A stretch of 64,000 nt of DNA from NCBI GenBank assembly GCA_013299045.1, contig JAAFJX010000007.1, positions 1 through 64,000 on the forward strand. The letters run 5' to 3'. The notes under the pieces were generated by a model. The model had not been told where the DNA came from and searched no databases. It was given only the letters and a program-made list of their open reading frames with translations. The number at the start of each line of letters is the position of its first letter. Positions within the stretch are counted from its first letter, which is position 1. Both the position numbers and the translations under genes were made by a program. Positions 1 through 64,000 of the stretch are shown piece by piece. Origin of the DNA: Cytophagales bacterium. Its GTDB lineage: Bacteria; Bacteroidota; Bacteroidia; Cytophagales; Bernardetiaceae.

Positions 1-101
1 TAGAAATCAAAAAGGTACGCATAAATGAAATTTGGTACACAGAACCTATCATCAAAAGAATCCAAACCATGCTAGTCCAACTCAAATTATCTGTTCCGTA
101 A
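1..101 (+). CDS. 3' end of an unidentified gene (partial)
   Basis: An open frame enters from the window edge (first full codon at position 3) and stops with TAA at 99-101. It gives about 32 residues ending in QLKLSVP. The amino-acid mix is normal for a soluble C-terminus (lysine/isoleucine rich, one Trp-Tyr pair). The frame is short and could be chance. Its stop lies just before a degenerate mobile-element end at 112-173, and the neighbouring gene converges on it. No family can be assigned. Confidence 0.35.
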   Translation, partial: EIKKVRINEIWYTEPIIKRIQTMLVQLKLSVP

Positions 102-111
102 ATTTGTTTCG

Positions 112-184
112 GGGTTAGGGTTTAATTTACTGGTAATAAACATCTTAGATACACTTTCAGGAAAGACTGCTTAGTCGTCCCTTA
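112..184. mobile_element. Degenerate ends of the GTCGTCCC miniature element
   Basis: Positions 121-173 resemble the right end of the 465 bp element found whole at 33960-34426: the shared TTTAATTTACTG, then ATAAA, then a decayed AAGG..GACT terminus. Immediately after it, 171-184 read TTAGTCGTCCCTTA, the opposite-end terminal repeat. The last codons and stop of the minus-strand membrane protein fall inside this second end. Confidence 0.5.
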
Positions 185-1640
185 CTTCGCCCACTTGCAG
201 GGTTGAATCTACGCGAATGCGCCTGTTTAGGTTCAAACCATCGCATAAGCAATGGTGTGCCCAATGCTCAGGATTGGTTGTAAGCCATTGCTCAAACAGA
301 TAAGGCTTAGCGCTTGGCAAGGGGCCTATACGAATTACGGGCGCATTCAAATACGGATAGGGCTTATCTGCACTTGGGTTCTGACTATATTTTTCGCTTA
401 ATGTATCCATAAGTGTCTTTTGTGCAAAGTGGTAAGCACGCACACGCGGATAGGCTTCACAGAACAGAATACTCAAGATAATCAAAAAAGACGTGCTTAG
501 CGTATAAAAAATATACCTCGTCGAATCTTGAGACAGCTTTAATTGCGTTACAATAAAGTAGATAAAGCAAGTTATACCAACAAATACAAAAAAAAATGAT
601 AAGACCATAGCGCGGCGCGGGCCTGCATTGCTGAGTGCATAAACTGTAGGAACTAGGCTGACCATGAAAGAACAAAAAAGCGTGATAAGGCCAACAGAAA
701 GTTGCATAAGACTTAGGCGTTGTTCAGGCCAATAGTACTGGATACAAAAAGCGAGTAACAAAATACTTAAACATAAAAGAAAGACCTCGCTATATGTGCT
801 GCGCCACCAGAAAGCGTAAGCAAAATCTAGTTGCGTGCTTAGAAAGATGTTCATAAAAGAACTGATGTTCTCAACCTTCTGGAACTGCGCCCTGCGAATG
901 CTTGTGCCAGGTGCCAGGAGCATCATAAATGTACCGAAAGCCCAGCCAGTTAGCGTTAGCCAGGCAGCCCAGTGCGCCGAGAGATTCAAGCCAAACAAAG
1001 TATTTACCTGCAATTTGCATATTCTGATGCTTAATGACAATAGAAAAAATAAGCCCAAAACTAAAACCGTCAGCCCAAAAGCCTCACTTGAGCACCCTCC
1101 TGCCCACGCACATAGAAAAGCCAGAAATGAAAAAAGTACTTTGTGCTGTGTTTGGCGTGCCATGCTCATAAAGGCTAAAGCCCAAAGCATAAAAGCAAGC
1201 CCACCAAAGTACATAGCAGAAACATTGAGTCTAAAAAGCGTTCGGAAATCGAAAAAAGTAAGCAATAAGCTCTGCATAAAGAATGCACTTAGCAAAGCTG
1301 CGCGTGCCTTATGAGCAGTAAACCATGTTTTGCTAAGTGCTGTTGCACCCAATACACAAAAAGCCCATATAAAACACGTATATGGCCAAAGTGAGTCTAG
1401 AAGTTTATAAAGGATAAGGCTGAACTGAATAAGCAAATAGGCCGAAATGCGCCCTTGCCATGCGGTATACCACCAGAATAAGCCGCCCCAAAAACCTTGA
1501 ATATCAAGGATATCCAGAAAGCAAAAATCTTCGTTATTGGGTATTGCCCAAATACCAATACCTAACAAATAAAAGGCTGCTACAGCATTCAAAAGCCACA
1601 GCAGCCTATTCTTTTTTACAAAAACAATGCGCATTTTCAA
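171..1640 (-). CDS. Polytopic membrane protein (DUF6056-like)
   Basis: 489 residues, mostly hydrophobic, with roughly ten to twelve predicted membrane helices between residues 12 and 400 and a soluble C-terminal tail of about 90 residues. An early acidic loop (NNEDFCFLD) followed by WWYTAWQGR recalls DUF6056-type proteins and GT-C-like glycosyltransferases, whose first periplasmic loop carries acidic residues. That assignment is by pattern memory only. It starts 7 bp after the stop of the TPR protein at 1647-3074, so the two are probably cotranscribed. The final residues RDD and the stop are encoded by sequence identical to a mobile-element terminus, so the native C-terminus may have been replaced. 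Confidence 0.75.
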   Translation of the reverse strand: MKMRIVFVKKNRLLWLLNAVAAFYLLGIGIWAIPNNEDFCFLDILDIQGFWGGLFWWYTAWQGRISAYLLIQFSLILYKLLDSLWPYTCFIWAFCVLGATALSKTWFTAHKARAALLSAFFMQSLLLTFFDFRTLFRLNVSAMYFGGLAFMLWALAFMSMARQTQHKVLFSFLAFLCAWAGGCSSEAFGLTVLVLGLFFLLSLSIRICKLQVNTLFGLNLSAHWAAWLTLTGWAFGTFMMLLAPGTSIRRAQFQKVENISSFMNIFLSTQLDFAYAFWWRSTYSEVFLLCLSILLLAFCIQYYWPEQRLSLMQLSVGLITLFCSFMVSLVPTVYALSNAGPRRAMVLSFFFVFVGITCFIYFIVTQLKLSQDSTRYIFYTLSTSFLIILSILFCEAYPRVRAYHFAQKTLMDTLSEKYSQNPSADKPYPYLNAPVIRIGPLPSAKPYLFEQWLTTNPEHWAHHCLCDGLNLNRRIRVDSTLQVGEVRDD

Positions 1641-1646
1641 GGACTA

Positions 1647-3074
1647 CTAATTGCCAGCCCCCTCTTCTACTTTAATTTCTTGCTCACCCGCAAAAAGTTG
1701 AGAGCCTTCAATTTTTTCTACTTCCATAGCCGATGCAGTTTTGTAGTGATAAGACTGCACCTGCTTAAAGTAAGGAACCGCGTCTTTTGCTTTGTTAGTT
1801 CTAACAAGCATAATACCGATAGCAAAAGCAAACTGCGAGCGCATTTCAGGGTCTAGCGTTTTGTTATCATAAAGTGCTTTTATGATATTCATAGCTTCGT
1901 CTTTTTTGCCGAGTTCAAAGAGTGTTCGGCCTTTAATAAAAAGCAAAGGTGCAGCCACAGGCTGGCTTTTGAGCGCCTCTTCTATGGCCGCGAGCGCATC
2001 AGGATATTTTGCGTTTTTGAAATAACAATTAGCGAGTTCTTTATTAAAGTTGCTTTGTTTGAGAGGGTCTTTTTCTGTTTGAAGCATCACTTTAATTTTG
2101 TGTATGGTGGCGGATTTATCGGCCAACTCTTCACCTAATTTTGCCAGAAATTGGTTTGCGCCCACAAATTCCTTTCTGATTTTGAGGCACATCTCCAAAT
2201 AGTTTTTGGCAGCGGCATAGTCATTTATCTTGTAGTGCGCATTGGCTACTTGAAAGTAGTATTCGGGCTGCATCTTCAGGATAGGGCCTTTAAAAGGGCC
2301 AATGTTTGCCATTTTGAGGGTTTCGGTGGACTTATCATATTGGCCAGAATGAAAGTATGCAAAACCGAGCTGAAAATAAAACTTGGCGCGTTCTTGGCTC
2401 AAAGAATCTTTAGGAAAGCGCTCTACTACTTTTTCAAGGCATTCTATTGCCTTTGGATACTCATTTTTCTGATTGTGGTAGCGTGCCTTACAAAAAAGGA
2501 CATCTACTTGGTTTGGCGCTATCTGATAGGCATCTTGTATGTGTTTGCCAACTTCGTTGAAACGCTTTTCTTTGTATAAAATATTGATAATTTGAATTTT
2601 GTAGGTTACTCGCTTAATTTTATCTCCCTCATAGGTGAATGATTTGTCCAAATACTTAATAGCATTATTAAAATCGCGTCTTTGTAAACTCAGCTTAGCC
2701 AGAATAACGTTCGCTTCCAAGTGGTCGTTTTGCATTTCTACCACCTTCGTGTACATTTTTATGGCGTTATCAAAATCTTTCAGAATAAAGTAGCACTTGG
2801 CCTGTTGTAAATAAAAATTGATGTTCAGAGGATTGTCTGCGGCTGCTTTCTTATAATAGTCTATGGCGAGCGCCCAGTTTTTTGCTTTTTTAAATTCTTC
2901 TGCTTTATTAAAGTTCATCATGCCGTCCTTCACCTTATCGGGGGGCTGCGCCACTACACAAAAAGAAATTAGGATACCGCAGAAAAGCACAAAGATAGCA
3001 ACCAATGACTTAAAAGAGGTGTTGGTAAGGTGGCAAAGTTTAAATGTGGCCGAAGGAAACATATCTGAAGTCAA
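1647..3074 (-). CDS. Secreted tetratricopeptide-repeat protein
   Basis: 475 residues. A hydrophobic segment (about residues 24-42, ending FCVVAQ) looks like a signal peptide, placing the protein in the periplasm or at the outer membrane. The rest is about ten TPR units with the usual A/G/Y spacing, such as residues 53-120 (AEEFKKAKNWALAIDYYKKA, then NPLNINFYLQQAKCYF). TPR arrays are protein-binding scaffolds and no catalytic domain is visible. First gene of a two-gene unit with the membrane protein downstream. The start may be Met1 or Met5 (MFPSATF). Partner unknown. Confidence 0.85.
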   Translation of the reverse strand: MTSDMFPSATFKLCHLTNTSFKSLVAIFVLFCGILISFCVVAQPPDKVKDGMMNFNKAEEFKKAKNWALAIDYYKKAAADNPLNINFYLQQAKCYFILKDFDNAIKMYTKVVEMQNDHLEANVILAKLSLQRRDFNNAIKYLDKSFTYEGDKIKRVTYKIQIINILYKEKRFNEVGKHIQDAYQIAPNQVDVLFCKARYHNQKNEYPKAIECLEKVVERFPKDSLSQERAKFYFQLGFAYFHSGQYDKSTETLKMANIGPFKGPILKMQPEYYFQVANAHYKINDYAAAKNYLEMCLKIRKEFVGANQFLAKLGEELADKSATIHKIKVMLQTEKDPLKQSNFNKELANCYFKNAKYPDALAAIEEALKSQPVAAPLLFIKGRTLFELGKKDEAMNIIKALYDNKTLDPEMRSQFAFAIGIMLVRTNKAKDAVPYFKQVQSYHYKTASAMEVEKIEGSQLFAGEQEIKVEEGAGN

Positions 3075-3263
3075 TATAAAATTAGCGGTAAACTAAAGAC
3101 TAAAACAAGGATGCTCCACAAAGAACAAAAAAGATAACATCTTATGGAGTTATTTCAAACTTGAAAGCCAAATTTAGTGAGAGAATATTTATTTTCCAAA
3201 AGTAAAGTAATAATTTATAAAGAAACTAAATTGATAGGCCTCCAATGCGAATGAACACTTTTT

Positions 3264-3665
3264 TTAATACGCAATGAGTTGCATTTGCAAGTTAGTATCT
3301 GCCATAAAATCCTCTGCTTCGGCAATATTGTCGTCATCTTCTTCAGGATAGTACCAATTAATGCTCACCGCACCTCCACCTTCTTTGTGCGTCTTCAAAA
3401 ATTTGAGAATATCTAAAATACCCTTTGAAGAACTTGTATTGAAGTATAAGAGCTTGAAATTAAAAACAATAGACGGCTTGGGTTCTTGCGAAGCATAGTT
3501 TTTAAGCCAATTTACCAGGTTGCTATAAAACTCCCATGTGTTTTCAAGATAGGACTCGCCCGCTATTGTGCATTCACCCGTGCTCGCATCAAAATTAACA
3601 GAAGGGATGAAAAAAGAACCTGCGCGGCCTTCAATGACAAGATTTTGAAGTTTATCGGTAGCCAT
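3264..3665 (-). CDS. siaC: SiaC-family regulatory phosphoprotein (DUF1987)
   Basis: 133 residues, the normal size for SiaC/DUF1987. The fold resembles STAS-type anti-sigma-antagonists. Recognisable features are the N-terminal IEGRAGSFFIPSVNFDASTG strand region and the central YFNTSSSKGIL segment, whose Ser/Thr cluster is where SiaC proteins are phosphorylated. In the Pseudomonas SiaABCD system SiaC is phosphorylated by the kinase SiaB and dephosphorylated by SiaA. Here it lies 11 bp downstream of a SiaB homologue, clearly one operon. No diguanylate cyclase (SiaD) is adjacent, so the output is unknown. Confidence 0.88.
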   Translation of the reverse strand: MATDKLQNLVIEGRAGSFFIPSVNFDASTGECTIAGESYLENTWEFYSNLVNWLKNYASQEPKPSIVFNFKLLYFNTSSSKGILDILKFLKTHKEGGGAVSINWYYPEEDDDNIAEAEDFMADTNLQMQLIAY

Positions 3666-3676
3666 AAATAGAGAAC

Positions 3677-4225
3677 TTAAATTTTAACGTTGACGGATAA
3701 TGAAAAAAAGGATAGATTATCTGTTATATTTTCGTAGCGAACCATTAGCGGTGTTTCTGCTGTTATGGCCACTTGTATAAGGCCTATACCAGCTCCCTTG
3801 CTGCGCTCACGCGGCAAATCAGTATTGCGTTGCTGCCTTTTATATTCCCGCAGAGAGGTTCTGTCTAGCGCATTTATGGTATTGCAGCTATCAATAAGCT
3901 CATCAAGATAATCATTTTCTACAAGATTGCCAAATTCACACAAGATACCATCTTCACTCTTGCTAAGCATAAAGCAACCAATACTTTCTTGCCTGTCTGC
4001 CACTAAGGTTTTTTCTGCTGAGTAGAACAGTATGTTTTGAGCAAGTTCTATAAAAATGGCAAATATCTTCCTGCCCACCTTAGGATTGTCCGAAATCTTG
4101 TACGTGATATCACGACTGATTTCAGCCACCAAAGGAGGGGTTACAGGGCCTTTGTAGGATAGAATTACATCTTTATCGGTGCTCATGGCCAAGTAATAAT
4201 GATAAAGCGGTGAATGCTGTTCCAT
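3677..4225 (-). CDS. siaB: SiaB-family protein kinase
   Basis: 182 residues with a GHKL-type ATPase layout: an N-box-like IELAQNILFYS (about residues 82-92) and a G2-box-like SKGAGIGLIQVA near residue 143. SiaB kinases phosphorylate SiaC; the adjacent siaC supports the call. The Met14 start (MSTDKDV) is an alternative, but many relatives carry a short N-terminal extension. The matching phosphatase activity could come from the SpoIIE protein at 39377-41299, which is not linked; that pairing is inference. Confidence 0.85.
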   Translation of the reverse strand: MEQHSPLYHYYLAMSTDKDVILSYKGPVTPPLVAEISRDITYKISDNPKVGRKIFAIFIELAQNILFYSAEKTLVADRQESIGCFMLSKSEDGILCEFGNLVENDYLDELIDSCNTINALDRTSLREYKRQQRNTDLPRERSKGAGIGLIQVAITAETPLMVRYENITDNLSFFSLSVNVKI

Positions 4226-4382
4226 TTTTTCGCAATTTGCGTTCGTGCAAAGTTATATCAAAATTAACAAATTGCAAAACAACAAATATCTTTTTGAGAA
4301 TATATTTGGTGCAATGAAACAACTCGCTAATACCCACATAAAAAATATCTGCTAATTCAGGGCAAATTTGATGCCACAAACA

Positions 4383-4799
4383 TTAGAAAAAGTCTTCCTC
4401 GCCCGCATTTAACACATCCGCTATTCGGCTTGCAATATTTTCAAACTCGTCTTTTGTAAAACTCAGTCTTGGATTTGTGAAAGTAATATCGCTCAACGTG
4501 TTCAACGGGACAAGATGTATGTGCGCGTGTGGCACTTCTAAGCCAATAACAGCCATACCAACCCGCTGACAAAGAATGCTTCGGTCTATGGCCTTGGCCA
4601 CTCGCTTGGCAAATAAAAACAGACCCGTGTAGAGTTCATCATCTAAATCCATGATATAATCCAGCTCCTTTTTAGGAATAACAAGGGTATGACCAGCGGC
4701 TAGTGGCCGAACGTCCAAAAAGGCCATAAAATGCTTATCCTCAACTATCTTATAGCAAGGAATTTGACCATTAACTATTTTTGTGAATATCGTGGACAC
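4383..4799 (-). CDS. HIT family hydrolase
   Basis: 138 residues from a GTG start at 4797-4799, chosen because family members begin STIFTKIVNGQIP; the open frame extends upstream to 5027 but those residues have no family likeness. HIT proteins hydrolyse nucleoside phosphoramidates or dinucleoside polyphosphates. The histidine triad is visible as HAHIHLVPL (HxHxH), with the conserved LVIPKKE strand before it. Cytosolic. An in-frame ATG (MPSFEVKL) farther upstream is the alternative start. Monocistronic, 157 bp from siaB. Confidence 0.88.
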   Translation of the reverse strand: MSTIFTKIVNGQIPCYKIVEDKHFMAFLDVRPLAAGHTLVIPKKELDYIMDLDDELYTGLFLFAKRVAKAIDRSILCQRVGMAVIGLEVPHAHIHLVPLNTLSDITFTNPRLSFTKDEFENIASRIADVLNAGEEDFF

Positions 4800-5183
4800 T
4801 ATCTTTTTGTCATAGTTTTGTAAGATAAAACATAGTTTAACTTCAAAAGAAGGCATAAGCCAATTGTAGCGCAAAGATAATGACAAATCCAATAATTGCA
4901 ATTTTATAAAAAAAAATAACAGTACCCTAAAATTTATAAACTGATTAGGCATTAACTTTCTTGCCCTGTGGCCAATATTTCTACCTAGATAAAGCCCACC
5001 CCGTTTTGCAATACTTAGAACGGACAAATGTTTTGTGAGCGCTTTGCTTGGTGTGGTAGCACAGAATAAAAATACCGTTTAATCCATGCGCTATGAACTT
5101 TTTTTGTATCTTTGCAACGCTTTCTTGAAAAATGAGGTCTTAATAAAAAACTGCTTTTTATAACCTAAAAATTCTACAGCCCA
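4800..5183. other. Intergenic region with divergent starts
   Basis: About 380 bp between the HIT gene (minus) and the lipoprotein gene (plus). The minus frame stays open but unconvincing up to 5027. A plus-strand promoter motif lies at 5107-5114. No RNA gene or repeat seen. Confidence 0.4.
5107..5114 (+). promoter_or_regulatory. Bacteroidota -7 promoter box
   Basis: TATCTTTG followed by C, matching the TAnnTTTG consensus of Bacteroidota sigma-70 promoters, 70 bp before the ATG of the lipoprotein gene. The -33 TTTG element is poor (TTTA only). Confidence 0.6.
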
Positions 5184-5975
5184 ATGATAAAATGTTTCGC
5201 TTTCCATAAATGGCTGCTCCTGTCAGTTTGCGTCATGGCATTTGTGCTTTTGCTGTCTGCTTGTGAAGATAAAACTGTTGAACCACCACCACCACCACCA
5301 CCCGTACCGAATGCGCCACGTGTAAAGCGCCTGAACCCTACTGCCGACACGCTCACAGTGCTTGTGGGTACGTCTGTAGAATTCTTTGCGGAAGTAGCTG
5401 CCTCTGAGCTAGATTATAAGGTTTGGCGCGTAGATGGTAAAAACGTAACCTTAAACCCCAGCACTGACCCCAATAAGTATAAGCATACCTTTGCAACCGA
5501 AGGCACTGTTAAAATCAGTATGTTTGCTACCAATAAGGGTGGTTCTGAAGAAGCCGTTTGGACAGTCAAGGTTACTACCCCGCCCAAGACACGGACACAA
5601 CTCCTGACCAACGACAAGTCCAAGAAGTGGAAATACGTTTCAATAAAAATCAACAACGAAGGCACAGAGCTAATCAAGTCCTATGAAAAAGACAACGTCA
5701 TTGAGTTCTTGAAAGACCGCAAGCGAGATAGCCCTGCCGAAGATGAATACAACTACATACACAACGTTGGCAGCAACGTGGACATAGGCGGTGGTAACAA
5801 AGAAGCTACTAGCAAAGGAATTTGGAAACTCTCATCAGGTGACCTAATTCTTGGCCTTACACCACTCTATGACAAGAACTTAACCATTAGAGAATTGACC
5901 GAAACCAAGCTCGTGTTTTCTATCCGTGTTACTGAAATGTCCACGATTTATTACAACTTGCAATCGGTAAAGTAG
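5184..5975 (+). CDS. PKD-domain lipoprotein with lipocalin-like C-terminus
   Basis: 263 residues. A signal peptide of 26 residues ends in LLLSAC, so Cys27 is the likely lipidation site. A run of seven prolines follows (residues 34-40), encoded by an almost pure CCA repeat, and acts as a flexible spacer. Residues 50-130 read as a PKD-like beta sandwich (EFFAEVA, then TFATEGTVKISMFATN). From about residue 138 the TRTQLLTNDKSKKWKYVS segment begins a lipocalin-like domain common in Bacteroidota surface lipoproteins. Ligand unknown. Ends before a strong hairpin shared with the convergent clpB. Confidence 0.8.
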   Translation: MIKCFAFHKWLLLSVCVMAFVLLLSACEDKTVEPPPPPPPVPNAPRVKRLNPTADTLTVLVGTSVEFFAEVAASELDYKVWRVDGKNVTLNPSTDPNKYKHTFATEGTVKISMFATNKGGSEEAVWTVKVTTPPKTRTQLLTNDKSKKWKYVSIKINNEGTELIKSYEKDNVIEFLKDRKRDSPAEDEYNYIHNVGSNVDIGGGNKEATSKGIWKLSSGDLILGLTPLYDKNLTIRELTETKLVFSIRVTEMSTIYYNLQSVK

Positions 5976-6000
5976 TTTTGGTTAAATCATTTGGCCAGTA

Positions 6001-6039
6001 AATCAAAGGGCTTTTATTTATTTGTGAAGCCCTTTGATT
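6001..6039. terminator. Bidirectional terminator between lipoprotein gene and clpB
   Basis: AATCAAAGGGCTT at 6001-6013 pairs perfectly (13 bp) with AAGCCCTTTGATT at 6027-6039. It lies between two convergent genes, 26 bp after one stop and 34 bp from the other. T-tracts are weak. Confidence 0.7.
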
Positions 6040-6072
6040 ATTGCTTACTTACATCAGAACGCTCGTCTAAAT

Positions 6073-8670
6073 TCAAAGCAAGTTCTCGAAAACGAACTGT
6101 TGTGTACTGCCGTCGTAGTCCATCATAACAGCGTTGGCTTTAGTAATTTTTCCTTCCAAAATCTGCTTGGATAGCTCATTAAGGACATTTTTTTGAATAA
6201 CTCGTTTGAGAGGGCGCGCACCAAATTCAGCATCAAACCCACGTTCTACAAGCTCTGAAAGGGCTCTGTCGCTGGTTTCCAGATAAATCTGATTTTCGGC
6301 CAAGCGCTTCTGAACACCACGGAGCTGAATTTGAGCAATTTCTATCAACTCCTTGCGTAAGAGTGGCTTAAAGACCAAAACCTCGTCTATGCGGTTCAGA
6401 AACTCTGGTCTCAGTTGGCGTTTGAGTAGCTCATAAGCCTGCTCTTGGGTGCGTTCGTGCAGTAACTTTTCGGTGAGGTCTGTTCTTTGATAATTTTTGG
6501 CTATAAGGTCTGAACCCAAATTGGAGGTCATAATGATGATAGTGTTCTTAAAATTAGCCAAACGGCCTTTGTTATCAGTCAGTTGGCCATCTTCCAAAAC
6601 CTGCAGCAGAATATTGAAAACGTCTGGGTGGGCTTTTTCAATTTCGTCTAGTAACACCACCGCGTAAGGACGACGACGTATGGCTTCGGTGAGCTGACCG
6701 CCCTCGTCGTAACCTACGTAACCAGGCGGCGAGCCAATCAGACGGCTCACGCTGTGGCGCTCTTGGTATTCGGACATATCAATACGCACCATGCTGGTCT
6801 CGTCATTGAAAAGCTGCTCGGCAAGCGCTTTGGCCAACTCGGTTTTGCCCACGCCTGTTGGCCCCATGAATATAAAAGAAGCCATGGGTTTTTTGGGGTC
6901 TTGCAAGCCTGCACGGCTTCGTCTTACTGCGTCTGCAACAGCAGATATGGCTTGCTTTTGGCCTGCTACACGCTGTGTAAGGTCTTTCTCCAGGCCCAAT
7001 AACTTTTCGCGGTCGCTCTGGAGCATCTTGCTAAGCGGAATGCCCGTCCAGCGTGCTACTACCTCCGCAATGCGTTCGGCGTTTACCTCTTCGCGAATAA
7101 ATTGGCTGCTATCGCTGTTTTCTTGCTGATTTTGCAAAAGTTCTAGCTGGGTTTGCGCCTCTTTGATAAGGCCATAGCGCAATTCTGCAGCGCGACCATA
7201 ATCCGCATTTCGCTCGGCTTGCTCCGCCTCAAGCGCATATTGCTCAATATTTTTTTGCAGGGTGCGAATGGTATCCAAAATTTTCTTTTCGCCCTGCCAG
7301 TTATCCAAAAGCAGGTTTTTCTGCGTTTGCAAGTCCGCAATTTCCTTGCTAAGTAAGCCCTCTTTGTCGGGGTCTTTTTCGCGACGAATGGCCTCCCGCT
7401 CAATTTCTAGCTGCGTAATGCGGCGTTGCACCTCGTCAAGAGCTTCGGGCATGGTGTCTAGCTCAATGCGCAACTTGGCAGAGGCTTCGTCCATGAGGTC
7501 AATAGCCTTATCTGGCAGGAAGCGGTCAGTGATGTAGCGGTTTGAAAGTTGCACAGCGGCTATGAGGGCATCGTCCAGAATACGTACGCCATGATGAAGT
7601 TCATACTTGTGTTTAATGCCACGCAAAATAGAAATGGCATCATTAGGAGCGGGTTCGTCCACAAAAATCGTTTGAAAGCGGCGCTCAAGAGCCTTGTCTT
7701 TTTCAATGTATTTTTGGTACTCGTTGAGCGTAGTAGCCCCAATGACGCGCAATTCGCCACGCGCTAAAGCGGGTTTTAACAAATTGGCAGCATCTAAGGC
7801 GCTATCGCCACCGCTGCCAGCTCCAATAAGCGTATGAATTTCGTCTATAAACAAAATAACTTGACCGTTGGACTCTACAACTTCTTGAATAACAGACTTT
7901 AAACGTTCTTCAAATTCGCCTTTGTACTTTGCGCCAGCCACCAGCAAGCCCATATCCAGCACCACAAGGCGCACATGATGCAAGCCTTCGGGTACGTCGC
8001 CAGCCACAATGCGGCGCGCCAAACCTTCTACAATGGCTGTTTTGCCTACGCCTGCCTCGCCTATGAGCATAGGATTGTTTTTGGTGCGGCGCGAAATGAT
8101 TTGCAGCAAGCGCCTAATTTCATCGTCGCGGCCAATAACGGGGTCAATTTTACCATTTTTTGCCAGCTCAATGAGGTCTTTGGAATAACGGCTCAGAGCA
8201 CGGTAGGTATTTTCGCTATGTGCGTCTTTCACTTGCTTGGTGCCACGCAGTTCTTGAATGGCCTTTTGTGCAGTTTTAGTCTCAAAACCCTCATTTTTAA
8301 GCAAATAGCCTACTTGGTCTGGGCTATCGCCGAGCGCCAAAAAGAGATGTTCTAGCGCAATGAAATCATCTTTGAAGATTTTGCGAAACTCATCTGCTTT
8401 TTGCAGCACTTGATTGGTTTGGGGAGAAAAATAGGTATTGCTGCCCGAACTTTTGGGATAAGTGCCTACAATCTTGTCTAGCCCAGCCGTAATACTCTGC
8501 TTGTTGATACCGAGTTTTTGGAATAAAAACTGGGTTAGTTTTTCGTCCACACTGAGCATGGCTTTGAGCAGATGCGCAGTTTGAACGTGCTGCTGCTGGC
8601 TGGCCGCTGTCATCTGGATAGCTTTTTCTACGGCTTCGTATGTTTTGACTGTAAACTGTTCGGGATTCAT
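6073..8670 (-). CDS. clpB: ATP-dependent disaggregase ClpB
   Basis: 865 residues from [14 protein letters not shown]; the longer open frame to 8745 adds 25 residues unlike the family. ClpB (Hsp100) rescues aggregated proteins with DnaK in the cytoplasm. Domains in order: Clp-N (1-145), AAA1 with Walker [10 protein letters not shown] near residue 203, the long coiled-coil middle domain (about 400-530) that separates ClpB from ClpA/ClpC, AAA2 with GPTGVGKTE near 602 and the ClpB D2-small domain. There is no IGF/IGL ClpP-binding loop, as expected for a disaggregase. Full length and intact. No CIRCE or HrcA-type operator seen upstream. Confidence 0.97.
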
Positions 8671-9164
8671 GCTTTTCAAATTGAAGTGTTTGTCTTGGTG
8701 TGTGTGATTAGACCACAAAAGAGCAAAGCACGTACCTAGCCACAAAAACGGTTATAATGTCCCAAAAATACATTTTTTGTGCCGCTACATCGGACATTTT
8801 GGCATTTTTTTATGTATAATCGACCTTATAAGTCTTTGAAAGGCCAATATCTCTCCAAAAGGTTCAAGCAAGCACTTCAGCCCGCTTTTACAAAGGCTAG
8901 CTGTTTTCGCAAAATGGATTAGATTGATGGGCAATGAAAGCGAAGACATCATCAACATTTTTGAGCAGCCCATGCAAGCATACGAGCTTATCTGTCCTAA
9001 AAGCATTGGAATTGAGTAGCTTGGCTTAGTGAGTCATTGATTTTTTTTCAGCTAAAACCAAAAAAAGTTTTATGTCCACCAAGCAACCTTTTTATTTTTC
9101 TGAGCATCTTTATACAAATCATCGTAGCTTTATCCTGACAATTCACCTTTTTAAATAAGTCAAT
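8671..9164. other. Intergenic region, clpB to barrel gene
   Basis: About 490 bp between divergent clpB and the plus-strand barrel gene. It holds only the weak, frame-broken reading frame at 8812-9019 described separately. No clear promoter box or RNA gene was found. Confidence 0.4.
8812..9019 (+). pseudogene. Possible frame-broken gene remnant
   Basis: ATG at 8812 opens MYNRPYKSLK. The +1 frame then continues from about 8840 as ANISPKGSSKHF to a stop at 9017-9019, about 60 residues ending QAYELICPKSIGIE. The joined sequence is amphipathic and low in rare residues, like true coding DNA, but needs a one-base frame change. A minus-strand frame of 73 codons over the same bases looks less protein-like. 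No family recognised; could be chance. Confidence 0.25.
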
Positions 9165-9962
9165 ATGAAAACGCTTTCAATATCTATTTTATTTGTTTTG
9201 CTATGTTCTGCTAGTGTTTTTGCACAGGTACGCATTGGTATGGGTTATCAAAACAGCCGCCCACTTGGCTCTATGTCTATGAATATCAATAACATACATC
9301 AATTCAAACTAGAAGGGCTTGCCAAAGTAAGAAACAGCCAACTTTGGATAGGCGGCGAACTGGGCTTTGGTGGTTATGCTAGCCGCCGCGACCCTATTGC
9401 TTTTGAAATGGACGGCTACATTACCAATACTTACATCAATATCTCCAATAATGTTACAAATCTTGGTCTCATAGCACAGTATGACCTCATGCGTGATTTT
9501 CGCGTAGCAATGCCCTACCTACACGCTGCCGCAGGTACAAACATTTATGGTACAAAACTGACGATAGAAGACCCTAACGATGAAGATGGCTGTGAACCCT
9601 TAGACTCAGATGTTCTAAAGCGCGATTATGCTGTATCGGCTAGCTTAGGTGCGGGTGTACGCATTAATCTTGCAAGGACAGAAGAACACTCCCATAATCC
9701 ATGCGCTGGCCGTGTAATGCTAGATTTAAGAGCGTTTTATACGCTAGGAACTGCTGTAAGTTATATGAATACCAACGAGATGACTGCCACAAACCCAGAC
9801 CATGCGAACCATAATCCACGCACTGACTCTGAAGAGGTGAGCGTTCCTTTCCGTAGCAATAGGACAAACGATGTGCATAATCACCGCGTAGGAACAGTTT
9901 TTACTGACCCTGTAAACCATTTTGGTGTGCAAGTTGCTCTTTCTTTTTCAATAGGCGACTAG
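9165..9962 (+). CDS. Outer-membrane beta-barrel protein
   Basis: 265 residues. Signal peptide of about 20 residues (MKTLSISILFVLLCSASVFAQ). The mature part begins VRIGMGYQNSRPLG and alternates polar and hydrophobic residues in strand-length blocks, with Gly/Tyr-rich turns (LWIGGELGFGGY) and a C-terminal strand VQVALSFSIGD typical of eight-stranded OmpA/OmpW-like barrels. Probably sits in the outer membrane; function not known. Acidic and His/Asn-rich loops (about 125-145 and 205-230) suggest exposed loops. Followed by a terminator hairpin and mobile element copy A. Confidence 0.75.
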   Translation: MKTLSISILFVLLCSASVFAQVRIGMGYQNSRPLGSMSMNINNIHQFKLEGLAKVRNSQLWIGGELGFGGYASRRDPIAFEMDGYITNTYINISNNVTNLGLIAQYDLMRDFRVAMPYLHAAAGTNIYGTKLTIEDPNDEDGCEPLDSDVLKRDYAVSASLGAGVRINLARTEEHSHNPCAGRVMLDLRAFYTLGTAVSYMNTNEMTATNPDHANHNPRTDSEEVSVPFRSNRTNDVHNHRVGTVFTDPVNHFGVQVALSFSIGD

Positions 9963-9994
9963 TCGCTTTCTATGTCGTTTAAGATGTATTCTAT

Positions 9995-10036
9995 ACACCA
10001 TGCCCGAGTCGTTTCTATAACTTTCAGGCATGGTGT
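9995..10036 (+). terminator. Terminator-like hairpin after the barrel gene
   Basis: ACACCATGCC (9995-10004) pairs with GGCATGGTGT (10027-10036), a perfect 10 bp stem with a 22-base loop, 32 bp after the stop codon. Confidence 0.6.
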
Positions 10037-10066
10037 TTCGTAGTTTGGCCTTACCTGGTGCTTATA

Positions 10067-10528
10067 TAGTTGTCCCTTAAAAAGTATATAAAACATTTAT
10101 TATCAGTAAATTAACTAAAATTTTTAGCTTTAAAATATCTTAGTTTTTAGCCTATTTTGTCGAATAACTGGCAAAACCTCAACGCTTCTTGCGGCCTGCC
10201 ATGCCTCGCATCAGACAAAAGCGAATAGCTCAAATGTCAGAGGGTGAGATTTTTTGTGCTACTATGTTTGGCAAGAGAGTGAATCAAAAAAAGCCATTCG
10301 CTGGTTTAGATGAAAAGTTATTTTTCATCTAAATTGGCCTTTTGCGAGGCTTGATTTTTTTGCTATGCCCTACGGTCGGAACTTTCAGCTCGCGCTTCAG
10401 TTCTGCATCAAGGCAAAAAGTAGAGAAGAGAAGTCTATCAAAGGCCGCCAAGGTGTTCCCAAAATAGGTAAACTATCCTCCTTAAATTTAGCTTACATCT
10501 ATTGAATGTACTTTTTAAGGGACGACTA
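10067..10528 (-). mobile_element. Miniature inverted-repeat element, family 1, copy A (full length)
   Basis: 462 bp including flanking TA on both sides. Ends are GTTGTCCCTTAAAA and TTTTTAAGGGACGAC, imperfect inverted repeats. It matches copy D (33960-34426) along its whole length in the opposite orientation, including an internal palindrome GATGAAAAGTTATTTTTCATC (about 10309-10330) and the segments GGTCGGAACTTTCAGC and GTCTGATGCGAGGC. No transposase is encoded. TA target duplication plus this size suggests a MITE moved by an IS630/Tc1-mariner-type transposase encoded elsewhere (inference). Confidence 0.8.
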
Positions 10529-10680
10529 CTTATTTTTTTACGAAAATCTTGGACGACACTAAAATATGAACTTATAGGCATAGGTAAAAGTTAAGCCTAA
10601 ATATACAAGTATTTTTGATGTGGAAAACCTGAATATTTTATACAAATTTGAAAACGTTTGGGGCGCATTAGATAAAAAAT

Positions 10681-10709
10681 AAAGAGGCTCTCTTTTAAAG
10701 AACCTCTTT
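10681..10709 (-). terminator. Terminator-like hairpin after gldK
   Basis: AAAGAGG (10681-10687) pairs with CCTCTTT (10703-10709), with further partial pairing inside the loop, 32 bp past the gldK stop on the minus strand. Modest T-tract. Confidence 0.5.
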
Positions 10710-10740
10710 ACTCAATTCAATATTATGATTCTTACTATTT

Positions 10741-11799
10741 TTAGAACTCCATACCTGATGAACGACCAAGATACGTCATTGCGCAGCGGAAACCTACAAA
10801 TGAACGCGCTGAATCTTCATATTCATAAGCACGCGAGCCTGTTTCAATGTAGAAAGCAATATCTTTCCAAGAGCCACCACGTATCAATTTGCGTGGTTCG
10901 TTTTGGTCAAAGTAAGTAGGGTTTAAGTCCCATACAAGTTGCATTGAACTTTCGATGTAAGCATCTTCACACCATTCTGCAACATTGCCAGCCATGTCAT
11001 AAAGGCCATAATCATTAGGGAAGAATGCGGCTACGGGATTGGTGTACTGGAAGCCATCGTCGTAATAGTTACCGCGGCCTGGCTTGAAGTTTGCGAGGGC
11101 ACAACCCTTTGCGTTACGAACGTAAGGGCCACCCCAAGGGTACTTGGCCATATCACGACCACCACGCGAAGCGTATTCCCATTCTGCTTCAGAAGGCAAA
11201 CGGAACTTAGGTACAGGAAACTTGCCTTGACCTTCGCGAGCATCATTCATAAATTTAGTTCGCCATGCACAAAATATTTTTGTAGCGCACCAAGTAACGC
11301 CTACCACGGGATAGTCGTCGTATGCAGGGTGCCCGTAATAGTTCTCTTGCATTGGGTCACCGTAGTGGTGAGAAAAATCATCGTTCCAAACGGTTGTATC
11401 GGGATAAACAAGGGCTTTAATTTCCTCTTCGGTAAAGGCTTGCTTCTCGCCGCTACAGTTTTCCATAGAGTCCTCGGGGTTATTAGACATTTCATCTAAA
11501 AACTGGCGATACTCGTTATTGGTAATCTCTGTTTCGTCCATATAAAAACCACCAATGGTAATTTGACGGTTCATATTGGTTCTGGAAGAGGCAATGTCCT
11601 CATCAGCCTGCCCCATATGGAAAACACCAGCGGGTACAGTTATCATGCCGTAAGGAACTTCCTGTCTCCAGCCGTCGCGCCCTTGAACGCCCGTGAGTTG
11701 TCCCTCAAGAGCACTACCTCTCTTACAACTCTGAAACAATAACGCAGTACCGACAACTAACAAGGCCAAAGCGGAGCTACGAAAAAAGGCTTTCATCAT
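10741..11799 (-). CDS. gldK: Type IX secretion / gliding lipoprotein GldK (PorK)
   Basis: 352 residues. N-terminal signal with Cys25 (LLFQSC) as probable lipidation site, then LTGVQGRDGW and PYGMITVPAGVFHMG, which are hallmark GldK openings, followed by a formylglycine-generating-enzyme-like (SUMF1) fold: FYMDETEITNNEYRQF (about 88-103), RLPSEAEWEYASRGG, NVAEWCEDAY and the end LIRGGSWKD..YVGFR-type motif. GldK forms the periplasmic/outer-membrane ring of the T9SS with GldN, and it is not an active sulfatase maturase. The usual partners gldL, gldM and gldN do not follow: the next 700 bp hold a terminator and a mobile element, then an unrelated convergent gene. Confidence 0.92.
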   Translation of the reverse strand: MMKAFFRSSALALLVVGTALLFQSCKRGSALEGQLTGVQGRDGWRQEVPYGMITVPAGVFHMGQADEDIASSRTNMNRQITIGGFYMDETEITNNEYRQFLDEMSNNPEDSMENCSGEKQAFTEEEIKALVYPDTTVWNDDFSHHYGDPMQENYYGHPAYDDYPVVGVTWCATKIFCAWRTKFMNDAREGQGKFPVPKFRLPSEAEWEYASRGGRDMAKYPWGGPYVRNAKGCALANFKPGRGNYYDDGFQYTNPVAAFFPNDYGLYDMAGNVAEWCEDAYIESSMQLVWDLNPTYFDQNEPRKLIRGGSWKDIAFYIETGSRAYEYEDSARSFVGFRCAMTYLGRSSGMEF

Positions 11800-12266
11800 A
11801 ACAAATTAATTTTTTCAGGTACTTGATTTTGTCTATGTTTAGGAGCTTTTACTTAGTCGGGTACCTATTACAATACTAGTCTAAGTGAAAATGTTTTGTA
11901 TTTTATTTAGATAAACACACGGATACTTGAATTTATTATAAAACAAAAGATTTTTTTACAAAAAACATTTGGTTCTATATTCAAATTTTAAGCCATGCCA
12001 AACTTTTGGGTCTTGGCCAAACTTTCACCACACGTGTTTGCCTGTTTGTTGAATTAACGCCTCAAAGTTCCGAATTATTGCAGAATGTTATACTAAAAAT
12101 CATAAATATTTTTTACTTTTTTTTTATTTATCGAAAATTATAGCCTTTTCGTCTAATAAAAGCAAGGTTTTATCGAAATAAAAGAACGCCTAACTTTGAT
12201 TATTATAAATCTATGCCAACATATAAGTATTTGATTGTTAGGCTATTAAATCCTGCTATAGTTTAT
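11800..12266. other. AT-rich intergenic region upstream of gldK
   Basis: About 470 bp, strongly AT rich. A plus-strand TAACTTTG at 12191-12198 resembles a promoter box but no convincing gene follows it. No clear minus-strand -7 box for gldK was found. No repeat seen. Confidence 0.4.
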
Positions 12267-13283
12267 TTATCTATGTCCAAGCTCATCTGTTTGATATTCA
12301 TTAAGCAGGCTAACAAAAAGCTGAACGGCATCATCTAGACCCTTTTGGGCTACTCCTCCTGCCGCGTTCTTATGACCGCCACCATTAAAGTGCTTTTTGG
12401 CCAAATCTGCCACCGAAAAAGCGCCCACCGACCTGAAAGAAATGCGGACTTCTTCGGGGTGTTCAATAAAGATAGCCGCTATTGTTATACCCTTGATTGA
12501 TAAACCATAATTGACAAGCCCTTCCGAATCGCCGTTCTTAAACTTAAAACGCTTTAGGTCTGCCCGTGCGAGTGTAAAATAGGCCGTTTGGAGTGCTGGC
12601 AGAACAACCATACGCTCCGACAACGCAAAACCGAGCAAACGAAGCCTGTCTTCAGAATTATTATCGTATATTAAACGATGCACTTTGGCACTTTCTAAAC
12701 CCATTTCTATAAGCTCTGCTACAATTCTATGCACCTTGCTGTTGGTACTAGGGTGTTTGAAAGACCCCGTATCAGTCATCATTCCTGCATAGAGGCATTC
12801 TGCAATAGGTAAATTAATGAGATGCTTTAAATCAAGCATTAATGCCAAATCATAGACCAATTCTGCCGTGGCTGCGGCCTTCACAGACCAGTGCTCAAAA
12901 GTTGTGTTGATAGCCTTACCAAGGTGGTGGTCTAGCAATAGAGACTTCTTCTGAGGCAAATCCAAAGCCTCAAAGGGAATAGGTTTGATGCGGTTTTCTT
13001 CCGAAAAATCAAGGAGGACTACCATCTCTGCTTTGTCAATAAATTCCTGACAATAAGTCGTTTGTTTGTCGTAAACAGCTACGGACGCATAGGCCGTCAT
13101 CCAATCTAAAAACTCAGGATAGTCCGTGGGTGATACAATTAAAACTTCGTGCTGAAGCTGCGTCAATAAGACCGCCAAACCCACGCAGGAGCCAAGTGCG
13201 TCTGCATCTGGTTTTAGGTGAGGTATGATGACAATTTTTTTGGGGTTTGACAAAAATGATTTAAGCTCTGAAAGATTATGCAT
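12267..13283 (-). CDS. DHH-family phosphoesterase (NrnA-like)
   Basis: 338 residues. DHH motifs are in order: HLKPDADALGS (usual HxNPDGDAxGS; the Lys for Asn and Ala for Gly are small departures), VVLLDFSEENRI, LLLDHHLGK (the DHH triad), MMTDTGSF, and the C-terminal DHHA1 signature GGGHKNAAGG. NrnA-type enzymes degrade short RNA oligonucleotides and dephosphorylate 3'-phosphoadenosine 5'-phosphate using Mn2+. Cytosolic, single gene. Its upstream side faces IS30 derivative 1. Confidence 0.92.
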   Translation of the reverse strand: MHNLSELKSFLSNPKKIVIIPHLKPDADALGSCVGLAVLLTQLQHEVLIVSPTDYPEFLDWMTAYASVAVYDKQTTYCQEFIDKAEMVVLLDFSEENRIKPIPFEALDLPQKKSLLLDHHLGKAINTTFEHWSVKAAATAELVYDLALMLDLKHLINLPIAECLYAGMMTDTGSFKHPSTNSKVHRIVAELIEMGLESAKVHRLIYDNNSEDRLRLLGFALSERMVVLPALQTAYFTLARADLKRFKFKNGDSEGLVNYGLSIKGITIAAIFIEHPEEVRISFRSVGAFSVADLAKKHFNGGGHKNAAGGVAQKGLDDAVQLFVSLLNEYQTDELGHR

Positions 13284-14209
13284 GGCTGTTTCAGGATTGG
13301 GGTTTAGAACTATTCATTTTGAGCTAAAATTGATGCAAGCAGCTTTTAAAACGCATTTTAAGATGCAGCCATGTAGTAAAATACTTCGCAAAAATAATAG
13401 TCTGTATGAATTGAACCACAAAAAGACCCAAAAAATATTTTTAAAAGAATTTTAGCCCGCTAGTTCTGAATGATATTGGCCACAACACATTTATTTACAA
13501 AACGGTGAATTGAAGCAATAAATGCAACCTTACAGGTCAAGCATTGTAGCAAACTGGAATAGTTATTTTCAATCCAAATCTTTTTCTGGGTCTTTCGTAG
13601 ATTTTTGTTTTGAATCTAAGATTAAAAAGCCTTGTTGAGAGAGGCGTTCAAAATGAGTTTTTCAGGAAAATATTGTCTAATAAGTCTATCCAAATTTTTA
13701 TTAGCGCCTCTCTGCCAGCGGTGGTATGGGGTTGCAGAGAGACAACCGAGAGAAGGCTAAATGTTCCCGAATAAACCTTGGTTCAATGCCATTTTCTTGG
13801 GTTTCTGTTTGTGGCGTAAATTGGCTTTTCTTTGAGCCAAATCAAGCTCATATTCGCGGTTTCTTGTATCAGTATTACGCTTTATAATTCTGATAATCAA
13901 TCATTTATTTTTGCCAGTAGCTCCTGCAACAGAAGTTGTTGTGTGTTTTTTTGCAATAAGTTGCGCAATCATGTACCTTTGCGCGTGTTGAGATGTGCCA
14001 TTTGTCTTTTTGAGTCGGAAAAAGGTACAAAGTATCTGTTGAAACACAGAGGCCAATCGTCTCTTTGGCTCTTGCGGCCACAGGCATTTGCCGCTTTATT
14101 CCACTATGTAAGTTGTTGCATTTATCTATTGAATTCACCAAAATATCATTACAGAAAGAGCAAATCTTGAAAAAGTATCTAGTTTAAAAAAATAGCGAAC
14201 CACACCGCT
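13284..14209. other. Gene-free region occupied by IS30 derivative 1
   Basis: About 925 bp: 220 bp of AT-rich sequence upstream of the DHH gene, the IS30-family deletion derivative at 13505-14138, then 70 bp before the frameshifted small gene. Open frames here on either strand are fragments of the derivative. Confidence 0.7.
13505..14138 (-). mobile_element. IS30-family deletion derivative 1
   Basis: 634 bp with terminal inverted repeats: GTGAATTGAAGCAATAAATG at the left and, read in reverse from 14138, GTGAATTCAATAGATAAATG. On the minus strand it carries remains of an IS30 transposase: the N-terminal part around RKANLRHKQKPKK, then after a large internal deletion the C-terminal core WQRGANKNLDRLIRQY with the family's [13 protein letters not shown] pattern. 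Frames are broken, so no active transposase. The same deletion junction occurs in derivative 2 at 20105-20754 on the opposite strand. Confidence 0.8.
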
Positions 14210-14614
14210 TATGAAAAACAAAAAAAATCAAGCACTTGGCTTACACTTGCTCTGCTGGCTTTTTATGCCTGTTTTTTTTTTATTTGTGCCGCTAAGCCCA
14301 AACCAGACAAACTCGTAGGGCTTTTGGTAAAGCGCGGCTGGCAACACAACGCCCAAAGTTATTGTGCAGGTACGGCAGATTTCTTCGTACTTGCTATTTC
14401 TAAAAATACAGAATGGCTGCTTCGTACTACTTCGATGGCTCAAATAGATAAACTCAATGCACTTTCAGGCAAACGCATAGAAATCAAGGGATTCAAACTT
14501 CAGAGCGTTGCTACCCGCATCAATCCGCGCACTAACCAAGCAGAAAAAGCTGTAGAACTGCCCTTGCAGTGCCCTGTTCTAGAAATAAAGAGTATCAGAT
14601 TATACAAAAAATAA
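14210..14614 (+). pseudogene. Small secreted/lipoprotein gene split by a homopolymer frameshift
   Basis: ATG at 14210 is followed by AAAAAC and a run of eight A. In that frame the sequence ends at a TAG after 35 codons. One extra base in the A run, or a shift in the run of ten T at 14272-14281, joins it to the long frame ending at 14614. The repaired product is about 134 residues: a signal-like segment (STWLTLALLAFYACFFF), then KPKPDKLVGLLVKRGWQHN. No family recognised. It may be a sequencing error, a decayed gene or a phase-variable one. The next gene starts 10 bp later, suggesting an operon. Confidence 0.55.
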
Positions 14615-14623
14615 ATCAAAGGC

Positions 14624-16057
14624 ATGACTTTATTACTTAAAACCTTACAAGCGCAAACCCTGCAAGGCAACAGCGTAGCTATCGTAGATGCAACAGGCTC
14701 ACATACTTACGCAAGTCTCTACGAACGGGCAAGACGCATGGCGCAACATATCTCTAAACTCTACCCGCCAAGTGCCGCTCCCACACCTGTTCCTTTTTTG
14801 TTTGAGGCATCTGCCGACTATGTTTTGACACTATGGGCAATTTGGCTGGCCGGTCACATTGCAGTTCCGATACACCCCAAACACCCTCAAAACGAAATTG
14901 ACTATATTCTCATGGATTTGGGGCAGCAAACACTTATCAAGGAAGTTGTTTTAACAACCCCCGCTACATACGAAATGAGTACGCCAGAGAAAAATCAGGC
15001 TGCACTAATTATTTACACAAGTGGCAGTACTGGCCGCCCAAAGGGAGCAGTGCATAGCTTTGAGAGTTTAGAAACTCATATCAGCACACTCGTAGAGGCC
15101 TGGGGGTGGAGTTCTGCCGACCGTATTGTGAATGTTTTGCCACTAAACCACGTACACGGGCTTATCAATGTTTTAGGCTGCACGCTTTGGAGCGGGGCAC
15201 GCTGCTATATGTTGCCAAAATTTGACCCCAAAGCACTCTTAGAGCTTTTTGAAAAAGAAGATATTACGCTTTTTATGGCAGTGCCTACCGTTTATAGCCG
15301 ACTGGCCAACTACTGGCAGAGTACTGGAGCTGATGCGCAAAAAAAGCATAAAAGCGCTTGCCAAAAGTTGCGTTTGATGGTATCTGGTTCGGCAGCCCTA
15401 AATTTGCCACTCATGGAGCTATGGCAGGAATTAACAGGTCATGTCCTTTTGGAGCGCTATGGTATGACCGAAACAGGCATGATGCTTTCCAATCCTTTAC
15501 ATGGCAGACGTATCCCTGGTACGGTTGGTAAACCACTGCCCAGTGTAGAAATTCGCTTGGTGGCCGAAAATGGCGATATCCAAGCTGAAAACCCAGCTAT
15601 TGGGGAGATACAAACCAAAGGAACGCACCTTTTTAGCGCTTACTGGCAGAAACCCGCCCAAACCCAAGAGGTTTTTACAACAGACCAGTGGTTTAAGACG
15701 GGCGATTGGGCGAAAAGAGATGAAAATGGCGTTTATACAATATTAGGGCGTTTATCTACCGATATTATTAAAACAGCTGGTTACAAAGTATCGGCACTTG
15801 AAATTGAGAGCAAACTGCTGGCGCACCCCAGCGTGAGCGAATGTGCAGTAGTGGCCTTGCCTAATGCTGAATATGGCGAGGTGGTGTGCGCGGCGATAGT
15901 TTCTGAATACAATTTGAATTTTAGTGAACTCAAACAGTGGGCCAAGCGGCATCTAGCACCTTACAAAGTTCCTCAAAGGTGGCATCAGGTACAAACACTG
16001 CCTCGTAATGCGCTCGGGAAAGTAGTCAAAAAAGACCTACAAAAGCTCTTGTCGTGA
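14624..16057 (+). CDS. Acyl-CoA synthetase, MatB/ACSF3-like
   Basis: 477 residues, an intact adenylate-forming (ANL) enzyme: P-loop YTSGSTGRPKG (about 130-140), NHVHGLINVLGCTLWSG, the AVPTVYSRL segment, the adenine-binding YGMTETGM, hinge GRLSTDIIKTAGYKVS and the C-terminal lysine in NALGKVVKK. The HVHGL/LPKFD pattern is closest to malonyl/methylmalonyl-CoA synthetases (MatB, ACSF3), which activate a dicarboxylate with ATP and CoA. Substrate is inferred; no malonate decarboxylase or transporter lies nearby. Convergent with the PlsC-like gene across mobile element copy B. Confidence 0.85.
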   Translation: MTLLLKTLQAQTLQGNSVAIVDATGSHTYASLYERARRMAQHISKLYPPSAAPTPVPFLFEASADYVLTLWAIWLAGHIAVPIHPKHPQNEIDYILMDLGQQTLIKEVVLTTPATYEMSTPEKNQAALIIYTSGSTGRPKGAVHSFESLETHISTLVEAWGWSSADRIVNVLPLNHVHGLINVLGCTLWSGARCYMLPKFDPKALLELFEKEDITLFMAVPTVYSRLANYWQSTGADAQKKHKSACQKLRLMVSGSAALNLPLMELWQELTGHVLLERYGMTETGMMLSNPLHGRRIPGTVGKPLPSVEIRLVAENGDIQAENPAIGEIQTKGTHLFSAYWQKPAQTQEVFTTDQWFKTGDWAKRDENGVYTILGRLSTDIIKTAGYKVSALEIESKLLAHPSVSECAVVALPNAEYGEVVCAAIVSEYNLNFSELKQWAKRHLAPYKVPQRWHQVQTLPRNALGKVVKKDLQKLLS

Positions 16058-16083
16058 AGACTAAACCCCAAAACATCGCTATT

Positions 16084-16705
16084 TAGTCGTCCTTTAAAAT
16101 ATATCTAAAGTATAACTTATTAAAACCGTCCTTTACGCAGAATTGCGGGGTTTTTTTGAACGAAAGCAAGCTCTTACATTAACCTCTCTTGAGTCGTCAA
16201 AAAGCCTTTTTGAGTTTTGTGAGTTCTAATTGCCCTCTTTTCACTTTTGCAGATACCCTTTTCCCGCGTTTTCAAATAGCTTTTTGCCAAATGCCTTATG
16301 TCTGGCCTTTTTAGTATTTCTTCTTTTTCTACAATTCTATTCGGGCGTTCCCGCTTCGCGGTCGTTCGTCTTTGGGCTTCGCTTCGGTGCTACGCACTAA
16401 ACCCGCCGCCTCACTAACGCAAGATACAGGCCAATTTAGATGAAAAATAACTTTTTTCATCTAAACCAGCGAATGGCTTTTTCTTTGATTCACTCTCTTA
16501 CAAAACATAGCAGCACAAGAAATCTCACCCTCTGACATTTGAGCCATTCGCTTTTGTCTGATGCGAGGCATGGCAGGCCGCAAGAAGCATTGAGGTTTTG
16601 CCAGTTATTTGACAAAATGGGCTAAAAACTAAGATATTTTAAAGATAAAGTGCTTGTTTAATTTACTGATAATAAATGCCTTATATATTTTTTAAGGAAC
16701 GACTA
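16084..16705 (+). mobile_element. Chimeric miniature element, copy B
   Basis: 622 bp flanked by TA. It opens TAGTCGTCCTTTAAAA and closes AAGGAACGACTA. From about 16432 to the end it matches the right half of family 1 (CAATTTAGATGAAAAATAAC palindrome, TTGATTCACTCTC, GTCTGATGCGAGGC). Its left half is instead a family 2 repeat (16118-16438). So one module was swapped or one element inserted in another. No coding capacity. Confidence 0.75.
16118..16438 (+). repeat. Family 2 GC-rich hairpin repeat, copy 1
   Basis: About 320 bp from TTATTAAAACCGTCC to ACAGGCCAA, matched in reverse orientation at 56217-56533. The core at about 16344-16425 is GC rich in an AT-rich setting and holds nested small hairpins: CCGC-TTC-GCGG, GTGC-TAC-GCAC and GAAGC-type arms. 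This resembles REP-type structured repeats. No reading frame. Confidence 0.75.
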
Positions 16706-16766
16706 GGTAAACTATTCTCCTCCATTTGGCTTAAATATATTGAAAATGCTTTTTAAGAGGCTACTA
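16706..16766 (-). mobile_element. Solo end of family 1 element
   Basis: A degraded copy of the 60 bp end seen at 10466-10528 (GGTAAACTAT.CTCC, then GCTTAAAT/GCTTACAT, then CTTTTTAAG.G..ACTA). It abuts copy B directly and ends 2 bp before the stop codon of the acyltransferase gene. Confidence 0.6.
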
Positions 16767-16767
16767 T

Positions 16768-17529
16768 TTATTTTTTATCCTGAACGTAAGGCAGCATCAC
16801 ATTTTCTTGCTCTATAGCAGTTTTGACCAGCTCTATGAGTGCATCATTGTCTTCTTCGTAACTAAGTGCAAGTGGTGCTTTGATACGGACGTTCAGAATG
16901 GTGCCTTTCTTTTTGTATTGCATACCTTTTTTGTCAAAAGCACGCCTAAAACCATCTATCACAATAGGCACTACGATAGGGCGATTTTCTTTAATAAGAT
17001 GAGCAGTCCCCTTCCTGACTGGCGCATAGGGGCTTGTTGTTCCTTGCGGAAAACTAACTACCCAGCCGTTTTTGAGTGCAAGGCCAATTTTATCAACGCC
17101 GCCTTTGTCTAGTCCTCTATTGACGTTTTTGCCTTCATTGCGCCAGCTCCGCTTCACAGTGATTGCACCAGTATAAGAAAGTATTTTAGGAATAAGGCCG
17201 CCCTTGTGCATGGTTTCTTCGGCAGCAATAAAATAGCTTTCAGTGCGTGGGTTCAACAAATAAGCAGCAGAATTTTTTTCTTGAGGGTACTTGTTTTTGA
17301 GGCGGCAGAAAATGTGGTAGAAAACCATTACATCTGCAAAATAAGTTTGGTGGTTGGCTATGAACAGCACATTCACATTTGGTAACTCCTCCAAATGCTC
17401 CAAACCAGCAATCTTAACCGCATTGTTTTTGTAAAAGCGCCTATAAGTAATAAGCCCAACCAGCCCAATTACCAATTTTTTGAGCCATATTAGCTGGCCG
17501 AGTATGTCTCTTTTAAACATAAAACGCAC
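16768..17529 (-). CDS. 1-acyl-glycerol-3-phosphate acyltransferase (PlsC-like)
   Basis: 253 residues. The LPLAT signature is complete: NHQTYFADV (HX4D, about residues 60-68), the substrate-binding FPQGTTS block (near 159-165) and VPIVIDGF. A membrane-associating hydrophobic stretch (LIWLKKLVIGLVGLITY) lies at the N-terminus. These enzymes acylate lysophosphatidic acid at the inner membrane during phospholipid synthesis. Located 60 bp downstream of fabG on the same strand with a hairpin between. Full length. Confidence 0.88.
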   Translation of the reverse strand: MRFMFKRDILGQLIWLKKLVIGLVGLITYRRFYKNNAVKIAGLEHLEELPNVNVLFIANHQTYFADVMVFYHIFCRLKNKYPQEKNSAAYLLNPRTESYFIAAEETMHKGGLIPKILSYTGAITVKRSWRNEGKNVNRGLDKGGVDKIGLALKNGWVVSFPQGTTSPYAPVRKGTAHLIKENRPIVVPIVIDGFRRAFDKKGMQYKKKGTILNVRIKAPLALSYEEDNDALIELVKTAIEQENVMLPYVQDKK

Positions 17530-17542
17530 TTGTTCTGTAACG

Positions 17543-17576
17543 AACCTTATAGGCTTTAAAAGAAACCTATAAGGTT
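17543..17576. terminator. Perfect 11 bp hairpin between fabG and the plsC-like gene
   Basis: AACCTTATAGG (17543-17553) pairs with CCTATAAGGTT (17566-17576). On the plus strand a T-tract follows; on the transcribed minus strand an A-tract precedes it. It could act as an intercistronic processing or partial termination site. Confidence 0.5.
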
Positions 17577-17588
17577 TTTTCTGTTTTT

Positions 17589-18338
17589 TTAAGTGAGCAT
17601 ACCACCATCAATCTGAATGACTTGGCCGCTGATGTAAGTGGATAAATCTGAGCCTAAAAACACTGCACAGTCTGCCACTTCCGAAGCCTTGCCGCCTCTG
17701 CGTAATGGAATGGCTTTTTTCCATTCTTCTACCATTTCGGGCGCTAGTTTGCCTGTCATTTCCGTTTCAATAAAACCTGGCGCAATGGCATTGCAGCGAA
17801 TATTTCGTGAGCCTAATTCTAGTGCAACAGACTTTGTAAAGCCTAAGATGCCCGATTTGGAAGCGGCATAGTTGGCTTGGCCAGCATTGCCCTTAATGCC
17901 CACCACCGACGTTACGTTGATAACAGAGCCAAACTTTTGTTTGAGCAAATGCTTAGTAGCGGCTTTGGTGAGATTGAATACAGACTTCAAATTTACGCGA
18001 AGTACGTCGTCCCACTGCTCCTCACTCATGCGCATCAGCAAGCCGTCGCGTGTAATGCCTGCATTGTTGATGAGTACGTCCAACGTTCCAAAGTCTTTGA
18101 TAAAATGAGTCATGAGCGCTTCTGAGGCATTAAAATCGGAGGCATCGGAACGGTAGCCAACGGCTTTTATGCCCATTGCAGAAAGTTCTGCGGCCAGTGC
18201 CTCTCCTTGCTCCACGCTCGAAAGGTAAGTAAAGCCTACATCAGCGCCTTGTTCGGCAAATCTTATAGCCATAGCGCGGCCTATACCGCGTGAGGCTCCT
18301 GTTATCAAGGCTTTTTTGCCTTTCAAAAGTCCGTTCAT
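17589..18338 (-). CDS. fabG: 3-oxoacyl-ACP reductase FabG
   Basis: 249 residues, the usual FabG length. Short-chain dehydrogenase landmarks: NADP-binding GASRGIGRAMA (about 15-25), NNAGITRDGLLMRM (90-103), catalytic Ser in NVTSVVGIKGN, YAASKSG (Tyr/Lys pair near 157-161), and FIETEMTGKL. It reduces 3-oxoacyl-ACP in fatty-acid elongation, cytosolic. Lies between fhs and the plsC-like gene on the same strand, so it may be transcribed with them. Confidence 0.95.
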   Translation of the reverse strand: MNGLLKGKKALITGASRGIGRAMAIRFAEQGADVGFTYLSSVEQGEALAAELSAMGIKAVGYRSDASDFNASEALMTHFIKDFGTLDVLINNAGITRDGLLMRMSEEQWDDVLRVNLKSVFNLTKAATKHLLKQKFGSVINVTSVVGIKGNAGQANYAASKSGILGFTKSVALELGSRNIRCNAIAPGFIETEMTGKLAPEMVEEWKKAIPLRRGGKASEVADCAVFLGSDLSTYISGQVIQIDGGMLT

Positions 18339-18412
18339 AATAGTTTAGTCAAATCAATTTTTTTGCAAAAATAAAATAAAAGTAGGATTCGGCCAAAGCA
18401 AGGCGTTCAAAC

Positions 18413-20080
18413 TTAACTCAAACCCTCAATCATGCCGTTTACTACATCAATGCGGAGCGCCTGAGGGTCTTTGGGGAGTCCTGGCATACGCATAATATCG
18501 CCGGCTACCGCCACTACAAAACCTGCACCGCGGTTAATGACTAAGTCCTCAACGTTGATGACAAAATCTGTTGCCACGCCTAAGCGCTTGGGGTCGTCAG
18601 AAAAAGAGTATTGTGTTTTGGCAATGCAAATAGGTAGGTCATCGAGCCCAAGTTTTTGAATGTTCTTGAGAGCCGCATTGGCTTTTTGGCTTAGTTTGAT
18701 GCCTTTTGCGCCATAAATTCGGGTAGCTACCTTCTCAATTTTTACCTGAATGGGGTCGCTGAGGTCGTAAGTAAAGTTAATAGGCCGTGAGGGGTTATTG
18801 GCAATTGTATCGGACACAATGGTTGCCAGCTCAGTAGCACCCTCGCCCCCTTTCGTAAAGCTGTTATTGACTGCCAACTTCGCGCCCATTTGCAGCGCCC
18901 AGCCACGCAGATAATCCATTTCTTCAGTCGTATCAAAACCATATTGGTTGAAACCAATCACGACCGATTGGCCAAAATTTTGTAGGTTTTGAAGGTGTTT
19001 TTGCAAGTTGGCAAGGCCAGTTTTGAGGCCATCAAGGTTAGGTTTAGAAATATCTGCTACGGCCACACCACCATGCAACTTGAGCGCTTGCGACGTAACC
19101 ACAATGACGGTTACTTTGGGTTGCAGTCCTGTTTTGCGGCATTTGATGTTAAAGAATTTTTCTGCGCCCAGATCCGCCCCAAAGCCAGCCTCCGTAACGA
19201 CGAAGTCGCCGAATGAAAGCGCCATTTTTGTAGCCATGACCGAGTTACAACCATGCGCAATATTGGCAAAAGGGCCGCCATGAATAAAGGCCGCTGTATT
19301 TTCGGTGGTTTGCACCAAGTTTGGATTGATAGCGTCTTTGAGTAGAGCCACCACCGAACCTCCAATACCTAAGTCTTTGACCGTAAAGGCAGAACCGTCA
19401 TGGCGATAACCCAGCAAAATAGCGTCCACTTTCTGGCGCAAATCGTCTATACTTTCAGAGAGACAAAGAATGGCCATAATTTCTGATGCCACTGTAATAT
19501 CAAAGCCACTTTCGGTAGGAATACCGTTGGCAGAGCCACCCAAGCCACTGACGACATGGCGAAGAGAGCGGTCGTTTACGTCCAATACGCGCTTCCAAAG
19601 AACTTGCTTGAGTGCCTGCCCAGAGGCACGATTTTGGTAAATGTAGTTGTCCAAAAGGGCTGCAATAATGTTATTGGCTGCTGTAATGGCGTGAAAGTCC
19701 CCTGTAAAGTGCAAATTAATGTCCTCCATAGGTAGCACCTGTGCGTAACCACCACCTGCCGCGCCGCCTTTCATGCCGAAGCAAGGCCCAAGAGAAGGTT
19801 CACGCAAGGCTACTATGGCTTTTTTACCTATTTTCTCTAAGCCAAGCGCTAAGCCCACTGAGGTGGTCGTTTTGCCAATACCAGCCTTTGTTGGTGTGAT
19901 GGCTGTTACTAATATAAGATTGTTCTGACGCACTTTGCTGTCATTAATCAATTCATAAGGAACTTTGGCCTTATGCTTACCATAATGTATAAGATGCTCT
20001 TGATTAATACCGACGTGTTTGGCAATGTCGTTGATATGTTTGAGAGGAGTTTCTCGGGAAATTTCAATATCAGATTTCAT
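18413..20080 (-). CDS. fhs: Formate-tetrahydrofolate ligase
   Basis: 555 residues from [16 protein letters not shown]; the frame runs on to 20179 but the extra N-terminus is encoded by an IS30 end and is unlike the family. The enzyme joins formate to THF with ATP to give 10-formyl-THF. Visible are the nucleotide-binding [16 protein letters not shown] (most relatives have PAGEGKTT, so the Glu is replaced here), [26 protein letters not shown] split over about 80-110, the FTGDFHAI block, and the C-terminal [17 protein letters not shown]. Full length. IS30 derivative 2 begins 24 bp upstream of the ATG, so the native promoter is likely displaced. Confidence 0.95.
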
Positions 20081-20104
20081 ATAAAAGCCTTGCTTTAGGT
20101 TATT

Positions 20105-20754
20105 CTTAGATTCAACAGCTAAATGCAACATTTTGCATAAGGAAACAAAGCGGCAAATGCCCATGACCACCATAGCCAAAGAGACGATTGGCCTCTGTGT
20201 TTCAACAGATACTTTGTACCTTTTTTCCTACTCAAAAAGACAAATGGCACATCTCAACACGCGCAAAGGTACATGATTGCGCGACTTATTGCAAAAAAAC
20301 ACACAATAACTTCTATTGCAGGGGCTAATATCAATATTAAATCATTGATTATCAATACAATAACACGTAATACTGATGCAAGAAACCGCGAATATCAGGC
20401 TAATTTGGCTCAAAGAAAAGCCAATTTACGCCACAAACAAAAACCTAAGAAAATTGCATTTAACCAAGAAGCTGGACTGTTTATTCAAGACTATTTAACC
20501 TTCTGTCGGTTATCTCTTTGCAGACCCATACCACAGCTGGCAGAGAGGTGCTAATGAAAATTTGAATGGACTTATTAGACAATATCTTCCTAAAAAACTC
20601 ATTTTGAACGCCTCTTTCAACAAGGCTTTTTAATCTTAGATTCAAAACAAAAATCTACGAAAGACCCAGAAAAAGTTTGGATTTTAAAACACTAAACAGC
20701 CTTCCAACTTGCTGTAATAACCTATAATGTTGTATTTAATTTGCTTATTCTAAG
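20105..20754 (+). mobile_element. IS30-family deletion derivative 2
   Basis: 650 bp with terminal repeats CTTAGATTCAACAGCTAAATG on the left and, in reverse from 20754, CTTAGAATAAGCAAATTAAA. A remnant frame (20273-20554) has the IS30 N-terminal helix region (RNTDARNREYQANLAQRKA, then RHKQKPKK). After an internal deletion, in another frame, comes [17 protein letters not shown] (about 20548-20600), the IS30 C-terminal signature. The active-site DDE core is missing. Same deletion as derivative 1. Confidence 0.82.
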
Positions 20755-20900
20755 GCATCTTAGAATAGTCAATACAAAACGAGCAAGGTTTATTTAAAAC
20801 TACTGATTTGGGTCTCATTATTACAGTTTTCGCTTTCATAGGCCATTGGTGGCTAATTCAAAAAAAAAGAGTTGTAGTCCACTACTCTATAAAAAATGCT

Positions 20901-20908
20901 TACCTTTG
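20901..20908 (+). promoter_or_regulatory. Bacteroidota -7 promoter box
   Basis: TACCTTTG followed by C fits TAnnTTTG. It lies 77 bp before the ATG of the efflux adaptor gene and outside the IS30 derivative. -33 element unclear. Confidence 0.55.
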
Positions 20909-20984
20909 CAGCACCAAAAGCCCCGTAACTAAAAGCGCACATACTGCTTTTTGCATAAGACTTATATAAAAAAATCATTAACAG

Positions 20985-22337
20985 ATGGAGACCAAGAAAA
21001 AAACTTCAAATAAGTGGCTTTACACGGCTGGCGGTATTCTGCTCGTATTGCTTGTAGGCGCGGGTGTTGGTAAGAAAATGGGCTGGATAGGTGGCGCAAA
21101 GCCCCTAGAAGTACAGTTTGGTGAAGCAAAAGCCACCCGAATTACCCAAGTAGTGAGCGCCTCTGGCAAAATTCAACCTGAAGAGGAGGTTAAAATTTCG
21201 CCTGATGTACCCGGACAAATTACTGAACTTTTGGTAGAAGAAGGCGATTCCGTCTTGCAAGGCCAATTACTACTTAAAATACGCCCCGACAACTATCAGG
21301 CAGCGCTGGAGCAGGCCAATGCGGGCGTAGGCACACAGCGCGCCAATATGTCGCAGTCTAAAGCACGCCTAGCCCAAGCCAACAGCCAATATTTACAACG
21401 CAAGCAAGATTATGACCGCAGCCGCTCTTTGTATGAACAAAAAGTTATACCGCTGCAAGAGTTTCAGGCTGCCAAAACTGCCTTAGATGTAGCAGAGTCA
21501 GACCTTGAAGCGGCCAGACAAGGAGTAGAAGCTGCCCGTAATACCGTAGTTAGCGCGCAGGCCTCGCTTTCGCAAGCCAAGGATAATCTTTTGCTGACCT
21601 CAGTTTTTGCACCACGCACCGGCATTGTGTCTAAGCTAGCTATCAAAAAAGGTGAGCGTGTGGTTGGAACGTCCCAAATGGCTGGTACAGAACTACTCCG
21701 CATAGCAGACTTTAAAAATATAGAAGTTTGCGTTAATATTAATGAAAACGACGTAGTTAAAATTAATAAAGGAGATTCCGCCAACATAGAGGTAGACGCT
21801 TACCCCGAGCAAGTTTTTAAAGGTACAGTCATGGCTATTGCCAAGAGCGCTAAAGAATCTGCTTTGGCTTCAACCGATGCCGTTACAGAATTTGAAGTTA
21901 GAATCCGCGTTGATGCGAGTTCTTACAAACATCTTGAGCAGGCGGGTAAGCCTTCACCTTTTCTCCCCGGTATGACGGCTAGCGTAGAAATCATTACAGA
22001 TGTAAAAGATGATATTCTGACCGTGCCGCTCAACGCCGTAACAACGCGCTTGCCAAAAGGGACAGTAAAGAACGGCAAAAATCCTGAACAAGAAACCACA
22101 AAACCAGATGAGGTAGTGTTTGTTCACGATAAAAATTCAGGGCAGGTGCGTATGGTAAAAATCAAAACTGGTATCAGCGACTTCAATAATATTGAAATTC
22201 TCTCTGGCCTCAAAGCGGGTGAGAGCATTGTTAAGGGTCCCTACAATGTTGTTTCTAAACTTCTCAAAGACGAAGACAAGGTCGTTGAAGCTACTGAAAA
22301 AGATGAGGCAGATGACCCAGCTTTTGGCAAAGAATAG
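20985..22337 (+). CDS. Efflux transporter periplasmic adaptor (HlyD/MacA family)
   Basis: 450 residues. One N-terminal membrane anchor (about 10-30, LYTAGGILLVLLVGAGVG). A first biotinyl-lipoyl half (about 55-90, ASGKIQPEEEVKISPDV), an Ala/Gln-rich coiled-coil hairpin (about 95-205), the second lipoyl half (FAPRTGIVSKLAIKKGERV) and a beta-barrel/membrane-proximal part (230-450). It bridges an inner-membrane ABC or RND pump to an outer-membrane channel. No pump or TolC gene is next to it here, which is unusual for macA-type adaptors. Acidic C-terminal tail. Confidence 0.88.
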   Translation: METKKKTSNKWLYTAGGILLVLLVGAGVGKKMGWIGGAKPLEVQFGEAKATRITQVVSASGKIQPEEEVKISPDVPGQITELLVEEGDSVLQGQLLLKIRPDNYQAALEQANAGVGTQRANMSQSKARLAQANSQYLQRKQDYDRSRSLYEQKVIPLQEFQAAKTALDVAESDLEAARQGVEAARNTVVSAQASLSQAKDNLLLTSVFAPRTGIVSKLAIKKGERVVGTSQMAGTELLRIADFKNIEVCVNINENDVVKINKGDSANIEVDAYPEQVFKGTVMAIAKSAKESALASTDAVTEFEVRIRVDASSYKHLEQAGKPSPFLPGMTASVEIITDVKDDILTVPLNAVTTRLPKGTVKNGKNPEQETTKPDEVVFVHDKNSGQVRMVKIKTGISDFNNIEILSGLKAGESIVKGPYNVVSKLLKDEDKVVEATEKDEADDPAFGKE

Positions 22338-22500
22338 CGTTTTTGTAAGCTAAGCCTTACTAAACAGAGCTTTTAGAATCTCTGAAAGTTGTTTTTGATA
22401 AAAAAACCACTTTGATTAAAAAAGTTTCTATATTTTTTTTGGAATATATAATTTTATTGTAGTCTTTTGTTCAAACTCTAACGAATACCCAAAAAATACC

Positions 22501-22842
22501 ATGGCAGACTCAAATCGCTTTCAAGATTTTATTAAAAACATTGGCGAGAAAATTTCAAACCTTACCACACTGGAAATAAAAACCATTATTGGCGATTATG
22601 TGGTAGATGCTAATGACCGCGTTGCCCCACGTGCTGATGCCGAATTTAAAGTTATTTTTAGCAAAATAGATTTGATTGACGGCGATATGACCACGCACCT
22701 TAGTACTGAGATGCTAAACGACCGTTACGAGTGGTTACGCGAGTTCCATGCGCGCAAAGAAGCCCGCGGCCACGAAATCATCAATGATAACATCAATGCC
22801 GTTAAGTCTTTGATTGAACTCTACAAGAGTCAGGCTGGTTAA
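22501..22842 (+). CDS. Conserved-type small soluble protein, function unknown
   Basis: 113 residues, acidic, with no signal peptide or membrane segment. The N-terminal third is an amphipathic helix (FQDFIKNIGEKISNLTTLEI), then a strand-like IIGDYVVDAN, an FKVIFSKIDLIDGDMTTHL block and a long C-terminal helix (NDRYEWLREFHARKEARGHEI). I do not recognise the family. Coding-type composition and a good start after an AT-rich leader make it a real gene. It is monocistronic and ends at a strong bidirectional terminator. Confidence 0.75.
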   Translation: MADSNRFQDFIKNIGEKISNLTTLEIKTIIGDYVVDANDRVAPRADAEFKVIFSKIDLIDGDMTTHLSTEMLNDRYEWLREFHARKEARGHEIINDNINAVKSLIELYKSQAG

Positions 22843-22861
22843 TAGTCATAAACCAACAGAT

Positions 22862-22917
22862 AAGGGATAAAAAAAAGCGGTTACTCCAAAGAAGTACCGC
22901 TTTTTTTTTTATCCCTT
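22862..22917. terminator. Strong bidirectional terminator
   Basis: AAGGGATAAAAAAAAGCGGT with following TACT (22862-22885) pairs with the mirror sequence AGTACCGC plus ten T and ATCCCTT (22893-22917). A long, nearly perfect stem with A-tract and T-tract on either side, it serves the convergent genes at 22842 and 22926. Confidence 0.9.
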
Positions 22918-22925
22918 CGCTTTTT

Positions 22926-25900
22926 TTAAAGCACCGTAACGAATCCACTGTGTTTGGCACGACGCGAATCAGGGTCATTGAACTGTATGAGATAGTAGTA
23001 GGTGCCAGCTGGTAGAAAGTGGCCGTCTAGTTTTGCGTCCCAAGGCTTAGGATAACCAGCCTCAGATTCAAAAACCTCTTTGCCTAGCTGGTCAAAAACT
23101 TTGACTATGGCCTTTGGAAATTGCTTGAGCAAATCTACTTCCCAAACATCATTGATGTTGTCATTATTTGGCGTAATCGTATTCGGAATACGCTCAAGAC
23201 AATCCGTAACTATACTCACTTTATAAGTGGCTACACTACAAGTATCGGTACTGTAAACGACTTCGTAATCACCAGTTTTTGCAGTATTCAAATCAATTTC
23301 ACCAGTCAGAGAGTTAATAGGCAGCAAGCCACTGCGCTCGCTAAAAGTGCCTCCTTCCAGGCCCAAAACGCGAGGCTTGGGGTTAGACTGAAAGGTACAA
23401 ATTCGGTCTGACTCATAAGCGAAATCTACCTCTGATGCCACAGAGCGCTCTACCGTCCATTCGCCTGAAACAGAGCAGCCTTTGCTATCCGTAACAGTCA
23501 GTTTATATGCCGTGCTAGGCTTCAAATTAAAGGCGTAGTAACTATTTTCACCAGTACTCCAAGCATAGGTATAGGGCTGGCTTCCACCCGTTACACGTGC
23601 TATTATAGCGCCATTGTCTGCGGTGCTGTTGCAAGAGGCAGGCCAAATTTCAGGATTAATTTGGAGTAAGTCGGGCTGTTTAAGTTCTATATTTTTAGTA
23701 ATTTGGCAGCCTAACGAGTCTGTTATTGTTACAGGATAAATGCCTGCTTTCAGCGCCTTACGCACACGTAGCGTGTCGCCAGAAGCCCAGCGAACTTTAT
23801 AGGGGGCAAACCCATTCTTGATGCTGATGGCCAGTTCACCGTCTGAGTTACCATAACAAGAGGGCATGGTAGTATTGGCAGCAACCTCCATGTTGGATAC
23901 TTCTACTTTGATAACGTTACTTGTAAAAGTTCCACACGAGTCGGTGAGAACGCTTCGTCTAAAATAAGTCGTTCTAGTAAGTCCATTGGGCTGATAGTCA
24001 GATTCTTTACCTACATCAGTCCATTTCGTGAGGTCTTCTGAACTTTCCCACAAAAATTTATGCTTAGGCAAAGTAGGGTCGCCGGTTAATTTGGCAACAG
24101 TTTCGCCCGGACAAACCCGCTGGCTTGAGGAAATCGTGTTGGCCATAACACCCCTAAAAATGATAAAAATGGTGTCTGATGCCTCACAAACTTTGTTTCT
24201 TACATTCACGCTGTAACGACCTGGCTCACTGACCAGAATGGTGCGTGAAGTATCGCCCGTAGACCATTTATAGCTTGTTCCAACCCCAGCATCTAGTATT
24301 TGTTTGAAAGGAGCACAGAAGATAAGGTCTTCGCCCAGAACAATACGGGGTAGAACTTGGTCTGCATTCAGCGCTACGGGCACACTCTTCAAAATGAGCT
24401 TTTTGACAATGTCGCTACTAATAATACATTGATATGTCGCTGGTTCATACGTTTTTAGTTCTGATTCATTAGCCATAGCAACAGAATCGCCGTTTTTGAG
24501 CCAAGCATACTTGTTTTCTGACCCACCCACGTTTACACGCAGAATACACGGACTTTCTACTGGCACGTCATTTTGCGGTATATAGCTAAATATCAATTCT
24601 TTAATCTCTGTCAGAGGCATCAGCGGTTCTATGTCCTCAAACGTAAAATTGTTGTTTTCCATGGCCAGAATACGGAGGGCAGTACTTACCGGAAGAGGCG
24701 GAAAACCAGAAAATTTATTATTACGTATGATAAGAGCTGCCAAACCCTTGAGTGAGTCCAAACGATTTGGAAACTCGCCTTCAAGTTGATTACTTTCTAA
24801 AACCAAAGCGCCCATTTTTTTAAGATTTTCCAGCCCAGCGGGGAGCTTTCCTTGTAAATTATTGAAAGACAAATCCAAATAATTCAGTTCATAAAGCCGC
24901 ATAATAGCCGTAGGAATCTTGCCGGTGAGTCTATTTCGCGACATATTCAAAAAGTTCAACTTTTTGAAGTTAATAAAGTCGGGCGGAATAGGGCCTACTA
25001 TTTCATTATTTGACAAATCCAAAAGCAACAGTTCTTTCAGAGAGCCAAGATTGTTGGGCAATGACCCTTCCAACCTGTTGTTGTTCAAACGAACATTTTG
25101 CAACTTACTCATCAAATAAAAACGCTCCGGGATACCTCCCTGTAATCCGTTGAAAGATAGGTTTAAACTCGTGAGATTCTCTAAGCGATATATCTCGTAA
25201 GGAATGGTATATTCTAGCTTGTTATAAGAAATATCCAAAACCAAAAGTTCAGGCATATAGCCCAAGGTTTTAGGCAAAAAGCCGCTTATTCTATTATTGC
25301 TTAGAAAGAAGTACTTTAAACTTCTCAAACCGCTGAGGGTATCAGGAAGGAGTCCTTTCAATAAATTGTTTTGCATATAGGCTTCTTGCAAATTTTTAAG
25401 ATTGCCTATGCCGAGCGGAATGGTATCTGAGATGGTATTGTCATTAATGTAGAGCCGCTCGAGGGCAGTCCATCCGCCCATATTAACCGCTAAACCGCCT
25501 CCAAACTTGTTTGCAGAAATATTAAAATCTTTCATATTCTTGAGAGAAACCAGCGTATTGGGTAAGTTCCCCGAAAGTCTATTGGAAGACACATTCAAAA
25601 AGTTAAGCGCGGGCAAATTACCCCAAGTACTTGGAATAGAACCTGTAAATTGATTAAAACTTAGGTCAATCCGTTGTAAAAAGGACAGACCACCCAAGCG
25701 TTCTGGAAGTGGCCCTGTAAACGAATTATTGGCTAGTTCAAAATGAGTAAGCTGACCGGTCAGATTCCAAAAAATGGGCAACACCCCACTCAATTTGTTT
25801 GCACGAAGGTCAAGTCGTTGTAAATTTGGCAAATAACAAAGCCCTACTGGCAGAGTGCCCTCCAGTTGGTTTGAACCCAACAGCAATACACGTAAAGCGA

Positions 25901-26327
25901 GGCATTCATTGATTTCAGCAGGTATTGAGCCTGTTAGTTGGTTGGCGTAGAGCCAAATCTCTTCTGCTGCCTTGAGCTTGGGCAGAAAGTTTAAGTTGCC
26001 TTTGAGCTTAGGGTTGCCCACAATGGACAAGAAACGCAAAGAGGTTAAATTGTTCATTTCGGTTGGCAGCGTGCCGTCCATGCCAATACCATTTAGCTCA
26101 AGCCGCACCACGCGCCCAGTAGGGCTAACCAAAACGCCCCCCCAGGTTATAACGGGTTTGCTCAGATTCCATTTAACAGCCCAGCCAGGACCGTTTGTAG
26201 CATTATAAAGTGCCACCAAAGAAACGGAGTCGGAGGCTAAAATAGCCTGCGCATAGGCCGAACGATTGACAAAAAATAAAAGACAGACAGCCAGAGCAAA
26301 AAAAGCCTGCATAAAGTATTTTCTCAT
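22926..26327 (-). CDS. Giant LRR surface protein with SprB-like repeats and type B T9SS domain
   Basis: 1133 residues. Signal peptide about 1-26 (ending RSAYAQA). Residues 30-570 are plant-type leucine-rich repeats of about 24 residues (pattern LTxLxxLxLSxNxLxGxIP). Next come Ig/PKD-like segments (600-850), then two SprB-like repeats (around 860-1010: PSCYGNSDGELAISIKNG and ASCNSTADNGAIIARVTGG). The C-terminal ~90 residues (IPNTITPNNDNINDVWEVD to FVTVL) form the gliding/CHU_C type B sorting domain. This is a T9SS-exported surface adhesin or recognition protein. It lies 23 bp downstream of a PorP/SprF-like gene, the usual partner for type B cargo. Confidence 0.92.
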   Translation of the reverse strand: MRKYFMQAFFALAVCLLFFVNRSAYAQAILASDSVSLVALYNATNGPGWAVKWNLSKPVITWGGVLVSPTGRVVRLELNGIGMDGTLPTEMNNLTSLRFLSIVGNPKLKGNLNFLPKLKAAEEIWLYANQLTGSIPAEINECLALRVLLLGSNQLEGTLPVGLCYLPNLQRLDLRANKLSGVLPIFWNLTGQLTHFELANNSFTGPLPERLGGLSFLQRIDLSFNQFTGSIPSTWGNLPALNFLNVSSNRLSGNLPNTLVSLKNMKDFNISANKFGGGLAVNMGGWTALERLYINDNTISDTIPLGIGNLKNLQEAYMQNNLLKGLLPDTLSGLRSLKYFFLSNNRISGFLPKTLGYMPELLVLDISYNKLEYTIPYEIYRLENLTSLNLSFNGLQGGIPERFYLMSKLQNVRLNNNRLEGSLPNNLGSLKELLLLDLSNNEIVGPIPPDFINFKKLNFLNMSRNRLTGKIPTAIMRLYELNYLDLSFNNLQGKLPAGLENLKKMGALVLESNQLEGEFPNRLDSLKGLAALIIRNNKFSGFPPLPVSTALRILAMENNNFTFEDIEPLMPLTEIKELIFSYIPQNDVPVESPCILRVNVGGSENKYAWLKNGDSVAMANESELKTYEPATYQCIISSDIVKKLILKSVPVALNADQVLPRIVLGEDLIFCAPFKQILDAGVGTSYKWSTGDTSRTILVSEPGRYSVNVRNKVCEASDTIFIIFRGVMANTISSSQRVCPGETVAKLTGDPTLPKHKFLWESSEDLTKWTDVGKESDYQPNGLTRTTYFRRSVLTDSCGTFTSNVIKVEVSNMEVAANTTMPSCYGNSDGELAISIKNGFAPYKVRWASGDTLRVRKALKAGIYPVTITDSLGCQITKNIELKQPDLLQINPEIWPASCNSTADNGAIIARVTGGSQPYTYAWSTGENSYYAFNLKPSTAYKLTVTDSKGCSVSGEWTVERSVASEVDFAYESDRICTFQSNPKPRVLGLEGGTFSERSGLLPINSLTGEIDLNTAKTGDYEVVYSTDTCSVATYKVSIVTDCLERIPNTITPNNDNINDVWEVDLLKQFPKAIVKVFDQLGKEVFESEAGYPKPWDAKLDGHFLPAGTYYYLIQFNDPDSRRAKHSGFVTVL

Positions 26328-26350
26328 GGTCTTTTGAATCTGTTAATCCT

Positions 26351-27304
26351 TTAATAAATGATAGAATTTTGGTTAAAAGAAGATTTGGCCGAGCCGAGTG
26401 GAAAAGCCAAAAGGAGTTCATGGCTGCCATTACTAATTTGGCTTGCAGCATTAGTCGCCAAATCGTAGAAATAACTTACACGGCACTTGTTCTTGATGCT
26501 TCCACCACAAAACACTGCCAAAAGACCGCTGGAACGGTAGCTAAGACCAGTCCAAGCGTGTTGCTTATAATTGAGCATAGTAGAAAAATCTAGCATAGAG
26601 CGTGTTTGTGAGTAGCGGACTAACAGAGAGGGGGTCAAACTCCATTTTGCTTCTTGGTCTAATGGTACGGTATAGCCAGCAGTCAAATTCGTTTGGCGTT
26701 CTATGCGGCTTTCCGTACTTAACAATACACGGTGTTCTATGATTTGGTTTAAAGAAAAGCCAAGAAAAAAACGGTTATCTGTAAGCCATAGTCCTAAATT
26801 GGCATCAGGTCTTACTTGCGTAGCCTGGTTACGCAATCCAGGGTCGTTAGGATTGGCAGTAACGATTTTATCAGTCTGAATGCCGTAGGTTAATAACCCG
26901 AGTGAGGCTCCAAAAGAGGCACGAAGTGTTTCTGAAAGACGCAAATGATAGGCATACTGCACCTGTAAGCCAGAGCGACGCAAAATACCCGCACTTTCAG
27001 TGAGAGCCTGCCCACCAAAACTATGATAGCGGTTTGGCCCGTCTGATTTGGCTCCCTTGCCCCAATAATTTGTAAAGGCACTGGCATAAAATGCGAGCGG
27101 TGCGCCCTCTAAACCAGCCCATTGCCGCTTAAAACCTGCTCGCAGCTCAGGCGCATTGCCCAAACCTAGTGCAGCAGGATTGATACTTTGATAGTTAAAA
27201 AGGTAATGGCGTGTGTCTGTAAATTGCTGCGCCTTTGCGTTTAAATGTACGAGAAGCAGGGCAGATAGCAGACAAATGGATTGGAATATTTGAGGATAGA
27301 CCAT
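26351..27304 (-). CDS. PorP/SprF-family type IX secretion barrel
   Basis: 317 residues. Signal peptide of about 25 residues ending LNAKAQ, then the family opening QFTDTRHYLFNYQSINPAALGL and FKRQWAGLEGAPLAFYASAF, characteristic of PorP/SprF. The rest alternates like a 14-strand outer-membrane barrel. SprF-type proteins are needed for secretion or surface attachment of specific type B-CTD cargos such as SprB. The immediate downstream LRR protein carries exactly such a domain, so this is very probably its dedicated partner. First gene of the pair. Confidence 0.92.
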   Translation of the reverse strand: MVYPQIFQSICLLSALLLVHLNAKAQQFTDTRHYLFNYQSINPAALGLGNAPELRAGFKRQWAGLEGAPLAFYASAFTNYWGKGAKSDGPNRYHSFGGQALTESAGILRRSGLQVQYAYHLRLSETLRASFGASLGLLTYGIQTDKIVTANPNDPGLRNQATQVRPDANLGLWLTDNRFFLGFSLNQIIEHRVLLSTESRIERQTNLTAGYTVPLDQEAKWSLTPSLLVRYSQTRSMLDFSTMLNYKQHAWTGLSYRSSGLLAVFCGGSIKNKCRVSYFYDLATNAASQISNGSHELLLAFPLGSAKSSFNQNSIIY

Positions 27305-28001
27305 CGGAGTAGATTTGTTTCATCGTAATTGAGGGCTGTTGGTGTAGGTTAGTTGGCAAGTGTTTATATAAAATTTAGCAGATTAGAATGCCAAAAGCAG
27401 TTTTTCAACTTTTAAAAACTAAACGCATAATCTTTCGGCGAAATATAAACAATATTTTATCCAAAAAATAATTTTGTTCGCCTCTATGGTCATTTTTACA
27501 TAAAATATCCTATACAATCTTTATAAAGCAAAATTTTATTTCGCAAAATAGTCTAATAGGAGTATTAATATTTAGGGCGCAGATAGGCATTTGAGGTTTT
27601 CTCTAGATGCGTTACAGTGCCCGGCTGAAAAGACAAGTAAAAGCGCGTAATTTTTTGTAACTTAGATTCAACAGATAAAATGCAACGTTTTGCATGGTGG
27701 AATAAAGAAACAAATACCTCTGACATTTGAGGCATTCGCTTTTGTCTGATGCGAGGCAGTACAGGCCGCAAGAAGCCCTTGAGATTTTGCCAGTTAGTTG
27801 ATAAAATAGGCTAAAAACTAATATCTTTTAAAGATGAAGTGTCCGTTTAATTTACTGATAATAAATATATTAGGCATATTTTAAGGGACGACTAAATATA
27901 TCTTTAAGAACGACTATATAGATTCAGAGACAAAAGAATAGACCTGACTGACTGTTGCAAAGAAAACAGTAGGATAGAGAATGGCTCTGATTAATAGCGT
28001 C
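27305..28001. other. Gene-free region with fused mobile-element ends
   Basis: About 700 bp. The first 350 bp (AT rich) should carry the promoter of the PorP/SprF gene, though no clean TAnnTTTG box was seen. 27661-27717 is an IS30 end, 27718-27894 a family 1 right half, and 27895-27917 a repeated terminal motif. The rest shows nothing recognisable. Confidence 0.6.
27661..27917 (+). mobile_element. Fusion of an IS30 end with a truncated family 1 element (copy C)
   Basis: 27661-27717 begins CTTAGATTCAACAGATAAAA and matches the first ~55 bp of IS30 derivative 2. At 27718 the sequence switches to family 1 (CTCTGACATTTGA, GTCTGATGCGAGGC, TTTAATTTACTGATAATAAA) and ends TTTTAAGGGACGACTA at 27894. 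A second, degenerate terminus (TCTTTAAGAACGACTA) follows at 27902-27917. Confidence 0.75.
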
Positions 28002-28787
28002 TTAGGCTTGGCTTTTGGCAATGAGTTCCACCAAGTCCAGCACCTTAACGCTATTTTCTTTCTCAAAGTGCTTTACGCCGTCGCTCATCATGGTCATACA
28101 AAACGGGCAGCCCACCGCTATAATATCCGCATCAGTGGCCAGTGCTTCTTCAGCACGCTCTACGTTGATGTCGCGCTTGCCTTTTTCGGGTTCTTTGAAC
28201 ATCTGTGCGCCTCCAGCACCACAACAGAGGCCGTTTTTTTTAGTGCGCCGCATTTCTACCAAGTCCGCATCAAGTTGCTCTAAAATAGCACGTGGGGCTT
28301 CATAAATATCATTAGCACGGCCTAAGTAACAGGAGTCGTGATAAGTAATGCGCTTGCCCTTAAAGCTATGCCCATCTTTTAGCTTGAGTAAACCTTTATC
28401 AATCAGTTCTTGTATGAACTGTGAATGATGCACCACATCATAATGGCCGCCAAGCGCCGGATATTCATTTTTTATGGTGTTGAAGCAGTGCGGGCAGGCC
28501 GTCAGGATACGCTTGATGCCATAATTATTGAGTGTAGCTATATTGGGCAGAGCCTGCATCTGAAACAAAAATTCATTGCCAGCACGGCGTGCAGGGTCGC
28601 CGGTGCAAGCCTCTTCGGGGCCTAAAACCGCATAGTTGATATTGAGCTTAGTCAGTATCTCAATGATAGACTTAGTTACAGATTTGTAACGGTCGTCAAA
28701 TGCGCCTGCACAGCCCACCCAAAACAAAATATCAGGGCTTTGGCCTTTTTCAAAAAATTCGGCAGCGGTAGGTATATGCAAGTTCAT
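28002..28787 (-). CDS. HdrB-like iron-sulfur (CCG-domain) protein
   Basis: 261 residues. Two cysteine-rich CCG domains: VGCAGAFDDRYK (around residue 24) with LTACPHCFNTIKNEYP (around 94), and HDSCYLGRAND (about 150) with NGLCCGAGGAQMF (about 186) and VGCPFCMTMMSDG. This is the pattern of heterodisulfide reductase subunit B and GlpC/LutA-type electron-transfer proteins, which bind an unusual Fe-S cluster. In Bacteroidota this ORF often follows a partner with 4Fe-4S and membrane domains; here the partner is not adjacent. Last gene of a six-gene operon, 28 bp after a ferredoxin gene. Confidence 0.88.
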   Translation of the reverse strand: MNLHIPTAAEFFEKGQSPDILFWVGCAGAFDDRYKSVTKSIIEILTKLNINYAVLGPEEACTGDPARRAGNEFLFQMQALPNIATLNNYGIKRILTACPHCFNTIKNEYPALGGHYDVVHHSQFIQELIDKGLLKLKDGHSFKGKRITYHDSCYLGRANDIYEAPRAILEQLDADLVEMRRTKKNGLCCGAGGAQMFKEPEKGKRDINVERAEEALATDADIIAVGCPFCMTMMSDGVKHFEKENSVKVLDLVELIAKSQA

Positions 28788-28815
28788 ATCAAACGGGTTT
28801 TAAAGAACTATGTTT

Positions 28816-29139
28816 TCAAAAATCATATTTCAAATGCGGAAGTTGTGTGCTTTTCGGCACAACCACTTCCAGATTTACTTCGGGAACAATTTGACAAGCC
28901 AAACGTTGGTTTGCACCCAGTGCGCCCATTTTTTTATAATTACGCTCGTTAGGTGTATCGGGCGGCAGAGTTGCTTCAACACTCAGAATATCCAATTTGC
29001 AAGTCGTGCAGCGGCCTTTTCCTCCGCAAGAGTGCATCAAATCCATACCTGTTAGCAATAAGTGTAGCAAAGAGATTTGGTTTGGCAAGTTAAAAGCAAT
29101 GCTTTTATTCTCCAAATTTTTGATAATAATTTCAGGCAT
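28816..29139 (-). CDS. 2Fe-2S ferredoxin
   Basis: 107 residues, plant/adrenodoxin-type fold. Cluster ligands are CGGKGRCTTC (Cys at about 39, 45 and 48) and the fourth in QRLACQI (about 82). The N-terminus (MPEIIIKNLENKSIAFNLP) is the usual beta-grasp opening, so the start is secure. A soluble electron carrier, it could donate to the Fe-S protein encoded next to it. Separated by 5 bp from the upstream membrane protein gene. Confidence 0.9.
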   Translation of the reverse strand: MPEIIIKNLENKSIAFNLPNQISLLHLLLTGMDLMHSCGGKGRCTTCKLDILSVEATLPPDTPNERNYKKMGALGANQRLACQIVPEVNLEVVVPKSTQLPHLKYDF

Positions 29140-29144
29140 TTCTG

Positions 29145-29369
29145 CTAAGATTTAAGCCAATTTTCTAGTTTTTTGTGAATTATTGGCAAACAAAAGCCCA
29201 TCAATGGCACCAAGATAGCCGTCAAGACAAGTGTTTTAACGAGTTGATGCTGTTCTGCCATGTATGGAAAGAGCAAGGCAAACAAAATATTGACGCAGGG
29301 ATAGATAAAAAGCCAGTTGGTCAGGAGTAGTTTCCATTTTTTAGGGGTGCGCGTGCGTTCTTCAGTCAT
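29145..29369 (-). CDS. Small two-helix membrane protein
   Basis: 74 residues: a basic N-terminus, two membrane helices (about 15-36 and 45-66) and a lysine-rich end. It resembles the two-helix tail found at the C-terminus of some membrane-anchored antibiotic-biosynthesis-monooxygenase (ABM) proteins, but no ABM domain is present; likeness by pattern only. It has 5-9 bp gaps to both neighbours, so it is translated within the operon. Function unknown. Confidence 0.7.
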   Translation of the reverse strand: MTEERTRTPKKWKLLLTNWLFIYPCVNILFALLFPYMAEQHQLVKTLVLTAILVPLMGFCLPIIHKKLENWLKS

Positions 29370-29378
29370 TGCGTTGGG

Positions 29379-30155
29379 TTATTCGGCGGGTAAATTGGGT
29401 TTGAGGCGCTTGTATTGAGGTAATTTTTCCATAAAGGAAATTATTTGGGAGGGAGTAAGGTAGGATTTTTCTACCGTAGATTTATCTTTTTCGTCCTTTT
29501 GTTCACTGTTGCCCATACTCGCCTGTGTTTCTTTGCTCCATTGGTGCAGCTGCCAGCCCAAGCCGTGCTTGATGGCGCGCTTGTCTGTATCACTCTCAAA
29601 TTTAATGCGGTAGCTAGGTAAAGGATAACTGAGGGCTATCTTGACTATTTTTAATGAAGACTTATCCAAATAAAAAACTGTGTGCGCCAATTCATGCCCT
29701 AGAACACCTATTTGTGCATTATAGGACAAGTTTTTGAGTAAAATTGGTTCAAGTGCAGCTATAGAGGACTTGCTGCTTATCACTACCAAATATTCGCGCT
29801 CCTGCCAAGGCTTTAGCAAAGACATAGGATTGGGGCGTGAAGCCAAGGGAATAAGCGTAGGCTCAACAACGAATTTAATAGGAATATTTTTGAGCTGTGG
29901 GTAATGAGAAAGTGCTATCAATGCTTGCAGCTCAAATCCCTTGGGTAGTTTTTTTTTGTAACCGTATTTTTTGCGCAATATTTGATATTGCGGTGTGTCT
30001 TGTGCGCCAATATAGGCTTGCTGCGGCAACTTTAATTCGGAACGTTCATAGTTTACGGTTCGCGGCGTACAACTGTCTGCGGAGAGGAGTATAAAAACAA
30101 GCCCCAGAAAGCAGCCCAGTGTGTAGAAAAAACGTTTATAGCGTCTCAATAACAT
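29379..30155 (-). CDS. Putative HExxH metalloprotease lipoprotein
   Basis: 258 residues. Hydrophobic N-terminus (about 10-29) ending LLSADSC suggests a lipoprotein or signal-anchored protein. GVLGHELAHTVF (about residues 150-161) is a zincin HExxH motif, and a possible third ligand is in FESDTDKRAIKHG (about 187-199), as in M48-like peptidases where ExxxD follows. It would be a periplasmic or outer-membrane zinc peptidase. Low-complexity hydrophilic region at 212-232. Family assignment beyond zincin-like is not secure. Confidence 0.7.
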   Translation of the reverse strand: MLLRRYKRFFYTLGCFLGLVFILLSADSCTPRTVNYERSELKLPQQAYIGAQDTPQYQILRKKYGYKKKLPKGFELQALIALSHYPQLKNIPIKFVVEPTLIPLASRPNPMSLLKPWQEREYLVVISSKSSIAALEPILLKNLSYNAQIGVLGHELAHTVFYLDKSSLKIVKIALSYPLPSYRIKFESDTDKRAIKHGLGWQLHQWSKETQASMGNSEQKDEKDKSTVEKSYLTPSQIISFMEKLPQYKRLKPNLPAE

Positions 30156-30168
30156 ATACCAAAGTGCT

Positions 30169-30576
30169 TTAAATGCCTTCTCGCTGGCGTTGTTCGTTCA
30201 GGAAGTCTATACCAAAACTCAGCTTTTTAGCAAGCGGGCTTTTAGAATTTATAATTCGCCAAAAAGGGGCTATATTGGCTAATTTGCCACCATTTTGTAA
30301 CTTTTCGTAATTGTACTCTGCCACTATACGCAGAAAAATACCCGTTGTGAGCGGACAAGTAAAATCTGCTTGATGACTAGCAGCAAGGTCTTTGCGGAGG
30401 GTTTCCAGACTTACAGAGCGGCCTTTAGGTATACTCAGCAAATAGTCTTGAAGAATGCTAGGGCTTGCAATGAGCATTTTATCGCCCGACACCTGCCCCC
30501 AAAAGTCTTTATCAATCACTTTAATTTCGGCCTCTTTTTTAGAGTTGAACTTCGCTGCCCAATCTTTCTTTTTCAT
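30169..30576 (-). CDS. MGMT/alkyltransferase-like protein without the catalytic motif
   Basis: 135 residues. The pattern IPKGRSVSLETLRKDLAA, then ADFTCPLTTGIFLRIVAEYNYE and APFWRIINSKSPLAKK, parallels the DNA-binding domain of O6-alkylguanine-DNA alkyltransferases (helix-turn-helix, then the RV..GPLA region). The catalytic PCHR is not present (TCPLT lies in an upstream position), so a non-enzymatic alkyltransferase-like role in DNA binding is more likely. Operon member between the TPR protein and the metalloprotease gene. Confidence 0.65.
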   Translation of the reverse strand: MKKKDWAAKFNSKKEAEIKVIDKDFWGQVSGDKMLIASPSILQDYLLSIPKGRSVSLETLRKDLAASHQADFTCPLTTGIFLRIVAEYNYEKLQNGGKLANIAPFWRIINSKSPLAKKLSFGIDFLNEQRQREGI

Positions 30577-30614
30577 AGTGGTATTGGTTTCATTTAATCA
30601 AGAATACGCAACAT

Positions 30615-33600
30615 CTATTTCCAGTCGCTGCTCTCTCTGTTTTTAAGTTCGTAGAGCGCCTCATAGCGGCGCTTGAAGGCAGGAAAGTCCTTTTCTGACA
30701 TAAGCTGTTGAGTTCTCTCAAAGGCTTTTTCTGCATAACTCATATAGGATTGTTCCAGGCATTGCATGGTATAAGCGGCATAAAGTTTTGCGGAACGCGG
30801 AATGATAGCAAGTCCTTTTATGTAAACATTATAGGCTTTGTCATAGAGTTTTTGTTTATTATAATTGGCTGCGGCCATTTCATAAATCTCGGCTTCAAAA
30901 GGCTGGGCTAGAATGGCTTTTTCATACAATTCATTGGCGGCGGAGGCTCTATTCTGGTTCTCCAAGATGGCCGCTTCAAAGAAATAAACCCAGCCCTTTT
31001 GCGTGAGCGTTGGCGTAAGTTCTTTAAGTACAGCAGCTAACTCCGTTATACGTCCATTTCTATGGAGTAAATGACAATCAACGAACTGCATCTCTCTGAG
31101 GAGGTCAGAGGAAATACCAAGTACTCCCGTAAGTTGCTCTCTAAGAAGAAGAGCAGTTTGCAAAGAGCCTTCGTCCATTTCAAAATAAATGCGGTCTAGA
31201 GTTGCTTTTGTTTTGTAGTTTAAGTCTTGAATGGATTTTACAACATTTGAAAATCCTTGCAAATCAATGCTGGTATTATTGAAGTGCAAATATTGATACT
31301 TGGCCTCGTCGCTTCGGTTCAGAACAGGCATCTTATTGAGGCTATCTTTGGAGAGATGCAGCAGCATATCTCTGGCCATGATAGCTGTTTCGTCTTTGGC
31401 CTTTTCGGCACGCTCTGTCCACTTTTCTATGGCGCTTGCCCGCTGGCTTGGCTCTGAAGAAAGCGCAATGGCCTCGTTCAAGCTCTCATTGACTTTCATG
31501 CGCATAAAGGCTTCGTGGTAGGCATCGGCGGCCATCTTGTATTGCTCAAAGCGATGATACCAAGTGCCGACGGCATGATGAAACTTAGGGTCGTTTGCGC
31601 CCATGTTCTCTGCAAGCGTTTGCATTTGCAAGCAGGCATCGTAGGTGTTATGGTTATGAAGCCAAATATTGGCTCTGGCATAAGCCAAAAAGCTAACGAA
31701 ACTATCGTTGCTCTTGAAGCGCTCATATTTTTGAATCGTGGGAATTAAAGGCAGAGCGGTTTCTGGTTTGTTGAGAGCAAAATTAAGTATATAGCATAAA
31801 TCTGCGGTTTCTAAAGTAGTGTCTTTAATGATTTGGGGTTCAAAACTGCGTGTGGACTTTTCGCCTATTCGGTTCAAATAAACGAGTTCGTTGTTATATG
31901 TTCCAGTGTAAGGCAAAGGCTCTTTGATAACGTCAGTAGGCTTGCCTTTAAGGTTGAATGCTGGCCAAAGAGCAAAGAAGTTAGCTTGCTGTACCATGGG
32001 TTCTTGACCTAGTTCGGCGGCGCGGAGCAAATGGCTATAAGCAGAGTCTGGAAGGTCGCCTTTTTGGAGATAAAAAATACCCAAATTATTGTTCAGCTCG
32101 CTACTTTTAGGAAAATCAAACAAAGCAATTTGTCCGCGTGTTCTGGCCTCAAGCGGGTCTATGCGCATATATACGTCCAAAATATGCGAATAGGTGTAAG
32201 GCGAAGGTTTACGTCTATTCGCTGCCTCAAAATAAGGCAAAGACTCTGCCTGAAAGTTATTTTTGCGATACAGTAAGCCCAAGGTATAGTTGCCCTTGTG
32301 GTTTAGGAAGTCGTAGCCCTGTGCTGTCCTGTAATAGCCTTCGGCTAATTTTTCTTCTCCTTCGGCGCGGTAGAAATCTGCAATACCTACATTCTGAGCA
32401 GCCTGCACTTGCTTGTAGGGGAAATAGTCGCTTCGGAAAATAAAAATAGCGAAAACAAGTATTCCAACAAAGGCAGACCAAGAAAATTCGCTTCGCGGCG
32501 CGTCCCAAAAGGTCTTCTTGATATCTAAATGCTCAGGAATTGGGTCTATATAGTTCATCAACACATAAACGCAATAAGCCAGCGCCATACCGACGTGTGC
32601 ATAAAGGGTAAGGTCTTCGTAAACCTCTACTAACGAATCATTTCCTGAACTGTATGCAAAGGCCAAAGAACTCGTTGTGAGGAGTGCTAAGCCTACAAAA
32701 AGCAAAGCACCATAAGGCTCAAAACTGATAATATCCCCATAATGGGCTCGCTCACGACCTTTCATACCCCAGAGGCTCAAAACGGCTGTAATAGCAAGCA
32801 AAATAGTGGGCGGAATATAGTACAAATGCCAGTGAATGATGCCATTGGATTCCAAATAGAAGAGCAGCATATTCAACAAGTATACCCCACTAAAAATCAT
32901 GAAAGGAGTACTATGATTGCGGCCAGCACCAGAACCTTGCACAGCAAACGTAAAAATTAAGTGAACGATTTGATGACCATTTAATATCACGAATACTAAA
33001 CCCAAAACTGCACCCATCAAAACAGTATAGTTGCTAATGTACATGGCTGCCCACTCAACTTTGGAATGATACAACTTAACATAAGCGCCAAAAGCTATAA
33101 AAATAAGCCCAAAAGCCAGAAAGCGAAGCGGATAAGCCCCCTTTTTGTAATGCTGAAAGGCCAAAGAAACAGCCACCAAAACCCCACTCAAAAACGCAAA
33201 AAGTAACTTGCTGTTTGTAAACTCCATCCACTCGGAGGGCGAAATACTCATGGCATCAATATTGGCTGAGCCAATGAAAAACAGAATCGTTAAAACAGCA
33301 CCACCAAACCATATTTTTTGTTTGATATAGGTAGCAGAAGTGAGTACCAAGAGCAGCGAAAAACAAATTAGCCCAAATTGCATATAATAAACCCATGCCC
33401 GAATAGGGTACTCGCCTGCTACAAAGCGCTGAATAATTGTAAATGTATCAGCCTCAGTACTAATTTCAAAAAGTGCGTCCTGAAACTGACCCGTTACAAC
33501 CGGATAAGTGAGCAACTCCCCCTCTGGTATCCAAGGAATTACCCCAGCAGCACCCTGATGCCACCCCCAAAGCATATAGGCCACGCTTGCCAAAAAAATG

Positions 33601-33671
33601 AGAAATATAAAAGAAAACCACGATTTATATCCTAATTTCCAATGTTTCCAGAAGAATAGTTCTGTATTCAT
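30615..33671 (-). CDS. Large membrane protein with C-terminal TPR array
   Basis: 1018 residues. About ten to eleven hydrophobic helices fill residues 15-415 (with YYMQFGLICFSLLLVLTSAT and similar). The remaining 600 residues are TPR-like repeats (for example FYRAEGEEKLAEGYYRTAQG, LNNNLGIFYLQKGDLPDSAY, YDKAYNVYIKGLAIIPRSAK). No catalytic motif seen. The N-terminus is an integral-membrane platform and the repeats are probably a periplasmic or cytosolic protein-binding arm. First gene of the operon that ends with the Fe-S proteins. Family not recognised. Confidence 0.8.
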   Translation of the reverse strand: MNTELFFWKHWKLGYKSWFSFIFLIFLASVAYMLWGWHQGAAGVIPWIPEGELLTYPVVTGQFQDALFEISTEADTFTIIQRFVAGEYPIRAWVYYMQFGLICFSLLLVLTSATYIKQKIWFGGAVLTILFFIGSANIDAMSISPSEWMEFTNSKLLFAFLSGVLVAVSLAFQHYKKGAYPLRFLAFGLIFIAFGAYVKLYHSKVEWAAMYISNYTVLMGAVLGLVFVILNGHQIVHLIFTFAVQGSGAGRNHSTPFMIFSGVYLLNMLLFYLESNGIIHWHLYYIPPTILLAITAVLSLWGMKGRERAHYGDIISFEPYGALLFVGLALLTTSSLAFAYSSGNDSLVEVYEDLTLYAHVGMALAYCVYVLMNYIDPIPEHLDIKKTFWDAPRSEFSWSAFVGILVFAIFIFRSDYFPYKQVQAAQNVGIADFYRAEGEEKLAEGYYRTAQGYDFLNHKGNYTLGLLYRKNNFQAESLPYFEAANRRKPSPYTYSHILDVYMRIDPLEARTRGQIALFDFPKSSELNNNLGIFYLQKGDLPDSAYSHLLRAAELGQEPMVQQANFFALWPAFNLKGKPTDVIKEPLPYTGTYNNELVYLNRIGEKSTRSFEPQIIKDTTLETADLCYILNFALNKPETALPLIPTIQKYERFKSNDSFVSFLAYARANIWLHNHNTYDACLQMQTLAENMGANDPKFHHAVGTWYHRFEQYKMAADAYHEAFMRMKVNESLNEAIALSSEPSQRASAIEKWTERAEKAKDETAIMARDMLLHLSKDSLNKMPVLNRSDEAKYQYLHFNNTSIDLQGFSNVVKSIQDLNYKTKATLDRIYFEMDEGSLQTALLLREQLTGVLGISSDLLREMQFVDCHLLHRNGRITELAAVLKELTPTLTQKGWVYFFEAAILENQNRASAANELYEKAILAQPFEAEIYEMAAANYNKQKLYDKAYNVYIKGLAIIPRSAKLYAAYTMQCLEQSYMSYAEKAFERTQQLMSEKDFPAFKRRYEALYELKNRESSDWK

Positions 33672-33959
33672 TATTGATTCAATGAGTTAGTTAGGCAGGA
33701 CTGATTTTGAGAGGTGCAAATCATTTATAAACGCTCCCTTTTACGAAATTAAGCCCTATATTGTTTGCAAAAAACGCGATATGCGTACTTTTTATTTCTA
33801 AAGTACATTGGGGCGCACAAAATTAGGACACAAGACCCATAAATGCAAGCCTCTAGATAAGACAAATAGGGGTTGAGTATTAAAAAACAAGGCTGTCCTA
33901 AATGTTTCTCTACGAAATGCGTCCAGCTATCAAAACCTTTGTTATTGTTTATTCCTAAC

Positions 33960-34426
33960 TAGTCGTCCCTTAAAAAGTACATTCAATAGATGTAAGCTAA
34001 ATTTAAGGAGGATAGCTTGCCTATTTTGGGAACACTTTAACGGCCTTTGATAGACTTTTCTTCTCTACTTTTTGCCTTGATGCAGAACTGAAGCGCGAGC
34101 TGAAAGTTCCGACCGTAGGGCATAGCAAAAAAATCAAGCCTCGCAAAAGGCCAATTTAGATGAAAAAACAAGCTTTTTCATCTAAACCAGCGAATGGCTT
34201 TTTCTTTGATTCACTCTCTTGCAAAACATAGTTGCGCAGAAAATCTCACCGTCTGACCTTTGAGCCATTCGCTTTTGTCTGATGCGAGGCAGTGCAGGCC
34301 GTAAGAAGCCCTTGCGGTTTTGCCAGTTTTTGACAAAATAGGCTAAAATGTAAGATATTTTGAAGATGAAGTGCTTGTTTAATTTACTGACAATAAATAC
34401 TTTAGATTTATTTTAAGGGACGACTA
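33960..34426 (+). mobile_element. Miniature inverted-repeat element, family 1, copy D (full length)
   Basis: 467 bp with TA at each edge. It starts TAGTCGTCCCTTAAAA and ends ATTTTAAGGGACGACTA, giving a near-perfect 13-16 bp terminal inverted repeat. An internal palindrome GATGAAAAAACAAGCTTTTTCATC lies at about 34158-34181 (arms GATGAAAAA and TTTTTCATC). Reads colinear with the reverse complement of copy A. No open frame of note. Taken here as the reference copy. Confidence 0.82.
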
Positions 34427-34547
34427 ACTCGTTTTTTAAACTTTAACGCAGTCTAACTCTGTTGTGCTTTGTTCACCCTATTCAAATCATCTTACCGAAT
34501 GGTATAGGATATGGTGTTCCGAAAATCAATCTTAAACTACTTTAATT

Positions 34548-34577
34548 TTTGATTTGCTTTGTGCTTTTGTATCTTTG
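34548..34577 (+). promoter_or_regulatory. Promoter of the glycosyltransferase gene
   Basis: TTTG at 34548-34551 and TATCTTTG at 34570-34577, 18 bp apart, match the Bacteroidota -33/-7 consensus. Transcription would begin around 34583, which rules out the ATG at 34554 and favours the ATG at 34602. Confidence 0.75.
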
Positions 34578-34601
34578 CGCACTATGCAACTTGAAAAAGC
34601 C

Positions 34602-35540
34602 ATGATTGAAATTTCCGTAATAGTACCTACCTACAACGAAGAGGGAAACGTCATGCTCCTGCACCGCCGTCTTTCTGAGGTCATGCAGCAAATTGGGCAG
34701 CCCTATGAGCTTATTTTTATCAATGACGGCAGCCGCGACCGCACCCTTGAGCTAGAAAGAGAACTCGCCAAACAAGATACGCACTTTAGATACATCGATT
34801 TGAGCCGTAATTTTGGCCACCAAATTGCAGTCAGTGCGGGTATTGATGCCTCTAGAGGAGAAGCCGTTGTTATCATTGATGCAGACCTGCAAGACCCACC
34901 CGAACTGATTGTGGAGATGTATGCCAAACTCAAAAGCGGTTTTCACGTGGTATATGCCAAACGAAAGGCGCGCCAAGGCGAAAGTTTTATGAAAAAACTT
35001 ACGGCCAAAATTTTTTATCGGCTCTTGTCGCGCATTACTTCCTTTTCTATTCCGGTGGATACAGGCGACTTCCGCATCATGGACAGAAAAGTGGTAGATG
35101 CGCTCAAGCAAATGCCTGAATCCAATAAATTTTTGCGTGGCCAAATTGCCTGGATTGGTTTTAACCAAACTTTTGTAGAGTATGAACGCCAACAGCGCCA
35201 TGCAGGCACAACGGGCTACACCTACAAGAAAATGATAAATTTTGCCATCAACGGCATTACAGCCTTCTCAAATGCACCTATCAAATGCGTTACGATGGCG
35301 GGCTTTTTGGTGTCCTTTGTGGCTTTTTTGATGATTATTATGTCCTTTGTTGTACGGATTTTTTATGCGCATTTGTCTGAACCAGGCTGGGCTTCTATTA
35401 TGGTTGGGCTTATGTTTTTGGGTGGCGTACAGCTCATCAGCTTGGGTATTATTGGGGAGTACATTAGCCGAATCAATACAGACGTAAAGCGCAGGCCGCT
35501 TTATTTCATTAAAGAAACCAACTTACAAAATTTTGAATAA
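34602..35540 (+). CDS. Polyprenyl-phosphate glycosyltransferase (GT2, DPM/GtrB-like)
   Basis: 312 residues from MIEISVIVPTYNEEG; upstream ATGs at 34554 and 34584 precede or touch the predicted transcription start. GT2 fold with IIDADLQDPPE (DxD metal site, near residue 90), TGDFRIMDRKVVDALKQMPE and an arginine-rich acceptor-side RQQRHAGTTGYTYKK. Two C-terminal membrane helices (about 225-255 and 262-290) are typical of DPM1/GtrB/ArnC-type enzymes. It transfers a sugar from a nucleotide donor to undecaprenyl phosphate at the inner membrane. Sugar unknown. Confidence 0.9.
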   Translation: MIEISVIVPTYNEEGNVMLLHRRLSEVMQQIGQPYELIFINDGSRDRTLELERELAKQDTHFRYIDLSRNFGHQIAVSAGIDASRGEAVVIIDADLQDPPELIVEMYAKLKSGFHVVYAKRKARQGESFMKKLTAKIFYRLLSRITSFSIPVDTGDFRIMDRKVVDALKQMPESNKFLRGQIAWIGFNQTFVEYERQQRHAGTTGYTYKKMINFAINGITAFSNAPIKCVTMAGFLVSFVAFLMIIMSFVVRIFYAHLSEPGWASIMVGLMFLGGVQLISLGIIGEYISRINTDVKRRPLYFIKETNLQNFE

Positions 35541-35589
35541 AATAGCTGAAAATATTTAAAGTTACAAAAGAATATCTAAGTTTCTTTCT

Positions 35590-35597
35590 TACCTTTG
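35590..35597 (+). promoter_or_regulatory. Bacteroidota -7 promoter box upstream of mreB
   Basis: TACCTTTG plus GC fits TAnnTTTG, 168 bp before the mreB ATG, implying a long leader. A -33 TTTG was not found. Confidence 0.45.
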
Positions 35598-35764
35598 CGG
35601 CAAATTTCTGAACGATTTGCCTTTTTGGGGCTGCCCAATGTAGGCTACAACGCTTGGATATTTCATTTAAACAAGGTTGTGCTTCCCGGTGCAAAATGAT
35701 TGGCTGTTCCCTTACAATCAATAAAAGATACAATACAAAGCGCATCTTTCAAAGCGATAAAAAT

Positions 35765-36790
35765 ATGAATATTAAAGAGTGGTTCACCAGCGACATAGCC
35801 ATTGACTTGGGTACTGCAAACACATTGATAATACACAAAGGCAAAATTGCGGTAGAAGAACCGTCCATCATTGCTATTAATAAACGCACCAACAAGGTCA
35901 TTGCCATTGGCACAAAGGCGCTCCAAATGCACGAAAAAACGCACGAGGATATTCGCACCATACGCCCTCTGCGCGACGGCGTTATTGCAGACTTTGGCGC
36001 TGCCAGACAAATGATTAAAGGCTTAATCGGTATGTTAGAGCTCGGCAACAAGCTCTTTAGCCCTTCGCATCGCATCGTTATTTGTATTCCTTCCGGCATT
36101 ACGGAGGTAGAAAAACGTGCAGTAAAGGAATCTGCCGAACAAGCGGGTGCCAAAGAAGTTTATATGATTAAAGAACCTATTGCGGCGGCTCTCGGCATCG
36201 GTATTGACATTGAGCAACCCATTGGCAGTATGGTGGTGGACATTGGTGGCGGCACTACCGAAATTGCAGTTATTGCGCTTTCGGGCATAGTCTGTGACCA
36301 GTCCATACGCACAGCGGGCGACATCTTCAACCGCGATATTCTGGAATATATGCGTCGTCAGCACAACTTGCTCGTGGGCGAACGCTCTGCTGAAATGGTA
36401 AAAAAAGAAGTAGGCGCTGCCATTCCTGAGCTAGACAACCCACCCAAAGACTATGAAATTCGTGGCCGCGATTTAATGACGGGTATTCCTAAAGTGGTCA
36501 AGATTTCTTACAGTGAAATTGCTTTTGCTATAGATAAATCCATTTCTAAGATAGAAGAGGCCGTTCTCAAAGCCTTAGAAGTTACGCCGCCCGAACTGGC
36601 TTCGGACATTTACGAACGTGGCATTTATCTAACTGGCGGTGGCGCTTTGCTACGCGGTTTGGACAAGCGCCTTTCGCTTAAAACCAAGCTGCCAATTCAC
36701 GTTGCCGATGACCCACTGCGCGCTGTGGTGCGTGGCACAGCCATTGCGCTGAACTCACCCAAGCGCTACAAAGCTGTTCTGATGGCTTAG
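35765..36790 (+). CDS. mreB: Rod-shape-determining protein MreB
   Basis: 341 residues from MNIKEWFTSDIAIDLGTANT; the frame extends to 35654 but that N-terminus is not MreB-like. Actin-fold nucleotide sites are clear: phosphate 1 IAIDLGTANTLI, connect 1 AIGTKALQMHEKT, phosphate 2 MVVDIGGGTTEIAVIALSG (around 160-178), adenosine YLTGGGALLRGLD. MreB forms membrane-associated filaments that direct lateral wall synthesis. mreC and mreD, usually next, do not follow; a TlpA-like gene does. Confidence 0.96.
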   Translation: MNIKEWFTSDIAIDLGTANTLIIHKGKIAVEEPSIIAINKRTNKVIAIGTKALQMHEKTHEDIRTIRPLRDGVIADFGAARQMIKGLIGMLELGNKLFSPSHRIVICIPSGITEVEKRAVKESAEQAGAKEVYMIKEPIAAALGIGIDIEQPIGSMVVDIGGGTTEIAVIALSGIVCDQSIRTAGDIFNRDILEYMRRQHNLLVGERSAEMVKKEVGAAIPELDNPPKDYEIRGRDLMTGIPKVVKISYSEIAFAIDKSISKIEEAVLKALEVTPPELASDIYERGIYLTGGGALLRGLDKRLSLKTKLPIHVADDPLRAVVRGTAIALNSPKRYKAVLMA

Positions 36791-36999
36791 TTCTTATTGC
36801 TTTTGAAGGTAGTATTTTAGAGGTAGCCAAAACAATATTGCTGGTTTTAGCTTTAGCTTTTCAAGGAAGCCATAGATAAGACCAGCTTTAGGTATCTATT
36901 AACTATACTACACAAAAACGGTGTTTTTTTTCCCAATCTATGCAATTAATTGCTACTTTTGATGCCGTTTCATGTATCATCGCAGTCTATCTATTTAAA

Positions 37000-38436
37000 A
37001 TGCGCACTTATCAACACCGCATCAGCCCTACTACGCTTTTCCTGCTTTTATTCTTGTCTATTTCTTTGAATTCATATTGGCTTTTGGCTCAAAATTCTTT
37101 CGTGCAAGGTGAGCTAAAGAACACCGAAGATGCCAATATCTATATTGTTTTGCACAAACAATACTTTTGTTATCAGCCTCAAATTGTGCAAACAGAGCTT
37201 CAGGAAGGGCAATTCTTTCAGACTATTCCGCTAGAAAAACCTACAGTGGCTTATCTGCATTGCGGACAGCAGGTTTTGCAAGTTTTTTTGCATCCAAACG
37301 ACACTCTTTACATCAATGCTGATGCACGAGATTTACTCAGTACGGTGCGTTATTCGGGGCGAAACAACAACGATAATAATCTTTTAGCAATTTTTAATAG
37401 AGATTTTTTGAGCCAAGAAAGCCCAGACGAACTGGCAGAAAAATATAAGAACATTGGTGAGAGCCAGTTTGTAGAAACCACGCAACAAAACCGAAAAACA
37501 CAGAGTAAATTCTTGACGCAATTCAAAAAAAAGAATAGCATTTCCCCTGCTTTTGAGAATTATATCTCTACGCTTATTGATTACCAGTATGCCAATGCCT
37601 TAATGACTTTTCCGGCCTACAAAAGTTATTACAGCAACCAGAGTTTTAAACCCAGCAGCAGCAAATACTACAATTTTTTAGAAAAAATGGTGGTATCTGA
37701 TTCTAGCAAGTTGATTTGTTTTGATTATGCCAACTTTTTAAAACTCTATATTTATCATTTGCAAGGTGTTGATATTCAAAATTTTACTAATACGCTTTAT
37801 CCTGCATTCTATCCCAAGCTCTATGGGCTAGCCCAAAGTAAATTGAGTCATTTGGCGCGTGAACATACGCAGGCACTGCTTTTGTCAGAGGCGCTCAAGT
37901 CTGGCGCAAACAGTTCTGTGGAGGCATTGGTGGTGGACTTTCAGAAAAACACCAATTCAGTTGCCTATCAGAAAGCCTTTAATCAGCATTTGGAGCAGTT
38001 CAAGCGTTTGCGCAAAGGCGAGGCTGCCCCGAGTTTTTCGCTGCCAGACATCAAAGGGAACATCAAAACATTGCAGTCTTTTAAAAACAAAGTAGTTTAC
38101 ATTTCTTTTTGGGCTTCTTGGTGTGAGCCTTGCCGCGATGAAATCAGTTTTGCCAATAAATTACAAAAAAATATTCAGGACGAAGACTTTGTCATGCTTT
38201 ATATTTCGCTGGACGAGAACGATACAGAATGGCGCGCTGCTGTTCAGGACTTAGAAATAGATGGGGTTCATTTGGGCGAAAAAAGCCTCTATGGTATTGT
38301 CCCTCAATTATTTGCCGTGGACAGACTCCCCGCTCATATCCTAATAGACCGCGCAGGCCGCATCGTGGACTCTCATGCCAAAAGACCTAGCCAAAAAGGA
38401 CTTTTGGAAGACATTAGGCAGCTTTTACATGAATAG
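37000..38436 (+). CDS. TlpA-like thioredoxin-fold protein, exported
   Basis: 478 residues from MRTYQHRISPTTLFLLLF, which has a signal peptide ending YWLLAQ; the open frame extends 20 codons upstream. Residues about 30-330 are a helical DUF4369-like/unknown region found in Bacteroidota TlpA proteins. The C-terminal 145 residues (GEAAPSFSLPDIKGN onward) are a TlpA/ResA thioredoxin domain with the active site WASWCEPCRDE (CEPC). It likely reduces disulfides in the periplasm. Followed after 17 bp by bshB1, suggesting a thiol-related operon. Confidence 0.88.
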   Translation: MRTYQHRISPTTLFLLLFLSISLNSYWLLAQNSFVQGELKNTEDANIYIVLHKQYFCYQPQIVQTELQEGQFFQTIPLEKPTVAYLHCGQQVLQVFLHPNDTLYINADARDLLSTVRYSGRNNNDNNLLAIFNRDFLSQESPDELAEKYKNIGESQFVETTQQNRKTQSKFLTQFKKKNSISPAFENYISTLIDYQYANALMTFPAYKSYYSNQSFKPSSSKYYNFLEKMVVSDSSKLICFDYANFLKLYIYHLQGVDIQNFTNTLYPAFYPKLYGLAQSKLSHLAREHTQALLLSEALKSGANSSVEALVVDFQKNTNSVAYQKAFNQHLEQFKRLRKGEAAPSFSLPDIKGNIKTLQSFKNKVVYISFWASWCEPCRDEISFANKLQKNIQDEDFVMLYISLDENDTEWRAAVQDLEIDGVHLGEKSLYGIVPQLFAVDRLPAHILIDRAGRIVDSHAKRPSQKGLLEDIRQLLHE

Positions 38437-38453
38437 TTGACGCATTCACATCA

Positions 38454-39191
38454 ATGAAAAAACAGACTATGGAAACAGTTGATATTTTGGCTTTGGCCGC
38501 CCACCCCGACGATGTAGAACTGAGTTGTTCGGGTACGCTTATGGCGCAAATTGCGCAGGGCTACACGGTAGGCATTATTGATTTTACTGAAGGCGAAATG
38601 GGTACTCGTGGCACAGTAGAAACTCGCCGTGCCGAAGCAGAAGCCGCTTCCCGCATTATGGGCATACACATTAGGCATAATATGGGCATTCCTGATGTTT
38701 ACTTCGAGGTTTCTAAAGCCAATGTGCTAGAACTGGTGCGTTACATTCGCCGCTACCGTCCGCGTGTATTGTTGGCGAATGCCCCACATGACCGCCACCC
38801 CGACCACGCTAAAGGCGCAAAAATGGCTGAAATGGCTTTCTTTTGGGCAGGTTTAAGCAAAATTGAAACAACTTGGGAGGGCAAAAAACAGGAGAGTTGG
38901 CGACCAGAGGCACTTTACCACTACATTCAAAGCGAGTATTTGCAGCCCGATTTTGTTGTGGACATTTCGGCGTTCTGGCAGCGTAAAATACAAGCCGTTA
39001 AAGCCTTTAAAACGCAATTTTTTGACCCGCAGAATACAGAAGAACCCACTACATTCATATCCTCGCCTCAGTTCTTGGATTTTCTCTTTGCGCGTGCCAA
39101 AGAATATGGACAAGCCATACGTACCGACATGGGTGAGGGTTTTATAAAAAATAGACAGCTAGGGCTTAAGAGTATCATGGATTTGATTTAG
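38454..39191 (+). CDS. bshB1: Bacillithiol biosynthesis deacetylase BshB1
   Basis: 245 residues. LmbE/PIG-L fold with AAHPDDVELSCSGTL (zinc ligands His and Asp, about 14-28), FTEGEMGTRGT, NMGIPDVYF, PHDRHPDHAKGAK (third zinc ligand region) and the C-terminal RTDMGEGF typical of BshB1. It removes the acetyl group from GlcNAc-malate during bacillithiol synthesis in the cytosol. The start may be Met1 or Met6 (METVDIL). Other bsh genes (bshA, bshC) are not in the window. Confidence 0.92.
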   Translation: MKKQTMETVDILALAAHPDDVELSCSGTLMAQIAQGYTVGIIDFTEGEMGTRGTVETRRAEAEAASRIMGIHIRHNMGIPDVYFEVSKANVLELVRYIRRYRPRVLLANAPHDRHPDHAKGAKMAEMAFFWAGLSKIETTWEGKKQESWRPEALYHYIQSEYLQPDFVVDISAFWQRKIQAVKAFKTQFFDPQNTEEPTTFISSPQFLDFLFARAKEYGQAIRTDMGEGFIKNRQLGLKSIMDLI

Positions 39192-39287
39192 GCGCGGTTT
39201 TTGTCTGTGCTAGAATCTTAGCATTGCAGAAATGCAAAATTTATCAACAAAAATCAGACGCACTTGCTTTTGTAATACAATTTTTGC

Positions 39288-39295
39288 TAAATTTG
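39288..39295 (+). promoter_or_regulatory. Possible promoter of the SpoIIE phosphatase gene
   Basis: TAAATTTG fits TAnnTTTG. A TTTTG lies 15 bp upstream, somewhat close for a -33 element. 81 bp before the ATG. Confidence 0.4.
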
Positions 39296-39376
39296 GCTTT
39301 TATTACAAGAATCAATACATTTAAAATTACATAAGTCCACATTTTATCTGCTGTATCAGAATAATCAAGTAATGCG

Positions 39377-41299
39377 GTGCAAATTTTTTTTGTTAGATAT
39401 AACCTGCTCTCAAGCACATTAAAGCGTAAGTTGAATCAACTAACTTGCTTTTTTTGTGTAATTTGGTGTTTAGCCGCCTTAGGTGCCAGAGCGCAAACCA
39501 GCGGGTTCGTCAATGAAGGAAAGGTACTTGGTGTTCAGGAGTGTTTACTAGTGGCAGAAAAAAAGCTCGAAGCTGGCGATAAAAAAGAGTCTAGCCGCTT
39601 TTTGAATCAAGCAGCCACTATTCATTGGGAAAAGAAGGAGTATGAAAAGGCCATAGAAATCTTTGAACGCTCTGCCAAGCTGAATACGGAGATAACCAAC
39701 TGGCAGGGTTTAAACGGTATTTATTCTAACCTCGGTATGATTTATGCCGATATTGGCAAGTATGATAAATCGGTCAGCTACTTTGAAAAAGTGGTTGAAT
39801 ACAAATATAAAGGAACAGATAAGGTAAGTCTTATATCTTCTCTCATTAATCTTAGCGTGTCTTTGAATGCACAAAAAAGACATTCGGAGGCTGCTAAGCA
39901 CTTAGAAAAGGCCTTAGAGTATGCACGCGAAATGAACGATGCTACCCAAATGCGCTCTTGCTATGGAATGCTATCTGAAACTTATGAAAAGGCTGGAGAT
40001 AGCGAAAACTCTATCAAGTACTTCAATCTTTATCGCAGTTTCCACGAGATGATTACCCGTGATAAGGAAATTGTTTTTACAAGTAAACTAGAAGAATCAA
40101 AACTAAGAAATGAACTCTTGGCTGCTGAAAACAAGAACAAAGAGTTTGAGTTATTGTTCAAAAGTCAAAAACTTGAGCAAACGCAGCAAGTCGTTACAAC
40201 TTTTAGCACCAAAAACAAAGAACTTTTGGCCAAGGCAACCAAACAAGAGCTTATCATTGAATTGACAAAGAATGAAAAGACTATGGCAGACCTCACAAAC
40301 GCCAAAAAACAGGCTGAGGCACAGGCTGAGCTAACATTTGCGAATGGTTTAAGAAATATTTTTATTGTTGCTTTTATATTGTTGGGTATCCTTATAGGGT
40401 TCATTTATAGAAACTACCAACGGAATAAACGCACAAATGCGATTATGGTAAAACAATATGATGAAATTTCGCAACAGCAAATAAAAATTATCAAGCAACG
40501 AGATAGTTTAGAGGTGGCGTTTGCTGAAATTAAAATAAAGAATGAAGACATCACCAAGAGTATCAATTATGCAAAACGGATTCAGAGCGCCGTATTAACT
40601 GCACCAGAAAACCTAAAAAAATTACATAAAGATTCATTTGTTCTTTTCTTACCGCGCGACACGGTCAGTGGCGATTTTTATTGGTTTGCACCCACGCCCG
40701 ACAATGGTTTTTTGGTGGCAGCCGTAGATTGTACGGGGCATGGTGTTCCGGGTGCTTTTATGAGCATGATTGGGCACGACATGCTCACCGAAATCTATAA
40801 TAAGGGGATTTATCAGCCAGGAAGAATGCTTGATGAGCTAAATGCGCGTGTACACAAAGCCCTTCATCATGACCAAGAGGAAGTAAGTGACGGCATGGAT
40901 ATCTCTATTTTGCACGTTCACCAACAAAGCAGCAAACTTACCTATGCGGGTGCCAAAAATCCTCTTTTTTATATAGAAGACGGAGAACTCAAAGAAATCA
41001 GAGCCAATAGAACCTCCATAGGTAGCGCTACCATGATAGCCAGCGAAACCTGTTTTAATGAGCATAGTATTGATATAAAGCATGATAGTTATTTTTACAT
41101 CTTCTCGGACGGATACAAAGACCAATTTGACCAGAATAATGCTAAGCGTATTATGAACAAAGGGTTTAAAACAGTTTTATTATCTGCTCCCAAGCATGAT
41201 AGCGAAGCACAGAGACAATTTTTGTATGAATACGCGCAAACTTGGAAAGGAAATACGCGCCAAACAGACGACGTACTTGTTATTGGTCTCAAATTTTAG
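39377..41299 (+). CDS. TPR sensor with SpoIIE/PP2C phosphatase domain
   Basis: 640 residues. Probable signal sequence (residues 15-40, ending ARAQ), three to four TPR units (60-220), a coiled coil (230-310), one membrane helix (about 316-336, IFIVAFILLGILIGFIY), a cytoplasmic coiled coil (345-400), then a PP2C-like SpoIIE domain (410-640) with the metal-binding aspartates in DTVSGDFYW, AAVDCTGHGVPGAFMS, FSDGYKDQ and QTDDVLVIGL. It dephosphorylates a Ser/Thr-phosphorylated partner in response to an outside signal. SiaA in Pseudomonas has the same phosphatase class acting on SiaC; the siaBC pair is 35 kb away. Link inferred. Confidence 0.9.
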   Translation: MQIFFVRYNLLSSTLKRKLNQLTCFFCVIWCLAALGARAQTSGFVNEGKVLGVQECLLVAEKKLEAGDKKESSRFLNQAATIHWEKKEYEKAIEIFERSAKLNTEITNWQGLNGIYSNLGMIYADIGKYDKSVSYFEKVVEYKYKGTDKVSLISSLINLSVSLNAQKRHSEAAKHLEKALEYAREMNDATQMRSCYGMLSETYEKAGDSENSIKYFNLYRSFHEMITRDKEIVFTSKLEESKLRNELLAAENKNKEFELLFKSQKLEQTQQVVTTFSTKNKELLAKATKQELIIELTKNEKTMADLTNAKKQAEAQAELTFANGLRNIFIVAFILLGILIGFIYRNYQRNKRTNAIMVKQYDEISQQQIKIIKQRDSLEVAFAEIKIKNEDITKSINYAKRIQSAVLTAPENLKKLHKDSFVLFLPRDTVSGDFYWFAPTPDNGFLVAAVDCTGHGVPGAFMSMIGHDMLTEIYNKGIYQPGRMLDELNARVHKALHHDQEEVSDGMDISILHVHQQSSKLTYAGAKNPLFYIEDGELKEIRANRTSIGSATMIASETCFNEHSIDIKHDSYFYIFSDGYKDQFDQNNAKRIMNKGFKTVLLSAPKHDSEAQRQFLYEYAQTWKGNTRQTDDVLVIGLKF

Positions 41300-41353
41300 A
41301 TGGGCACTTGCCTCTGACGATTCAAAAAAACACATTCATTTTACATCAAGCTC

Positions 41354-43087
41354 TTGCCAGCCATGAAAAAGTTTCTACTCCTTGCTCTCTTGGGGGCTTT
41401 AAATTTAACGGTCTTTGCTCAAACAAAGCCCGAACACCCTAAAGGCCACTACGTGGACTCTTTGAACCGCTACTATCAGCAAGCAGCCTTGCCTATGTAT
41501 GTTTATTTTTCGCATAACCCGAGCCTCCCACCTACTCAGATATCGCCTAGCGATGCCTCTAATAAAAAAAATGACCTCAAGCCCATTTACTTAGACGGGC
41601 ACGGAAAACACGTTTTTAAGCATTTTGACGATATACATGATGCCGTTCAGACCTTTATGGTTTATGCAGACGGGCTTGCGCCTGGCTCTGAGCATCGTTA
41701 TCTGAATGCGCCATACCATTTAAGCGCGAGCGGCCAAAAGTTTTTTGGAAAGGGCTTGAAGGTACGCTTAGGCAGCCGAGATGAAATGTCTGGCATCAAG
41801 GACTTATTTGTTTCTATCAATAAAACTGAGTTTGTCAGTTACAGCGGCGAATTAACCATTGAGAGCGAAGGCAACAACACCATCGTTTATTATGCGCTAG
41901 ATAATGTGGGCAATACCGAAGCCAATAATGTAGAAAATTTTATTATTGATGCCACCGCCCCCGCCACCTTTCATAACGTAGTAGGTACTAATGAAAACAA
42001 TATCATAGCACTTAACACGAAGATATACCTGACTACGGAAGATGCCAGCGCGGGCGTAAGTGAAACATATTATAGTTTTGATGAAGAAACACCTCGTCTT
42101 TATAAGGGTAGCAACATAGCCTTTGACTATTTGAGCGATGGCAATCATACACTCAGTTATTTTTCTATTGATAAAGTACGCAATAAGGAAGAGGCAAAGT
42201 CGTATACATTTTATTTAGATAAAACAGCACCTATTGTAACTTCTGATGTGCTCGGCGATAAGTTTATTGCCAACGACAAGATATACTTTTCAGGCAGAAC
42301 AAAACTTAAATTGACAGCCGTTGATAATAAAAGCGGCATTAAGGAAACACGCTACTCCATTGATGGAAACGAGTACACTGCCTATACCGACCCTTTTTAT
42401 CTGCCTGGGAAATCTGGGCTACACCTCATCAAATATTATGCGCTAGACAACACGAACAATGAAGGTGCAGGCAATCGTTATACAAAATTTGATGAGTACA
42501 AACACACAGTGAGTGCTGTTTATGTGGATTTGACCGGGCCTGCGCTTTCCAAACAATACATCGGTCCTAATTTTTTGCGCGGCGATACCGTCTTTATCAA
42601 TAAAACAACAAAAATAGCTCTGAGCGGCATTGACCCCGAAGCTGGTACGCAGAAGATTACATATATGTCAGATGGCAATTCTGATGAAACTCTTTATAGC
42701 CAGCCATTTACAATGGAAACGGACGGCTTGCATACTATCAAGTATTACGGTTATGACAACGTGAATAACAGAAATGTAAGCGAGTTTTTCTTTGTTACTG
42801 ATAATACTGGGCCAGATATTTTTCACCACTTCAGCATAAAACCACTGCGGATAGAAGATGGCTTGGAAGTTTATCCTCAATATTCCGTTATGTACTTAGG
42901 TGGTACAGACGTTTTTACAGGCTCAAAAAATATCTATTACAGCTTGAATGGCAATAAAATGCAAATATATGGCGGGCTTGTAAAAGGCTTTGCCAAAAAC
43001 AAAGTTTATACGGTGGTGGTGCGTGCCGAAGATATGCTCGGCAATATTACCGAAAAAACCATCAAGTTTAAAACAGATAAGTTCTAA
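41354..43087 (+). CDS. Secreted protein with OmpL47-like beta repeats
   Basis: 577 residues. Signal peptide about 1-19 (LLALLGALNLTVFAQ). From about residue 120 there are five to six similar modules of ~85 residues, each with a DxxSGIxxxxYSxDG core followed by SGLHxIxYYALDNxxN (for example around 318-372), the pattern of OmpL47-type/chitobiase-like Ig modules. No C-terminal T9SS sorting domain is evident, so it may stay periplasmic or use another route. Starts 54 bp after the SpoIIE gene and may be cotranscribed. Confidence 0.8.
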   Translation: MPAMKKFLLLALLGALNLTVFAQTKPEHPKGHYVDSLNRYYQQAALPMYVYFSHNPSLPPTQISPSDASNKKNDLKPIYLDGHGKHVFKHFDDIHDAVQTFMVYADGLAPGSEHRYLNAPYHLSASGQKFFGKGLKVRLGSRDEMSGIKDLFVSINKTEFVSYSGELTIESEGNNTIVYYALDNVGNTEANNVENFIIDATAPATFHNVVGTNENNIIALNTKIYLTTEDASAGVSETYYSFDEETPRLYKGSNIAFDYLSDGNHTLSYFSIDKVRNKEEAKSYTFYLDKTAPIVTSDVLGDKFIANDKIYFSGRTKLKLTAVDNKSGIKETRYSIDGNEYTAYTDPFYLPGKSGLHLIKYYALDNTNNEGAGNRYTKFDEYKHTVSAVYVDLTGPALSKQYIGPNFLRGDTVFINKTTKIALSGIDPEAGTQKITYMSDGNSDETLYSQPFTMETDGLHTIKYYGYDNVNNRNVSEFFFVTDNTGPDIFHHFSIKPLRIEDGLEVYPQYSVMYLGGTDVFTGSKNIYYSLNGNKMQIYGGLVKGFAKNKVYTVVVRAEDMLGNITEKTIKFKTDKF

Positions 43088-43134
43088 AATGCTCGCTTTT
43101 ATTGCATGAATTTACCCACAAGGGCATTCAATAC

Positions 43135-43707
43135 TCATTGGTTACCGGGTAGAATGGAAGAAAAATCATATTCTTGGACAATCTGACCAACAGAAGCCTC
43201 AAACTCCTCGTCGCCCCATTGCTCTATACTCATGAGTAGCTTCCCACTTTCGTCGTAATAATCCCAAGACATAAACTCAACGGATTCTTCGCGTGGGGTG
43301 GTAGCCACGTTGCGAAAAAAGCCTGGACTCTCTCGTTCGCGGTAATATACCACTCCGCCAAAGGTAATGGTTTCGGGCGGCTTGTTTCGCGTCATAATGT
43401 GGTGCGCGAGATTAGGCCCTACTTGAGAAAGCATCAGAGAACTCGTACAAACAATTTCTAAACCTTGAGGTGTGCTGGTAAGTGTGAGATACTTGACCGC
43501 CCCATCTGCCTGAATTTTAAGCCCTTTAGAAAAGGAATAGTCCCCCCAATCATACTCATATTCCTCTAGCACTTCCCAAGACTTAAAGTCAAAGTCAAAG
43601 ACAAAGCCTTTCCTAAGGTCTTTGACTTTAATGTTTAAAGGGTCATAGTCAAGGGGCTTTTTATTAGCGTCCTCGTCTTTTTTCTTTTTAAAAAAACCAA
43701 AAGCCAT
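43135..43707 (-). CDS. DUF4178 domain protein
   Basis: 190 residues. A basic head (FFKKKKDED) is followed by DYDPLNIKVKDLRKGFVFDFDFKSWEVLEEYEYDWG, a DUF4178-type strand pattern (quoted here in part only by its residues 20-55), and a VVYYRERESPGFFRNV central part. No signal peptide; cytosolic. Function of the domain is not established. 33 bp downstream of the rhodanese gene on the same strand. Confidence 0.75.
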   Translation of the reverse strand: MAFGFFKKKKDEDANKKPLDYDPLNIKVKDLRKGFVFDFDFKSWEVLEEYEYDWGDYSFSKGLKIQADGAVKYLTLTSTPQGLEIVCTSSLMLSQVGPNLAHHIMTRNKPPETITFGGVVYYRERESPGFFRNVATTPREESVEFMSWDYYDESGKLLMSIEQWGDEEFEASVGQIVQEYDFSSILPGNQ

Positions 43708-43740
43708 AGTATGAGACAGAAAGTTTAGTACAACAATGAT

Positions 43741-44040
43741 TTAAGAAAGCGCTTCATAGGCCAAAATGCCACCCAGCAAATTTCTGACTTTAGTATAGCC
43801 CTGCGCTTCCATATAGCTCTTGGCAGTAGCACTGCGCTTACCTGAGCGGCAATGTACCACTATTTCTCGGTCTTTGTACTGAGCCAGTTCATCAAGACGG
43901 TCTCTTAACTCACCGAGCGGAATCAAAATGCCTGATAAATTAGACTCTTCAAACTCCCATTCTTCCCGTACATCTACCAGAACAACATCTGGTTGTACTC
44001 TTCTCAGTTCTCTGAACTCAGCGGCTGTAATATCTTCCAT
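43741..44040 (-). CDS. Single-domain rhodanese
   Basis: 99 residues, one rhodanese domain: VVLVDVREEWEFEESNLSG (about 18-36) and the active loop VHCRSGKRSATA with catalytic Cys near residue 62. The CRSGKR loop fits thiosulfate/persulfide sulfurtransferases. Cytosolic, complete. Lies between ridA and the DUF4178 gene with gaps of 53 and 33 bp, likely one transcript. Confidence 0.92.
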   Translation of the reverse strand: MEDITAAEFRELRRVQPDVVLVDVREEWEFEESNLSGILIPLGELRDRLDELAQYKDREIVVHCRSGKRSATAKSYMEAQGYTKVRNLLGGILAYEALS

Positions 44041-44093
44041 AACTTAGTGTTTTGAGGTTTGTATTCAAATTATTTAGCAATACGTTTACTTTT

Positions 44094-44486
44094 TTATGCT
44101 TTAACAGCAATACAAGAAATCTCAACATTGACATTTTTGGGCAAGGCGCTTACCTCTACAGTTTCGCGGGCTGGTGGATTCTGCATGAAATACTTGGCAT
44201 AAATGGCATTTATCTTCTGGAAGTCGCCCATGTTCTTGATAAAAATCGTACATTTGGTTACGTCAGCAAAACTCATATCGGCGGCGCTCAGAATGTATCC
44301 AATATTTTTGAGAACCTGCTCTGTTTCGGCCTCCACGCCCTCGTCGCAGAGCGCGCCAGTAGTGGCCACAAGCGCAATTTGGCCAGAAACATAGAGTGTG
44401 TCGCCTACCAAGATAGCTTGACTATAAGGGCCTATGGGGGCTGGCGCATGAATGCTGCTAATAACCTGACGACGTTTATTACTCAT
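44094..44486 (-). CDS. ridA: RidA family enamine/imine deaminase
   Basis: 130 residues. YjgF/YER057c signature: APAPIGPYSQAILVGDTLYVSGQ (from residue 13), the trimer-active Arg in NPPARETVEVSALPK (about 104-118), and IEISCIA at the end. It hydrolyses reactive enamine intermediates from PLP enzymes such as threonine dehydratase. Length normal; start secure. Confidence 0.94.
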   Translation of the reverse strand: MSNKRRQVISSIHAPAPIGPYSQAILVGDTLYVSGQIALVATTGALCDEGVEAETEQVLKNIGYILSAADMSFADVTKCTIFIKNMGDFQKINAIYAKYFMQNPPARETVEVSALPKNVNVEISCIAVKA

Positions 44487-44736
44487 AATTTTTTGTTTTT
44501 TAAGGTATTATGAAAATACTAGAATTAAAGTAGCCAAATTTAAACACTTTACTTTCTTGAACAACAATTAACGCTACTTTTTATTAGATAAACACAAAAA
44601 TAATCAAAAACTGTGCAAATAACTCCTCAAATGGTTAGGCTTCGCAAAAGGGTATCTGGCCAAGTTTTATCCGCCAAAAGCCAAGAAACACGGCAGAGAA
44701 GCCAACATAAAAAAACATAACAGCAATGATTACGTT

Positions 44737-45372
44737 CTATATTTCATGAATAGGCTGCTCTTTCGTAAGCTCTACTGTTGATGGGGCGCTTCTCCAGCCC
44801 CAAAAGCCCTTTATGGCTAAAATCGCAAATAGAACATACAAAACAGCCGAAAACCAAAACTGACTGTAAGCGAACCATATAGCCGAAACGATATTGATAA
44901 GCAACCAGAACAGCCAGTTCTCTAAACGCTTCTTCACGAGCAGCCATTGTGCCACTAAGCTATAGGCAGTCAGAGTTGCGTCTATTTTCAAGTGCCAAGA
45001 GGCAGCACCCCAACAATTCAAAAAACAATAAAACAGGGTGCTCAGAATCATTCCTAGCCCTACATAGAGTAAAATGATTGGGTAAGCCGATAGCTTATGC
45101 TCTGCTTCATTGCTTTGGGCTATTTTTTCTTTTTTTTGCCACTGGAAATAACCATACAGGCTTGTCCCTGCAAAAGCAACTTGGAGAGCGGCTTGTCCGT
45201 ACATAGGCGGCTTCACAAAGGCAAAAAAAAGCATATAAACGCCTGAAGCTAAAATAGATAAAAGCATACCTTCCGCTTTTTGTTGTGTGTTCAGCCAAAT
45301 AGCAGCTACAGAAACAACTGCACCAAGCGCTTCTATATAAAAAAGCCAGTCTAAGTTCTGAAAGAGTAACAT
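44737..45372 (-). CDS. pnuC: PnuC-family vitamin transporter
   Basis: 211 residues from ATG at 45370-45372 (MLLFQNLDWLFY); a GTG nine bases upstream is an alternative. Seven hydrophobic helices with the PnuC pattern GAVVSVAAIWLNTQQK, GQAALQVAFAGTSLYGYFQWQ, NIVSAIWFAYSQFWFSAVLY. PnuC proteins bring in nicotinamide riboside by facilitated diffusion; close relatives carry thiamine or riboflavin. Nothing here separates these (no riboswitch, no kinase gene next to it). Starts about 10 bp after the ccmD-like gene. Confidence 0.85.
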   Translation of the reverse strand: MLLFQNLDWLFYIEALGAVVSVAAIWLNTQQKAEGMLLSILASGVYMLFFAFVKPPMYGQAALQVAFAGTSLYGYFQWQKKEKIAQSNEAEHKLSAYPIILLYVGLGMILSTLFYCFLNCWGAASWHLKIDATLTAYSLVAQWLLVKKRLENWLFWLLINIVSAIWFAYSQFWFSAVLYVLFAILAIKGFWGWRSAPSTVELTKEQPIHEI

Positions 45373-45381
45373 TAGAAGCAC

Positions 45382-45678
45382 CTAAACCGAGCTAGGAATC
45401 TCTTTTTCTAGCTTACTGATGCGCTTCTCTAGCCAAAACAAATAAATAAATAGGCCAATAAGCAAAGTCATAATAACCGCTACTACCACATATATTTTGC
45501 CATCTTGCCTAAATACATCGGCCATTTCTACGCTCTGGTTGCTATAATCAGACTCTGTGATGGCAATCTTGCCAGCAGTTTGGGCAAGAACAAGAGGGCT
45601 AGCCCCCAGCCCCAAAAAAGCGCTCATAAAGGCGATAATACACAGCAGAAAGGCACGGACTTTAATAATCATTTTCAT
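45382..45678 (-). CDS. CcmD-like small membrane protein
   Basis: 98 residues from MKMIIKVRAF; longer frames overlap ccmC. A signal-like N-terminus (ending PLVLAQ), a short periplasmic loop with VEMADVFRQDGKIYVVVAVI, one membrane helix (about 62-82) and a charged coiled tail (LEKRISKLEKEI). This YVVVAVI..W.E arrangement matches the CcmD-family proteins of Bacteroidota, which assist cytochrome c haem delivery. Directly downstream of ccmC (10 bp), which supports the call. Confidence 0.8.
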   Translation of the reverse strand: MKMIIKVRAFLLCIIAFMSAFLGLGASPLVLAQTAGKIAITESDYSNQSVEMADVFRQDGKIYVVVAVIMTLLIGLFIYLFWLEKRISKLEKEIPSSV

Positions 45679-45688
45679 ATTTTTTTTA

Positions 45689-46351
45689 TTACAAGAGTTG
45701 TAAGCGATGTGCGGCATGGGCAAGGCGTTGGCGCAAGTGCGCTATCCAAAAACCCAACATAGACCAGCCCAGTACGGCAGGATAAAAAACATAGCGCAAC
45801 TGACTATCCAAATCATACGCATTGAAACCAGGATTGCCGCTTGCGCCAGGGTGCAGCGAGTTCGTGAGGCGCGGCAGTACATAAATAAGAGGTACGTAAG
45901 TCGCAAAGGCGAAAATATTAAACACAGCCGAAATACGTGCGCTTTTTTGGGGGTCATTAAAAGAACTTCTCAATAAAAAATAGGCCAAATAAATAAGCAT
46001 AGCTACTGCCGAAGCATTTTGCTTGGGGTCGCCGCTCCAAAATTTCCCCCATGTAAACTGCGCCCACCACATACCAGTGAGCAAGCCAATAACGCCAAAA
46101 AAAAGCCCTACGTGCGCTAACTCACGTGCCCAAAGGTCGTCTGTAACGCGCTGAGTCCGCAAATAACGCACTGAAAAAATCATGGAGGCTAGAAGCATAA
46201 AGAGCATACCAAACCACATAGGCACATGAAAATGTAAGTTTCGGATAGTCTCATTAAGAATATTCAAACGCGGCACCTCGTAGAGAAGACCCGCCATCAC
46301 CACAAAGCACAGCAGGAGGATTGTAACCGCCTTATAAAACAAATTGAACAT
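45689..46351 (-). CDS. ccmC: Cytochrome c biogenesis protein CcmC
   Basis: 220 residues from MFNLFYKAVTILL; the frame extends 13 codons upstream without family likeness. Six membrane helices with the haem-handling tryptophan-rich motif WWAQFTWGKFWSGDPK (about 108-123) and His in NLHFHVPMW and ARELAHVG, as in CcmC/CcsA. It presents haem to CcmE in the periplasm. ccmA and ccmB are not next to it. Confidence 0.9.
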   Translation of the reverse strand: MFNLFYKAVTILLLCFVVMAGLLYEVPRLNILNETIRNLHFHVPMWFGMLFMLLASMIFSVRYLRTQRVTDDLWARELAHVGLFFGVIGLLTGMWWAQFTWGKFWSGDPKQNASAVAMLIYLAYFLLRSSFNDPQKSARISAVFNIFAFATYVPLIYVLPRLTNSLHPGASGNPGFNAYDLDSQLRYVFYPAVLGWSMLGFWIAHLRQRLAHAAHRLQLL

Positions 46352-46701
46352 AGCGTTTTTAGAAATGATAAATGACTCTGTTACAAACAAGAACCATTAT
46401 CCAGACGCAAATTTAAAGCATTTGTTAGTATCCAAAAGCATTTTATGGGATTTTATTTTGATAATGAGACACAGAAGGGCTAAAAAAACCGAACGCCCAT
46501 ACCATTGGTACGAGCGTTCGCGGTTCAAAAATGTAGTAGTTTTTTGGCAAAACAGCTTTTTATAATGTGTAAAATAACCGTTCAACAGTAAGACAAGAAA
46601 ACTAAAACATGGGTTGCATCACTTTTAACTTTTTTTAATCTTTTTTTCATGCACTTCAATTTTATTCACAAAACACACGCAGAAGCAACCAGAGCGCTCC
46701 A
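46352..46701. other. Intergenic region between sufD and ccmC
   Basis: About 350 bp. It contains the sufD terminator at 46482-46525. The rest is AT rich with no coding or RNA signal; a ccmC promoter is expected here but no clean box was seen. Confidence 0.4.
46482..46525 (-). terminator. Rho-independent terminator after sufD
   Basis: On the minus strand, AACCGCGAACGCTCGTACC pairs with GGTATGGGCGTTCGGTT (a 17-19 bp stem with a few mismatches, 46487-46525) and is followed by seven T. The strongest classical terminator in the window. Confidence 0.85.
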
Positions 46702-48006
46702 TCAATCCAAGTCCATACCTAACTTTTCGGCCAAAAAGCCTTGTAAAAGTACTTTGAGAGGTTCTGATGGCACACGCTCCAATACATCATAGGCAAAAGC
46801 ATTCAATAAAAGCGCACGCGCTTTGTCTTCAGGAATGCCGCGGGCTTTCAAATAAAACATTGGCTCGGTATCTAATGCCCCTGTGGTGGTGCCATGCGAA
46901 CACTTTACGTCATCTGCCCAAATTTCTAACTGAGGCTTTGTATAAATCTGTGCTGTTGGCGATAGCATGATGTTGCGATTGTTCTGGTAGGCGTTCGTTT
47001 TTTGAGCATCTTCGCGCACAAAAATTTTACCATTAAAAATACCTGTGGAATGGCCGTTCAGAATGCCCTTATAAAGTTCATTACTCTGTGCATTGGGTTC
47101 GGCATGGTCTGCAACGGTGTGGTTGTCCACGAGTGTTCTACCTTTTGTAACATAAAGCCCATTCATAAAAGCTTCGCAGCGCTCGCTCAGGCGCACGTAG
47201 AGGTCATTACGCACACACAACCCGTTGAAAGTAAGCGTAGTATGGTGGTAGTTTGCCGATTTTTCCAGATGAATATGCGTAGAAGTTATTTGAGACGACT
47301 TCTCCTTATCATCTTGAATAATAGCGTGTTGTATAAAGGTGTTTTGCTCTGCCCTTATTTCGCTAACTTGGTTCAGCAGGCTATGATTTTCTCCCAGCGT
47401 GATGGTCTTTTCCAACAAAACAGCTTGAGTATTGGCTGCAAAGTGCCACAAATGGCGTGGTTGTACCATGATATTCTGAGCGGTGGCATCAATAATGTTC
47501 AAAAAACACAGAATAGCGCCTTTGGGCAGTGTTTTCATAACACGCATACAGAGGCCGTCCTGCAAATAAACAGCATTAATGGCCAAGGGAAGTGTATTGA
47601 GTTGTTTGTGTTGTTTGAAGAGGTCTGTCTCGGTATGAATGGCCTCCCGCATGGGCTTTATTTGGAGGCAAGCGCGCACATCGGCGTGTAGGCAACTAAG
47701 CTCCTGCACAAACTGCCCGTTCAAGCACACCAATATGTTCATATTGGGCAGTTTAGAGAAGGCAGGCAGAGCCAAACGCGCCGCTTCTATATCTTGCGAG
47801 GCTGTCTGAAAAAAATCCTGCTTCCAAACTTCAGAAAAGTTTGTGTAACGCCATTCTTCCAATTTATTGTGTGGGAGTGGCTGCGTCATGAGCATAGTCC
47901 ATGCTTCCGAAAAAACAGACGAAAACTGAGGTTGCGTAGCTATTGGTGAGTCAATTCCTTCAAACTGAGTCAAAAATGATTCTTTTAAATTGTCCATGAC
48001 CGTCAT
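46702..48006 (-). CDS. sufD: Fe-S cluster assembly protein SufD
   Basis: 434 residues. SufB/D core fold: central beta-helix with VDNHTVADHAEPNAQSNELYKG (VDHxxxxxH-like, around 300), FNGKIFVREDAQKTNAYQNNRN, KPQLEIWADDVKCSHGTTTG and the end FYLKARGIPEDKARALLL. It scaffolds Fe-S clusters with SufB and SufC. Those partner genes are not adjacent, although sufBCD are commonly clustered. Start Met1 or Met4 (MDNLKESF). Confidence 0.92.
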   Translation of the reverse strand: MTVMDNLKESFLTQFEGIDSPIATQPQFSSVFSEAWTMLMTQPLPHNKLEEWRYTNFSEVWKQDFFQTASQDIEAARLALPAFSKLPNMNILVCLNGQFVQELSCLHADVRACLQIKPMREAIHTETDLFKQHKQLNTLPLAINAVYLQDGLCMRVMKTLPKGAILCFLNIIDATAQNIMVQPRHLWHFAANTQAVLLEKTITLGENHSLLNQVSEIRAEQNTFIQHAIIQDDKEKSSQITSTHIHLEKSANYHHTTLTFNGLCVRNDLYVRLSERCEAFMNGLYVTKGRTLVDNHTVADHAEPNAQSNELYKGILNGHSTGIFNGKIFVREDAQKTNAYQNNRNIMLSPTAQIYTKPQLEIWADDVKCSHGTTTGALDTEPMFYLKARGIPEDKARALLLNAFAYDVLERVPSEPLKVLLQGFLAEKLGMDLD

Positions 48007-48115
48007 TACCTATACCAAGTTTATAGCACGAGGCTTTTTTATTATTTTCTATTAATAAAGACTTCAAAATAAGCGAATTGTTTTGAAAATACTGAGCGGA
48101 TAAACACGAAGCACC

Positions 48116-49459
48116 TCAAAAATCAAGAATGTTGCACTTTTGATACTCTGCATCTATGTCTATGTACAGATTCTTTAGTGCATCTTCAAACCAACGGTTA
48201 ATTTTTTCATTTTTTTCGTTATCCAAAGCAGCTTGATAGATTCTTTCATAATCTTTTTCAAAAGACGCTTCGTGCGCTTCCACTTTCTTTTTGTAAAGTA
48301 TTATTTTGAATGCCTCTTTGCCATCTGGCATACGTGAACGGACACAGGAGCTCATTTGCCCTACCTTCATGGTGTCTATGGTTTTAAACAAAGCATACTC
48401 CATGTCCTCTATGGTCAGTTTATTGCTACCGCTTTGTTGATTAAGGCGTACACCGCCTTGATTTTTGGAGGTCTTGTCGTCCGAATGTGCCTTAACAGCA
48501 TCTTCAAAGGTATATTTGTTAGCCCGAATGTCTTGTACGAGGCTGTCCATAAACTTCCTCGTGTATTCAAAATCGTTCTTATCGGGTTTAGGTACAAGCA
48601 AAATATGACGTGAATTAAAGCGGTTGCCGCGCCTTTCTATCAACTGAATGAGGTGAAAGCCAAATTCAGATTCCACTGGGTCAGAAATTTCGCCTTCTTT
48701 GAGCTTATAAATGGTTTCTTCAAACTCCGGCACGAGCTCTCCACGCCCCCGAAAGCCTAAGTTCCCACCCGTAGCGGCACTGCCTAGGTCTTCAGAATTT
48801 TTTTCGGCCAGCTTGGCAAAATCCTCGCCTGCCAAAACACGGCTACGGATTTGTAAGAGCGCTTCACGGGTTTTATTCTTGGCCTCTTTGTTTACAATCG
48901 GTTTTTTGATTAGCTCCGCCACCACATACTCCGCCGGAAAAACAGGCAGGCTATCTTTTGGAAAATTATTGAAAAATTTTTTGACCTTGCTCGGCGTAAC
49001 ACTCACATCTTTTGTTATCTCGCGCTGCACCTCATTGACCGTCAGTTGCTCAATAACAAGCGGACGCAAGTCGTCTTTGGCCTCCGTAATGGTTTTACCA
49101 ATGGCTTGCTCAAGCGCCTCTTGGCTGCCTGCACGGTCCACCATTCCCATCATGCGGCGCTCCATCTCAAAGTCAATGCTGGCATCAGACACTACGATAG
49201 AGTCAATTTCGGCTTTGGCCACCATCACTTTGTTGAGTAAGAGCTGGCGCAAAATTTCGCATTTGAGCGAAGGTTCTACCTTTGCGTCTTTGTTTTCTTG
49301 CAAATAGCCCAGATAGGCATTTTCTAGCTCGGATTTTAGAATAATCCGATTGTCTATTTCTGCCACAATTTTATCCACTACCAGCTCTTGTGCCTTGACA
49401 CAAAAGGGAATAGATGACAGCACAAAAAAAGCTAAGAGACTGACTATAAAATATTTCAT
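48116..49459 (-). CDS. SurA-like periplasmic peptidyl-prolyl isomerase
   Basis: 447 residues from MKYFIVSLLAFFVLSS, which gives a signal peptide ending CVKAQ; the frame extends 21 codons farther without such a signal. An N-terminal SurA-type helical chaperone region (VDKIVAEIDNRIILKSELE, 25-150) is followed by two parvulin (PpiC) domains: AAEYVVAELI..GGNLGFRGRGELVPEFE (about 170-275) and NSRHILLVPKP..GGVRL..VGQMSS (about 285-390). It folds outer-membrane barrels and T9SS cargo in the periplasm. Single gene. Confidence 0.9.
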   Translation of the reverse strand: MKYFIVSLLAFFVLSSIPFCVKAQELVVDKIVAEIDNRIILKSELENAYLGYLQENKDAKVEPSLKCEILRQLLLNKVMVAKAEIDSIVVSDASIDFEMERRMMGMVDRAGSQEALEQAIGKTITEAKDDLRPLVIEQLTVNEVQREITKDVSVTPSKVKKFFNNFPKDSLPVFPAEYVVAELIKKPIVNKEAKNKTREALLQIRSRVLAGEDFAKLAEKNSEDLGSAATGGNLGFRGRGELVPEFEETIYKLKEGEISDPVESEFGFHLIQLIERRGNRFNSRHILLVPKPDKNDFEYTRKFMDSLVQDIRANKYTFEDAVKAHSDDKTSKNQGGVRLNQQSGSNKLTIEDMEYALFKTIDTMKVGQMSSCVRSRMPDGKEAFKIILYKKKVEAHEASFEKDYERIYQAALDNEKNEKINRWFEDALKNLYIDIDAEYQKCNILDF

Positions 49460-49620
49460 AAAGTAATTGGTGTAATCTTTCATAAAGAAATGCAAAGCTA
49501 CTCGCTTTGTCAAAAAATACAAAGGAATGCACTAAGCAATTTGCAGCTTTCTTGAAAAAACAACAACCATCTGCTAGCCCATGATTGAATCCACTATCAA
49601 ACTTTATCTCAAAAGGCGCA

Positions 49621-51030
49621 TTAAGGAAAGAACTCATAGAGAAGGCTGTTGCTTACTACGTTTTTAGAGTTGGGCTGAACCGAAAGCGCTTGAACATTGA
49701 TGTAAAGGCGCATATTTTTAATGCGCTGTCGAGGGTTTCTTTCGTTCCAATCTTTAAAAACATAAGTAGCAAAGGGTTCGGCTATAAATTGCAGTTTTTT
49801 ATCCATCAACGACACCAAGTATTTTCGGTGTCGTGCATTTAAAAGCTGATGGTCAAACTTTTGGCTCTGATAAGGCTTGCCCTTAGCCAGAATATCTATA
49901 AATTGCCCTTTTTCTGTTTCGGCTTTGGCAGAGAGCCAGCTAGCAACCACCGCAGCATTGGGCGCAAACATTCCCCACGATTGATTCATTTTAAGCAAAT
50001 GAATGGCCTGAACAAGGCTTGGCGGCAAATTTTCCCACTGCACCCTGCCAAAATTCAGGTAGAGTATGCCTGCTGCCATTAAAACACCTACTACGTGCTG
50101 AGAGTAACTAAAAAGTTGGCGCAAAATTCCAACAGATAGCTCATCGTCTTCAGCCCGTGCTCGTGCAATGTTTAGCGCGTCCCAAAGGCCAGAAGGCAAC
50201 ATAGCCAGCCAGAAAGCCAAACAGAACCAAGGGAAAGCGCCAATGTTCAAAAAAACGATAAATCCTAAGTGCAAAGCGCTGAACGAGATGTAAACAATAA
50301 AACGCCAAAAGGAGGTAAAAAAAGGCAAAAACAACAACAAAATGACAGCCAATTCCAAGTAGTATGTGCTGTAAGTAAGCCCTTTGAGCAAGTTAGGAAA
50401 ACCCAGAAGCCAATGCCCCGCGCCGCTTGTGTAGTAAGTCATTTGCAGAGCATAAGCCACAGCTGTTCCGTCTTCCCACTGCCCACCTGATTTTAACAGT
50501 GCGGAAGCAAAATAGATAATTGCTATTTGTAACACATAAAGAATGGACATACCCGAAAAATGGGTATTTTGATGGCTCTTGTGGCGCGAAGGCCGCCAAG
50601 AAAAATGCTCGTTGAGTGGCAGAAAAAATGACCAAACCAAGAAGATAAGCATCATAAAATCTCCTGAATTGTTTGTAAAAGGGTTTCTGAATGCGATAGA
50701 AAGCAAGCAAGCCCAACAAACAAAAATTGCCATACGCGGCCAAATACCTAGTATAAGCATGAGACAAGCCAAAACCAATAGCCCAAAAAATGACCATACA
50801 AACCACTCTGAGCCGTTTAGCATCAATAAAGAAAAATTATTTTCTTGCCAATTTGTCATCACCAAGTCTAGGCGCGGAAGCATACCTACATCTGTGTAAT
50901 GCTCGCGTAGCATACCCATTCGCGTAAGTGCATCGCCCAGCAAAACAAAGCCAAGCCCAATGCGAAAAAGGGATAGAGAGCGTGTATCTAAGCTAAAAAC
51001 GGCACGCAGCGCTTTCAAAAACGAGTTCAT
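49621..51030 (-). CDS. HTTM-domain membrane protein
   Basis: 469 residues. Horizontally transferred transmembrane (HTTM) domain: SLSLFRIGLGFVLLGDALTR, REHYTDVGMLPR, FRNPFTNNSGDFMMLIFLVWSFFLPLNEHFS, then several helices to about residue 330, like bacterial relatives of vitamin K-dependent gamma-carboxylase. The C-terminal 130 residues (SWGMFAPNAAVVASWLSAKAE) are a soluble beta domain common in this group. Substrate unknown. Follows the hydrolase gene by 5 bp; last gene of a four-gene operon. Confidence 0.85.
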   Translation of the reverse strand: MNSFLKALRAVFSLDTRSLSLFRIGLGFVLLGDALTRMGMLREHYTDVGMLPRLDLVMTNWQENNFSLLMLNGSEWFVWSFFGLLVLACLMLILGIWPRMAIFVCWACLLSIAFRNPFTNNSGDFMMLIFLVWSFFLPLNEHFSWRPSRHKSHQNTHFSGMSILYVLQIAIIYFASALLKSGGQWEDGTAVAYALQMTYYTSGAGHWLLGFPNLLKGLTYSTYYLELAVILLLFLPFFTSFWRFIVYISFSALHLGFIVFLNIGAFPWFCLAFWLAMLPSGLWDALNIARARAEDDELSVGILRQLFSYSQHVVGVLMAAGILYLNFGRVQWENLPPSLVQAIHLLKMNQSWGMFAPNAAVVASWLSAKAETEKGQFIDILAKGKPYQSQKFDHQLLNARHRKYLVSLMDKKLQFIAEPFATYVFKDWNERNPRQRIKNMRLYINVQALSVQPNSKNVVSNSLLYEFFP

Positions 51031-51035
51031 AGGCG

Positions 51036-52226
51036 TTATTTCTGCACAACCAAAGGCAATCTATACAAGACATTCATAGCATTCAAACTCAAAACATAGT
51101 GGCCGGCAGCCCAATCGTCTAAATGCAGTTTAAACAATCTCTGTTGCGTATTTTCTATGCGCTCTTGATGCACGAGCTGCCCAAGCGCATTGTGAATCTC
51201 CAACACAACTTGCTTGTTTTTAAGCACTTCTGGCCACTCTATTTGTAAATCGTTTGTTGCAGGATTGGGATAGAGCTTGCCGCCAGCCGCCTTGAAATCG
51301 TCCTCAAAGGCTGTCAAAGAGCCGCATTTGAATTGATTATCCACCAAACGCGAATCTAGCGAGTCGCTGAAAACAACGCTAGCCAGCCCATCTTGCCGAA
51401 GTTCTTGGTCTAGCCAAGGCAATAAGCGCCCAAAGGTCATTCCTTGCTGATACTCGCGGGTAACGGTGGGCTTAGGGCTTACCGAGTTTTCACCAAAAGA
51501 ACAAGCCAAATTCGCATCTGCAAAAAAACAGTGGCCACCGCCTTTAATCGTGAGCATATAGCCGCAAGTTCTCATGGCCTCAAAAATGGGCTTCTGATGC
51601 TCTAAAACAGGCGTTACGCCATCGTTTTCGCCAGCAAAGATGAGTGCTGTTACAGAGCCTGACTTCTCGGCTGCTTTAATGGCTGAGGGGCGAGTTTCGG
51701 CAGGCGCAAAAGCAACGAGGGTTTTAAAAGTATAATCGTCTTCTACTGCCAAAAAGGCTGCACCACCACCCATAGAATGCCCCATAACGGCTGCTTTTTC
51801 GCCCAAATACTTATACAGGACGAAATCTTTATCATTTTTAGACTTATTCAGTAATTCCTTGCCCACAAAGCGTAAATCTGCCCCAAAAGCCGCGTGGCTA
51901 GGCGACAAGCTACTTTCGGTAGTTGGCAGGGCTATTACATAGCCAAAAGGGCATAGCTGGCGAACAAAATTCAAATAGGCATCAGCGCTCATCGCAAAGC
52001 CGTGCCCCATCACCAAAAGTGGCATTCCACGCTCAAGAGGTTCTTTTTTGTTGAGTTCAGTAGGATAATAAAGGTCTAGTGTTACTTTTCGGTCTGAACG
52101 ACCGGCATCAGTTAGCACCAAACTTTTCTTTTGGATATTTTCTAACGGCAAGGGCTGCGAGCAACTCCATTTAGCGGTCAGGCACAACAAAAATGCCAAG
52201 ATAGTGCTTAAAATATGTATTTTCAT
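51036..52226 (-). CDS. Secreted alpha/beta hydrolase with type A T9SS tail
   Basis: 396 residues. Signal peptide about 1-22 (AKWSCSQP). Alpha/beta hydrolase core resembling chlorophyllase/PAF-acetylhydrolase-type enzymes: MPLLVMGHGFAMSADAYLN (oxyanion region), nucleophile GHSMGGGAAFL (about 148-158), acid in FAGENDGVTP, and His in KGGGHCFFAD. Residues about 310-396, from KLYPNPATNDLQIEW to VVQK, form a type A sorting domain. So it should be exported by the T9SS and act at the surface on an ester substrate, unknown. 2 bp downstream of the DUF4159 gene. Confidence 0.88.
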   Translation of the reverse strand: MKIHILSTILAFLLCLTAKWSCSQPLPLENIQKKSLVLTDAGRSDRKVTLDLYYPTELNKKEPLERGMPLLVMGHGFAMSADAYLNFVRQLCPFGYVIALPTTESSLSPSHAAFGADLRFVGKELLNKSKNDKDFVLYKYLGEKAAVMGHSMGGGAAFLAVEDDYTFKTLVAFAPAETRPSAIKAAEKSGSVTALIFAGENDGVTPVLEHQKPIFEAMRTCGYMLTIKGGGHCFFADANLACSFGENSVSPKPTVTREYQQGMTFGRLLPWLDQELRQDGLASVVFSDSLDSRLVDNQFKCGSLTAFEDDFKAAGGKLYPNPATNDLQIEWPEVLKNKQVVLEIHNALGQLVHQERIENTQQRLFKLHLDDWAAGHYVLSLNAMNVLYRLPLVVQK

Positions 52227-52228
52227 CG

Positions 52229-52957
52229 TTATTGGGCTTCAAGAAATACGAATAATAGCAAGTTTGTGCCCATTTGCAGAGCCTGTTGGCGTTTTTCTTC
52301 GGGGTCATTGTGTACACTTTGGTCTTCCCAGCCATTGCCTAGGTCGCATTCATAAGAATAAAAACACAGCAGCCTGCCTTCGTAGAACAATCCAAATCCT
52401 TGCGCGGGCTTGCCGTCGTGCTCGTGTATTTTGGGCAGCCCTTTCGGGAATTTGTATTTATAGTTGTAAACAAGGTGGTTATTAGGCAGTTCCACAAAAT
52501 CTAATTCAGGAAACACTTTTTTCATTTCGGCCCGCACGAAGGGGTCTAGGCCATAGTTGTCGTCTATGTGCAAAAAGCCCCCTGCTAGCAAGTACTTTCG
52601 TAAATTTTGGGCTTCTGCCTCAGTAAAATAGACGTTTCCATGCCCCGTCATGTGTACGAAAGGGTAAGAAAAGAGTTCTGGTGCGCCTACTTCCACTACG
52701 TCCTCCTCGCCAGAAATGTTCATATTCGTATTCTTATTGGCGAAAGCTACCAAGTTCGGCAGAGAGGTTTTGTTAGCGTACCAGTCGCCACCGCCGCCAT
52801 ACTTCAGCTTAGCAATTTTGTAAGTACCGGGCGAATTGCGCAACACAGCGCTTCGTTCTGGGCTATCAAAACCCAAAACGACCAGCAATAAAAAAAGTAG
52901 GCAGAAGCGTTTATACGTCTTACAAAAAGCCAGTAACATAGTCTTTGGTGTGTGCAT
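52229..52957 (-). CDS. DUF4159 protein, exported
   Basis: 242 residues from MHTPKTMLLAFCKTYK (or Met7); the frame runs upstream to 53143 overlapping the next gene, which is unlikely. Signal peptide about 1-33. DUF4159 core: YKIAKLKYGGGGDWYANKT, LFSYPFVHMTGHGNVYFTE, LRKYLLAGGFLHIDDNYG, AEMKKVFPE, FGLFYEGRLLCFYSYECDLGNGW. The domain has a glutamine-amidotransferase/ThuA-like topology; function unknown. Operon with the ATP-grasp gene upstream and the hydrolase downstream. Confidence 0.85.
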   Translation of the reverse strand: MHTPKTMLLAFCKTYKRFCLLFLLLVVLGFDSPERSAVLRNSPGTYKIAKLKYGGGGDWYANKTSLPNLVAFANKNTNMNISGEEDVVEVGAPELFSYPFVHMTGHGNVYFTEAEAQNLRKYLLAGGFLHIDDNYGLDPFVRAEMKKVFPELDFVELPNNHLVYNYKYKFPKGLPKIHEHDGKPAQGFGLFYEGRLLCFYSYECDLGNGWEDQSVHNDPEEKRQQALQMGTNLLLFVFLEAQ

Positions 52958-52971
52958 TGATGTTTTTTTGA

Positions 52972-52979
52972 CAAATATA
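52972..52979 (-). promoter_or_regulatory. Possible -7 box upstream of the DUF4159 gene
   Basis: On the minus strand TATATTTG, matching TAnnTTTG, 15 bp upstream of the chosen ATG. A TTTG on the same strand is 23 bp farther, wider than usual. Confidence 0.35.
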
Positions 52980-53039
52980 TAAAATTGCTGTTTTAAAAGT
53001 GCCAAATGTTGCGGTATTTTTTTGGAAAGGGGGTAGGCA

Positions 53040-54041
53040 CTATCCCTTGCGGAAAAGGCGCAAACCCTCCGTAAAGCTGGTATAAGGCACGCCACGCTTA
53101 TGATTCTGAACACTAACCTCAAAAAGGCGCTTCCAATGACCAAAAAGGTGTTTATAGGCGCTTAAAAGTTTCATGTTGGGGTCGTAAATGTGGGCTGGCT
53201 CGGAGTTAGCACCATTCAGTTCTAGAATCTTGATTCGCCCCGCATAAAGGTCTTCTAGTGAGGCCGTTTTGAAGTCATAGCGCCCAAAATAATAGCCTTT
53301 GATGCTCTGACTGATGCGGTCAAAAGTTTCGGTAAGTTGCTTGTTAATGAGGTGGTTCGCATTGCGAAAGACTGTGCCGCGGCAATGGTTGCCAATGGGT
53401 TCTACCAACACATTTTCGCCCTCAGCAGGCTTATAAACAAATAAATCAGGGTATTTTTCTTGAATAGAGGCCACGTACAAGCTACTGCGCTCACTCATGG
53501 CCAGGAGCTCGCCTACGCTATTTTTTCCATTGCCCTTCACGCCCAAAAATTCTTTCTGAACAACAGAGGTAATGTGTCCGCGTGCTTCGTTCGGTAAACG
53601 GTAATATAAAACTCCAAACTCTAAGGGTTCTTTGATAAAGCCTTGCAAGATAATCGGTTCTTTGGAGTCTTGTAAGTAATTTTTTAGCGCTTCGGCATTG
53701 TTTATTTTTGTAACTCCTTTGCCGCGCTCGCCCAAGTCGGGCTTGGCTACCAGCGGAAACTCTATGCTTTGGGCATCGAGCAGGGCCAGAGCACTGTTTT
53801 TTTGTTCTGCCGTTTCTAGAAACACAGTAGGCGGTAGGTATTGTGCATCAAACTGCTTCAAAACATTGTATTTGGAATAACCTGCCAGGCCGCCAAGCTC
53901 CATGAGCGGATTAGCTGCGCTAAAGAACATAAGAGAACGCGCCCTCAAACCCAAATAGAGCCAATAAAAGTAGATAGGAAAATAAAAAAGCCAGAAAGGC
54001 CAAAACTCCCACTCTACAATCTTTTTTATCATTTTACTCAT
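53040..54041 (-). CDS. ATP-grasp (D-Ala-D-Ala ligase-like) membrane-associated protein
   Basis: 333 residues from MSKMIKKIVEWEFWPFW; frame opens 12 codons earlier, inside the promoter. Hydrophobic N-terminal 35 residues (FWLFYFPIYFYWLYLGLRA) suggest membrane association. ATP-grasp features: EFPLVAKPDLGERGKGVTKI (lysine strand and glycine loop, about 100-118), EPIILQGFIKEP, YFGRYDFKTASLEDLYAG and ILELNGANSEPAHIYDP (metal-binding Glu/Asn). It ligates a carboxylate to an amine using ATP. Substrate unknown; not a standard Ddl. Confidence 0.85.
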   Translation of the reverse strand: MSKMIKKIVEWEFWPFWLFYFPIYFYWLYLGLRARSLMFFSAANPLMELGGLAGYSKYNVLKQFDAQYLPPTVFLETAEQKNSALALLDAQSIEFPLVAKPDLGERGKGVTKINNAEALKNYLQDSKEPIILQGFIKEPLEFGVLYYRLPNEARGHITSVVQKEFLGVKGNGKNSVGELLAMSERSSLYVASIQEKYPDLFVYKPAEGENVLVEPIGNHCRGTVFRNANHLINKQLTETFDRISQSIKGYYFGRYDFKTASLEDLYAGRIKILELNGANSEPAHIYDPNMKLLSAYKHLFGHWKRLFEVSVQNHKRGVPYTSFTEGLRLFRKG

Positions 54042-54066
54042 AACCAATTCATATTCAATTTGGCCA

Positions 54067-54095
54067 CAAAGATACAAAATTATGCCTTTGGCAAA
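54067..54095 (-). promoter_or_regulatory. Promoter of the ATP-grasp operon
   Basis: On the minus strand TTTG (54092-54095) and TATCTTTG (54067-54074), 17 bp apart, fit the Bacteroidota consensus. It sits 26 bp upstream of the ATG at 54041, giving a short leader. Confidence 0.75.
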
Positions 54096-54320
54096 GTCGC
54101 TGTTATTAATTTCAGAACTTCTATATCAAAAAAGTAGATTTTTAGCCTATCTAAGAAGGGTTGCTTAAAGTCTAAGACAAAAAAACATAGATGCAGTTTA
54201 TATTTTCGCGAGAAGTCTGTTTATATTTGCACTGGGCTTATTCGCATTCATTCGCCAAACCTTTTTCTGTCAGTAACATCTTGTAAAACAATGACCTAAA
54301 ACGAATAAGCATCTCTGTAA

Positions 54321-55754
54321 ATGACTAAGATATTATCCTTTCTATTAATTTTATGGCTTGTTTGTTTTCAAGTACAAGCACAAACAACACTATATGGGTT
54401 CAACAACTATACGCAATACCATGTTGGAAATTTACCCATTATCATTTCAGTTCCTCATGGCGGGTTAGTTACTCCTGCCATGATTCCAGACCGAACCTGC
54501 GGTTCACCCACCTATGCCCTAGATGCCAGAACGATTGAACTCTCTAGACAAATTGACACAGCTCTTTACAATCTGACAGGGTGCCGGCCTCACCTAATCA
54601 TCTGTAATTTAAGAAGAACCAAAGTAGATTGCAACAGAAATCTGGCTGATGGCGCTTGTGGCAATATCAATGCAGTAAATGCGTGGAATGATTTTCAGCG
54701 TTTTATTGACACAGCGCAGTTGATTGTCCAAAATCAGTATGGGAGCGTCGGGCTTTATATCGATTTGCACGGGCACGGTAAACGTCCCCATCGTTTAGAA
54801 CTGGGTTATGGATTATTTGATACGGACTTTGATAACCCCGACAGTGTTTTAAACACAACCTCATACATTTCAGATAGCTCAATAGAGAACCTCGTTCATT
54901 CTAATGTAAGCGGTTCCACTCATGCACAACTCCTACGCGGCCCGCGCGCACTAGGAACTTTATTTGCCAATGCGGGTTTTCCATCTGTTCCAAGCCAATC
55001 TTCTCCAACTACTGATGGTTTTCCGTATTTTAGAGGCGGATACAATACCTTTACGCATACTTGTATTGCTCCTGGAAACAACGTAGATGGTTTACAAATA
55101 GAGTGCGATTCAGCCGTAAGGTTTGGCTACGCGAATCGTAAAAGATTTGCAGATTCTACCGCACGTATCCTGGCAAGATATTATTTAGTACACCGGAACT
55201 TAGATTTACAAAGCAGTTGTGGGTTAATCCCTTTACCAATAGAGTTGGTTGAATTTTCGGGAAAGGGCATTGGCAAGAAAAATATGCTGTTCTGGAAAAC
55301 CTCCAATGAGATAAATAATGATTATTTCACTGTCCTGAAAAGTGCCGATGGCTTTAATTTTGAAGCTATTTCAAAAATAAAAGGTGCTGGGAATAGTTCG
55401 CAAATGACCAATTATACTTTTGAAGATGCACACCTTATAAACTCAATAAACTATTATAAATTACAGCAAACAGATTATGATGGAAAGAGCAAATTCTCTA
55501 GAATTATTGCTATAACGAACTCATTTAGCGAAATTTCTGTTTTTCCAAATCAGGTTTCCGACATACTAAATGTTGCAATCGGGGAAGATAAGGGCACTTA
55601 CAATATCTCTTTGATAAATCTACAAGGGCTTGTAGTTCAGGAGTTTAAAAATCAGAACAAATTGTACATGGCCAACTTAAATAGTGGCTTGTATTTTATC
55701 CAGATTCGTTTTGAAAACGGCTACATTTGGAACGGCAAAATACTCAAGCAATAA
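54321..55754 (+). CDS. N-formylglutamate-amidohydrolase-like enzyme with type A T9SS tail
   Basis: 477 residues. Signal peptide about 1-20 (VCFQVQAQ). Residues 30-295 resemble the N-formylglutamate amidohydrolase/zincin-like fold: PIIISVPHGGLVTP (about 39-52), LHLIICNLRRTKVDCNR-type block (near 92-108), YIDLHGHGKRPHRLELGYG (about 147-165, metal-binding His). Then a stalk module LPIELVEFSGKG..SNEINNDYFTVLKSADG (308-395), typical of Cytophaga-group secreted enzymes, and a type A sorting domain (about 400-477, ISVFPNQVSDILNVAI). Probably exported to the surface; substrate unknown, perhaps an N-acyl amino acid or peptide. Confidence 0.82.
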   Translation: MTKILSFLLILWLVCFQVQAQTTLYGFNNYTQYHVGNLPIIISVPHGGLVTPAMIPDRTCGSPTYALDARTIELSRQIDTALYNLTGCRPHLIICNLRRTKVDCNRNLADGACGNINAVNAWNDFQRFIDTAQLIVQNQYGSVGLYIDLHGHGKRPHRLELGYGLFDTDFDNPDSVLNTTSYISDSSIENLVHSNVSGSTHAQLLRGPRALGTLFANAGFPSVPSQSSPTTDGFPYFRGGYNTFTHTCIAPGNNVDGLQIECDSAVRFGYANRKRFADSTARILARYYLVHRNLDLQSSCGLIPLPIELVEFSGKGIGKKNMLFWKTSNEINNDYFTVLKSADGFNFEAISKIKGAGNSSQMTNYTFEDAHLINSINYYKLQQTDYDGKSKFSRIIAITNSFSEISVFPNQVSDILNVAIGEDKGTYNISLINLQGLVVQEFKNQNKLYMANLNSGLYFIQIRFENGYIWNGKILKQ

Positions 55755-55899
55755 CTACTAGGTTTTGGTTGAAAAATAAATATAAGTAAGCTAAATCGGA
55801 TAATTTTTAACTATTCATCTTTCAAAAACATCATAAGGCGCTTTTTATCAAGTTAAACAAGTGCTTTGTTTTTAAAACCTAAGAGCTATCAAAGACAAA

Positions 55900-55957
55900 A
55901 CACCTGTTTAATTTCTTGGGAATAACTATTTTAGATACATTTTTAGGAACGACTCTT
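55900..55957 (+). mobile_element. Decayed right end of family 1
   Basis: CACCTGTTTAATTTCTTGGG, AATAACTATTTTAG and TTTTTAGGAACGACT follow the order of the copy D right end (TTGTTTAATTTACTG, AATAAATACTTTAG, TTTTAAGGGACGACT). Left part is missing. Confidence 0.55.
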
Positions 55958-56095
55958 AAACTTACTCATGGTTAATGCTTTAAACATATCTTAGAAACAA
56001 CCTCTTAATTAACCTCTCAGAGAGATGTAAGTTTTAGGAAGCGAATAATTGTACTTTTCTAAGATAGAGGTTTTACTTTTAAAGTACGGCCAACT

Positions 56096-56146
56096 ACGGC
56101 TATGATACGGCTATCATACGGCTATGATACGGCTATCCTATGGCTG
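56096..56146. repeat. 11 bp tandem repeat
   Basis: Four and a half copies of TACGGCTATGA with the last two bases alternating (GA, CA, GA, CC) and a final TATGGCT. Perfectly phased; not a multiple of three. No spacer, so not CRISPR. Confidence 0.85.
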
Positions 56147-56169
56147 AACCAAAATAGGACAAAAGGTAT

Positions 56170-56200
56170 AAAGCGGCCTTGCCGCTTTATCTTTTTTTTG
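56170..56200 (+). terminator. Terminator-like hairpin
   Basis: AAAGCGGC, loop CTT, GCCGCTTT (a perfect 8 bp stem) followed by ATC and eight T. A classical rho-independent form, on the plus strand, about 415 bp after the nearest plus-strand stop, so it may belong to the repeat cluster and not to that gene. Confidence 0.7.
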
Positions 56201-56216
56201 TTATTGAGTACGTCTA

Positions 56217-56533
56217 TTGGCCTATATTTGCGTTAGAGAGGCGGCGGGTTTAGTGCGTAGCACCGAAGCGAAGCGAAGCCCAAAGACGAACGACCGCGAA
56301 GCGGGAACGCCCAATAAATTGTAGAAAAACAATCATTAGTCAAAAAGTTAGATATAAGGAATTTGACAAACAGTTATTTGAAAACGCGAGAAAATGGCCT
56401 CTACAAGGGACAAAAGAGGGCAATTAGAACTTAAAAAACTCAAAAAGGGCTTTTTGACGACTCAAGAGAGGTTAATTTAAGAGGTTGCTTTCGTTAAGAA
56501 CCCCCGCAACTCTGCGGAAAGGACGGTTTTAAT
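56217..56533 (-). repeat. Family 2 GC-rich hairpin repeat, copy 2
   Basis: Reverse-complement match to 16118-16438 over its whole length, best in the core (GCGGGTTTAGTGCGTAGCAC, then GACGAACGACCGCGAAGCGG) and at the GACGACTCAAGAGAGGTTAA segment. Small indels, for example an extra GAAGC unit here. Ends 12 bp before the mazG stop. Confidence 0.75.
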
Positions 56534-56545
56534 AAACCACAAGCA

Positions 56546-57352
56546 TTATTCGTTTTTGGCTTCCTGCCAATATGCTTCCATCTCATCTAAACTCATATCA
56601 GTTAGCACTTTGCCTTCTTTTTGGGCTGCACGTTCCATGTATCGAAAGCGCTTGATAAATTTCTTATTCGTGCGTTCAAGCGCATTTTCTGGATTGATAT
56701 TGATAAAACGGGCATAGTTGATAAGAGAAAAAAGCAAATCGCCAAACTCAGCCTCGGCCTCGTCGGAAGGAGGGAGTTCAGAAAAATTTATATCGTATTT
56801 TTCTTTGAACTCGGCCATTTCTTCCTCTACTTTCAGCCATACTTGTCGTTTATCAGTCCAGTCAAAACCCACGCCACGGGCTTTTTCTTGAAGGCGTATA
56901 GCCTTAACGAGTGCGGGCATGGTTTTAGGTACACCGTCCAGAACGCTTTTTTCTCCTACGTTGCCCTTCTCTGCTAATTTGATGGCCTCCCAGTTCTTAA
57001 CAACCGTTTCGCTATCCTTAGCTTCTACGCTTCCGTAAATGTGCGGGTGGCGGCGTATGAGCTTATCACAAAGTGCGTCAATGACATCAGCCATATCAAA
57101 CTGGCCTTGTTCGTCTGCAATTTTGGCATAAAAAACGAGATGGAGGAGCACGTCGCCCAGCTCCTTTTTGATGTTCTCAAAGTCTCGCTCCTGTAGTGCG
57201 TCCAGTAATTCATAGGTTTCCTCCACAGTAAGATAGCGCAAACTCTCAAGGGTTTGCTTTTTGTCCCATGGGCACTTTTCGCGTAGTTCGTTCATTATTT
57301 GAAGCAACTTGCTGAAAGCGAGGCCGTATTTGGGGTTGTTTGTATCAATCAT
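56546..57352 (-). CDS. mazG: Nucleoside triphosphate pyrophosphohydrolase MazG
   Basis: 268 residues, the two-domain form. First MazG domain: CPWDKKQTLESLRYLTVEETYEL (about 35-57; EExxE metal motif) with KKELGDVLLHLVFYAKIADE (ExxD). Second: KVEEEMAEFKEKYD and AEAEFGDLLFSLINYARF. It hydrolyses NTPs/dNTPs to monophosphates and pyrophosphate, moderating the stringent response or cleaning oxidised nucleotides. Cytosolic, complete. Confidence 0.95.
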   Translation of the reverse strand: MIDTNNPKYGLAFSKLLQIMNELREKCPWDKKQTLESLRYLTVEETYELLDALQERDFENIKKELGDVLLHLVFYAKIADEQGQFDMADVIDALCDKLIRRHPHIYGSVEAKDSETVVKNWEAIKLAEKGNVGEKSVLDGVPKTMPALVKAIRLQEKARGVGFDWTDKRQVWLKVEEEMAEFKEKYDINFSELPPSDEAEAEFGDLLFSLINYARFININPENALERTNKKFIKRFRYMERAAQKEGKVLTDMSLDEMEAYWQEAKNE

Positions 57353-57594
57353 TGGTAAGGAATGGTCAGTGCGAAAGAATCTTCTGCCGCAAAATTACAG
57401 AAAGGCTCATAATATTGTTGAATTTGTATCATCAATTTTGCAACTTTGCGTTTAGAAGAGCCTCAAGTTCAGCTCCTCAAATAATCTAGTCATTTCGCTG
57501 AGGCTGCTTTAGGGCTTATAAACGGGAACTTGAAGAGAGTTCAGCTTAATATTAGGTAGATTCACCAACCATTAAAAGGAAAGGTTAAAAAAAT

Positions 57595-57718
57595 TAGTCC
57601 TTTTATATACCTTGATACATCTAAAATAGATTCTCTACTCGTATGCACACAAGAGGCAAGCTATTCTCCTTAAATTTAGCTTACATCTATCGAATATACT
57701 TTTTAAGAGAAGGACTAC
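57595..57718 (-). mobile_element. Short deletion derivative of the family 1 element
   Basis: 124 bp. Left edge TAGTCCTTTTATATAC and right edge AAGAGAAGGACTA give a TAGTCCTT/AAGGACTA terminal repeat, with TA at each side. Positions 57655-57718 match the family 1 left end (reverse orientation: CTATTCTCCTTAAATTTAGC, then TTACATCTATCGAATA). The interior is deleted. Confidence 0.6.
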
Positions 57719-57855
57719 ATAAAAAGGAGATTGAAAAGATTATCAAAGGAAAGTTTGATGAGATACCAAATAAAATGATTGACAACGGCATTATGTATCA
57801 CGAAGATTATCATAAAAAAGCATTCAAAACATATATTGTCCAAGAAGATAGCTAA
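57719..57855 (+). pseudogene. Possible 3' fragment of a gene cut by the short element
   Basis: Downstream of the element an open frame gives about 44 lysine-rich residues (HKKEIEKIIKGKFDEIPNKM to TYIVQEDS) ending at 57855. Only the frame's first part, from 57643, is element sequence. The residues look like a helical C-terminus of a real protein, but no family is recognised and it may be chance. Confidence 0.3.
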
Positions 57856-57862
57856 GCCCTCC

Positions 57863-60800
57863 TCAAAACACTGCCGTAACTTGCACATTCCCAAAATGCA
57901 CAATGTTGTTGTTTTCAGACTTCCTGCCGTTGTAAATGAGGCTCAATCGCAAACCATTTAGAATTTTACGCTGCCAATTTGCCTGCCAAACCCAATTAGC
58001 ACCAGGCTGTAAGGCCTCCAGCATTTCGTAGGCCGCCGGCGAGTTCGGGTTGCCCGCAAAATCAATTTGCACAAAGCGCATTTGAGCTGTCAGGCTTGAA
58101 CCTTCCGTGCCGCTGCGCCTGTACTCCAAACTCAAATCTCTCAAAATGGCCTTTTCAGATTCATTTTGTGTGCTGCGTTGTAACTTTTGCTGCCAACTGG
58201 CCTTGAACTGCCACCGCAAAGCAGAAGAAGGCTGGTAGCTGTATTCGGGAATCAAAGCCTGTTGTTGTATGGAATAATTCCTATTTTTCATAAAATCGGA
58301 CGCGGAAGCGCTGCGGCTTTGTACTAAAGACAAACGCCCAAAATGGAAGCGTTCTAAACGTTTACGTAACAACAAACGCCATTCTGTATTGCTTTTTTGC
58401 TCAAAACCCTGCGCCAATAAGTTTTTTTGATTATAAGAAAAATACAAAAGTTCTACGCCTTGTTTGGGGCTGCTTCGGTTATAAAACAACTGACTCCGCC
58501 AACTGCTGCGGGCCGAAAGCAGACTTGCGGACGCGGCATAAAGCGGCAAAAAACGGCTTTCAAAGTCGGCAGAACTCACCTTTTTGCTGGCTTGCAAGGT
58601 GTTGAGCCAATTCACAGCACTCCAAAATCGCTTTAAATTTGAGGCATCTTTTTTGACTCTCTTGGGCTGCCAAGACCAGCGCAGAATAAAATCATTACCG
58701 TAAGCAGGTGTAAAAAGTGCAGTAGGAATCCAAAACTTGACATAAAGGCGCTCGTCTGGGTTGATGGCCTCATAGAATTCGTTGAGTTGCTGCAAACCGT
58801 CTGCATTGTCGTCCCGCCAGGTATGCGTGCCCTGCCCTGCGTCCACCTGCACGTACACAAACTCGCGGCGCGGTTCGCGGGAAGAAGCCAAATTCAAGAG
58901 CATATCCACTTTCAGAGCGCCTTTTAAGGCCGTCAAAGACCAGTCCAAGCGCCCATTCAAACTGTTTTCAGCATTTGAAAGGCTATCTTGCCGTTTAAAA
59001 CTTCTATAAAAGCCATTGATTTGAAAAGCTTGACGCTTACCAAGTAGCTTTAAACCAAGCTGATAGGTTTCTGAAAAGCTAAATGGTGCCAACTCGCCCA
59101 AGCGTGGCGAAAAGTCCTGACGACGTTCATAAGCGCCTATCAAACTCTCTTTGGCGGCCGTATCGCGGCTTTGCAGATAGAATTTATGTGCTGAAAAGTT
59201 CATGGCCGTTCCTTGCACAGAGTCGCGCCTTGTATTCCAAACGCTGTTTTTATCTTGTACAAGCACGTAGCCCAGCCAAAAAGGCAAAGTGGCTGTTGGA
59301 ATAAATACCTCAGAATGAATGCGTTGCCACTCTGAAAAACTTGTTGGCCGCGCCGATTCCATTCTAAAAAAGTAACCTCGCCAGCGCAAAATGGCCAGTT
59401 GTTGCGTAGCCCATGCCTGTACTTGATAGCCACGGGCTTGGCCATCGCGGTTTCTGTAAGTGCCTTTTAGCCTGATACTTGTAGGCAAGGTGGGTGAAGC
59501 TCGGCGGCTAGTATCAGTATGTATGGGCAGAGTAATTTTGCGGTTTAGCGAGTAGTCTATGTCTGCAATTCGCTCTATACTATTGGTTTTAAGAGTATTA
59601 AGAGACCAATCGCGGTCAAATTCAGCGGCACGGAATCTGTCTATGCCTTGAAAATTAGCTTGGCCTAGTTCAAGGCTATGACGGTGGCTGAGTTGCCATT
59701 GGCCAAAGCGTAGATTCTGACCGCTGTAAGTGAGTAGCCCAGCAAATGCCTGATTGTCAGAATCATTGAGTCTTGAAAACAAATTGGCATCTTGCTTAGA
59801 AAGCGCCAACTCTACGCTCAATTGCTGTTTTTTAGTGAGTTCATACCGTCCACCCGCCACCCACATTTGCCGCTGATTGGGTGCAGGCAGTACAGTTACT
59901 GGCAGATAGCCACCTTTGCCAGCGCCCACAAATTCATACAAACGGCCATTTGAAGTAGGCGCACCCTGTGTGTAGTCGCCTTGTCCCTCCCCAACAAAAG
60001 AAAATTTGACGATATAAATGACTGTATCCAAAGCACTTGCTCGTTCGTAAAAGCGCTGTAAGCCGCCAGCCAATAGCGTGTCTTTGAGTGTGTAGAGTAT
60101 CTGATTGGCATTAAACTCTTGTGCACGCTGCGCGCTAGAAACGCGCAAATTTCGTACATCATCACCAGCGGAAGCAAGTAACCTCTTATCCTGGTCGCTC
60201 AAATCAATTAAAAGTGCTTGATTCCTTAAATCTTTCTCTTGATAAAAGTGAGTAAAAAGATTTAATTTTTTTATACTTTGTTCCTGTTTTAAATAAATAA
60301 TAGTTCTATTAAAATTTTGATTAGCATATTCAAATTCTACACGAACTCTAGAAAATTTTGTAATTAAAATATTTGAAGTAAAATTAAGCTCAGAATTATT
60401 ATAATCTATTGTATAATCTTGATTGAAACCGCGTTTTAAAAGTTGTCCATCTAAAAATACTTTTTCTGAACCAGCTATAATTGTAATAAACTGATTGTTA
60501 TCTTCTACACGTAATAAATAAGGGCCTTGTACACCTTCATTAACAGTTAAAAAATAAGAATAAAATTGTCCTTTAGCTAAAGAATAAGTAAACTCTGAAT
60601 TAGATAAATAATTTTTGTTATTCTTTTTAAAAAAGTAAGTTTCTAGAGAACCCCCAACTGTATTTTTATAAAATTTAAGGAAATGGTTTTTTTTATTTTC
60701 TAGAACTAAATCGCCAGCAGATAATTTAAAATTATTATGTGAAAGTTGAATTAATACTCTATCAAATTCTTGTATTTGTTGTGTATTTCCTTCCGGCTGA

Positions 60801-61411
60801 AATGGAACGTTCTGGTCAGAGATAGTAGCTGATAGATGAAGACCTTTAGCTATTTCACCATTTAATTGTAGGTTCAATGAAGAATTAACAAAAACACTTT
60901 GTGTATTACCAACAGACACTCCTCTAGTTAAACTACCTTCTTTTTTTATATTAGAATCAAATAATTCATCTTTTTTTAATAAAAAAGATTCAGTGAGCAT
61001 TGTATCAGGAATAGGTCTTGTATAAAAGCCTGAATCATATTTATCTTGGCTTTTATTAAAATACTTTTTTGATAAATCTATTGAAATAGTTTCATAAAAT
61101 ATACTAATAGAATCTATTTTTATATTTTTATTATTTAAAAGTATTTTAATAAATTTAGCATCTGGCATTAGAACAATTTTTATTGAATCATTTAAAAATA
61201 TAGGTTTTGTATGAATAACTTTAATTGAATTAAAAATAATTGTTTGAGAATCTAATAATATAATATTATTTGAATATTTAATCCATTTAAACTTTCGATT
61301 AGTATTCTGAGAAAAACTATTATTAAAAGATAAAATTATAAATAAAAAAATAAATAATGCAATAAAAAAAGTATTGCATTTATAAAATAAATGATTACAT
61401 AAAATAAACAT
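57863..61411 (-). CDS. Very large outer-membrane-type protein, family not recognised
   Basis: 1182 residues. Signal-like N-terminus (about 12-35, ending NNSFSQ). Residues 155-390 have strand-rich segments GSLTRGVSVGNTQSVFVNSS, LHLSATISDQNVPFQPEGNT and LSAGDLVLENKKNHFLKFY, followed by an Ig-like YLLRVEDNNQFITIIAGSEK part. From about 480 to the end alternating aromatic/polar strands (WRGYFFRMES, YRRSGTEGSSLTAQMRFVQI) and the final GNVQVTAVF indicate a big beta-barrel. It overlaps nothing and is intact. The first ~390 codons are extremely AT rich while the rest is ordinary, a sharp internal change near 60230. Confidence 0.75.
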   Translation of the reverse strand: MFILCNHLFYKCNTFFIALFIFLFIILSFNNSFSQNTNRKFKWIKYSNNIILLDSQTIIFNSIKVIHTKPIFLNDSIKIVLMPDAKFIKILLNNKNIKIDSISIFYETISIDLSKKYFNKSQDKYDSGFYTRPIPDTMLTESFLLKKDELFDSNIKKEGSLTRGVSVGNTQSVFVNSSLNLQLNGEIAKGLHLSATISDQNVPFQPEGNTQQIQEFDRVLIQLSHNNFKLSAGDLVLENKKNHFLKFYKNTVGGSLETYFFKKNNKNYLSNSEFTYSLAKGQFYSYFLTVNEGVQGPYLLRVEDNNQFITIIAGSEKVFLDGQLLKRGFNQDYTIDYNNSELNFTSNILITKFSRVRVEFEYANQNFNRTIIYLKQEQSIKKLNLFTHFYQEKDLRNQALLIDLSDQDKRLLASAGDDVRNLRVSSAQRAQEFNANQILYTLKDTLLAGGLQRFYERASALDTVIYIVKFSFVGEGQGDYTQGAPTSNGRLYEFVGAGKGGYLPVTVLPAPNQRQMWVAGGRYELTKKQQLSVELALSKQDANLFSRLNDSDNQAFAGLLTYSGQNLRFGQWQLSHRHSLELGQANFQGIDRFRAAEFDRDWSLNTLKTNSIERIADIDYSLNRKITLPIHTDTSRRASPTLPTSIRLKGTYRNRDGQARGYQVQAWATQQLAILRWRGYFFRMESARPTSFSEWQRIHSEVFIPTATLPFWLGYVLVQDKNSVWNTRRDSVQGTAMNFSAHKFYLQSRDTAAKESLIGAYERRQDFSPRLGELAPFSFSETYQLGLKLLGKRQAFQINGFYRSFKRQDSLSNAENSLNGRLDWSLTALKGALKVDMLLNLASSREPRREFVYVQVDAGQGTHTWRDDNADGLQQLNEFYEAINPDERLYVKFWIPTALFTPAYGNDFILRWSWQPKRVKKDASNLKRFWSAVNWLNTLQASKKVSSADFESRFLPLYAASASLLSARSSWRSQLFYNRSSPKQGVELLYFSYNQKNLLAQGFEQKSNTEWRLLLRKRLERFHFGRLSLVQSRSASASDFMKNRNYSIQQQALIPEYSYQPSSALRWQFKASWQQKLQRSTQNESEKAILRDLSLEYRRSGTEGSSLTAQMRFVQIDFAGNPNSPAAYEMLEALQPGANWVWQANWQRKILNGLRLSLIYNGRKSENNNIVHFGNVQVTAVF

Positions 61412-61555
61412 TAAAACATCTTAAGAATTAATACGTTCTTTTATTTCTTTTAAAATAGTTCTTCCACCTTTATTCAAGATGCCAGTTGCTAATATATCAG
61501 CATTCTGTAAAATACGTTCTTTGGAACAAATAATTTCTTCTGCTATGTATTTCTG
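60230..61555. other. AT-rich compositional island across two genes
   Basis: From about 60230 to 61555 the sequence consists largely of A and T (for example 61081-61140 has about ten G/C in 60), while both flanks are near the window norm. The block covers the first third of the giant protein gene, the 9 bp gap, and the last ~45 codons of hemC. Reading frames stay open, with codons shifted to AAA, AAT, TTA and ATA. Confidence 0.8.
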
Positions 61556-62383
61556 TCCATCTAAGGCTGATACGCCCCCGCGCATGAGGCATATAGAACT
61601 GCCTTCTTTCACTTCCACATTGATAAATACAGGCATACTGCAACCAGCATTCATACGGCTGAGAAAAAAGCGCTCTGCTGCTACAAGTAATTCAGTTTCA
61701 GGATGATTCAAAATATTTTTCAAAGCGTTTTGTAGGCTTTGCGGCATGGTTTTGGCTATTTGTATGGCCATACTGCCTTGCCCTGCTGCCGGCGTAAATG
61801 TATCCGTGGGACAGTGCATGACTATCATATCGTCCAGACCTAGCCTGTGTACACCCGCATAGGCAAGCATGAGTGCATCACATTGTCCTTCTTTCATTTT
61901 TCTGATGCGTGTTTGTAGATTACCGCGCATGGGTGCAGTACGCACATTCGGCCACCAATGCCTGAGCTGCGCCACGCGTCGTGTAGAAGACGTGCCTATC
62001 TGCCAGCTGGCTCTAACAATGTTTTCACTGCTTATTTGCAAGGGCTGGTGGCTTATCAGCACATCATGAGCAGACTCCCGCTCTGTAAATGCCAATATTT
62101 TAAGCTCTGGGCTGTCTTCGCTTGGCATATCTTTGGCGCTATGAACGGCAATATCTATGCTGTCTTGCCGCAGAGCAGTTTCAAGTTCGGCAGTAAAAAT
62201 ACCTTTAGAGCCTATTTTAGCAATATTGGTATCCATTTTTACATCTCCTATGGTTTCAAACAACACAAGCTCAGTGTTGTAGCCTGCGCTTTTTAGGCTT
62301 TTGGCTACATCTTCGGCCTGCCAGAGTGCAAGCGGGCTTTTTCTAGTCCCAATTTTGATATTTTTTTTAAAATTTGAATCCAT
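61421..62383 (-). CDS. hemC: Porphobilinogen deaminase HemC
   Basis: 320 residues from MDSNFKKNIKIGTRKSPLALWQAE (RKSPLALWQ is the family opening). It polymerises four porphobilinogens to hydroxymethylbilane in haem synthesis. Visible: the IDIAVHSAKDMPSE catalytic Asp loop (about 80-93), IGTSSTRRVAQLRHWWP, MRGNLQTRIRKM, AAGQGSMAIQ and the dipyrromethane cofactor Cys in MNAGCSMPVF (about 240-249). Full length. Its last ~45 codons lie in the AT-rich island. Confidence 0.95.
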   Translation of the reverse strand: MDSNFKKNIKIGTRKSPLALWQAEDVAKSLKSAGYNTELVLFETIGDVKMDTNIAKIGSKGIFTAELETALRQDSIDIAVHSAKDMPSEDSPELKILAFTERESAHDVLISHQPLQISSENIVRASWQIGTSSTRRVAQLRHWWPNVRTAPMRGNLQTRIRKMKEGQCDALMLAYAGVHRLGLDDMIVMHCPTDTFTPAAGQGSMAIQIAKTMPQSLQNALKNILNHPETELLVAAERFFLSRMNAGCSMPVFINVEVKEGSSICLMRGGVSALDGQKYIAEEIICSKERILQNADILATGILNKGGRTILKEIKERINS

Positions 62384-62476
62384 TTTGGCGTGTATTATGC
62401 CCATCAAAGCAATTTTTAGTCCGCAAATTTAGTGTTTCTATGCGAATGTAATAAACAAGTCAAAATATTTATAGTA

Positions 62477-62623
62477 ATGGCAGGTAATCCTAAAGAAGAG
62501 CTTATAACATTGTTTAAACCTATTTTAGTATGGATTGTCAGTTGTTTGATTGTCCTTGAATATACATCTAAAATTTTCATTATCATCAAGTTAAAGAAGA
62601 ATTTTATCTTTAAAACCTCTTAG
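62477..62623 (+). CDS. Possible small single-helix membrane peptide
   Basis: 48 residues from ATG at 62477: MAGNPKEELITLF, a hydrophobic helix (about 12-37, PILVWIVSCLIVLEY) and a basic tail. No clear ribosome site or family. It could be chance in AT-rich DNA. Confidence 0.3.
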   Translation: MAGNPKEELITLFKPILVWIVSCLIVLEYTSKIFIIIKLKKNFIFKTS

Positions 62624-63038
62624 GTTAGTCTATTTTATAAAAAAATTGGCAAAACATTCAATTTATCCCTAAGACAGACTGGTTATAAGAACTTCAGATT
62701 CATCTGATATGTCTTGCAAAGCCTTTCTAGGGACGAACAATCACTAAAAAACACAGGGGCGCGAATAATCTCAGCATAGAAGATGGAAAATGAAGCAAAA
62801 GAGACGATACCAATTTGAAAATTTACCCAAAGTCATTAGAAAATTCCAACCGACTACACAAAAGTAAGTGCCCACAAGAATATTCCAAAAGCAAAATTCA
62901 AAAATTTACAAAAAAAGAGAAGCATTTTCTGCCAAAACGTGAGTACAGTCCTGACAATTAGTCATCTTTTTTGCACGTTTTTTGCACTCCAAACGAAGCA
63001 AACTGCCATTTTTGCGGCTATATGCAGCGTTTAAGGAC

Positions 63039-63057
63039 TTGGCACACAAAGTGCTAA
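63039..63057. promoter_or_regulatory. CIRCE-half-like inverted repeat upstream of groES
   Basis: TTGGCAC-ACAAA-GTGCTAA: one arm equals the outer half of CIRCE (GTGCTAA), the other differs by one base, but the spacer is 5 bp where CIRCE needs 13. 104 bp before the groES ATG. Possibly a decayed or variant operator. Confidence 0.3.
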
Positions 63058-63160
63058 TTTTGTATTGGACTAAGAACCCACCGCCTAAATCCATTTGCGG
63101 TATTCTTTAACCTAGAAAGTTTATCTATTCACCAAACGACCTAAAAAACGTTTACGAGTC

Positions 63161-63439
63161 ATGTCTAATTTGAGTATCAAACCCTTAGCAGACCGCGTGC
63201 TGGTAGAACCAGCCGTAGCAGAAGAAAAAACAGCAGGAGGCATCATCATTCCTGACACCGCCAAAGAAAAACCACAACGTGGCAAAGTAGTAGCGGTGGG
63301 CAATGGCAAAAAAGATGAGCCAATGACCCTTAAAGTGGGCGACAGTGTGCTTTATGGCAAATATTCAGGCACCGAAATCACGGTTGAAGGCAAAGAATAC
63401 CTCATCATGCGTGAGTCTGATATTTACGCTGTCCTCTAG
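63161..63439 (+). CDS. groES: Co-chaperonin GroES
   Basis: 92 residues. Family opening [38 protein letters not shown] is given here by its parts: [12 protein letters not shown] (5-16), mobile loop [12 protein letters not shown] (21-32) and KVVAVGNGK. The end [18 protein letters not shown] is typical. It caps GroEL in protein folding. 93 bp upstream of groEL, one operon. Confidence 0.97.

Positions 63440-64000
<561 letters not shown>

Follow-up and report, generated by a model that had tools for sequence, protein, structure and literature searches.

The window (the whole stretch of 64,000 nucleotides from a Cytophagales bacterium analysed here) carries copies of a ~467-bp repeat that is, with a probability of about 90%, a non-autonomous MITE mobilised by an IS5-family transposase of the NF033578 group, acting through ends common to the MITE and that group's insertion sequences and delivering it into TANNTA sites. 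The sequences display the shared ends, a 6-bp duplication, an empty site, complete insertion sequences and remnants between the same ends. From these we infer the movement of the 467-bp element by an NF033578 transposase, and the cut-and-insert step: the enzyme, an IS5-family DDE transposase (ISGlo4/ISRsp18 group) supplied by another copy, would recognise the inverted terminal repeats of the MITE, GTCGTCCCTTAAAA; and the MITE would enter TANNTA at breaks staggered by 6 bp, which would leave a direct repeat of that length. After the burst the copies diverged by mutation, probably also by recombination with each other.

The element and its copies in the window

The two full copies proposed in the initial annotation are present, at 33960-34426 and 10067-10528, with 90% mutual identity over 468 aligned positions. 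The first, of 467 bp, is terminated by TAGTCGTCCCTTAAAA...TTTTAAGGGACGACTA, perfect 16-bp inverted ends of which the second is the reverse complement of the first; the other copy has a single mismatch in one of its ends. Both the inverted ends and the internal palindrome ascribed to these copies are thus seen, the latter as a core hairpin, TTTAGATGAAAAA...TTTTTCATCTAAA. The element is indeed non-coding: in the consensus no stretch without stops exceeds 65 codons, and the ORFs of 81-118 aa that overlap a few copies include none common to the family. The partial copies already listed are real, with limits slightly shifted, and one fragment (62548-62655) is added. Model positions below refer to a profile built from 27 near full-length aligned copies.

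33960-34426, forward strand: full MITE copy, in which GTC...GAC, the element itself, spans 33962-34424
33956-33961 and 34425-34430: target copies around it, TAACTA and TAACTC, 5/6 identical
10067-10528, reverse strand: other full MITE copy (90% identity with 33960-34426); the hexamers on its two sides, TATATA and TACTTA, differ, hence no intact target duplication
16084-16705, forward strand: composite element, 622 bp, with two MITE ends
16084-16113: part 1 of the composite, reversed MITE right end
16117-16435: part 2, piece from the second repeat family (see below)
16428-16705: part 3, MITE positions about 189-467
16704-16766, reverse strand: inverted MITE left-end fragment, positions 1-64, adjoining the composite
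27717-27898, forward strand: MITE right part, model positions 300-481; exact end 27881-27894
120-173, forward strand: MITE right-end fragment, model positions 428-481
55873-55956, forward strand: MITE right-end fragment, model positions 395-478
57641-57720, reverse strand: MITE left-end fragment, model positions 6-84
62548-62655, reverse strand: MITE right-end fragment, model positions 367-476; absent from the initial list

Abundance and age of the family

The census rests on searches of the whole genome (G000; 4.06 Mb in 79 contigs, a draft assembly, 99.8% complete) and on an 838-kb sample comprising contigs C9, C61 and C69 entire and most of C20. Genome-wide, 282 ends fit TAGTCGTCCCTTAA when no more than one mismatch is allowed, compared with 3 when the pattern is reversed as a control, which excludes chance. 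On the sample, the MITE profile gave 87 matches, merging into about 66 loci and covering 2.3% of bases; extrapolation puts the genome total at an estimated ~300 MITE loci, well over the 10-20 copies typical of bacterial MITEs (PMC4596501). The description of a heavily colonised genome is therefore apt, with many copies outside the window.

Elsewhere, no MITE was found in the single same-genus genome available (84% complete), nor in the other relatives searched apart from G033, where 27 bp of an end match, and neither MITE DNA in plasmids and phages nor the exact core pattern in viral contigs was found. None of these searches yielded a relative of the core; the family is a new one, of an already-known kind of element, whose core matches nothing found here.

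Full copies diverge from the consensus by 5.4-10.6%. Any two of them are at most 95.7% identical (median 89.7%), and no recent, near-identical copies were seen among the aligned full copies. With copies 5-11% from the consensus and no near-identical pair, the spread of the MITE looks like an old, finished burst.

The target duplication spans six base pairs

Identical 6-bp flanks occur on both sides of 19 of the 59 distinct end pairs in the window's genome; 500 shuffles gave a mean of 3.25 such matches and a maximum of 10, and duplication lengths of 3-5, 7 and 8 bp yielded zero or one matching pair. End pairs from other genomes behave alike (6-bp duplication in 13 of 36). The duplicated hexamers are mostly TANNTA, and in those that are not (TTATTA, TATTGA, TATCTG) the departure is repeated on both sides, which makes the outer TA part of the target and not of the element. 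TA does lie directly outside both ends in nearly every copy, as first reported; it is not the complete target site, however, but the inner part of the 6-bp TANNTA duplication. Only about one third of MITE copies keep a perfect duplication, and in the window it is decayed at 33960-34426 (TAACTA/TAACTC) and absent at 10067-10528.

One copy (C9:166031-166464) is inserted in a member of the second repeat family, with TAGATA on each side. Another member of that family, at C9:121844-121997, retains the empty site: GACGTAC-TAGATA-ACAAAA runs unbroken, with one copy of the target. Neither the MITE end sequence nor a description of the TANNTA duplication was found in the mobile-DNA literature searched.

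Complete IS5-family insertion sequences have the same ends

A pattern search for the exact 16-bp end across 390 genomes of the same order found it in only 7. The order is taken as Cytophagales because parts of such genomes are identical to named Raineya and Cytophagaceae records. In one of the 7 (G033) two such ends enclose an element of 1458 bp that has a single transposase ORF and is flanked by TACTTA at either end. The MITE matches this complete element at 23/24 bp on the left and 38/48 bp on the right; homology is confined to these terminal stretches (~24 bp left, ~48 bp right), and the MITE core (about 60-420) is unrelated to the insertion sequence. The transposase scores 473 bits against NCBIfam NF033578 (cut-off 275), which identifies it as an IS5-family DDE enzyme, and contains the Pfam domains DUF772 and DDE_Tnp_1. 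A second genome, from the same family (G008), encodes a 356-bit transposase around which MITE-type ends were not found.

In collections of named genomes, which exclude records of the window's own genome, TAGTCGTCCCTTAAAAAG turned up in at least 102 stretches, almost all of them from Bacteroidota. Several are complete elements of 1.43-1.51 kb with TANNTA duplications; others are small, 84-700 bp, with identical ends. Among complete copies, TANNTA duplications flank L163, L164, L182, L205, L213, L231, L232 and L259. Plasmid relatives include ISGlo4, with ends TAGTCGTCCCTGAA, and an ISRsp18-like element of 1560 bp that begins at GTCG and has GATTTA on both sides, so that complete insertion sequences with MITE ends, 1.43-1.56 kb long, extend across Bacteroidota and plasmids of other phyla. 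That these carry the same 6-bp duplications makes the duplication a property of the NF033578 insertion-sequence group. TAGTCGTCCCTTAAAA can serve as a diagnostic end common to insertion sequences and small derivatives across Bacteroidota.

MITE-sized elements that share these ends, 205-422 bp long, also occur in other Bacteroidota: L138 and L160 (Bacteroidetes GWA2_32_17), L171, L178, L158 and L123. At most of them TANNTA is perfectly duplicated; the IS5-type NF033578 group seems repeatedly to yield small derivatives of this kind. Outside that phylum, IS5-family elements on a Leptospira interrogans plasmid (L261) and on Campylobacterota plasmids (L258, L259) have nearly the MITE ends (TAGTCGYCCCTGAAAAA or close to it), which suggests that such ends are ancient or have been exchanged widely.

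Transposase remnants in the window's own genome

No intact NF033578 transposase was found in the window's genome: the best match scores 45.6 bits against the cut-off of 275, in a 79-contig draft that may lack copies of an active insertion sequence if these are repeated and identical. A near full-length relative used as query detected 14 transposase fragments there; a degraded 167-aa fragment used likewise gave no match. Many of the fragments sit between or beside MITE-type ends, in elements of about 350-500 bp. Several of these apparently have one deletion junction, at which a piece from around residues 51-92 meets the MNKWKASF region of the C-terminus, and a junction in common suggests multiplication after gene loss; we read them as a second small family, produced by internal deletion and then multiplied. 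The remnant-bearing small elements with the same ends (~350-500 bp if complete) are L243, L241, L256, L254, L251, L252, L247 and L249.

The remnants between the same ends probably mark the past source of transposase for the MITE, and the mobility we claim is past, not present; the enzyme's putative identity is deduced from these fragments and from relatives, no intact transposase of the group having been seen in the genome itself. The remnants would illustrate a MITE family outliving its enzyme, and the genome can be read as a natural archive of a transposition burst that has ended.

Two others of the genome's DDE_Tnp_1 transposase genes were considered as partners and rejected. Three copies, >99% identical, of a 1.16-kb element (L106, L107 and L108, about 881-2044) hold a 152-aa ORF of a truncated IS5-type transposase; MITE ends are absent from their shared region, and they represent a distinct element of more recent date. 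The other gene, intact and coding for a DDE transposase of 500 aa, occurs nearly identically in L103 (C69:15602-17626) and L102; the C69 element is an insertion that interrupts a MITE copy.

Surroundings of the copies

None of the 66 merged loci of the 838-kb sample lies inside an ORF of at least 100 aa. Of 62 classifiable loci, 25 (40%) lie between converging genes, compared with 101 of 600 gene pairs (17%); free TANNTA sites fall in converging gaps at 6%, a background biased by exclusion of MITE-bearing gaps, for which reason 17% is the fairer comparison. In the window, the copy at 10067-10528 is between converging genes and that at 33960-34426 between diverging genes, its right neighbour being a glycosyltransferase gene. 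The simplest reading of the intergenic and converging bias is selection against insertion near promoters.

Both MITE strands are predicted to fold more strongly than shuffled sequence (z -6.0 and -5.4), as their nested palindromes would lead one to expect. Among the 92 pairs predicted, a compensatory change is seen in just one. Single-copy changes are roughly half to two thirds as frequent in the core as in the ends, in paired and unpaired columns alike; this difference may stem from constraint or composition, from noise in the alignment, or from conversion among the copies. Co-option of the core as a host transcription terminator or insulator between converging genes would account at once for the strong fold, the lower core variation and the surplus between gene tails, but we think it unlikely: promoter-avoiding selection and composition or mutation bias account for these more simply.

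Alternative explanations

The initial annotation had the MITE moved by an IS630/Tc1-mariner transposase with duplication of TA, an assignment in keeping with the TA outside nearly all ends and with the two IS630-type (DDE_3) remnants that the genome carries. It was not borne out, and we now consider it highly improbable. The duplication covers six bases and tolerates non-TA borders (TATCTG, TATTGA, TTATTA; GATTTA in ISRsp18), the empty site holds a single TAGATA, and the enzyme of the insertion sequences with MITE ends is IS5-family NF033578. Nor does either remnant supply the MITE ends that the annotation expected of an IS630-like partner: one is bounded by TTAAACCGA...TCGGTTTAA and is itself inserted into an element with MITE-type ends, the other is a broken gene adjoined by a MITE copy; no IS630-type element with GTCGTCCC ends was found in the window's genome, these two being the only IS630-type remnants found there. 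The likely mobiliser thus becomes IS5 in place of IS630, and TANNTA replaces TA as the duplication.

That the repeats are instead a dispersed structured RNA or host regulatory element, and not mobile, would fit the folding of both strands, the less variable core and the enrichment between converging genes. It leaves aside the mobile-element ends, which elsewhere flank transposase genes, the 6-bp target duplications and the empty site; identity as a structured RNA was rejected, with no Rfam match within the window and compensation in only that one pair, and the reading as a whole is very unlikely. Also very unlikely is a family of large segmental or recombination-derived repeats that mimics mobility. 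Some copies do have flanks in common (L005, L011, L019), and the lack of a matching duplication at most copies is what recombination between copies would leave; the flanks of most copies, however, are unrelated and meet the element precisely at its inverted ends, 6-bp duplications match about six times as often as in the shuffles, and the empty site is exact. Such an origin is likely for individual copies, though contradicted for the family as a whole.

Relation to known elements

Mobilisation of the MITE by an NF033578 transposase would provide a likely source for this high-copy orphan repeat. The end of ISGlo4 is one base off the MITE end, whereas insertion-sequence copies in Bacteroidota match it exactly. 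Insertion sequences of the group make 6-bp TANNTA-like duplications, as does the MITE, but encode a transposase of ~440 aa within their 1.43-1.56 kb where the MITE has an unrelated 0.35-kb core between its ends.

The Correia elements of Neisseria are IS5-linked MITEs, and they duplicate TA. Like the Neisseria ATR, they are short and intergenic with IS5-type ends, as is the present family, but differ from it in sequence. IS630/Tc1-mariner MITEs also have TA at their ends; the present family has a 6-bp TANNTA and an IS5-family partner. For the ATR, the proposed parent is the IS5-family ISNme1 (PMC4596501). MITE239, MITE464/PgRS, MITE700 and BrickBuilt of Porphyromonas gingivalis, at roughly 10-20 copies per genome, have IS5-family ends (PMC4596501); these too are Bacteroidota MITEs with the ends of IS5-family insertion sequences, but the ends are others (GAGACC..., ACGTC...), the BrickBuilt duplications are irregular and the copies far fewer than here.

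A second repeat family

A second intergenic repeat, of about 550 bp, is bounded by CAACCTCTTAATTAACCTCTC / GAGAGGTTAATTTAAGAGGTTG as inverted ends and contains a stretch of GGCTTCGCTTCGG/CCGCTTCGCGG. It gave 22 matches in the 838 kb, and its copies include:

55999-56546 of the window: second repeat
16117-16435 of the window: second repeat, partial
C9:44422-44976, C20:103348-103903 and others: second repeat, outside the window

Some MITE copies enclose a copy of it, at one or other of two points, and so form longer composite elements.
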